Origin: Candidatus Amesbacteria bacterium
GTDB taxonomy: Bacteria > Patescibacteriota > Microgenomatia > CAZETR01 > Amesbacteraceae
Direction of reading: 5' to 3'
NCBI GenBank assembly: GCA_016219445.1
Contig: JACRNA010000011.1
Location: forward strand, 1 to 37,851
Length of the DNA: 37,851 bases
Part shown: piece after piece, positions 1-37,851 of the stretch
Position numbering within the stretch: position 1 is the stretch's first letter
Layout: each line of letters opens with the position of its first letter
Notes under the pieces: generated by a model
Database searches by the model: none
The model's input: only the letters and a program-made list of their open reading frames with translations
What the model was told of the DNA's origin: nothing
Position numbers and translations under genes: made by a program

Positions 1-2
1 AA

Positions 3-122
3 ATTATTACAGACGGCTTGGCGGATGTTGTATACCATCTCGAAATAAACGAATTTAACGGCAAGACTAGTCTCCAGTTGAATGTCCGAGATATAATGAC
101 TCATGGATCAGATACTCTATAA
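3..122 (+). CDS. recJ: C-terminal fragment of RecJ-like single-stranded-DNA exonuclease (5' end outside window)
   Basis: Frame 3 reads IITDGLADVVYHLEINEFNGKTSLQLNVRDIMTHGSDTL*, like the RecJ C-terminus (YxLEINEFNGxxSLQLNVRD). Confidence 0.6.
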   Translation: MITDGLADVVYHLEINEFNGKTSLQLNVRDIMTHGSDTL

Positions 123-1503
123 AAAGGCACTGGATTTTGCCACTTTCGCTCATACCGGTCAAAGACGCCTCTCTGGTGAACTATATATAACCCATCCCAT
201 GATAGTTGCCAATACTTTAAAAGAATGGCATCTGGACGATATCACCGTTGCTGCCGGTTTACTTCACGACTCTATAGAAGAAGGTGGAGCCAAGCGTGAA
301 GACATAGTCAAAGAGTTTGGTGAAGATGTCGCAAAATTAGTGGATGGTGTGACTGTCGTTAGTCACATTCATCTGACAGGCAGTAAATCCGAAGAATTTG
401 TCGAAAATTCCCGGAAAATGTTTTTGGTTATGGCCCGGGATTTACGGGTGGTACTTATTAAACTCGCTGACCGCTTACACAACATGCAAACTTTAAAATA
501 TCTAACCCGGCAGCGCCAATTGAGAAATGCCCAAGAAACTTTGGAAATTCACGCCCCTCTGGCCGAACGGCTGGGAATGGGGGAGATAAAAGGTCAATTG
601 GAAGATCTGGCTTTTCCTTATCTTTATCCCGAAGAATTTACTAAACTTAAAAAAGACAGCCAGAATCTTTATAAATCCGCCGAAAAATATATTCAAGATT
701 TTAAATCAAAACTTTTGCAATTATTATTGTCCAAGCATGTTGCTGCCCAAATCGACGTCCGCCGCAAACATTTATACAGTCTGTGGCGCAAACTCCAACG
801 TCCGGAAATAGACGGGGATGTGCATAAAATCTATGATCTGTTTGCCGCCCGGGTTTTAGTGAGTACGGTCGAGGATTGTTATTTAGCCTTAGGAGCCATT
901 CATGGCGCCTGGCACCCGGTGCCGTATTTAGGCGTCTCCGATTTTATTGCCAATCCCAAGCCCAATGGTTATCGTTCCATCCATACCAAAATTTTTGGAT
1001 CGGAAGGAAAAATAGTAGAAATTCAAATTCGGACTCACCTCATGCACGAGCAAGCCGAAATGGGTCTGGCTGCCCATTGGCAGTATTCTGAAATTAAATC
1101 CAAGGGGAAGAGCCCTTTTGCGTCAGAAAACAAACTTCCTTGGGTCAAGCAATTGGTGGCTTGGCAAAAAGAAATGACCAGCTCACAAGAATATCTGGAC
1201 GCTTTGAAATTTGACACTCTTTCGCACCGTAATTTGGTTTTTTCGCCGGTAGGGGATGTTTATGATCTCCCCCATGCCGCCACTCCCATCGATTATGCCT
1301 ATGCGGTTCATACTGATTTAGGCAATCAAGCAGTAGGGGCAAAAGTTAATAATAAAATGGTGTCGCTCGAACACAAATTACAAAATGGAGATGTTGTGGA
1401 AATAATTACTGACCGCAAGCGCACCAAACCCAATCTCGATTGGCTAAAATTCGTAGTGACTACTGTTGCCAAGCGCGAGATTGTCAAGAACTCGAAGAGT
1501 TAG
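103..1503 (+). CDS. RelA/SpoT-family (p)ppGpp synthetase/hydrolase (HD + synthetase + TGS, no ACT domain)
   Basis: 466 aa; HTGQRRLSGELYITHP, LLHDSIEE, KLADRLHNMQTL, NPKPNGYRSIHT, VEIQIRT, TGS-like C-terminus VFSPVGDVYDLP. Confidence 0.93.
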   Translation: MDQILYKKALDFATFAHTGQRRLSGELYITHPMIVANTLKEWHLDDITVAAGLLHDSIEEGGAKREDIVKEFGEDVAKLVDGVTVVSHIHLTGSKSEEFVENSRKMFLVMARDLRVVLIKLADRLHNMQTLKYLTRQRQLRNAQETLEIHAPLAERLGMGEIKGQLEDLAFPYLYPEEFTKLKKDSQNLYKSAEKYIQDFKSKLLQLLLSKHVAAQIDVRRKHLYSLWRKLQRPEIDGDVHKIYDLFAARVLVSTVEDCYLALGAIHGAWHPVPYLGVSDFIANPKPNGYRSIHTKIFGSEGKIVEIQIRTHLMHEQAEMGLAAHWQYSEIKSKGKSPFASENKLPWVKQLVAWQKEMTSSQEYLDALKFDTLSHRNLVFSPVGDVYDLPHAATPIDYAYAVHTDLGNQAVGAKVNNKMVSLEHKLQNGDVVEIITDRKRTKPNLDWLKFVVTTVAKREIVKNSKS

Positions 1504-1636
1504 GTTTTGATTTTTGTTCCTCAAACCAAACACATAACGCCAAGGCAGCATTTTTAGCTGCAGTTCCACCAGCTTCAGCTATTTTAAAGACAATTTTCAC
1601 CCATTCAGGTGATCCCTTTTTGATAATTTCTGACAT
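1484..1636 (-). CDS. Small hypothetical protein (~50 aa, MSEIIKKGSPEWVKIVFKIAEAGGTAAKNAAL...)
   Basis: The ORF track gives 73 aa from a TTG start; the internal ATG (MSEIIKKG) is a more natural start. Confidence 0.4.
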   Translation of the reverse strand: MSEIIKKGSPEWVKIVFKIAEAGGTAAKNAALALCVWFEEQKSKPNSSSS

Positions 1637-1688
1637 AATAAATTTGGAAAAATAGATAACTGTAAATTTTCTTTGGGCAGGAAAATAC

Positions 1689-1799
1689 TTAGCCCTTTTT
1701 ACCAACTAACGACCCTCCATTGTTGCCTTTTCCACCAGATTTGTCTTCTGGTCGGCCTTTTCCACTAACTGTTGTGCTCCCTTTTCTTTCTAATAACAT
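1689..1799 (-). CDS. Gly/Lys-rich 36-aa small peptide MLLERKGSTTVSGKGRPEDKSGGKGNNGGSLVGKKG
   Basis: ATG..TAA read by hand on the minus strand; SD-like AGAAGGTGA about 9 nt before ATG; below the ORF-track length cutoff. Confidence 0.45.
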   Translation of the reverse strand: MLLERKGSTTVSGKGRPEDKSGGKGNNGGSLVGKKG

Positions 1800-1826
1800 T
1801 TTATTTATTCACCTTCTTTCATAACT

Positions 1827-1857
1827 AAAAAACCCTCCTATTTTTGGAGGGTTTTGA
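1827..1857. terminator. Bidirectional intrinsic terminator
   Basis: AAAACCCTCC-tattttt-GGAGGGTTTT: G/C stem flanked by A and T runs. Confidence 0.75.
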
Positions 1858-1991
1858 AAGTTTTTAAATATTTTTAATTAACTTTGCTTACCCTCCATAA
1901 TATTCCAAATAAACAAAGCACGGGAAACGCGCAGAGTTTTAAGGGTATAAATGGGGGCAAATATCTTATTCATTGGGGTATATTATATCTA

Positions 1992-2019
1992 TTGACAATA
2001 TTTCTGTCAAGGGTATACT
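1992..2019 (+). promoter_or_regulatory. Sigma70-type promoter of orphan HicB-like gene
   Basis: TTGACA (1992-1997), 16-nt spacer, TATACT (2014-2019), ATG at 2027. Confidence 0.65.
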
Positions 2020-2026
2020 TTGTTGT

Positions 2027-2206
2027 ATGAGTAAGAATAAAATCTTAGATAAATATGGGGTGGAAATCACTCGTCAGACGGATGGTTCTTATTTGGCTGT
2101 GTGTGACGAAGTGCAAGGGGTATATGCCGAAGGTAAAACTTATTTGGATGCTGTGTTAAATGTTGAAGATGTATTAAGTAATGTCTTAAAATTAATCCTG
2201 ATTTAA
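2027..2206 (+). CDS. HicB-like (UPF0150-type) small protein, no adjacent HicA
   Basis: MSKNKILDKYGVEITRQTDGSYLAVCDEVQGVYAEGKTYLDAVLNVEDVLSNVL resembles the HicB partial RNase H fold; start chosen from promoter spacing. Confidence 0.6.
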   Translation: MSKNKILDKYGVEITRQTDGSYLAVCDEVQGVYAEGKTYLDAVLNVEDVLSNVLKLILI

Positions 2207-2932
2207 TTTTGGTTGAACAGGGGTTTGGTCTGAAACTTTAGTAACAGCTCGTTCAGCAATACGGGTCATCTGAGCTGTCGCTTGGGTTGCTGATTGAGCG
2301 AGCCTTGCGATTTCCTCTTTTTGTGATGCAACGACAGTCTCAAATAAACCTATTTTTTGTTCCAATAGACTTTGGGTCATTTTGGCTTCTTGTACCAATA
2401 GAGCGCGCTCGTGATCAAAAGTAACTTTGAGCTCTTTTGTGTTTTGAGAAACGGCATCGTTTACAGCTTTTTGCAGCCGCGGTTCAAAAGTTTTGGCTTG
2501 ATTACGTAAATCTATCAGTTCTTCTTCCTGATCTTTTAGCTGTTGGCGTTTTTGGAAAAGGTCCGCTTCGGTTTTGGCACGAAGCTCTGCCAGCTCTTCC
2601 TCAGTACGTTTCTTTGCTTTAGCAAATTCATAAGAAAATTCCTCCTTTTGACGTGATTGAGCCTTAGTTTCTTCTTGTTTTTCTTCCGCTAAAGTCCTTT
2701 TTTGAGCCTCTTGAAGCTTATGTAGACTAATCAAAAGATTTTCTGAAGCGGTAAACTTTGCGCGCAATTCATCAAGCAGGTCGGTAAGCATAGTTTTATT
2801 ATATTTTTCGACTGTGTTGAGTGTAGGCTGAGTAATAGGTTGATCTTCCGCTTTTTCCAAGAGTTCCTGATAGGCCGAAAAAATGTCTTGCTTGGTATTT
2901 TTTTCAGAAACGGTTTTTGTTAGACGAGGCAT
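2192..2932 (-). CDS. Coiled-coil hypothetical protein
   Basis: Long Glu/Lys/Gln heptad-rich segment; preferred start MPRLTKTVSEK at 2932 downstream of a consensus promoter. Confidence 0.6.
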   Translation of the reverse strand: MPRLTKTVSEKNTKQDIFSAYQELLEKAEDQPITQPTLNTVEKYNKTMLTDLLDELRAKFTASENLLISLHKLQEAQKRTLAEEKQEETKAQSRQKEEFSYEFAKAKKRTEEELAELRAKTEADLFQKRQQLKDQEEELIDLRNQAKTFEPRLQKAVNDAVSQNTKELKVTFDHERALLVQEAKMTQSLLEQKIGLFETVVASQKEEIARLAQSATQATAQMTRIAERAVTKVSDQTPVQPKLNQD

Positions 2933-2986
2933 TGTAGGCGGACTATACAACTTGACTTTAGCCTTGTCAAGATGGATACTGAGGAT

Positions 2987-3178
2987 ATGAAAAGAAACAT
3001 AGTTTTTGGTAACCCTAAGTATAAAGGTAAACACTTATTGCTGGTAGAAGGAAAAGTCGTCGTGTCCGGTAATTGGAAAAAAGTTTCATCTTCCCTCGAT
3101 AAAGTGTACCTGCAGGGGAAAATCCCAACTTTGACTTATATACCTAAGGCAGACACATTAGTGTTATTACAAAAATAA
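2987..3178 (+). CDS. DUF5678-like small protein
   Basis: KYKGKHLLLVEGKVVVSGNWKKVSSSLDKV...PTLTYIPKADTLVLLQK; preferred start MKRNIVFG. Confidence 0.55.
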   Translation: MKRNIVFGNPKYKGKHLLLVEGKVVVSGNWKKVSSSLDKVYLQGKIPTLTYIPKADTLVLLQK

Positions 3179-3181
3179 ATA

Positions 3182-3586
3182 ATGGAATTGCCTTTTGACA
3201 AAGAAAAATCCGATTTATTTGGTTCAATTTATCGTCCTCACGCACAAGTCTACTTTTGGTCTAAAAAAAGAAACAATTGGTCAGGAGCTATGATGATTAT
3301 TGATAGTGGAGCAGATTATACTTTGCTCCCTAGATATTACATGGAAGAGCTGGGAATAATTAAAGGATTGGAAACTACAACGCTTTCAACTTTTGGGGTC
3401 GGAGGGGGATCAAAAGTATATTTATTAAAAAACAAAATCAGAGTTAAATTAGGAGAATGGGAGAGGCAAATTCCGCTTGGATTTTTGGAATCAAACGATG
3501 TTCCCCCTCTTTTGGGCAGACATGAATTTATGGAGACATTCAAAATTACTTTTGACCAACGTGTTACCTATATTGACAATAGATAA
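3182..3586 (+). CDS. Retropepsin-like aspartic protease
   Basis: MMIIDSGADYTLLP (D-S/T-G-A catalytic motif), PPLLGRHEF late motif; ~134 aa single domain. Confidence 0.7.
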   Translation: MELPFDKEKSDLFGSIYRPHAQVYFWSKKRNNWSGAMMIIDSGADYTLLPRYYMEELGIIKGLETTTLSTFGVGGGSKVYLLKNKIRVKLGEWERQIPLGFLESNDVPPLLGRHEFMETFKITFDQRVTYIDNR

Positions 3587-3722
3587 TATTTATGAGATTA
3601 TAAATTCAATCTTAGGCAAGCGTTTGGAGTTGGGTTGACAACCAACCAGTTTGCAAATATTTATAAAGATCCGAAGATCAGATGGCACATGGGAGCTGAT
3701 CGCAGGGTCTGTTTTGTTTTTT

Positions 3723-5063
3723 ATGACCAGAACACTAATAACAGAAACCATTTCCAAAATAGGTGAAATCGTCTTAATCAAAGGCTGGGTGAACACACGC
3801 CGTGATCACGGAAAAATTGTCTTTATAGACGTCCGCGACCGGACAGGTCTCTTGCAAGTCGTTCTTTCTCCAGAGTTGGCTGGAAATCTACATAGTGAAG
3901 ATGTAGTTTATGTCACGGGCGAAATCCAAGCCAGACCAGAAAAACTAATCAATCCAAAACTTGCGACTGGGACAGTCGAAATGTCTTGTGAAAAAGTTGA
4001 GTTGATCGCAAAAGCTGCTGAATTACCTTTTGATATGGGTAAAGAAAATTTGGATCTGGAATTACCGACTTTACTTGATCACAGATCGTTGACGATGAGA
4101 CATCCGAAGATCCAAGCAATTTTCAAAGTTCAGGCGGTGATTATAGATGCGTTTCGAAAGGCGTTGCAAGCAAAAGACTTTTTAGAGTTTCAAGCTCCAT
4201 GTATTACTCCGGCAGTGGCTGAGGGTGGAGCAGAAGTATTTAAAGTAAAATATTTTGAACATGAAGCCTATTTATCCCAAAGCCCTCAATTGTACAAGTC
4301 CCTTCTGGTCGGAGATTTTGAGCGGGTATTTAGTGTCAATAAGGTTTTTCGGGCTGAACCAAGTGTTACGACTAGGCACCTGACTGAGGTAGTCAGTCTG
4401 GATGCAGAATTTGGATTTATTGAATCATGGGAAGAGGTTCAGGATATGGAAGAATATGTGGTGCGATTTATCTTTGCCGAGGTGGCTAATAAGTGCCAGC
4501 GCGAATTAAAGATGTTTAATGCCACATTACCTAAATTATCAGACAAAATTCCTGTTATCAAGTTGCGCGATGCTCAGGAAATAATTTTCAAACGGACAGG
4601 CCGGGATATCAGGCAGGAAAAAGATTTGGATCCCGAAGGGGAAAGGGAAATATGTAAATGGAGCTTAGAACAACACGATTCCGACTTAGTTTTTATTTCA
4701 CACTTTTTGACTAAGAAAAAACCATTTTATGTATTTCCCGATCCTGCTGATCCGACTTATGCCTATAGTGTCGATTTAATCGGCAGGGGAGTCGAATGGT
4801 CCAGTGGTGGTCAACGGTTAAATAATTATGAGCAAATTCTGGAAAATGCCAAAGAATGGGGAGTAAAAGCAGAAGACATCGAAATGTATTTACAGTCGTT
4901 TCGCTATGGAGTCCCGCCTTTGGGAGGATTTGCTTTGGGAGCCGAGCGGATGACTATGCATATTTTGGGCCTAAAAAACATTCGTGAGAGCACGATGTTT
5001 CCCCGCGACATGGAAAGAATTGATGTCAGTCTACGAAAAAATAATACAGCTATTACAGGATAA
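3723..5063 (+). CDS. aspS: Aspartyl-tRNA synthetase, short archaeal/eukaryal type (probably non-discriminating)
   Basis: OB-fold GWVNTRRDHGKIVFIDVRDRTG, class II motifs (FRAEPS, GGFALGAERMTM); ~447 aa without the bacterial GAD insertion domain. Confidence 0.9.
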   Translation: MTRTLITETISKIGEIVLIKGWVNTRRDHGKIVFIDVRDRTGLLQVVLSPELAGNLHSEDVVYVTGEIQARPEKLINPKLATGTVEMSCEKVELIAKAAELPFDMGKENLDLELPTLLDHRSLTMRHPKIQAIFKVQAVIIDAFRKALQAKDFLEFQAPCITPAVAEGGAEVFKVKYFEHEAYLSQSPQLYKSLLVGDFERVFSVNKVFRAEPSVTTRHLTEVVSLDAEFGFIESWEEVQDMEEYVVRFIFAEVANKCQRELKMFNATLPKLSDKIPVIKLRDAQEIIFKRTGRDIRQEKDLDPEGEREICKWSLEQHDSDLVFISHFLTKKKPFYVFPDPADPTYAYSVDLIGRGVEWSSGGQRLNNYEQILENAKEWGVKAEDIEMYLQSFRYGVPPLGGFALGAERMTMHILGLKNIRESTMFPRDMERIDVSLRKNNTAITG

Positions 5064-5496
5064 CAAAATTGAATATCAATCTCTAGAGCACGAGCCCACG
5101 CCTACTTGTGAAGATTCGGCCAGAGTCAGGGGAACGAGCATGGATATGGGAGCCAAGGCTCTAATATGTTTTGCGGACAAAAAACCAATATTAATAGTCT
5201 TGCCGTGTTCGACAAAGCTAGACGTCAAGTCATTTAAGAATCTATTTGGTGTAAAAGATCTGCGTTTTGCCACATCCGATGAAGTAACCAGTTTAACCGG
5301 TTTGCAAATCGGTGCTATTCCCCCATTGGGAAATTTGTTTGGAATGCCAACCTATATAGAAAAAAGTTTGGGAACAAATGAAAGTGTCGCTTTTAATGCA
5401 GGAGATAGATGTAAGTCGATAATAATGAGATATAGTGATTATGAAAGGGTTTGTGGCGGTATAATAGGGCAATATGGCCAAGCGAAAGCGAATTAA
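5023..5496 (+). CDS. YbaK/ProX-like aminoacyl-tRNA deacylase
   Basis: MSVYEKIIQLLQDNKIEYQSLEHEPT..., GAKALICFADKKPILIVLP, GAIPPLGNLFGMPTYI; start overlaps the aspS 3' end. Confidence 0.8.
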   Translation: MSVYEKIIQLLQDNKIEYQSLEHEPTPTCEDSARVRGTSMDMGAKALICFADKKPILIVLPCSTKLDVKSFKNLFGVKDLRFATSDEVTSLTGLQIGAIPPLGNLFGMPTYIEKSLGTNESVAFNAGDRCKSIIMRYSDYERVCGGIIGQYGQAKAN

Positions 5497-6400
5497 GTGG
5501 TGGATATTTCCATTGCTTACTGCTCTAACAATTTCTATACCAAAAGTCTATTCCAGTTTGGATTTAAAGTGGATGATAGAGCCAAAATTTACACCATTGG
5601 TTTATGAAGCGGTAGCGCTCCCAATACCAATTTCTGATTTTACCAAGCCTCCTATAAACCCCAATCATATAATCATAATGGACAGATCTAGCAAAACTAT
5701 TCTCTGGGATAAAGGTAGCAAGAATCGCGTCTATCCTGCTTCCACGACCAAGATGATGACAGCACTCGTTGCCATGGAAGTCTTTGATTTGGATACAGTC
5801 ATTACCGTTACTCGAGGTTATTTAGAGGGTCAAGTGGTAGGATTTAAGCCAAACGATAAAATTACGGTTGATCAGCTGCTTTATGCATTACTTATTCAAT
5901 CCGGCAATGATGCGGCAGAAATTTTAGCAGAGAATTTTCCAGGAGGCAGAGCAGTTTTTGTCGAAACTATGAACAAAAAGGCTCTCGAATTGGGTCTTAG
6001 AAATACACATTTTACAAATCCTTCTGGAATGGATGAATATGGACATTATTCTACCGCCTTGGATTTGGCTCATTTGGCTGACGTAGCGATGACCAAATCC
6101 GAATTTGCCAAAATAGTGGCTCTTGAAAATGCTGTGATCACAACTGAAGATAATCAGAATTATATAGTCAAAAATGTCAATCAACTTTTGGGAAAAGTTC
6201 CAGGTGTTTTGGGAGTAAAGACTGGTTATACAGTAGGGGCTGGACAGTCTCTGGTGACTCTGGTGAACCGCGATGGTCATGAAGTGATTATTTCTCTACT
6301 TGGAAGCTTAGACCGCTTTTCTGATACTCAAAAAATCATAGATTGGGTCTATGGGAATTTTACTTGGGTTGACTCAAGTCAATATATTCAGGGGCTATAG
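5474..6400 (+). CDS. D-alanyl-D-alanine carboxypeptidase (penicillin-binding protein 5/6 type)
   Basis: STTKMMTAL (SxxK), SGNDAAEIL (SxN), KTGYT motifs; N-terminal hydrophobic segment. Confidence 0.92.
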   Translation: MAKRKRIKWWIFPLLTALTISIPKVYSSLDLKWMIEPKFTPLVYEAVALPIPISDFTKPPINPNHIIIMDRSSKTILWDKGSKNRVYPASTTKMMTALVAMEVFDLDTVITVTRGYLEGQVVGFKPNDKITVDQLLYALLIQSGNDAAEILAENFPGGRAVFVETMNKKALELGLRNTHFTNPSGMDEYGHYSTALDLAHLADVAMTKSEFAKIVALENAVITTEDNQNYIVKNVNQLLGKVPGVLGVKTGYTVGAGQSLVTLVNRDGHEVIISLLGSLDRFSDTQKIIDWVYGNFTWVDSSQYIQGL

Positions 6401-7412
6401 CCTGAACCAAAGCTGTAAATCCGCCATCGCCCACAAAGACAAATACCGGTTGGACAAATCTCTGGGGTTCATCTGGCTCGTAATAGGCAAGGCTGATTTC
6501 GCGGACGACTACCTGACTACCTGCCGTTTTGGTTATTATTCCGCCCCCTGCCACCAGCTCGTCCCAAGCTTCCTTAGTAGTTTTCAGAGGATATGTGGCA
6601 AATTCAGTCTCAATTATTTTACTATAATTATAGTTTGCAGAAACAATCTTCCTGGCTTGAAATTTCCCCGATCCTAAAGTGATATTGATAGGTGAATAAT
6701 CACCGGATGTTACAAATGGAAGATTATCACGGTTTTGCCGGTAGAGATCGACTTTGGCAAAATTGGCCTCAGAAGCAGCTATGGAAGGAGTTAATTTTGG
6801 TGGATTAGCTGATAGGTAAGTAATTTTTGAATTAGTGTCGGGAATGTCAGATGGCAACAACCCCAGATTTTGGAAAAAATTTCGAGATTCGCTGACTATC
6901 TGATCGCGGGATAAAGTGAAATTCGCTGTGTAAATTTCGGAGTTGTTTGTCCAATCAAACTCGTATTTGATTTTATCTGAAATCAAATCTACAGTAAGCG
7001 TTGACGGGTCGGCAGGGTGAATAAATTTATAAATTCTGTCTGATTCACGTTTGGGCTCTGCAGAAAAACCAAGTGATCTAGCTTTGATTCGGGCTTTGTC
7101 TAAAGCCAGAATTCTGGATTTACTAGTCTCGACAAAATAGACTTTACCAATTTTGTTAAGTACAGGGAGAGTATTAGTTTTTGTTTCCAGTTTGATCTGA
7201 GGCTTATATGCAATTGTTGGTAGTTCAAAGCTCAGAGTTGGTAGCTTACCATAGCGGATTGTGGGGGGTGGAGGAGGGGGGGGCAAGAGACGTAAATATA
7301 TTTGTTTGGCGACTCGCCAAACTATTGGGGTAATCATGACTGTCAAGACGACGATAATACCCCATTTGATTATTCTTCTGGTATAGAAACTGACTTCGCC
7401 AAGTGTAGCCAT
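6360..7412 (-). CDS. Membrane-anchored conserved hypothetical protein with polyproline linker
   Basis: N-terminal TM then LLPPPPPPPTIRYGKLP; preferred start MATLGEV at 7412. Confidence 0.7.
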   Translation of the reverse strand: MATLGEVSFYTRRIIKWGIIVVLTVMITPIVWRVAKQIYLRLLPPPPPPPTIRYGKLPTLSFELPTIAYKPQIKLETKTNTLPVLNKIGKVYFVETSKSRILALDKARIKARSLGFSAEPKRESDRIYKFIHPADPSTLTVDLISDKIKYEFDWTNNSEIYTANFTLSRDQIVSESRNFFQNLGLLPSDIPDTNSKITYLSANPPKLTPSIAASEANFAKVDLYRQNRDNLPFVTSGDYSPINITLGSGKFQARKIVSANYNYSKIIETEFATYPLKTTKEAWDELVAGGGIITKTAGSQVVVREISLAYYEPDEPQRFVQPVFVFVGDGGFTALVQAIAPEYIDLSQPK

Positions 7413-7429
7413 GATACAATTTATTGTAT

Positions 7430-8716
7430 ATGGTTCGCACACGTTTTGCACCTTCACCTACAGGATTTCTGCATATTGGGAGTCTACGGACTGCATTATA
7501 TGCCTATGTAATGGCAAAACACGATAATAGCCAGTTTATTTTGAGAGTCGAAGATACTGATCAAAAGCGTGAAATAGGTGGTGCAACTGACGCTTTAAAA
7601 AACACTTTAAAAATATTTGGACTCAATTGGGATGAATATTATTTACAATCGGAGAGATTGGATATTTATCTGAAGGCGGCTAAAAAATTAGTGACAGACG
7701 GCAATGCTTTTTATTGCCAATGTCCGCCCCGCAATGCCAAGACAGACGGATTTTCGCAAATATTGCGCGATCCCTGCCGTAATAAAAATTTAGATTCCGG
7801 AGCCATAAAACTAAAGGTTCCGGATAACGAGACGGTTTCATATTTTGATTTTGTTCACAAGAAAGAAATATCATGGGAGACCAACGGAGTTTATGATGCC
7901 ACACTGTTAAAGTCCGATGGTTTTCCCACCTACCATTTGGCTGCCATGGTTGATGATATCGAGATGAAAATTACACATATTTTACGCGGTCACGATTGGA
8001 TGCCGAGTACACCAATTCACCTTTTGGTTTTTAAGTATTTAGGTGGAGATAGACCGGAAATTGGACACTTGTCTGATATTCTAAATGCCAAGACTGGCAA
8101 AAAACTTTCCAAACGCAGAGATTCGGTAATGGCTGAAGACTTTTTGAAAGCGGGATATTTACCAGAAGCTTTATTAAATTTTGTGATGCTCTTGGGTTGG
8201 GCTCCAAAAGACAACCGTGAGTTGTATTCTTTGGAGGAATTCGTAAAGGAATTTGATATTAATGGATTTCAAGAAGCCAATCCCCGATTTGAAGACACTA
8301 AACTCAAATGGTTCAATGGTCATTATTTGCGTCAAAAATCTGACGATGAATTAATCGAACTAATTGATTATCCCGACAAAGACAAATTAAGACAGATATT
8401 ACCACTCATCAAAGATCGATTGGCAGTTTTGTCCGATTTCGATCAGCTGACCTCTTTCTTTTTCAAATCTCCTGAGATAACGGCAAGACTAAATAAAAAC
8501 CATCTTACTTTTGCCATAGACAATTATGACAAAATGATTAAAGGTGAGCTGATAGAAGAGATAAAAACCAAAGGTTGGAAGGTCGGGGACTTCTTTATGA
8601 CTATCAGAATCGCCATTTGTGGTACAAGATCTACTCCACCAATTACCGAAACAATGCTAGTATTAGGAAGAGATGAATCAATCAAACGACTTATTGCGTG
8701 CCAAGCTAAAAGTTAG
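7430..8716 (+). CDS. gltX: Glutamyl-tRNA synthetase
   Basis: MVRTRFAPSPTGFLHIGSLRTALYAY (HIGH motif) and KLSKRRDS (KMSKS-type). Confidence 0.95.
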   Translation: MVRTRFAPSPTGFLHIGSLRTALYAYVMAKHDNSQFILRVEDTDQKREIGGATDALKNTLKIFGLNWDEYYLQSERLDIYLKAAKKLVTDGNAFYCQCPPRNAKTDGFSQILRDPCRNKNLDSGAIKLKVPDNETVSYFDFVHKKEISWETNGVYDATLLKSDGFPTYHLAAMVDDIEMKITHILRGHDWMPSTPIHLLVFKYLGGDRPEIGHLSDILNAKTGKKLSKRRDSVMAEDFLKAGYLPEALLNFVMLLGWAPKDNRELYSLEEFVKEFDINGFQEANPRFEDTKLKWFNGHYLRQKSDDELIELIDYPDKDKLRQILPLIKDRLAVLSDFDQLTSFFFKSPEITARLNKNHLTFAIDNYDKMIKGELIEEIKTKGWKVGDFFMTIRIAICGTRSTPPITETMLVLGRDESIKRLIACQAKS

Positions 8717-9458
8717 ACATCTGGCGTCCCAGGCTAGATTAAATAGATTTCTGGTTTCTACCGCAGTAGCTGGATCATTATTTTTTTCTGCCCCCGCAGT
8801 CGCATCTGTTGCCAACCAGCCCCCGGAAGAAATAGCAACGGACGTTGCAATTGGATCTAGACAAAAATTATTATTGGACCTAAAAGCGACGATTCCCGAG
8901 AAACTGGAAATTTTAAATTCTGATTTGGAGACAAAAATTAGTAATATATTATTTGAAGATCTTGGAATCAAGGCTTACGCAGAACTTGAAGGAGAAAAGT
9001 TAAATAGAAGCTATGGTCTGATTGGAGCCGAACAACATTTGCAAAGATTCCCAGGAGATACCATAGATCAGCATGAACAATTTTTGAGAGAGGGTATGGC
9101 ACCAGGCAAAGGGGCTTGGGGATATATATCAAATCCTGAATACGAGAAATATTATGTAGCAGTCCAGACACTTTATCTTCCCGATTGGTCGCTTAGGCTT
9201 TCGTATCTTCGCGATTGGTACAGATATCGCAAGGTTCTGGTCGTCAATCCTCACAATGCCAAGAGTATTGTCGCTGTCATTGGAGATTCCGGTCCTGCTT
9301 CTTGGACAGGCAAACATTTTGGAGGAAGTCCCGAAGTTATGGCCTATCTTGAACTGAACCGGGGAAAACAAAAAGGAGCTGTGATATTATTTTTTGTAGA
9401 CGATCCCAGCAACAAAGTCCCATTAGGTCCCTTGGAGTCGAAAATAAATTATGACTAA
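8673..9458 (+). CDS. Exported RlpA-like / double-psi beta-barrel-type cell-wall protein
   Basis: N-terminal hydrophobic segment; VLVVNPHNAKSIVAVIGDSGPASWTGKHFGGSPEVM...FFVDDPSNKVPLGP; start overlaps the gltX 3' end. Confidence 0.6.
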   Translation: MNQSNDLLRAKLKVRHLASQARLNRFLVSTAVAGSLFFSAPAVASVANQPPEEIATDVAIGSRQKLLLDLKATIPEKLEILNSDLETKISNILFEDLGIKAYAELEGEKLNRSYGLIGAEQHLQRFPGDTIDQHEQFLREGMAPGKGAWGYISNPEYEKYYVAVQTLYLPDWSLRLSYLRDWYRYRKVLVVNPHNAKSIVAVIGDSGPASWTGKHFGGSPEVMAYLELNRGKQKGAVILFFVDDPSNKVPLGPLESKINYD

Positions 9459-9747
9459 GACAACTTTTTATGATCATTTGTTAGATTTGTCTGATCTCGA
9501 AAAACATTTAGGTTCTGATGAGGAACTGACTTTGATTGCCAGAAAGACCTTGAGAAATCACGCCCTGGTCTCGATTCTCCAAGTTCTGCCAAAAGATAGA
9601 CATGATCAGTTTTTGGGTGAATTTACTAAGTCACCTGAGGATAAAAAGCATTGGGGCTGGTTAAGACAACATGTCAAAGAAGATCTGGAAAAAGTTATCA
9701 AGGCGGAAGTAGACCGCGCCAAGAAGGATATAATTAAACACCTATGA
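9451..9747 (+). CDS. Hypothetical protein (98 aa)
   Basis: ORF overlapping both neighbours by a few nt, consistent with translational coupling. Confidence 0.6.
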   Translation: MTKTTFYDHLLDLSDLEKHLGSDEELTLIARKTLRNHALVSILQVLPKDRHDQFLGEFTKSPEDKKHWGWLRQHVKEDLEKVIKAEVDRAKKDIIKHL

Positions 9748-10094
9748 ATTTATTAATCGCCTATTATTTAGCGATTTTTGCTCATTTTATATTTGATTTT
9801 GTCTGGCAAACAAAAGATATATCCAAAAAACGAATGCTCAATCAACCCATGTTGGTTCATTGTTTGATTATGGGTGTCAGTTCTGCCGCTATTATAGGTT
9901 TCTATTACCAATCGCTAATTATATTTATTCAGAGTTCTTTAATTATTTTTGTCACTCATCTGCTGATAGATATGGTCAGAGTAGAGCTTGACTCGAAATT
10001 ACCAAAAGATTCTCCAAAGTTCTGGCAATATCTTGGGGCCGACCAAATCCTCCACACCTTAGTCATTCTGGTGATATTTCTGATTCTACAATAA
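9744..10094 (+). CDS. DUF3307-like membrane protein
   Basis: Multi-TM; AHFIFDFVWQT...VHCLIMG...FVTHLLIDMVR...DQILHTLVI. Confidence 0.65.
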   Translation: MNLLIAYYLAIFAHFIFDFVWQTKDISKKRMLNQPMLVHCLIMGVSSAAIIGFYYQSLIIFIQSSLIIFVTHLLIDMVRVELDSKLPKDSPKFWQYLGADQILHTLVILVIFLILQ

Positions 10095-10652
10095 CTTCTG
10101 AACCACGAGAATTAGCGAAATGCCGATTGTATTGAGAACAAAGGCCAGGGCTAAAAATTTGCCTTGGGACATTTGGGAGATGCCCAGAAGAGAGACGCCA
10201 AACTCGTCGGGAAGTGGTGAGGCGATAATTAAAGCACCCAATAACGGAATAAACCAATGAAAATATTTGGTGTGCAAGAGAGTAGTTAAATGACGGTGGC
10301 CAAAGAACTCATAGACATCTTTGATTTCATTGTAGAGGTTGTCTCGGACAAATCGGAAAATAAAAAAATTGGTGATAATTGCTCCGAGTCCTGCAATTAT
10401 AGCCACCTGCCAGATAGGAAATGTATTGGCTAATGACAATAATATTATGGTTCCAGAAGCAACGGTAAAGACAGACGCAAACATGACTCCGCCCACAAAA
10501 GCACCGAGAATACCCAAGGTTGTAAAATCATAAGATTTTAATATCCAGGCTAATACCAAGCCAACCACTAGCAATATTAAGTTGAGATGTCGTATAGGCG
10601 TATTCACAATATTAATCGCTATGTAGCGCGTGATTTTGGAGTAAAACCCCAT
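10086..10652 (-). CDS. Conserved multi-TM membrane protein
   Basis: 188 aa, several TM segments, GALIIASPLPDEFGVSLLG. Confidence 0.65.
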   Translation of the reverse strand: MGFYSKITRYIAINIVNTPIRHLNLILLVVGLVLAWILKSYDFTTLGILGAFVGGVMFASVFTVASGTIILLSLANTFPIWQVAIIAGLGAIITNFFIFRFVRDNLYNEIKDVYEFFGHRHLTTLLHTKYFHWFIPLLGALIIASPLPDEFGVSLLGISQMSQGKFLALAFVLNTIGISLILVVQKLL

Positions 10653-10887
10653 ACATTAAATAATATTCTGCATCCACCAAAGTAATATTTACGGGATCAG
10701 AATTTAGAACCTTATTTGCAATCGATTTTAGGTAGACTTTGTCTAACTGTGTTAGTAATGGTTCCGCCCATCGTTTGGCTTCGACAAGAAACCGTGAAGC
10801 CGCTTTATTTGCTCCACGTTGCCTGAGAGTTGCCACTCGAAACAAATCATTGGAGAGCGATCCAACTAATAATTTTGTTCTTGTCAT
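10612..10887 (-). CDS. Hypothetical protein (91 aa)
   Basis: ORF overlapping its upstream neighbour's stop, operon-like. Confidence 0.5.
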   Translation of the reverse strand: MTRTKLLVGSLSNDLFRVATLRQRGANKAASRFLVEAKRWAEPLLTQLDKVYLKSIANKVLNSDPVNITLVDAEYYLMYGVLLQNHALHSD

Positions 10888-11222
10888 AAAATTTCAGCAA
10901 AAAAATACACGGTTATTTGTTTATACAAGACTTTAGTTTGGTCACTCTGTATTTCGTTTTTTGTATTATTGTCGAGGGGTCGGATATTGATAAATGAATT
11001 GTAATCTATTTCACGTGTCTCGAGATCGATTCCTCCTCCCCAAAGATCGCTTTGTTTTGATCCTTGATCCAGTAGGATTTGTTCCCCTTCAAAATGCCGA
11101 TCCATTCCTGCAGAACAAATTCTTTTCTGGATATCTATTACAGTTTTTATATAAACTTCAAATTGTTCCTTTAACTTGTCAATTTCTTCTTTGGTAAACG
11201 GCTCTGATTTTGTAATTATCAT
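10884..11222 (-). CDS. DUF5674-like protein
   Basis: LLDQGSKQSDLWGGGIDLETREIDYNSFINIRP; ATG 7 nt downstream of TATAAT on the minus strand. Confidence 0.6.
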   Translation of the reverse strand: MIITKSEPFTKEEIDKLKEQFEVYIKTVIDIQKRICSAGMDRHFEGEQILLDQGSKQSDLWGGGIDLETREIDYNSFINIRPLDNNTKNEIQSDQTKVLYKQITVYFFAEIL

Positions 11223-11230
11223 CAATCTAA

Positions 11231-11708
11231 TTATACCAAATTTCTACTCCAAGTATCTCCCTTTGAGCTTGATAAATATTGGAATAATGACCACGAACCC
11301 AAAAATAAACTGCCGATAAATATCCGGAGTGCCGTAACTGCCTCTATTTCTCGGTGAGGCTTAATTTTTAGGTGTTTGATTTTATCTATAGTACTTTCAT
11401 CAAATAATTTTTGTAAAAAAGGATAGCCATATTTTCTTCCGATTAGAAACGCAACTGATGATCCAACGGTGCTACCAAAAAAATCAACCAGATAAGCTGG
11501 AAACCAGCCAATAAATGGAATAGCATCCAGAGTTAAAATTCCTCCCGGCAGTGGTGGCCAGACAATACCCAGGACTTTCAGAATTTTGTCTTGACCAAGA
11601 TATAAAGATCTGGAAATAGACAGACTTGCTAAACAGATAATAGAGCAGAATGGTAACAACTGTTACCAGAATCAAGAGTATTAAATACCATTTCGATTTT
11701 ATTTTCAT
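11231..11708 (-). pseudogene. VTT/DedA (SNARE-associated)-type membrane protein, apparently frameshifted
   Basis: N-terminal TM in the 11708 frame, VTT-like core (PPLPGGILTLDAIPFIGWFPAYLVDFFGSTVGSSVAFLIGRKYG) in another frame; switch near 11600. Confidence 0.5.
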
Positions 11709-11950
11709 TTGGCAATTATAGCTTCTTTTTGAAGTCTGGTTAATTTCTTGAGTTGGGCTTCGCGGTGCATGGCTTCTGAGCGGGTTTCAAAACTTTCGGA
11801 ATATACCAGTTCAAACGAATCAAAATACTTGATATATTTTGCAGATCTAATAGATTTTTCTCTATGCTCTTTCAATCTTTTCTCCAAATCACACGTCTGG
11901 CCAATATAAAGTGTATTTCCTGAGGTTTTTAAAATATAAACAAAGTTCAT
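11705..11950 (-). CDS. GIY-YIG endonuclease domain protein
   Basis: MNFVYILKTSGNTLYIGQTCDLEKRLKEH...SEAMHREAQLKKLTRLQKEAII. Confidence 0.9.
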   Translation of the reverse strand: MNFVYILKTSGNTLYIGQTCDLEKRLKEHREKSIRSAKYIKYFDSFELVYSESFETRSEAMHREAQLKKLTRLQKEAIIAK

Positions 11951-12216
11951 TATTGTTCTTCCTCTTCTTCCGTTTTCCTTAAGGCTGTTCTCATTCTTTC
12001 TCGACCAATTCTCATTGCTTCGGGATCATTGGTTCTGTTTCCAAGTTCAATGAGCCTTCTTGCATCTTTTGCCTCCTGAGAAGCCAATAATTTTTTGGGA
12101 CTTGAACCGGGAGCCATATTATTTTTAATTTCTCCTACAGTTGGCTTGACTTCAATTCCAAGAATCTTTTTCCACCACCTTTTTCCATCGTTTGGTAATT
12201 GTACTTGTTCAGACAT
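11950..12216 (-). CDS. Hypothetical protein (88 aa)
   Basis: ORF with TAAAAT 6 nt before ATG; stop overlaps the GIY-YIG start. Confidence 0.55.
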   Translation of the reverse strand: MSEQVQLPNDGKRWWKKILGIEVKPTVGEIKNNMAPGSSPKKLLASQEAKDARRLIELGNRTNDPEAMRIGRERMRTALRKTEEEEEQ

Positions 12217-12327
12217 ATAGATATTTTACACCAATCGATTCAAAAGACCACGCTTTTTGTTATTGTCTGGGAGATGGGGTTATCCTAGTTATAAAATGTA
12301 TCATTTTTGCACAACTATAATTACAAT

Positions 12328-13344
12328 TTACTTATCAAAAGCAATCTTACAAGTGTTTAAATTTATATCATATCCTCGAATTGATTTTATTTTCCCCATA
12401 ACGGTGAATTTCTGATTTTTGTTTACAATTTTTAACTCAGGATACTCATCTAGCATAATATCACACCATACCCATGGATCTCCCCCATCGTATCGCATCA
12501 ATAATGTATATTTACCGTTAGATTCAAAGCCTCCATTTAAGCTAACCCGCCATGTCACATTTAAATTATTATAATTATTTGCAACGTTCATTTGCTGTAG
12601 CGGAGGATATGAATTGATTGTATCAACAATTTCCTTTGCAGTGACTCCATATATTGAAGCACTACTACTAGCTGTTAAAGGTTGTTTATTAGTAACAATA
12701 CTAGATGAATTTTCAGTATAAAAATTATCAATTCGTTTTGATATTAGTGGAATTGAAATAAAAGCAAATATAAGTCCCAAAATTTCTATAATTATTTCAG
12801 GCTTTTTGTACCATGGTTTTAACTTGTCATAAGTTTTTTCAACCTTATCTACTTCAATTAAGTTATTGTAGTCAAAAAAGATAATATCAAGCCCATTTTT
12901 GAATTTGTTTGGAAAACGACTTTTTAATTTGTTTATCAATTCTATTTTGGGTTTGAATGATTCAAAAAGTTCTCGAAAATCATTAAGAAGACCATATACC
13001 CAGTCTTTCTTTTTTAATCCTTCGGCTTCAATTTCTAGTTTCGCCTTTGGGTGGTCAAAATTTATTTGCAGTGTTGCAAGTTGTTTTTCATTCTTGTTTA
13101 TTTCTAACGCAAAAAAGCGTATATGAGATACGTTTTTATTTAAATTGATAATTTCCTTATTTATAAATTTGTCAAATCTATCGAAAGAGAAAAATTCTTC
13201 TTTTTGGTCTCCAAATGTTACTGAGATATTACAAGAATTTATTTTCTTAAATCTCTTTTTTAACAACTCGAATACCAGACAAAGATGATTTTTTGTCACA
13301 ATCCAACTGTGTATCTCATATGTTGGTGAAAATTTTCTATTCAT
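12328..13344 (-). CDS. Hypothetical single-TM protein, 338 aa, AT-rich
   Basis: Long ORF starting 5 nt after the tRNA-Gln discriminator; TM PEIIIEILGLIFAFISIPLI. Confidence 0.65.
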   Translation of the reverse strand: MNRKFSPTYEIHSWIVTKNHLCLVFELLKKRFKKINSCNISVTFGDQKEEFFSFDRFDKFINKEIINLNKNVSHIRFFALEINKNEKQLATLQINFDHPKAKLEIEAEGLKKKDWVYGLLNDFRELFESFKPKIELINKLKSRFPNKFKNGLDIIFFDYNNLIEVDKVEKTYDKLKPWYKKPEIIIEILGLIFAFISIPLISKRIDNFYTENSSSIVTNKQPLTASSSASIYGVTAKEIVDTINSYPPLQQMNVANNYNNLNVTWRVSLNGGFESNGKYTLLMRYDGGDPWVWCDIMLDEYPELKIVNKNQKFTVMGKIKSIRGYDINLNTCKIAFDK

Positions 13345-13349
13345 ATAGG

Positions 13350-13420
13350 CTGGGAGACTTGGATTCGGACCAAGATTATCAGATTCAGAGTCTGAGGGCC
13401 TACCGTTAGCCGATCTCCCA
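13350..13420 (-). tRNA. tRNA-Gln (anticodon CTG), 3' CCA not encoded
   Basis: Minus strand TGGGAGATCGGCTAACGGTAGGCCCTCAGACTCTGAATCTGATAATCTTGGTCCGAATCCAAGTCTCCCAG; 7-bp acceptor, anticodon loop CTCTGAA. Confidence 0.93.
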
Positions 13421-13465
13421 ATGTGCTAATTTTAGCATTTAATCATTTGAACAGAAAACGCAGCG

Positions 13466-13490
13466 TCCCTCTCTTAAATTAAGAGAGGGA
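13466..13490. repeat. Near-perfect hairpin TCCCTCTCTTAA-a-TTAAGAGAGGGA
   Basis: 12-bp arms around one base, directly 3' of the 13502-14314 gene. Confidence 0.7.
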
Positions 13491-13501
13491 ATGAGGGTGA
13501 G

Positions 13502-14314
13502 TTATAACTTACGGAGCTTGGCCACAAAGAAACCTTCCATGGTGGGACTCGGATTGATGCGTTGTGCCGAACCTAGCTCAACTCTCCCAGGCTCTTTTTC
13601 CAATAGCCACTCTATTACTTGTTCATTCTCGCGGGTATTTAGGGTGCAGGTGGAATAGACAATTGTGCCACCGGGTTTGGTACAGCCAAAAGCTGATCTC
13701 AATAAGAATTTTTGCAGTTGAGCTAATTCTTTGACTTTAGTGGGCGACCAATTTTTGTATGATTTAGGGTCTAGTGTGGAAAATCTGCCTTCCATACTAC
13801 AGGGAATATCAACCAGTGACTTGTCAAAATAATCTGGATATTTCTGCCACAGCGTTTGACCCGATGTATTTATAATAGTGGTATTGGTTACACCTAAATT
13901 TTTCAAGTTAGCTTCCAATTTATAAATTCTTATTCGGCTATTATCATTGGCAATAATTTGCCCAGTGTTTTGCATCAGAGCTGCCATTTGCGAAGTTTTA
14001 CTTCCAGGGGCGGCACAAATATCCAAAATTAGTTCATTTTGTTTTGGATCCAAGACAATAGGTGGAATCATGCTCGACAATCCCTGGATATAAATTTTGC
14101 CATTCTTATAGATATCCAATTTTTGAATCTCACGAAGAGGATGATTGGTAATAAAAGCTTGATTGTGGAGAGTATATTCAAAATTTATTTTATTTTTGAT
14201 TGTTTCAAAGTCTGATTTTAGGGTATTGACCCGGAAAGTGGTAGGCAGAATCCGGTCAAAATCAGAGACCTTGATGTCTGTTGGGAGACTTTGCAAAAAC
14301 TTGATTGGTAACAT
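13502..14314 (-). CDS. RsmB/NSUN-type RNA (cytosine-C5) methyltransferase
   Basis: LDICAAPGSKTSQMAALM, DIPCSMEGRF (PC motif), GGTIVYSTCTLNTRENEQVI (TC motif). Confidence 0.92.
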   Translation of the reverse strand: MLPIKFLQSLPTDIKVSDFDRILPTTFRVNTLKSDFETIKNKINFEYTLHNQAFITNHPLREIQKLDIYKNGKIYIQGLSSMIPPIVLDPKQNELILDICAAPGSKTSQMAALMQNTGQIIANDNSRIRIYKLEANLKNLGVTNTTIINTSGQTLWQKYPDYFDKSLVDIPCSMEGRFSTLDPKSYKNWSPTKVKELAQLQKFLLRSAFGCTKPGGTIVYSTCTLNTRENEQVIEWLLEKEPGRVELGSAQRINPSPTMEGFFVAKLRKL

Positions 14315-14353
14315 GCTTGTATTTTAGCACCACAAATGCTAGACTGCTAATAT

Positions 14354-16756
14354 ATGAGATTTGCTCCAACCAGAATTTACCCGGTCGTTCCTCTTCGAGA
14401 CGGTGTCGTATTTCCTCATACCGAGCCCACATTGACATTTGGTAGACCTTTGAGTATTTCCGGAATAGAGTCTGCAATCCGGGCTGATAAATATTTGGTA
14501 TTGGTAAGCCAAAAGAACAAAACAGATATTCCAAATTTGACGGATCTGTATGAAGTGGGAACTCTTTGTGAAGTAGAGCAATTTGCTCCTATGGGACACG
14601 AATTGTTGGCTCGAGTCAAGGGTATCGCTAGAGTCAGGCTTGGTCCAATCAATCAGACTGGACCATTTTTGTCAGCCACAGTTACTGTAATAAACGAGAC
14701 ATATCAAGAATCAGATCAAAGTGTAGCCACAGGCAGGCAGATCCTAAATGAACTAAAGAACTTATTTGATATGGGGAGACCTGGTGATTTTCCAATATTT
14801 ATGAAACTTATGTCCGGCGTATCAGCAGCTGAGCTGACGGATCAAGTAGTTAATCTCCTGGATCTAAAAACTGAAGTCAAACAAAAATTGTTGGAGACAA
14901 TATCTGTCGAAAAGCGCCTTGATGAGACTCTGGACTTATTGAATCATGAAATAAAATTATTGGATCTCGAAAAAAATATAGTTTCCCAAGCCCAGGCAAA
15001 ATTTGACAAAAATTACAAAGAGCAGGTCTTGCGCGAAAGACAAAAGACAATTTCCAAAGAATTGGAAAAGCTCGGCTCTGAGACAGATGGAATGGGTGAC
15101 GACACGGCTACTTTGAAGAAAAAAATCAAAACTGCCAACATGCCAGACAACGTCCGCAAAATAGCCGAGAAAGAGCTGGCAAAGCTCTCACAGATGAGCT
15201 TTCATAATCCGGAATCGACATATATTAGAAACTATTTAGATTGGCTGTGTGATATGCCTTGGAATATGGCTTCAAAAAATCATGTAGCACTATCTCGGGC
15301 TGCGAGAATCTTAGACGAAGATCATTATGGCTTGGCTAAAGTCAAAGAACGAATTATGGAATATTTGGCTGTTATGAAGCTCCGAAATAATCAGAAATCT
15401 CTAGATAAAGATGGTATGACTGGGACGATACTTTGTTTTGCGGGTCCCCCTGGTGTTGGCAAGACTTCACTTGGAAAATCTATAGCACGTGCCTTAGGAC
15501 GGAAATTTGTGAGGATATCTCTTGGTGGAATTCGTGACGAAGCCGAAATCCGCGGCCACAGGCGGACATATGTTGGGGCTTTGCCGGGACGGATTATTCA
15601 AGGAATAAAGACAGCCGGAACCAATAATCCGGTTTTTATGCTAGACGAATTGGACAAACTAGCATCAGATTATAGAGGCGATCCATCTTCAGCCCTATTG
15701 GAAGCCCTAGACCCCGAGCAAAACAATGCTTTTTCAGATCATTATCTAGAAGTTCCATTTGATCTTTCCCAAGTTATATTTATTGCTACAGCCAACAATC
15801 TGGATACTATACCATCTGCCCTTAAAGATCGCTTGGAAGTCATATCGTTTTCCGGATATACCATCGATGAAAAGGTAAAAATTGCCAAAAATTATATTTG
15901 GTCCAAAAATCTCAAAAAAGCTGCCCTACCGCTGGACCTACAAATAGAAGATTCGGCACTCAAAGAAATTGCCACCCGGTATACCAGGGAAGCAGGAGTC
16001 CGCGATCTAGAACGTAATATTGCCAAGATTTGCAGAAAAATTGCCCGTAAGATTGCAGAGAAAAAGAAATTTTCCAGTGGGGACAAAATATTACAAAAGG
16101 ACATTTCCAAATACTTAGGTCCACAAAGAATGCCTGAAACTTTGGCCGAAACCAGGGATGAAATCGGTATGAGTACTGGTCTTGCCTGGACGGCTGCCGG
16201 TGGCGATATTTTGTTTATCGAGGTAGCCCATATGCCAGGCAAGGGTGAATTACAGCTGACGGGTCAACTGGGTGATGTCATGAAAGAGTCTGCCAAAGCA
16301 GCCTTCTCATATATCCGAAGCCGGTGGGATACCTTACAACTAAAAGAAAACTTTTACAAAGAGCTGGATATTCATATTCATGTCCCCGAGGGGGCAGTCC
16401 CCAAAGACGGACCATCGGCAGGTATTGCTATTGCGACGGCTGTCATATCATCACTAACTGACTTACCTGTCCGCCGTGAAGTGGCAATGACGGGTGAGAT
16501 TACCTTGCGGGGAAGAGTGCTGGAAATAGGTGGAGTCAAAGAAAAAGTTATCGCTGCACACAGAGCTGGAATAACGACAGTTATATTGCCAAAAGAAAAC
16601 GAGAAAGATTTAGTAGATTTGCCAGACAATGTCAAAAAAGAATTGAAGTTTCATTTTGTCAGTCACCTTGATCAAGTCTTGAAGATCGCTCTCAAACTCA
16701 TACCTTCTGCTAAAATGGAGCGAGTACACGCATTGGCTCCATCGTCTAGCGGCTAG
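14354..16756 (+). CDS. lon: ATP-dependent protease Lon
   Basis: Walker [16 protein letters not shown], catalytic [23 protein letters not shown]. Confidence 0.97.
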
Positions 16757-16806
16757 GACGGCAGATTCTCAATCTGTAAACCAGGGTCCGATTCCCTGTG
16801 GAGTCA
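16735..16806 (+). tRNA. tRNA-Glu (anticodon CTC), 3' CCA not encoded
   Basis: GGCTCCA...TGGAGTC acceptor; anticodon stem GCAGA-TTCTCAA-TCTGT; T-arm CAGGG-TCCGATT-CCCTG. Confidence 0.93.
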
Positions 16807-16816
16807 CAACGAAACA

Positions 16817-16845
16817 TTGACAAGACCAATAAAAAGCGGTAGGAT
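16817..16845 (+). promoter_or_regulatory. Sigma70-type promoter upstream of greA
   Basis: TTGACA (16817-16822), 17-nt spacer, TAGGAT (16840-16845). Confidence 0.6.
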
Positions 16846-16883
16846 ACACAGACGCACTTCGGGCGGTTATTTTTTTGCACGAA

Positions 16884-17341
16884 TGAATAGTCAATTTCTT
16901 CTTACAAAACAAGGGTTAGACAGGCTCAAATTAGAGCTTGAGGCTTTGACGTCGGTCAAGCGCCCCCAGCTGGTCGAACGGTTGTCACTAGCTCGCAGTA
17001 TGGGTGATTTGTCTGAAAATAGTGATTATCAGGATGCCAAGGAATCTCTGTCGTTTATCGAGGGTCAAATAGCCGAATTAGAGGACTTACTCGTCAATGC
17101 GAGTGTTTCAAAGCCAACTAATAATACAGAAGTTTCATTTGGGCATGCTGTTAAAGTCAAAGTCGGAAAAACAGAGGCTGTCTTTGAGATAGTCGGCGAA
17201 TGGGAAGCCAATCCATCACAAAAGAAAATATCTCACACCTCACCTCTTGGAAAAGCACTGTTGGGTAAAAAGATAGGTGAACAGGTGGATGTGGCGGCTC
17301 CTGCTGGCAAGATAGTATACACAGTGCTGTCCATAAGCTAA
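16884..17341 (+). CDS. greA: Transcription elongation factor GreA
   Basis: MNSQFLLTKQGLDRLKLELEAL...GDLSENSDYQDAKE...SPLGKALLGKKIGEQVDV. Confidence 0.95.
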
Positions 17342-17350
17342 AATCAGATT

Positions 17351-18802
17351 ATGGCAACTCGTTTAGACGAAATAAGAAAATTACGTCTAGCTAAACTAGA
17401 TAAACTCAAGGCTCTGGATATTAATCCGTTCCCAACCGGATTTTCTCTTGCAAAAATAAATATATCCCAGGTATTAAATTCATTAGGAAAAGAAGTTTCT
17501 GTCGCAGGTAGAATATGGAAATTACGTGAGCATGGGAATGTGATCTTTATGGACTTGAGAGATGAATCAGGGCAAATCCAGCTTCTCTTTCAGAAGAAAA
17601 TATTAGCCGATAAGTTCAAAATATTAAAGCTACTAGATATAGGTGATTTTCTGGGAGTAAAAGGTAATGTAGTCAAAACTCAAGCGGGTGAAATTACTAT
17701 TGACATGAATTATTTTGAAATCTTGGGTAAATCACTTCGTCCCATGCCAGATGATTGGAGTGGATTAAAAGACACAGAAGAGCGATACAGAAAAAGATAT
17801 TTAGATTTATTATTGGATCCTGGAATAAAAAACAAATTTAACATCAGGTCTACAATTCTTCGTGAAACACGAAACTATCTTAATACTCAGGGTTTTGTAG
17901 AGGTAGAAACACCAATATTTCATCCACTTTATGGTGGCGCAAATGCCAAACCGTTTACTTCTCACATGAACGCATTGGATACCGATTTTTATTTGCGGAT
18001 TGCGTTTGAATTATATCTAAAGAGATTGGTAGTGGGTGGTTACGAGAAAGTGTATGAAATAGGACGTGATTTTCGAAACGAGGGAATAGACCATTCCCAT
18101 AGTCCAGAATTTACGATGATGGAATGGTACGAATCATATACCGATTACCACGGAGTAATGGATAGAACCGAAGGACTTATCAAACACCTGGCACAAAAAA
18201 TATACGGTAAGGCTCAGATGCAAGTGGACGAACACAAAATTGACATTAGTAAAAAATGGTCTAGAGTTTGTATGACAGATTTATTAATTAAGAGATTGAA
18301 ATTAGATGTTGAGAAGTTGTCTTTAGATGACTTAATTAAGTATGCCATAGAAAATAAGATAGAAGTGGTAAAAGGTGTTTCAAGAGGACAATTAATTTTT
18401 GATATCTTTGACAAGAAAATATCAAAGACTCTTATTGAACCAGTTTTTGTAATAGACTATCCCCAAGAAGTCAGTCCATTGTCCAAGCCACACAGATCAA
18501 AACCCGGTTGGGTAGAACGATTTGAAGGCTATATTGGAGGCCGCGAAATTTGTGATGGCTGGTCAGAGTTGACCGACCCCCTAGTTCAGCGAGAGCGTTT
18601 TGAGATGGACACCAAGGCTGCCAGAAGTGACAAGGATGAAGCCCAACAGGTGGATGAAGATTTCTTGGAAGCTATGGAATATGGTATGCCCCCCATGGGT
18701 GGAATAGGTATCGGTATGGATCGCCTGACAATGTTTTTTACAAACACTTGGTCAATTAAAGAAGTCATTTTATTTCCAACTCTTAGACCAGAAAATAAGT
18801 GA
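17351..18802 (+). CDS. lysS: Lysyl-tRNA synthetase, class II
   Basis: OB fold, FRNEGIDHSHSPEFTMMEWYESYTDY, GGIGIGMDRLTMFFT. Confidence 0.96.
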   Translation: MATRLDEIRKLRLAKLDKLKALDINPFPTGFSLAKINISQVLNSLGKEVSVAGRIWKLREHGNVIFMDLRDESGQIQLLFQKKILADKFKILKLLDIGDFLGVKGNVVKTQAGEITIDMNYFEILGKSLRPMPDDWSGLKDTEERYRKRYLDLLLDPGIKNKFNIRSTILRETRNYLNTQGFVEVETPIFHPLYGGANAKPFTSHMNALDTDFYLRIAFELYLKRLVVGGYEKVYEIGRDFRNEGIDHSHSPEFTMMEWYESYTDYHGVMDRTEGLIKHLAQKIYGKAQMQVDEHKIDISKKWSRVCMTDLLIKRLKLDVEKLSLDDLIKYAIENKIEVVKGVSRGQLIFDIFDKKISKTLIEPVFVIDYPQEVSPLSKPHRSKPGWVERFEGYIGGREICDGWSELTDPLVQRERFEMDTKAARSDKDEAQQVDEDFLEAMEYGMPPMGGIGIGMDRLTMFFTNTWSIKEVILFPTLRPENK

Positions 18803-19350
18803 ATACTCAACCTTATAAAAGACTCCTGACATATTGGTATTCATTGATAATTTATGATCTGGAGGTAGAGTTTACCAAAAAATATATTCAAAGTTGGAAA
18901 TTACATGAACAAATGGATGGAGCGGCCAGATCGGGAAAACAAAATATTGTCGAAGGCTCTGATATATTAAAGACTAGTGTAAAAACCGGAATAAAGCTCA
19001 CAAATGTAGCCAAGGCGTCGATAGAAGAACTGATTGGCGATATCGAAGATTTCATAAGACAAAGAAAATTAAAAATGTGGGATAAAAATGACCCACGTGT
19101 CCTAGAGATTAGGAGTAAGTATTCAAAAATTGTAAGTAACTTAAGTAACTTAGGAAGCATAGGAGACGAAAAATGGGAGCTACCTGATGATCCGGAGGAA
19201 ACTGCAAATTTACTTCTGACCCTCTGTCACATTGCAACCTATCTCTTAAACAAACAAGTAGACGCACTCGAGCATAAACTTATAACAGAAGGTGGATATA
19301 CAGAAAAGTTATATAATTTACGCCAAGACTTCCGTAAGTCTCTTAAGTAA
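18799..19350 (+). CDS. Four-helix-bundle (23S rRNA intervening-sequence-like) protein
   Basis: EQMDGAARSGKQNIVEGSDILKTSVKTGIKLTNVAKASIEELIGDIEDFIRQR; GTG start overlaps the lysS TGA. Confidence 0.75.
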   Translation: MNTQPYKRLLTYWYSLIIYDLEVEFTKKYIQSWKLHEQMDGAARSGKQNIVEGSDILKTSVKTGIKLTNVAKASIEELIGDIEDFIRQRKLKMWDKNDPRVLEIRSKYSKIVSNLSNLGSIGDEKWELPDDPEETANLLLTLCHIATYLLNKQVDALEHKLITEGGYTEKLYNLRQDFRKSLK

Positions 19351-19362
19351 CCTAAGAATCTT

Positions 19363-19617
19363 ATGAAACTTGACAAATCCCAAGCACTTGCTCTCCTCAA
19401 TGACCATATTCAAAATGAGAATTTGAGGAGACATTGCTTGAGTGTTGGGATTGTCATGAAATCTTTGGCGCAAAAATTAGGTAGAAATCCAGAAACTTGG
19501 GAAATTCTTGGGATTATTCACGACTCAGATTGGGAAGAAACCAAAGATACTCCCGACCAGCACACCATAGTCACACTTTCTGCCATGCAGGGTATTGCAT
19601 CAGACATTAGCTTGTAA
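19363..19617 (+). CDS. Short HD-domain (hydrolase-like) protein, probably truncated
   Basis: LNDHIQNENLRRHCLSVGIVMKSLAQKLG...EILGIIHDSDWEE; ends at 84 aa, short for the family. Confidence 0.55.
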   Translation: MKLDKSQALALLNDHIQNENLRRHCLSVGIVMKSLAQKLGRNPETWEILGIIHDSDWEETKDTPDQHTIVTLSAMQGIASDISL

Positions 19618-19623
19618 TATAAT
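19595..19623 (+). promoter_or_regulatory. Predicted promoter driving the serS leader
   Basis: TTGCAT (19595-19600), 17-nt spacer, TATAAT (19618-19623). Confidence 0.55.
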
Positions 19624-19634
19624 ACTCTTCAAGC

Positions 19635-19717
19635 GTTGATGTAGCATCCAACTACGGAGCTTAAGGGAAACTAAATTGAGCAACCACTTCAGCTGGCAAC
19701 TCCTTCGGGGCGGAAGT
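19635..19717 (+). ncRNA. Candidate structured 5' leader RNA upstream of serS (three hairpins)
   Basis: Hairpins 19635-19652, 19659-19681 (GAAA loop) and 19686-19717 (UUCG loop, UGGCAAC bulge), preceded by a promoter. Confidence 0.45.
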
Positions 19718-19728
19718 ATAATAAAAAT

Positions 19729-20967
19729 ATGATTGATATTAAACTTATTCGTGAACAACCAGATCTGGTTCGTCAAGGAACAGCGGATAAGGGCTATAAT
19801 GTCAAAATCGTGGATCTGGCTGTTGAATTGGACAAAAAACACCGGGGGCTGATGACTCAAATAGAAAACCTAAGAGCTAAACGTAACCAACTGAACAAAG
19901 ATCAAATGGAGGAAGGAAAACAAATAAAGATTCAACTCAAAGAATTGGAACCGCAATTAGATGAAGTTGGTAAAAATTTGTTTGAAGTCCTTAATCAGAT
20001 TCCCAATCCGCCGTTGTCATTATCTCCCAAAGGAAAAAATGAAAAGGACAATGTTGAAGTGCGTAAGTGGGGTACCCCCCGCAAATTTGATTTCGTAGCC
20101 AAAGACCATTTAGAATTAGGTCAAAATTTGGGGATTCTAGATTTTGTATCTGGTGCTAAAGTTTCAGGTTCCCAATTTTATTTTTGGTACGGAGACGGAG
20201 CTTTGCTCGAATTAGCCCTCACACGCTTTGCATTTGATTTATTGAGTAAAGAAGGTTTTTTACCAGTTATCACACCTGATTTGGCCAAAGCTCGATATTA
20301 CATTGGCACAGGTTATATGCCCAAGGGCAAAGAAGCTCAAACTTACAAAATCGAAGATGAAGATTTGGGGTTGATCGCTACAGCCGAAGTAACATTGGCC
20401 GGAAAGCATGCTGATGAAGTTATCCCTGAAGATAATTTACCAATTAAATATATCGGTTATTCGCATTGCTTCCGACAGGAGCAAGGGGCTTATGGAAAAT
20501 ATTCCAAAGGTTTATATCGTGTTCACCAGTTTACCAAAGCAGAAATGTTTATCTATTGTATACCAGAAGAATCAGACAAATTTCATCAGCATATTTTAGC
20601 CATGGAAGAAAAAATATATCAATTGTTAGGTTTATCCTACCGAGTATTAGAAATGTGCACTGGAGATCTTGGGTCAATGGCAGTTCGTAAGTTTGATGTG
20701 GAGGCTTGGATGCCCACAAGGGGCGGCTATGGCGAAGTTACTTCAACCTCCAATTGTACTGATTATCAGGCTAGGAATCTTAACATTCGTTTCAAGCGGA
20801 AAACTGGAGAAGTTGATTTTATCCATATGCTCAATGGAACAGCCATTGCCACTTCTCGTACGCCTTTGGCAATTCTTGAAAATTATCAAAACGCTGATGG
20901 GTCGGTGACAATCCCCGAAGTCTTGCGTTCCTATATGGGTAAGGACAAAATAGAGCGAAAGAAGTAA
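19729..20967 (+). CDS. serS: Seryl-tRNA synthetase
   Basis: MIDIKLIREQPDLVRQG, coiled-coil N-terminus, FRQEQGAYGKYSKGLYRVHQFTKAEMF, TSTSNCTDYQARNLNIRF. Confidence 0.97.
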   Translation: MIDIKLIREQPDLVRQGTADKGYNVKIVDLAVELDKKHRGLMTQIENLRAKRNQLNKDQMEEGKQIKIQLKELEPQLDEVGKNLFEVLNQIPNPPLSLSPKGKNEKDNVEVRKWGTPRKFDFVAKDHLELGQNLGILDFVSGAKVSGSQFYFWYGDGALLELALTRFAFDLLSKEGFLPVITPDLAKARYYIGTGYMPKGKEAQTYKIEDEDLGLIATAEVTLAGKHADEVIPEDNLPIKYIGYSHCFRQEQGAYGKYSKGLYRVHQFTKAEMFIYCIPEESDKFHQHILAMEEKIYQLLGLSYRVLEMCTGDLGSMAVRKFDVEAWMPTRGGYGEVTSTSNCTDYQARNLNIRFKRKTGEVDFIHMLNGTAIATSRTPLAILENYQNADGSVTIPEVLRSYMGKDKIERKK

Positions 20968-20973
20968 AATATA

Positions 20974-22794
20974 GTGATGGCATTTAAAAGACCCAGCTTT
21001 TCGGCTTTGGGACAAATCTTGTCGATAAACTCCTTTGTGGGTGGATTAATGTGGAAAATCAACAAGGGAATGTTTTTGGGTGTGGTGATTTTGAATATTC
21101 TTTTCAGCGCTACAATAATCCCCAGTTTATATCTCGACAAAAGATTTTTTGATGTTTTGGTCTCTAATATTACCAATCCTTCACCCCAAAAATCATTTCA
21201 AATTATTGTCTGGTTAGTTTTAGGAAGAATGGGTTTACAGTTGATCAAAACCTTGTTTAGAAGAATATCGGGATACTGGAGCAGGGTATTGATTATGAGA
21301 ACAGGAAGTGAAGTGGAGATCATGATTGCTTCAAAATATGCTTCAATTTCAGTGCCGGATCTGGAAAATCCGGATTTTAAAGACCGGTATATGAGAATTG
21401 AAAGAGAAACGGGTGGAAGAATCCGCCGGGTGGCCGATCAGGTTTTGCAGCTTTCGACCTATTTATCTGGTGTAGTGTCCTCACTTTCTATCTTTGCTAT
21501 TGGTCAGCCAATAGTCATAATTCTTTCTCTGTTATCGCTGATCCCCAGTTTGATAGTCGAGAGAATATTTATCAAAAAAGATTTTGAATTGGAGGATAAA
21601 GTTTCGATATTTCACAGGTTTAGGGGAATGTATAGTTATTTCTTGGGTAGGACTAGATCCTATATGGATTTAAGACTTTTAGGGATGAAAGATTATTTGA
21701 AGAGTAAGATTCATGATGCCTGGGAAAAGATAATCGTTCTCCGGAGCGATTTGATGAAACAAGGCCGGATTTGGGGTTATTTAGCAGGAACCGTAGATGA
21801 TATAGTTTCATATGCTTTTGACGGATATTTTGCTTTTATGGTAATAATTGGTAAATCTACGGTTGGTTCAGCCCAAGCCTATATTAGAGCAATTTCAAAT
21901 TTTAAACAAAATGTGACTAATTTAACGACGACGAGCCTTGAACTATACGAAAACTACTTATATTTATCGGATGTGATGTGGTTACTTGACATGGGGGAGC
22001 CTTATGGTATAGACAGAGGAACCGATTTCAGTGGAAAAATAAGTAAAAAGATAGAATTTAAAGATGTTTGGTTTAAATATCCCCATACCGAAAATTGGAT
22101 TCTCAAGGGGGTAAGTTTTTCGGTTTTGGCTCATGATAATCTCGCCATTGTGGGGAAAAATGGCGCCGGAAAGACTACTTTAGTAAAGCTCCTGTGTGGT
22201 TTTTACAAGCCTGACAAAGGAAGTGTAACCGTAGACGGACAAGAGGTTTTTGATCTGAAAAAACCAGAATATTGGAAATCTCTGTCAGTCTTATTTCAAG
22301 ATTTTGAGGGATACAATGTGACAGTCAGTGAAAGTATTGCCGCCGGTGATATCTCCAAAAATAATGACAGTAAAAGAATAAAAGAATACGCAAAAAAAGT
22401 TGGGATGAACGAATGGATAACGAGCTTACCCCTCGGCTATGAAAATCCCCTGTCTCGGGACTTTCCCAAAGGTGTGGCAGCCTCGACTGGTCAATGGCAG
22501 CGGATAGCGATTGCCAGAGCTTTGTTTAGAAATCCCCAAATGCTGATTTTAGACGAACCGACCAGCAATGTCGATCCCGAAGCTGAAGAAGAAATTTTTG
22601 ACAATATTCTAAAAATTGGAAAAAATAAAACCATATTTTTTATCTCCCATAGATTCAGCACCGTTCGGCGCGCTGATCAGATTATTGTAATGGATGACGG
22701 TCGCGTGATTGAACACGGGACACACGAAGCCCTCATAAAAGAAGCTGGTAAATATTCGCATATGTTTAATTTGCAGGCCAAGAGCTATCAATGA
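20974..22794 (+). CDS. ABC transporter, fused TM and ATP-binding domains (MsbA/LmrA-type)
   Basis: Walker A VGKNGAGKTTLVKLL, Q-loop LFQDFEGYN, LILDEPTSNVD, H-loop FISHRFSTV. Confidence 0.93.
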   Translation: MMAFKRPSFSALGQILSINSFVGGLMWKINKGMFLGVVILNILFSATIIPSLYLDKRFFDVLVSNITNPSPQKSFQIIVWLVLGRMGLQLIKTLFRRISGYWSRVLIMRTGSEVEIMIASKYASISVPDLENPDFKDRYMRIERETGGRIRRVADQVLQLSTYLSGVVSSLSIFAIGQPIVIILSLLSLIPSLIVERIFIKKDFELEDKVSIFHRFRGMYSYFLGRTRSYMDLRLLGMKDYLKSKIHDAWEKIIVLRSDLMKQGRIWGYLAGTVDDIVSYAFDGYFAFMVIIGKSTVGSAQAYIRAISNFKQNVTNLTTTSLELYENYLYLSDVMWLLDMGEPYGIDRGTDFSGKISKKIEFKDVWFKYPHTENWILKGVSFSVLAHDNLAIVGKNGAGKTTLVKLLCGFYKPDKGSVTVDGQEVFDLKKPEYWKSLSVLFQDFEGYNVTVSESIAAGDISKNNDSKRIKEYAKKVGMNEWITSLPLGYENPLSRDFPKGVAASTGQWQRIAIARALFRNPQMLILDEPTSNVDPEAEEEIFDNILKIGKNKTIFFISHRFSTVRRADQIIVMDDGRVIEHGTHEALIKEAGKYSHMFNLQAKSYQ

Positions 22795-23387
22795 TTGTCG
22801 AAGAATTTAAGTCCAAGTATTCTGGCAAGTTGACGGTTAAAAAGATTTGGGATTGGGGATGGCAGTACTATGTTACCACTGGAGTGTTATCACAGAGTGG
22901 GGGGATTATAAATGACCTGTGGAAACCGATAATATTTAATATTCAATGTCTAATGTCTAATGTTTTGATTTTAGGATTAGCTACAGGAACGGCGGCGAGA
23001 ATAATAAATAAAAAATTTAAAAATGTGAGGATAACAGGGGTGGAAATTGATCCGGTGATGATCAAGATTGGCAAGAAATATTTTGATTTGGACAAAATTC
23101 CAAATTTGAAAATAATAAATATCGATGCAAGTAAGTATTGTCCAAAAGAAATTTATGAACTGATACTGGTTGATTTATACGTGGGAGATAAGTGTCCGAA
23201 ATTTGTTTATACAAAAAGTTTTTTGGAGAAAGTTCGTCGATTGGGGAAAATAGCAATCTTCAACCATCTTTTTTATGATGCCCAAAAGAAAGAAGACGCA
23301 GAAAAATTGATAAAGAAATTGGGAAAATATTACAAAAACATTAAATTACAACGGGTCTTAACCAATGTGATGATTATTTGTGAGTAA
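22791..23387 (+). CDS. Spermidine-synthase-like SAM-dependent methyltransferase-fold protein
   Basis: VLILGLATGTAARIINKKFKNVRITGVEIDPVMIKIGKKYFDL...LILVDLYVGD. Confidence 0.75.
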   Translation: MIVEEFKSKYSGKLTVKKIWDWGWQYYVTTGVLSQSGGIINDLWKPIIFNIQCLMSNVLILGLATGTAARIINKKFKNVRITGVEIDPVMIKIGKKYFDLDKIPNLKIINIDASKYCPKEIYELILVDLYVGDKCPKFVYTKSFLEKVRRLGKIAIFNHLFYDAQKKEDAEKLIKKLGKYYKNIKLQRVLTNVMIICE

Positions 23388-23408
23388 ACGGCTATAATTA
23401 ATCTTCGT

Positions 23409-26069
23409 ATGCTAGGATTTTTAAATAAGTTCTTTGACCTAAATAAAAAAGAAGTGGACTTGTTGCAAATCAAGATTGCTCCGGTGGCTGAATATGAAAA
23501 AAAATTCAAGAAGTCCAAAGACGAAGACTTTTCTGCTAAGACAGCCGATTTTAAAGAGCGATTGGTTAGTGGAGAGACACGAGATCAGTTGCTACCTGAG
23601 GCTTTTGCCCTGGTGCGTGAAGCCTCCGACCGGGCCATTGGAATGCGGCTCTACGATGTCCAATTGATGGCGGCGGCGGCGTTTCACGACGGAAAGGTGG
23701 CCGAACAAAAAACCGGTGAGGGAAAAACTCTTTCGGCAGTCCCCGCCCTCTATCTCAACTCTCTATCTGGTCGTGGCGTGCACCTGGTAACGGTCAATGA
23801 TTATTTAGCCCGCCGCGATGCCGGCTGGAACGGTCCGACGTTTCACCTTTTAGGGTTGAAAGTGGGTGTTATTGTCCACGAGCAATCGTTTGTCTATGAC
23901 CCCAAATATTCTGACACCAGCCACGGTGATGATAGACTCGCCCATCTAAAACCGATAACCAGACGTGAAGCCTATGCCTGTGACATTACCTATGGCACTA
24001 ACAACGAATTTGGTTTTGATTATTTAAGAGACAATATGGTGGGCAGTTTTGCGGATAAATCCCAGAGGGAACACCATTTTGCCATTGTTGACGAAGTAGA
24101 TTCAATTCTTATTGATGAAGCCAGGACTCCTCTTATTATTTCTCAGCCAGATACTGAACCCACTTCCAAATACTATGAATTTGCGAAGCTTGTTGATAGG
24201 CTTTCACCCGATGGGGATTATATTATCGAAGAAAAACACCGTACAGCATCTCTGACTGAGCAGGGACTGAAAAAAATTGAACAAATGCTTGGTATCACAA
24301 ATCTTTATGAGAAAGATTTTGACATGATTCATCATCTGGAAAATGCTCTCAAAGCCAGAACCTTATTTTTGCTGGATAAGCACTATATAGTCCGAGATAA
24401 CCAAGTCATTATTGTCGATGAATTTACAGGAAGACTAATGCCAGGGCGCCGTTGGTCTGAAGGCATACATCAAGCAGTCGAAGCCAAGGAAAATGTGACA
24501 ATCCAGCAAGAATCGAAGACAATGGCCACTATTTCATTTCAAAATTATTTTAGAATGTATGAAAAATTAGCGGGTATGACCGGGACGGCTGCAACAGAAG
24601 CTGAAGAACTGCGCAAAATTTACAAGCTTGATGTGGTGGTTATTCCAACCAACAGAAACAATATCCGCGCCGATCTTCCGGATACGGTTTACAAGACAAC
24701 CAGAGCCAAATATTCAGCATTAGCAACCGAAATTGCAGAACTTCACAAAAAAGGTCAACCGGTATTGGTAGGCACAACGTCGATTGAAAAGAACGAATTA
24801 TTGGCCACAATACTCAAGAAAAAGGGTGTACCCCATCAAATCCTCAATGCTAAAAATCATGAGCGGGAAGCCCAAATAATCGCCGAAGCCGGTCAAAAAA
24901 ACGGAGTTACCATTGCCACCAACATTGCCGGACGAGGTGTCGATATTATCTTGGGAGGAACGGAGCCGTCAAGAAAGCTGACACCAAAACAATATGAAAA
25001 AGAAATGGCCCGATGGCAAAAAAATCATGACGAAGTAGTAAAGCTCGGGGGCTTGCGGGTCATTGGTACCGAACGCCATGAGTCAAGACGGATTGATAAT
25101 CAATTGCGGGGTCGGGCCGGCCGTCAGGGTGATCCGGGTTCGACCAAATTTTATCTGGCGCTTGATGATGAAATTATGCGCATCTTTGGTGGAGACCAGG
25201 TGGCTAAGATTATGGGTTTCTTAAAAATTCCAGAGGACGAACCAATCGAACACGGTATGGTGACGAGAGCTATTGAGCAAGCCCAAATTAAAGTCGAGGG
25301 TTTCAACTTTGATGCCCGAAAACACGTGGTAGATTATGACGATGTCATGAACAAACAAAGGGAAATTGTTTATGGTCTGCGAAACAAAATATTGAATAAC
25401 GCTATTACAGATAACGAGATTGTAGAGAAAATTCAAGCTCAACTTGCCAATACGGTCAAGATTTATGCTCCACGGGGAATTGTCGAGGCAGAAGTTCTGC
25501 CGATTACCACAGCTCTCTTGGATGTTGTTCCGTTTGACGATGCATCAGCTCAGGCGATATCGATGCAATTCAAGAAGTTTGGAGTGGCTACTGAAATCAT
25601 TTCTTTAATTAATCAAATAATCAATGATACAATCAATCAAAGGAAACTTCAGGTGGGAGAAAGTGCCTGGAAAGAAATAATCAGATTTGCCTATCTGTCC
25701 AGTATTGACAATCTTTGGGTGGCTCATCTGGATGCCATTGACGATCTACGTGAAGGTATTGGTCTTCGCGGTTATGGCCAGCGTGATCCATTGGTCGAAT
25801 ACAAAGGCGAAGCCTTCACCATGTTTGAGCGCTTGCTTGCCCAAATAAATTCAGAGTTTGCGAGGCGGTTATTCAGAATTCAAATGAACGGCCCACAACA
25901 ACATGTCCAACAACAACCACTAGTTCCTAAAAAATCAACAGATTTTTTGAGTGCCATGCAGGGATTGCAAAAAGTTGGAGTGCAAAATGCGCACAAGACC
26001 CTCGGCCGCAACGACCCCTGCTGGTGCAACTCTGGCAAAAAATACAAGAGGTGCCATTATCCAAACTAG
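23409..26069 (+). CDS. secA: Preprotein translocase ATPase SecA
   Basis: Walker A EQKTGEGKTL, ITYGTNNEFGFDYLRDNM, VDEVDSILIDEARTPLIIS, C-terminal zinc motif GRNDPCWCNSGKKYKRCH. Confidence 0.98.
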   Translation: MLGFLNKFFDLNKKEVDLLQIKIAPVAEYEKKFKKSKDEDFSAKTADFKERLVSGETRDQLLPEAFALVREASDRAIGMRLYDVQLMAAAAFHDGKVAEQKTGEGKTLSAVPALYLNSLSGRGVHLVTVNDYLARRDAGWNGPTFHLLGLKVGVIVHEQSFVYDPKYSDTSHGDDRLAHLKPITRREAYACDITYGTNNEFGFDYLRDNMVGSFADKSQREHHFAIVDEVDSILIDEARTPLIISQPDTEPTSKYYEFAKLVDRLSPDGDYIIEEKHRTASLTEQGLKKIEQMLGITNLYEKDFDMIHHLENALKARTLFLLDKHYIVRDNQVIIVDEFTGRLMPGRRWSEGIHQAVEAKENVTIQQESKTMATISFQNYFRMYEKLAGMTGTAATEAEELRKIYKLDVVVIPTNRNNIRADLPDTVYKTTRAKYSALATEIAELHKKGQPVLVGTTSIEKNELLATILKKKGVPHQILNAKNHEREAQIIAEAGQKNGVTIATNIAGRGVDIILGGTEPSRKLTPKQYEKEMARWQKNHDEVVKLGGLRVIGTERHESRRIDNQLRGRAGRQGDPGSTKFYLALDDEIMRIFGGDQVAKIMGFLKIPEDEPIEHGMVTRAIEQAQIKVEGFNFDARKHVVDYDDVMNKQREIVYGLRNKILNNAITDNEIVEKIQAQLANTVKIYAPRGIVEAEVLPITTALLDVVPFDDASAQAISMQFKKFGVATEIISLINQIINDTINQRKLQVGESAWKEIIRFAYLSSIDNLWVAHLDAIDDLREGIGLRGYGQRDPLVEYKGEAFTMFERLLAQINSEFARRLFRIQMNGPQQHVQQQPLVPKKSTDFLSAMQGLQKVGVQNAHKTLGRNDPCWCNSGKKYKRCHYPN

Positions 26070-26098
26070 AACTGGATAAGCAATGATATAATAATAAT

Positions 26099-26368
26099 AT
26101 GGCTAAGAAAATTGTCCAAAATGTCTTAAAATATAATGCTGTATTTGAGCCTTGTGAAGAGGGTGGATTTGTTGTGACTGTACCCAAATTACCGGGCTTG
26201 GTTACAGAGGGAGATACTTTTGAAAAAGCTACCGAGATGGCAAGAGATGCCATAAATGGATACATTTTATGTATGCAAGAAGACGGTGAGCCAATTCCCG
26301 AACCAGACGAGAATGTGTTTGTGGCTCCTATCAGTATAAATTTTCCCTCTCTAAAATTTGCAATCTAA
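26099..26368 (+). CDS. HicB-family antitoxin
   Basis: VFEPCEEGGFVVTVPKLPGLVTEGDTFEKATEMARDAINGYI; adjacent hicA. Confidence 0.9.
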   Translation: MAKKIVQNVLKYNAVFEPCEEGGFVVTVPKLPGLVTEGDTFEKATEMARDAINGYILCMQEDGEPIPEPDENVFVAPISINFPSLKFAI

Positions 26369-26372
26369 AACT

Positions 26373-26582
26373 ATGGGTAATCTGCCAAGTTTAAAACCGC
26401 GGGAATTATTAAAAATCCTCAAAAAACATGGTTTTGTTGAAAAGCGGCAAGTTGGTAGCCATATCCAACTTTTTCATCCTGAAACTAATTTGCGAACGAC
26501 AGTTCCATTTCATAACAAAGATTTAAAACGAAAAACATTAGTTTCAATTCTCAAACAAGCCAATATTTCTGCTAGAATATAG
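26373..26582 (+). CDS. HicA-family mRNA interferase toxin
   Basis: SLKPRELLKILKKHGFVEKRQVGSHIQLFHPETNLRTTVPFHNKDLKRKTLVSILKQANIS (GSH motif). Confidence 0.92.
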   Translation: MGNLPSLKPRELLKILKKHGFVEKRQVGSHIQLFHPETNLRTTVPFHNKDLKRKTLVSILKQANISARI

Positions 26583-26584
26583 AT

Positions 26585-27094
26585 ATGGAAGAGTCGGAAA
26601 TAAAATTACCAGAAGGTTTGGTGACACCCTTGGAGGTGCCAGCGCCCGAGTTGGAATATTTTTCCCGAAAATGGCTTTGGCTAACCATCGCGATAACTGT
26701 TGTTTATGGAGGTGTCTTATTGTATTTGATATTCAAATCAGATAAACCCAAAGAGGCAAAAGCTTTACCCACTCCGTCACCTGTGGCAATTGCCACCCCA
26801 GTTCCGGTATTTAAGCGCGAGGATTTTAAGATCCAAGTTCTCAATGGTTCAGGAATTGGGGGACTGGCTGGCAAAGCCAAGACAAAGCTCGAGGCATTGG
26901 GCTATCCAGAAGTGGCAGTCGGAAATGCCGATTCCAAAGATTATATTTCCACAAAACTTTCAATCAAAAAATCAAAAGCCAATTTTTTGGCTGATATCAA
27001 GAAAGATTTGTCAGGGTACACCCTGGCCCAGGATACAGGCACAGTCACAGGAGATAGTGAATTTGATGTGGAAATAATTTTGGGCAGTGAATAA
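26585..27094 (+). CDS. Membrane-anchored LytR C-terminal-domain protein
   Basis: Single TM followed by FKIQVLNGSGIGGLAGKAKTKLEALGY. Confidence 0.75.
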   Translation: MEESEIKLPEGLVTPLEVPAPELEYFSRKWLWLTIAITVVYGGVLLYLIFKSDKPKEAKALPTPSPVAIATPVPVFKREDFKIQVLNGSGIGGLAGKAKTKLEALGYPEVAVGNADSKDYISTKLSIKKSKANFLADIKKDLSGYTLAQDTGTVTGDSEFDVEIILGSE

Positions 27095-27114
27095 TTAGGT
27101 GATATAATAAAATT

Positions 27115-27297
27115 ATGAAAAATGTACTCACTGATATCAAAAACAAGGCTCTTCCCGTTCTACAGGAGGAAGGAGTGATCAGGTCGTCAATTTTTGGATC
27201 ATATGCTAGGGGTGAAAACACAATTGACAGTGACATTGATGTATTGGTGGAACTACCAAAAGGTAAAAGCTTGCTTGATTTAGTCAGATTAGTATGA
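27115..27297 (+). pseudogene. MNT-type minimal nucleotidyltransferase, C-terminally truncated
   Basis: SSIFGSYARGENTIDSDIDVLVEL (GSxARG...DxD) but ends after LVRLV. Confidence 0.65.
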
Positions 27298-27386
27298 TAA
27301 AGAATCCAGAAATTCTTTTGGTACATATTTTGCACTGTATTGAATCGCTCGAAAAATATTCAAAAAATTTAACCTTCCCAACTTAA
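27294..27386 (+). pseudogene. HepT/DUF86-like HEPN N-terminal fragment
   Basis: MIKNPEILLVHILHCIESLEKYSKNLTFPT* resembles the start of HepT-type HEPN proteins. Confidence 0.5.
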
Positions 27387-27389
27387 CAA

Positions 27390-27758
27390 AATCCATCAAT
27401 TATTCCAGTAATCGAAAATATACATAAGAATTTTAAGATTGGACTCCTAACCAATATGTACCCAAAAATGTATAAGTCAATTTTGAAAAACAAAATTATT
27501 CCGAAGATTGGGTGGGATATTATAATTGATTCAAGTAAAGTTGGTTTACAAAAACCAGACCCAGAGATTTATGTACTGGCCGAAAAATTAGCAGAGGCAA
27601 AAGGGGAAGAAATTTTCTTTGTTGAAAATACCAAAGTAAATATTGATACTGCAAAATCATTGGGTTGGCAGACGTTTTTGTATGACTCAAATAATTATGA
27701 AAAATCAAGTCAGGAATTGTTAGAATACTTCAATGAGGCGGAGAAGTCGCAGATTTAG
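27390..27758 (+). pseudogene. HAD-superfamily hydrolase, C-terminal half only
   Basis: PSIIPVIENIHKNFKIGLLTNMYPKMYKSIL...SKVGLQKPDPEIYVLAEKL...VENTKVNIDTAKSLGWQTFLYD; the N-terminal DxD half is absent. ORF track starts at 27456. Confidence 0.55.
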
Positions 27759-28188
27759 ATTTCAGTTACTGCATGAGTGGTTGGTATCGCATTATCCACC
27801 ACAAAAAGCTGTAGATGTGGGAGGAGGAAAGGGCTTGTTGGCTTATTTACTAATTCAAAGTGGTTGGGATGTGACAGTTATTGATCCAGTCAGTCAAATA
27901 TTACCTAGGACTTTTAAAAATTTACAAAAAGTGAGAACGACATTAGATATCGATAAACGCGGACAAATTAGCAGGATTGACAAATCGTTTGAAATTGATA
28001 TGGCTTCGGATTATGAATTCTTGATAGGTCTGCATTCACCCTGTTGTGTTATCGACGAACCAATCATAATTAAACCCGGAGTCAATTGGTTAGAATCTTT
28101 GATTCATTATGCCGAAACAAAAGGCTTTACCGTCGGTCAAGACAAATTGGGATTCAAGAGTCAAGATACATTAATTTATTCAAACTAA
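27733..28188 (+). CDS. Small class I SAM-methyltransferase-like protein
   Basis: KAVDVGGGKGLLAYLLIQSGWDVTVIDP Rossmann motif I/II. Confidence 0.7.
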   Translation: MRRRSRRFRFQLLHEWLVSHYPPQKAVDVGGGKGLLAYLLIQSGWDVTVIDPVSQILPRTFKNLQKVRTTLDIDKRGQISRIDKSFEIDMASDYEFLIGLHSPCCVIDEPIIIKPGVNWLESLIHYAETKGFTVGQDKLGFKSQDTLIYSN

Positions 28189-28193
28189 GGTTA

Positions 28194-28221
28194 GTGTATA
28201 TTGTAATATTACAATATACAC
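28194..28221. promoter_or_regulatory. 28-bp perfect palindrome, copy 1
   Basis: GTGTATATTGTAAT|ATTACAATATACAC. Confidence 0.85.
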
Positions 28222-28264
28222 ACACTCAAATACCAAGACTTAATTAGATTAAATACATGGATAA

Positions 28265-29536
28265 TTAAAACTTCTTGAACCTTACGAGTAGTTTGTCGCG
28301 GTCTCTAGCGATAAATTCATACCGTAGATTTGTGTTTTTGAATTTTTCGCGGTCGGCAATAAGCAGAAAATTGGCATCTGCGTGAGCAAATAATTCGTCA
28401 ATAGTGCCATACATTCTCTCGATTTGTTTGTTTGAATAAAAGGCAGCTGTCGGTACAAAGTTTTCTCCAATATACAATCGTTCCTTAAGTAGCGATGCCT
28501 TTTGAGACAGGATTGCCTCATCGGAAACATAGGTCGTGATATCTACTATCTCATACCTATTTCTTTGGAGCATGGGAGTTGCTATAAACAGGGTAAACAA
28601 TAAAGTTATTATTACACCTGCTTTTCGGATCACCCCAAAAAGCGCTAGGAGTAAAAATGGATAGGCGGGAATCATATGCCAGAGCCTGGCACGGTCAGAG
28701 AATAACATAGGCATCAGGATACAGGCCGTTGCGACTGTCGGAATCAAAAATCTTTTTTGACGAATTAGAAAAGTCGAGATGGCAAGTGCAAAGACTGAAT
28801 ATCGAAACCAATTTCCAATGCCATGATGGACAAAGACCTTGATTTGCATTAGATTACTCCAGAGTGAAGTCTTTTGCCCAAGTCCTGGCAAACCCACAAA
28901 CAAATATTTTGTAAAGAAAGTGGAAGAGGCAACCACATTGGCAGATACCCAAGCTAAATAAATGGTTATGGGTAAAACCAACAATCTAAATACTTTCTTC
29001 CCCCAAAGTATAAAAAGTAATGGGATGATTACAAATGGAGCCGCCGTTTTAATAAGAAATAACCAAGATAATGATATTGTAGTTCGCCAGAAATATTTTT
29101 TGACAGAGAAATAGACTGTCCAGATCATAAAAACTGTCAGAAAAATATCAAGGTCACCTGATCGGGAGCGGAATAAATACCAAGGTGCAGTTGCAAGGGC
29201 TAATGCTGAGCAAAAACCCACCACTTTTCCAAACAGTTCTTTTCCGAGAAGGTAAATCCCCAATATTCCCAATATTCCAAAGACCGCAGACATAATTCGG
29301 GAGCCAAATTCATTGATCCCAAAAACTTGCTGGCCAATTGTAATCAGCCAAAAACCTCCCGGGGGATGGTCGGTAAAGATTTGCTGGTTGAACTTCATTA
29401 CCAAGAGGTTGCCAGAAATGAGCAGTTGCTTGGCTATTTCTGCATACCAAGCTTCATCCCAATTTACAAGAGACGAAGATCCAAGTTTGTAAAAAAACAT
29501 TGGCAGAAGTGAGATTATTAATATCAATATAGCCAT
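28265..29536 (-). CDS. GT39/ArnT-like membrane glycosyltransferase
   Basis: Multi-TM; SSLVNWDEAWYAEIAKQLLISGN, FTDHPPGGFWLITIGQQVFG. Confidence 0.85.
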   Translation of the reverse strand: MAILILIISLLPMFFYKLGSSSLVNWDEAWYAEIAKQLLISGNLLVMKFNQQIFTDHPPGGFWLITIGQQVFGINEFGSRIMSAVFGILGILGIYLLGKELFGKVVGFCSALALATAPWYLFRSRSGDLDIFLTVFMIWTVYFSVKKYFWRTTISLSWLFLIKTAAPFVIIPLLFILWGKKVFRLLVLPITIYLAWVSANVVASSTFFTKYLFVGLPGLGQKTSLWSNLMQIKVFVHHGIGNWFRYSVFALAISTFLIRQKRFLIPTVATACILMPMLFSDRARLWHMIPAYPFLLLALFGVIRKAGVIITLLFTLFIATPMLQRNRYEIVDITTYVSDEAILSQKASLLKERLYIGENFVPTAAFYSNKQIERMYGTIDELFAHADANFLLIADREKFKNTNLRYEFIARDRDKLLVRFKKF

Positions 29537-29557
29537 AGGTTATGTTAACATGGGATT

Positions 29558-30013
29558 ATGAAAAAGGGGATTGTAGCAATAATTGCAATTATTGGATTAG
29601 TCTATCTATTAAGTTTGCGAGCCACATGGCCCAAGCCTTCGATGGGAGAAACATGCAAGTCTCTCCCTCGGTTTGAAGATTATTTGGTAGAAAGTAGAGG
29701 TGGAGTAATAGGTGTGATTGACCTTGATAATAACAAAATGGCCAAGGAGGAGATGGAAGCGGAATTGCTATCTGCCACCGGGTCAGCTGTTAATTTTGCC
29801 GGTAAATACACGATTGTAAATCACGAATGTGGTCTGGGTTGCCAGAAACACGCAGTAATAGACCAAGTAACTTCCAAAATTATTTTTTATGGGCTCCAGA
29901 CAGATAAATTACTTAAGTCTCGAGTCAATAGTAGTCTGGTAATCGCAGACAAACGATATTATGAATTTAAGGACAATCAAATGAATTATTTATGTGAGGA
30001 TGATAAAAAATGA
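29558..30013 (+). CDS. Exported/membrane-anchored hypothetical protein
   Basis: N-terminal hydrophobic segment MKKGIVAIIAIIGLVYLLSL; paired cysteines. Confidence 0.6.
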   Translation: MKKGIVAIIAIIGLVYLLSLRATWPKPSMGETCKSLPRFEDYLVESRGGVIGVIDLDNNKMAKEEMEAELLSATGSAVNFAGKYTIVNHECGLGCQKHAVIDQVTSKIIFYGLQTDKLLKSRVNSSLVIADKRYYEFKDNQMNYLCEDDKK

Positions 30014-31125
30014 CAGAGCCGCTGGCGGCTAAAATGAGACCCCAAAGTTTAGATGAATTTGTGGGACAGACACATCTGGTGGGAATGGGAAAACCCTTGC
30101 GGATTGCCATTGAAAACAAACAAAGATTTTCGTTTGTGTTGTGGGGACCGCCCGGTGTTGGCAAGACCACATTAGCGCGGATATACGCAGCAGTTCTAAA
30201 TGCGCCATTGGTTGAAATGTCGGCAGTATCGGCCGGCAAAGACGAAATGCGCAAAGCCGTCAAATCCCCCGGGACTATTTTGTTTGTGGATGAAATCCAC
30301 CGTTTTAACAAAGCTCAGCAGGATTTTCTCTTGCCCTATGTCGAAAACGGGACAATAACTTTGATTGGAGCCACGACCGAAAACCCCAGCTTTGAAATTA
30401 TTTCTCCATTACTCTCACGTCTTCGGGTATTTGTCCTAAATGAATTGTCAGATGAAGAAATGAAAAAGATCATAAGCAAAATTCCTCTCGATATAGAATC
30501 TATCGATTGGATTGTCAGAATGTCCAATGGGGATGCCAGACAAGCCTTGACAATTATTGATAATGCCATGCAACTCTACCAAAAAATTACGGTGGAAACT
30601 TTAAAAAATACCCTACAATCAAAACATTTGCGCTATGACAAAGTGGGCGATGAGCATTACAATATTATTTCGGCTTTTATCAAAAGCATGCGTGGAAGTA
30701 ATCCTGACGCCGCTCTTTATTATCTGGCACGCATGGTTGATAGTGGCGAAGACCCGCTATTTATTGCCCGCCGGATGGTAGTATTTGCATCTGAAGATGT
30801 GGCTTCGCCGACAGCATTGGTTGTAGCAAACGCAGTTTTTCGAGCCTGTGAGACGGTGGGATATCCCGAATGCCAAGAAAATTTAGCCGCGGGTGTGGTA
30901 TATTTAGCAAAAGCTCCCAAAGACCGCTCGGCCTATGATGCCTACATGAAGGCTCTTTCTGACGTCAAGCAATATGGCAATTTACCAATACCGTTAAAAT
31001 TGAGAAACGCTCCCACCAAGCTCATGAAAGATTTAAATTATGGAAAGGATTATAATGTGTACAATGATCTTGATTTGTTACCAGAAGAATTGAGAAGCAA
31101 AAAGTATTATGAAACTAAATCTTGA
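30010..31125 (+). CDS. rarA: Replication-associated recombination protein A (RarA/MgsA AAA+ ATPase)
   Basis: [62 protein letters not shown]. Confidence 0.95.
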   Translation: MTEPLAAKMRPQSLDEFVGQTHLVGMGKPLRIAIENKQRFSFVLWGPPGVGKTTLARIYAAVLNAPLVEMSAVSAGKDEMRKAVKSPGTILFVDEIHRFNKAQQDFLLPYVENGTITLIGATTENPSFEIISPLLSRLRVFVLNELSDEEMKKIISKIPLDIESIDWIVRMSNGDARQALTIIDNAMQLYQKITVETLKNTLQSKHLRYDKVGDEHYNIISAFIKSMRGSNPDAALYYLARMVDSGEDPLFIARRMVVFASEDVASPTALVVANAVFRACETVGYPECQENLAAGVVYLAKAPKDRSAYDAYMKALSDVKQYGNLPIPLKLRNAPTKLMKDLNYGKDYNVYNDLDLLPEELRSKKYYETKS

Positions 31126-31150
31126 CAAAGAATAACAAATATTGTTAAAT
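31122..31150 (+). promoter_or_regulatory. Promoter/operator of RHH-RelE toxin-antitoxin operon
   Basis: TTGACA-N17-TTAAAT with TAACAA-ATA-TTGTTA (31133-31147) between and over the -10. Confidence 0.6.
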
Positions 31151-31156
31151 ATTCTT

Positions 31157-31417
31157 ATGGCTACTTTAACTATTTCCTTACCAACTCAATTTATCACCCA
31201 AATTAATACTGAGGTGAAAGCCCAAGGAGCTACCCGCTCGGAATTTTTTCGTGCGTTATTGCGGAAATATTTTACAAAAAGTATTGAGTTCAAACCTTTT
31301 GTTAAAATTCCGTTGGGTCAAATTAGGGACGAACTCAAAGAAAGTGGCAAATATAATGACAAATTTATTAATAGTGTGGTAAAAGGATTCTCCAAATCTT
31401 CTTATTATGCAAGCTAA
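31157..31417 (+). CDS. Ribbon-helix-helix (CopG/Arc-like) antitoxin
   Basis: MATLTISLPTQFITQINTEVKAQGATRSEFFRALLRKYF. Confidence 0.8.
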   Translation: MATLTISLPTQFITQINTEVKAQGATRSEFFRALLRKYFTKSIEFKPFVKIPLGQIRDELKESGKYNDKFINSVVKGFSKSSYYAS

Positions 31418-31655
31418 CCCACTACGGAAAGATTTACAAAAATATTTATCACGACATAATTTAGACAAAAAATTTACAAAACAATTAAATTATTTTCTTA
31501 CTGATCCTACACACCCTTCACTTAATACTGAGAAAGTTGGAATAAAGTTTCTTGAATCGTATTCGTTTCGAATTGATAGAAAATACAGAGTGATATTCGC
31601 ATATAATCCAGACGAGACATTAGAAATAATTGATATTAATAATCATTATCAGTAA
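31407..31655 (+). CDS. RelE/ParE-superfamily toxin
   Basis: KKFTKQLNYFLTDPTHPSLNTEKV...SYSFRIDRKYRVIFAYNPDETLEIIDINNHYQ. Confidence 0.8.
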   Translation: MQANPLRKDLQKYLSRHNLDKKFTKQLNYFLTDPTHPSLNTEKVGIKFLESYSFRIDRKYRVIFAYNPDETLEIIDINNHYQ

Positions 31656-31665
31656 TATATAAAAT

Positions 31666-32436
31666 ATGATCGATCAAGACTTTATGAAATTGGCAATTGA
31701 AGAGGCACGAAATTCCTTGGCTGCTGGTGGGGCGCCAATTGGGGCAATCATGGTCAAAGATGGAGAAGTAATTGCTAAGGGCTGGAGCATGGTTTGGCCA
31801 GAAAAAGACCCCACATCTCATGCGGAAACCAATTGTATTAAATTTGCGTACAAAAAATTACACCCTAAAAATTTGTCAGACTGTACTATGTATTCCACAC
31901 TCGAGTCTTGTTCGATGTGCTTGGGCTGTGGTTCATGGGCAGGACTCTTCAAAGTGGTCTTTGGGGCTTACTCAAAAGATATTCCACCAAACCCATATGA
32001 ACTTTCAGGTTATACTAATGAAAAATGTCGAGAATTGGAAGTTACGGGTATAATAAAAGCTATGGATCAGAGAATTATTGATTTTTTGACGAAAGAGAGG
32101 GTATGTGTTTTGGCTACTCCCTATGCTTCGGCTACGCATTTTACTTTTGATCAAGGCTCAACTCTAATTTATTTCGTTACCCATAGAGGCAGCAAAAAGT
32201 TGGAAAACTTAGGCTCGGCGTCTGTCGTGATTGGATTTAGTGAGCAAGATTGGATAACTGTTCAATTTGACGGGAAAATAGAAATTATTGTGGGGACGGA
32301 TGAAATAAAAAACAAAATACTGGCCAAATATCCCGAGGATGTAAAGCACATGGATGAAGAAAGTGTATTTTTAAGATTTACGCCCACGTGGTGGCGATAT
32401 TCGGATTACAAAAATAATATTTTCTTAACTTCTTAA
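31666..32436 (+). CDS. Fusion of zinc-dependent cytidine/guanine-deaminase-like domain with PNPOx-like FMN-binding split barrel
   Basis: SHAETNCI and LESCSMCLGC deaminase motifs, then RIIDFLTKERVCVLATPYASATHFTFDQGSTLIYFVTHRGSKKLENL. Confidence 0.75.
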   Translation: MIDQDFMKLAIEEARNSLAAGGAPIGAIMVKDGEVIAKGWSMVWPEKDPTSHAETNCIKFAYKKLHPKNLSDCTMYSTLESCSMCLGCGSWAGLFKVVFGAYSKDIPPNPYELSGYTNEKCRELEVTGIIKAMDQRIIDFLTKERVCVLATPYASATHFTFDQGSTLIYFVTHRGSKKLENLGSASVVIGFSEQDWITVQFDGKIEIIVGTDEIKNKILAKYPEDVKHMDEESVFLRFTPTWWRYSDYKNNIFLTS

Positions 32437-32442
32437 ACCTAA

Positions 32443-32483
32443 TATCATCTTGTATCATCTGGTCTAATGTACTATCATCTTGT
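32443..32483 (+). repeat. 10-bp-phased direct repeats TATCATCTkG upstream of fic
   Basis: TATCATCTTG / TATCATCTGG / TCTAATGTAC / TATCATCTTG at 32443, 32453, 32463, 32473. Confidence 0.7.
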
Positions 32484-32484
32484 T

Positions 32485-33435
32485 ATGTGGGAGAATTATA
32501 AATGGGACAAAACAGACCATATTCAAAAACTATTGCTTGAGCTTGAAGCCTTGAAACTATTATTTGATACTTTACCCCAACTACCCCGTGTAGAGGAAAA
32601 ATTGCGGAGATTGTCGCTATTAAAAAGTTCTGTATATTCAGCTCGTATCGAAGGATTTGACGACAGTGAAATTAATCCCAAATTGGAAAGTCAGAATTTA
32701 CTGGAGGTTTACAATAAAATATATGCCGGAGTATATTCTGGTGAACTTAGTCTGGATTTGATCAAAAATTTTCATAAGCAAGTATTGAAAGATATTGCAG
32801 ATGGCGGATATTTACGCACAGAACCTTGGGCTATATTTGATCAGTTTGGAAATCCAATAGCCATGACACCAATGGCAAGTGAACTGCCCAGATTGATGAG
32901 GGAGTATATCGGCTTTATAAATACACTTGGGGAACCGATGCCTATTCTTGCCGCTATTGCCCAGTTTGTATTTGAAAAAATTCATCCCCTGCCAGATGGA
33001 AACGGACGCGTAGGTAGGCTCATCTCAACTTTATTGTTACACAATGGGAGATATTCGTTTAAATCTCAGATACCTCTGGAAGAATATATTGAAGCCCATA
33101 GAGAAAATTATTATTCCGCTTTAATACCATCCAAAGATGCTACTTTATTCATAGAATTTTTTCTCACAGCCATAATCGAACAGGGGAAATCGACTTTAAA
33201 AAAAATTCAGGGTGGAGAGATAGTGAGTTCTGATCCCAAACAAACCATGTCTCTAAGGCAAGAAGAAATCTATGAAATTATCAAGGATCACCCCAATTGT
33301 TCATTTGATTTTCTCAAAAGGCGTTTTTTATCTGTTAGTAGTCCCACCCTGTACCGCGATCTGGCATATTTGATCAAGAATAATCTTATCGTCCGCCGTG
33401 GCGCCACGTCAAGTGCAGTCTATGTTTCATGTTAA
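32485..33435 (+). CDS. Fic-domain AMPylase-like protein with N-terminal inhibitory motif and C-terminal winged helix
   Basis: HPLPDGNGRVGR Fic motif; SARIEG inhibitory-helix-like; ORF track starts at 32467, preferred start MWENYKW. Confidence 0.88.
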   Translation: MWENYKWDKTDHIQKLLLELEALKLLFDTLPQLPRVEEKLRRLSLLKSSVYSARIEGFDDSEINPKLESQNLLEVYNKIYAGVYSGELSLDLIKNFHKQVLKDIADGGYLRTEPWAIFDQFGNPIAMTPMASELPRLMREYIGFINTLGEPMPILAAIAQFVFEKIHPLPDGNGRVGRLISTLLLHNGRYSFKSQIPLEEYIEAHRENYYSALIPSKDATLFIEFFLTAIIEQGKSTLKKIQGGEIVSSDPKQTMSLRQEEIYEIIKDHPNCSFDFLKRRFLSVSSPTLYRDLAYLIKNNLIVRRGATSSAVYVSC

Positions 33436-33444
33436 AATAAAAAT

Positions 33445-34071
33445 ATGATTTTAGGGTCTGTTTTACATATTGATGCCATAGGAGAAAAAGATTTAGCTGT
33501 GATTCCCCGTAAAGATCTTTTTGACGGTGAATATTGGAGTGGGATGAGGAAGATGAAAGAAGATGTTCTGCTCAAATTGTTAAGCCACTATATGATTTTT
33601 CGAGACAGAACAGAGGAATTAGAAAAAGACGAGAGTCTAAAACAAATAATTCCTTATTTTTTAATCAAAAAAGACGGCAAATATTTAACTGCTAGGAGAA
33701 AAAATACGGGAGGTGAGACCAGATTGCATGGTGGTAGATTGATAGGATTCGGAGGTCATTTAAGAGCAGAAGATATAAAGGGAACTATGGCCGAATGGTT
33801 AAAAAGAGAGTTTGATGAAGAAATAGAAACAAAGACAATATTAGGAATTTCATTTTTGGGAATAGTGAATCATGATGGAGAGGAAGATCGTGGAGTGGGT
33901 AAAGTTCACATGGGTTTAGTTTTTGAAATTGAAGTTGAGGGGAAAACAATAATTAAGGAAATAGATAAATTTGAAAAAGAAGAATTTCTGCCCCTTAAAT
34001 CTTTGGAAAAGAAAAAGAGCGAAATGGAGCAATGGAGTAAATTGGTATTGGAATTTTTGATAGATAATTAA
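33445..34071 (+). CDS. NUDIX-like hydrolase
   Basis: GFGGHLRAEDIKGTMAEWLKREFDEEIE approximates the Nudix box (REFDEE). Confidence 0.7.
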   Translation: MILGSVLHIDAIGEKDLAVIPRKDLFDGEYWSGMRKMKEDVLLKLLSHYMIFRDRTEELEKDESLKQIIPYFLIKKDGKYLTARRKNTGGETRLHGGRLIGFGGHLRAEDIKGTMAEWLKREFDEEIETKTILGISFLGIVNHDGEEDRGVGKVHMGLVFEIEVEGKTIIKEIDKFEKEEFLPLKSLEKKKSEMEQWSKLVLEFLIDN

Positions 34072-35879
34072 TTTTTCCCGCGGTTGGCGCGAACCCGTTC
34101 GGCTTTGTTTAAGAATTTTTTGCGCAACCTGACATTGTGAGGAGTGATTTCAATAAGTTCATCGTCTTCGATAAAGTCGAGAGCTTGCTCGATACTCATA
34201 ATAATTGGGGAAGTGAGTGATATTTTCATTTCTTTGTTTGCTGACCTGACGTTGGTCTTGGCTTGACCCTTGGTGACACTGATATCCATATCTTGGTCAC
34301 GGGAATTTAGCCCTACAATCATGCCTTCATATACATCAACTCCTGGAGTGATAAACAAGACACCTCTTTCTTGGGCATTTTCCAAGGAGTAGGCCATGGC
34401 CTTACCGGGATCATTGGAGATCAGGACTCCGTTTCGCAATTGCTCGAGAGATTGTCCCATCGGTCGGTAACCCAGAGACATAGTATTAAACAAAATAGTT
34501 CCTTTGGTATTGGTAAGCAAAATATTACGTGCCCCCATCATATTTTTTTGGGATATTTCAAAGATTAATCTGGTGCTTCCTCTACAATCTGCCTCCATAT
34601 CCATGAGGGTAGCCTTGCGTCTTCCCATTTCTGTCGTGGCTGCCCCCAAATATTCGTCTGGTACATCAATAGTCACCTCTTCAAATGGTTCCTGATTATC
34701 TTTTATAATTACCTCCGGTTTTGATACTTGAATCTCATAGCCCTCTCTTCTCATATTTTCCATGAGTACTGCAAGATGTAATTCCCCCCGTCCGACGACT
34801 GTAAAGGCTCCACCATCCGCGGGATTGATTCGTAGCCCAAGATTTATCTGTTTTTCCCGAAGTAGTCGTTCTCCCACTTGCCTACTGGTCACAAACTTTC
34901 CATCTCGGCCTGCCAGAGGCGATGTATTAGCACCTATTGTAACTTTCAATGTGGGTTCCTCAATGCTGATCATGGGTAGTGCGTCAGTAGGAACAGCTTG
35001 TGTATTTCCGACAGTCAAACCAATTTGCAGATCTTCGATTCCTGCAATAGAGACAATATCTCCACAAGGAGCTTCGGATACTTCCTCGCGCTTTACTCCA
35101 ATACTGGTATAGAGTTTTTCGATTTTGTAAGTGCCATATTTTTTAGCAGGATCCAGAAGCGAAACGGTCTGGCCTACTTTGATTTGCCCACTTCGAATAC
35201 GGCCAATACCGATTTTTCCCAGATGCGGATCATAATCGAGATTGGCAATTTGCAATTTTAAATTATCATCGTTATTAGTTACACTATTGGGTACTTCCTT
35301 TAAGATTAAATCAAAAAGAGGAGATAAATCAGAAGCCATCGTGGTAGGAGTCATTCCCGCCTTACCTTCCCGTCCAACGCAGTAGATTACCGGGAAACTC
35401 AAATGATCATCGTGGGTGGCGAGCTTTAAGAATAATTCCTCAGTTTCATGTAATACTTCCTCTGGTCTGGCATCCCGTTTATCGATTTTATTTATTACCA
35501 AAATTATTTTTAGTCCCAAACCGAGGGCTTTTTTCAAGACAAACTTAGTCTGGGGCAGAGGTCCTTCAGCTGCATCTACTACGAGCAATGCTGCATCAGC
35601 CATGCCCAGAACCCGCTCCACTTCACCACCAAAATCGGCGTGTCCCGGGGTATCTATAATATTAATCTTTACATTGTTGTAATAAACAGCTGTATTTTTG
35701 GCCAAAATAGTGATCCCTCGTTCGCGTTCTTGGACATTGCTGTCCATAATGGTGGTTTGGGTCATTTCAGCCTCGTTATCACGGAAAGTATGGGTCTGCT
35801 TGAGCATCCCATCCACAAGAGTCGTCTTCCCATGATCGACATGGGCAATAATAGCTATGTTTCGAATATCTGTTAGCAT
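34068..35879 (-). CDS. typA: TypA/BipA ribosome-associated GTPase
   Basis: [46 protein letters not shown]. Confidence 0.97.
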
Positions 35880-35938
35880 AAAAATACGCTTTCCCCAAGC
35901 GTCTTTGTATTTTACTCTAAATCAAAGCTAATTACTAT

Positions 35939-35966
35939 GTGTATATTGTAATAGTACAATATACAT
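35939..35966. promoter_or_regulatory. 28-bp palindrome, copy 2 (two substitutions)
   Basis: GTGTATATTGTAATAGTACAATATACAT. Confidence 0.8.
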
Positions 35967-35969
35967 AAA

Positions 35970-36365
35970 TTATCTTGGTATAATTCCGATTGAGGCTCGT
36001 ATCGCATATTTTAAAAATTTGTTGAATAGCGGCTTTAGTATTTCTACCAATCTTGGATTCTGAATAATATTTACAACAGGATCTTTTTTCTCTTTCTGTA
36101 ATAAATAATTCAAACGTAACTTTGCTACCGTAATCCGAGTCAGATGCAAAGATCGGGAAATATGCAAATCGGCAATATTTTGCTCGATCATAATATACGC
36201 GGCCATTCTTTTAGCCAACATTATTTTTTCTGACTCGGACAAGAGTAATGATATTAAGGATCGCAATTCAGTATTATTGGTAATTCTAGACAACTCAGAT
36301 AAAAATACTTCCAAAACTTTTGCCTCATTTTCTGGTTTTAGCTTATATCTTGAAACTGGTGTCAT
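35970..36365 (-). CDS. TrpR/YerC-like helix-turn-helix regulator
   Basis: SRITNNTELRSLISLLLSESEKIMLAKRMAAYIMIEQNIADLHISRSLHLTRITVAKLR; preferred start MTPVSRYKLK at 36365. Confidence 0.75.
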   Translation of the reverse strand: MTPVSRYKLKPENEAKVLEVFLSELSRITNNTELRSLISLLLSESEKIMLAKRMAAYIMIEQNIADLHISRSLHLTRITVAKLRLNYLLQKEKKDPVVNIIQNPRLVEILKPLFNKFLKYAIRASIGIIPR

Positions 36366-36381
36366 GCCACTTGATACACTT

Positions 36382-36409
36382 GTGTATATTGTAATATTAC
36401 AATATACAC
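36382..36409. promoter_or_regulatory. 28-bp perfect palindrome, copy 3, within a larger inverted repeat (36367-36426)
   Basis: GTGTATATTGTAATATTACAATATACAC; flanked by CCACTTGATACACT and AGTATATCAAGTGG. Confidence 0.85.
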
Positions 36410-36560
36410 GATAGTATATCAAGTGGGAGGTAAGCCCAATAAGCCTTGAACAAAAGATAGAAAGCAATCAAATTTATAGGTCATCCATTCGGCCGGTACC
36501 CACCAACAGTCACTACAACCCGGATACCAAAAAAATTCTTTCATATATAATTAGTCGGAT

Positions 36561-37049
36561 ATGGAGGAAAATACCCACGTTTCGGAGAAGGTGCTGAGAT
36601 TTTTACTAAAAAGAAGTAAGAACCCTGAAGTAGCACAGGAAGTGTTGCAGGAGACGTGGGTGGCAGCACTTAAATCGTTTCACACTTTCAGACACAAAAG
36701 CTCATATTTTACCTGGGTCTGTAAGATTGCTCTAAATAAACTTTCTGACTATTATCGTGACGAAGTAAATAGACAGTCAAAGGTAATCGTTCCAAGCATC
36801 GAAAAACTTAATTCAATCTTTGATCCAAAGATCTCCATGGAAGAAAAAATGATCTTGGATGAATTAAAGGTAAAAGTAAATAAATGTTTGGGCTTATTGC
36901 CCAGTGTTTACCGTCAGCTTTTGCGATTTAGATACTATGATCAGTTGGCCTCGAGGGAAATATGTTTAAAATTAAAAATTTCCACCCGTAGTTTCGAAGG
37001 TAAACTTTATCGGGCAAAAAAAATGTTGGCAAAGATTTATGAAATATAA
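36561..37049 (+). CDS. ECF-type RNA polymerase sigma factor
   Basis: Region 2 EVLQETWVAALKSFHTFRHKSSYFTWVCKIALNKLSDYYRD and region 4 LLPSVYRQLLRFRYYDQLASREICLKLKISTRSFEGKLYRAKKML. Confidence 0.85.
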   Translation: MEENTHVSEKVLRFLLKRSKNPEVAQEVLQETWVAALKSFHTFRHKSSYFTWVCKIALNKLSDYYRDEVNRQSKVIVPSIEKLNSIFDPKISMEEKMILDELKVKVNKCLGLLPSVYRQLLRFRYYDQLASREICLKLKISTRSFEGKLYRAKKMLAKIYEI

Positions 37050-37743
37050 GTTTTGGATAATTCCTGCAATAGTGACAATAGTGATGTATTTGGTGCAATT
37101 TTCTATTCCTCAAATTATTGGAGCCGACGGATACCTACATTGGAGCATGAGGGGAATTTCTCAAGGATTGCCTCAGGCAAAATTTTCCTAGTTTGCTAAT
37201 TATTTTTCGGATAAAGATTTTGTTTATCATTTATTATTATTGCCATTTACGTCTCCAAAATTCGCGGCATGGTTCATGAATGCAATTTTTGTTTTTGCAT
37301 TTGCTTTTGCAGCCCCAAAAATAGCCGGACCAATTGCCGGTGGAGCTGCCGTGTTTGGGTTGTTATTTTCATCACAGTTTTTACGGGATATTTCTGAATT
37401 ACGCCCGGTAGTTTTGGCTATGGCCTTATCAGTAGTCGGAATGTGGGCCATAGTTAATAAAAAGAATTGGTTAGCGGGCACAATAGCTTTGATATATGGT
37501 ATGACGCATTTGTCGGGATACATGATGATAATGATGGCAATTATGGTTATGCATTGGTCTACTTTGGGTTTTGTTTGTGCGGGTTGGTTATTAAGTTTCC
37601 TCATTCATCCAAACTTTCCTCATAATATTTATTATTTTTATCTAAACGGGTTGCTAGTCCCTTGGTATGCAGCCAAAACCGGGGTCTTAGAATTGGGAGC
37701 TGAATTTTTTCCCATAGATACTCAGCAGCTTCTTAATTGTTAG
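37039..37743 (+). pseudogene. Multi-TM membrane protein gene interrupted by in-frame TAG (37189-37191) and probably truncated by an IS
   Basis: MKYKFWIIPAIVTIVMYLVQFSIPQIIGADGYLHWSMRGISQGLPQAKFS*FANYFSDKDFVYHLLLLPFTSPKFAAWFMNAIFVF... in one frame; start overlaps the sigma-factor stop. Confidence 0.6.
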
Positions 37744-37776
37744 ATAACGATACGTTAGTATGATATACTAACGATC

Positions 37777-37851
37777 ATGCAAATCAAATTACACAAGAAC
37801 GCCAAGACAACTTACGCAATACGGAAAGAGATTAGAATCTCTTTCCAAAGT
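37777..37851 (+). mobile_element. 5' end of IS481-like transposase gene (continues past window)
   Basis: MQIKLHKNAKTTYAIRKEIRISFQS resembles the IS481-family N-terminus (MQIKLHKNARTTPAIRxEI). Confidence 0.6.

Follow-up and report, generated by a model that had tools for sequence, protein, structure and literature searches.

The leader of serS (19630-19728) in an ultrasmall member of the Microgenomatia, within the Patescibacteria, is likely to be a minimal T-box riboswitch that controls this gene. The window, that is the whole stretch of 37,851 nucleotides that was analysed, belongs to contig 6 of a genome of 810 kb, the named relatives of which are Amesbacteria and Woesebacteria. serS (19729-20967) codes for a seryl-tRNA synthetase of 412 aa (TIGR00414, 456 bits). 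The element proper begins at 19631, and the last stretch with which it could pair is already within serS, at 19748-19752; its parts, its two promoters and serS are all on the plus strand. It had originally been predicted that the region holds a reduced T-box-like element for tRNA-Ser, and this idea is borne out by homologous leaders, a match to the covariance model R1, concordance between codon and gene, covariation and agreement with the tRNA discriminator base. The leader sits directly before an aminoacyl-tRNA synthetase gene, as is generally asked of a T-box, and it shares with the canonical T-box (RF00230) this position, a specifier codon and a UGGN bulge in a two-part helix. In contrast to the canonical form it lacks a long Stem I with an elbow-binding motif, Stem II, a terminator and a match to the Rfam model.

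Comparison with relatives identifies the 5' part of the leader as an ultrashort Stem I of 32 nt (19631-19662). It consists of helix P1 (AAGC/GCUU, 19631-34 and 19659-62), a kink-turn (GUUGA/GA, 19635-39 and 19657-58) and helix P2 (UGUAG/CUACG, 19640-44 and 19652-56), capped by a 7-nt apical loop, CAUCCAA (19645-19651), which carries the serine specifier UCC (19647-19649) followed by A. Covariation upstream of related serS genes had been suggested as a check, and over 24 hand-curated elements all 8 of the 8 Stem I pairs were found to vary on both sides. Pairing was possible in 92% of Stem I cells against 57% after shuffling, a figure with an upward bias, as pairing itself had guided part of the choice of helices; shifting the register abolished the signal. 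Pairs were counted on the composite alignment A3, built with helix blocks, as the MAFFT alignments A1, A2 and A6 misplaced helices. The GA/GA kink-turn consensus is present in 13 of the 24 elements including that of the window, and a kink-turn hairpin with a Ser codon arose in 1 of 4000 shuffles, under criteria fixed after the relatives had been seen. UCC followed by A occupies the apical loop of every T-box of serS or another serine gene seen in the class, and a tRNA-Ser(GGA) gene is encoded in the same genome.

The original prediction had recognised no classic Stem I. A Stem I does exist, of the short kink-turn type, and the accompanying view that the leader is highly reduced was right. The first hairpin had been drawn as GUUGAUG-UAG-CAUcCAAC with AGC as the serine codon. 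This hairpin is worth only -1.6 kcal/mol, is unable to form in most relatives and competes with the covarying P1 and P2, and it was rejected. AGC is not conserved as a specifier: it is absent from L002, L003, L016 and L027, and in L004, L005 and L222 its G and C sit in or at the P2 helix. A hairpin hiding UCC, obtained with RNAalifold from three sequences, was also discarded, being conserved only among near-identical sequences.

Stem I is followed by a linker of 23 nt (19663-19685), which in alignment with full-length relatives replaces Stem II and Stem IIA/B; these cannot be present because only 23 nt separate Stem I and A1. The linker retains the conserved AAAUUGAG (19673-19680; AAAUUAAG in relatives). 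A second predicted hairpin (GCUUAA/UUGAGC) overlaps the linker; its letters are there, but it cannot coexist with P1, since GCUU (19659-62) belongs to both as a shared strand, the 5' one of the hairpin. Next comes the antisequestrator (19686-19717), conserved in L015, L002, L222 and L005. It is made of A1 (ACUUCAGC/GCGGAAGU, 19686-93 and 19710-17, with one A.G mismatch), the bulge UGGCAAC (19694-19700) and A2 (UCC-UUCG-GGG, 19701-19710), and here the bulge and its helix agree with what had been claimed. The first A1 pair is A-U in the window against U-A in L222 and L005. The bulge reads UGGCAAC in the window and L015 and UGGCACC in L002, L003, L005 and L222; the former is one position off the general seven-base UGGNACC. 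A UGGNA bulged helix was found in 8 of 4000 shuffles, again with criteria set after inspection of the relatives. The UGGC of the bulge fits the discriminator G73 of tRNA-Ser(GGA), and in four systems of this genome the base after UGG and the discriminator are C/G for Ser, C/G for Asp, U/A for Val and A/U for Gly.

Homologous serS leaders occur in a sister species of the same genus (L015), in the same family (L002, L003, L005) and in other families of the class (L004, L016, L027). In L222 (genus g8), L227 and L231 a homologous element precedes a phosphatase-family gene, which in L222 itself precedes serS. Most serS genes in the class are without the element, and its distribution is therefore patchy. 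The absence of a conserved UGGC bulge or of covarying stems before the serS genes of relatives had been named as grounds for giving up the T-box idea; both were found there. The full-length serine T-boxes of L003, L004, L005, L016 and L027 share with the window the Stem I plan, UCC and the AAAUUAAG-type linker, with UGGCAC in the bulge against UGGCAAC. They retain Stem II and the IIA/B motif (CCCGUAA-type in some), and set against them the window element has lost both. L003, L004, L016 and L027 combine the UGGCAC bulge with terminator-like hairpins that have U-runs and with a CGGG-NNNN-CCCG hairpin; UAA-like bases come after the latter, an arrangement resembling Stem IIA/B. Judged from the sequences, Stem II and IIA/B are also missing in L015, L222 and the organism's own valS element (L109), and the L002 leader looks intermediate in reduction. 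Two Paenibacillus serS leaders (L058, L061) look short-stemmed as well, with an AAUCCAA apical loop, a UGGCACC bulge and no Rfam T-box match.

Comparison with the sister species indicates that the leader is under purifying selection. Of its 91 positions 79 are identical to those of L015, as against 36 of 62 third positions of the upstream gene (p 1e-4) and 9 of 19 of that gene's fourfold sites (p 4e-4); the Stem I loop, the bulge and the A1 strands do not differ at all between the two. The L015 SerS protein is a mosaic, its body being 68% identical to the L013/L014 lineage and 51% to the window protein while its C-terminus is nearly that of the window protein. With a foreign-like SerS body and a native leader, it can be concluded that replacement affected most of the serS coding region in L015 but spared the leader. 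Upstream of serS, an HD-type gene (19363-19617) codes for 84 aa compared with ~185 aa for the same gene in L015; either ~100 codons were lost internally in frame, or the assembly is at fault here.

The whole leader folds no better than its shuffles (z +0.69, 153 of 200 shuffles being as stable), and a longer leader piece gave z 0.08. A search with the T-box covariance model had been proposed, and Rfam RF00230 gave no match in the window, the leader or ten relatives, the weak matches to non-T-box families being noise; the element is not claimed as an Rfam family hit because the gathering cut-off is not reached. The model R1 was built on the trimmed composite alignment A7 from five elements of other genera only, with Stem II removed and some loop bases trimmed. 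Across the 37.8-kb window R1 scored highest at 19631-19700 (21.5 bits, E 9e-4); genome-wide the same element comes second (E 0.02), behind the valS T-box (60.5 bits), with E-values that, as given by the tool, are rough. A strict class-wide search with R1 matched 14 of 280 genomes, which is no prevalence figure because R1 misses elements with Stem II. The second-best match in the window, 3618-3689 (E 0.069), belongs to a second T-box candidate (3618-3722, plus strand, fold z -1.92) directly upstream of aspS, coding for aspartate--tRNA(Asn) ligase (3723-5063; NF003483). This candidate has a Stem I with GAC (Asp, 3637-3639), a bulge UGGCACA (3683-3689) in a helix GAUCAG/CUGAUC and a terminator-like AGAUCC/GGGUCU with a U-run.

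Two promoters could serve the gene, and the letters of both are present as had been claimed. The distal one has a -10 TATAAT (19618-19623) and, at a spacing of N17, a weak -35 TTGCAT (19595-19600) that agrees with the consensus at 3 of 6 positions; this pair was not among the promoters listed by a promoter scan. Transcription is predicted to start at ~19630, right at Stem I, and such a start is supported by related T-boxes, 17 of 22 of which have a -10-like hexamer (>=5/6) 3-17 nt upstream of Stem I. A second TATAAT (19717-19722) ends 6 nt before the ATG. Among 31 window genes checked, seven carry TANNNT at a distance of exactly 12 nt from the start, the same position as in serS, and only two have Shine-Dalgarno-like sites. 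Hexamers placed in this way are characteristic of leaderless messages. A serS RNA of that kind would not be subject to the switch, which this promoter may therefore bypass.

Control is probably translational, and A1' may bury the AUG. In the window, folding places GCGGA of A1' (19710-19714) opposite UUCGU (19748-19752, serS codons 7-8) as a candidate sequestrator (19710-19752), a hairpin that would enclose the AUG and exclude A1. A1' can pair with coding bases 20-24 in each of the four leaders that are minimal or nearly so, namely those of the window, L015, L002 and L222 (UUCGU, UCCGC, UUCGC and UCCGC), and the L222 gene is unrelated to serS. Under synonymous recoding such pairing has a chance of ~25% per case; the combined p of 0.003 (fold) or 0.006 (duplex) is overstated because the four sequences are related, and singly the window gives 0.11 and L002 0.23. 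No Shine-Dalgarno sequence was seen before serS, and no intrinsic terminator, as a transcriptional T-box would have, was found after the antisequestrator in the window leader. With neither of these visible, the case for an off state depends on statistics that are weak and come from related sequences. The suggestion that the mode is perhaps translational is retained as part of the core idea, with pairing in all four leaders behind it, and the sequestration of the AUG is put forward as a hypothesis drawn from the sequence.

Comparison establishes the homology to T-boxes, Stem I, its specifier, the bulge, the loss of Stem II and IIA/B and selection on the leader; from these we infer binding of tRNA, sensing of its aminoacylation, the translational mode and use of the two promoters, in the following course of events. 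The RNA would start at ~19630, and the short Stem I, bent by its kink-turn, would offer its UCC loop for recognition by the GGA anticodon of a tRNA-Ser. The 3' end of an uncharged tRNA, GCCA, could pair with the UGGC of the bulge and stabilise the antisequestrator A1/A2. A1' would then be unable to reach codons 7-8, the start codon would be open and the synthetase would be made. With serine-charged tRNA the pairing at the bulge would fail and A1' would fold onto the start of serS and bury the AUG. A leaderless transcript from the TATAAT at 19717, lacking the switch, could provide basal expression.

It is unlikely, but deserves consideration, that the leader is a T-box by descent which acts in another way than by hiding the AUG, for instance through RNA stability or through an unrecognised terminator or pause site. 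The close serS relatives L003, L027 and L016 are of the terminator kind and the sequestrator statistics are weak when the window and L002 are taken singly. However, there is no U-run after the bulged helix in the window, L015, L002 or L222, A1' has its partner at matching positions of the coding sequence in each of these leaders, one of which stands before an unrelated gene, and the sequence of the organism's own valS T-box contains an AGGAGG able to pair with the UCCU of its antisequestrator.

Still less probable is a decaying remnant, in which the leaderless promoter has taken over serS and tRNA sensing by the leader has been lost. Such decay would fit the lost Stem II and IIA/B, the UGGCAAC in place of UGGCACC, a leaderless promoter at the position that is the norm for the genome, and the many related serS genes that have a leaderless-type promoter only. 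Yet the Stem I loop, bulge and A1 are identical in two species that agree at fewer than half of the fourfold sites, the leader was retained while most of L015 serS was replaced, and the minimal T-box of L222 has no TATAAT before its start codon. That the leader is no T-box at all, but an AT-rich spacer with a chance resemblance or a leader of a different type, for example a site for protein binding, is already strongly disfavoured and highly improbable. The missing Rfam match and the unremarkable fold would suit it, but homologous leaders that have the complete T-box anatomy, the independent R1 match, the cognate codon and the discriminator agreement all speak against it. A minimal serS T-box acting on the start codon remains the preferred reading.

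At E up to 1, RF00230 matched in 32 of 59 relatives, with four over the cut-off. The organism's own genome has three matches, one before valS (L109) and two in tandem before glycyl-tRNA synthetase (L110). The tandem pair (own contig 9, ~663-1080) has GGC in the first apical loop and GGA in the second, as if reading two glycine tRNAs. A short Stem I whose apical loop holds the codon is found in many members of the class. In 29 of 47 genes the loop of the strongest hairpin near the 5' end contains the cognate codon of the downstream gene, followed by a purine; permutation gave 7.9 expected and a maximum of 19 in 20000. The hairpin was picked automatically and a few gene identities were assigned by eye. 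In a set of further elements (L118, L161, L112, L119, L121, L149), CCC (Pro) T-boxes precede an ornithine cyclodeaminase-like gene and proS, a UCC (Ser) T-box precedes serA, and CGC (Arg) T-boxes precede acetyltransferase/ATP-grasp-like operons. At E up to 1e-5, RF00230 matched 86 of 287 genomes of the phylum, and among 14 control genomes it matched five (Bacillus, Lactococcus, Corynebacterium, Thermus and Deinobacterium), all from phyla with reported T-boxes (PMC2494555).

Among known systems the serS leader comes nearest to the ultrashort Stem I T-boxes of actinobacterial ileS, from Nocardia farcinica and Mycobacterium tuberculosis, with which it has in common a short kinked Stem I, a specifier in the apical loop and an antisequestrator with a UGGN bulge (PMC7583486, PMC10651847). 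Those T-boxes work in the translational mode, which for the serS leader is our reading of the sequence (PMC7583486, PMC10651847). What they hide is a Shine-Dalgarno sequence; the serS leader has a Ser codon and seems to hide the start codon itself. The ileS elements also have a Stem II with an S-turn and a IIA/B pseudoknot. Tight binding of tRNA depends on both, and in N. farcinica removal of IIA/B lowered binding ~1200-fold (PMC7583486). The serS leader has neither, and is therefore to be regarded as a variant of the ultrashort Stem I class and not as a standard member. Glycine T-boxes (glyQS) likewise lack the Stem II domain (PMC7583486), but they have a long elbow-binding Stem I and a terminator, in contrast to a Stem I of 32 nt; the long Stem I motif has been called essential for transcriptional T-boxes (PMC7583486). 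Lack of both the long Stem I motif and Stem II with IIA/B is unusual.

To our knowledge the ~90-nt form, if real, would be the smallest T-box design known. T-boxes have been described as mainly a Gram-positive device, and in the open literature that was searched we found no paper that joins T-boxes with Patescibacteria. Some patescibacterial T-boxes will already carry a label from annotation with Rfam, and the T-box database used its short-Stem-I model on Actinobacteria and on elements that had been detected before (PMC7778990). The minimal form is invisible to the Rfam model, which still matches 86 of the 287 genomes of the phylum. Our judgement is evenly poised on the broader proposal that Patescibacteria use T-boxes widely and that some lineages have brought them down to ~90 nt, with a kink-turn mini Stem I, a linker and a bulged helix, without elbow motif, Stem II or IIA/B, hiding the start codon of genes that have no Shine-Dalgarno sequence.

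In the structural view, binding of tRNA by a T-box requires either a long Stem I or a Stem II domain. An RNA that is conserved by selection and has neither makes this requirement directly testable in vitro. Host-dependent ultrasmall bacteria are without most amino-acid pathways, and the serS leader shows how such bacteria could sense their supply of amino acids.
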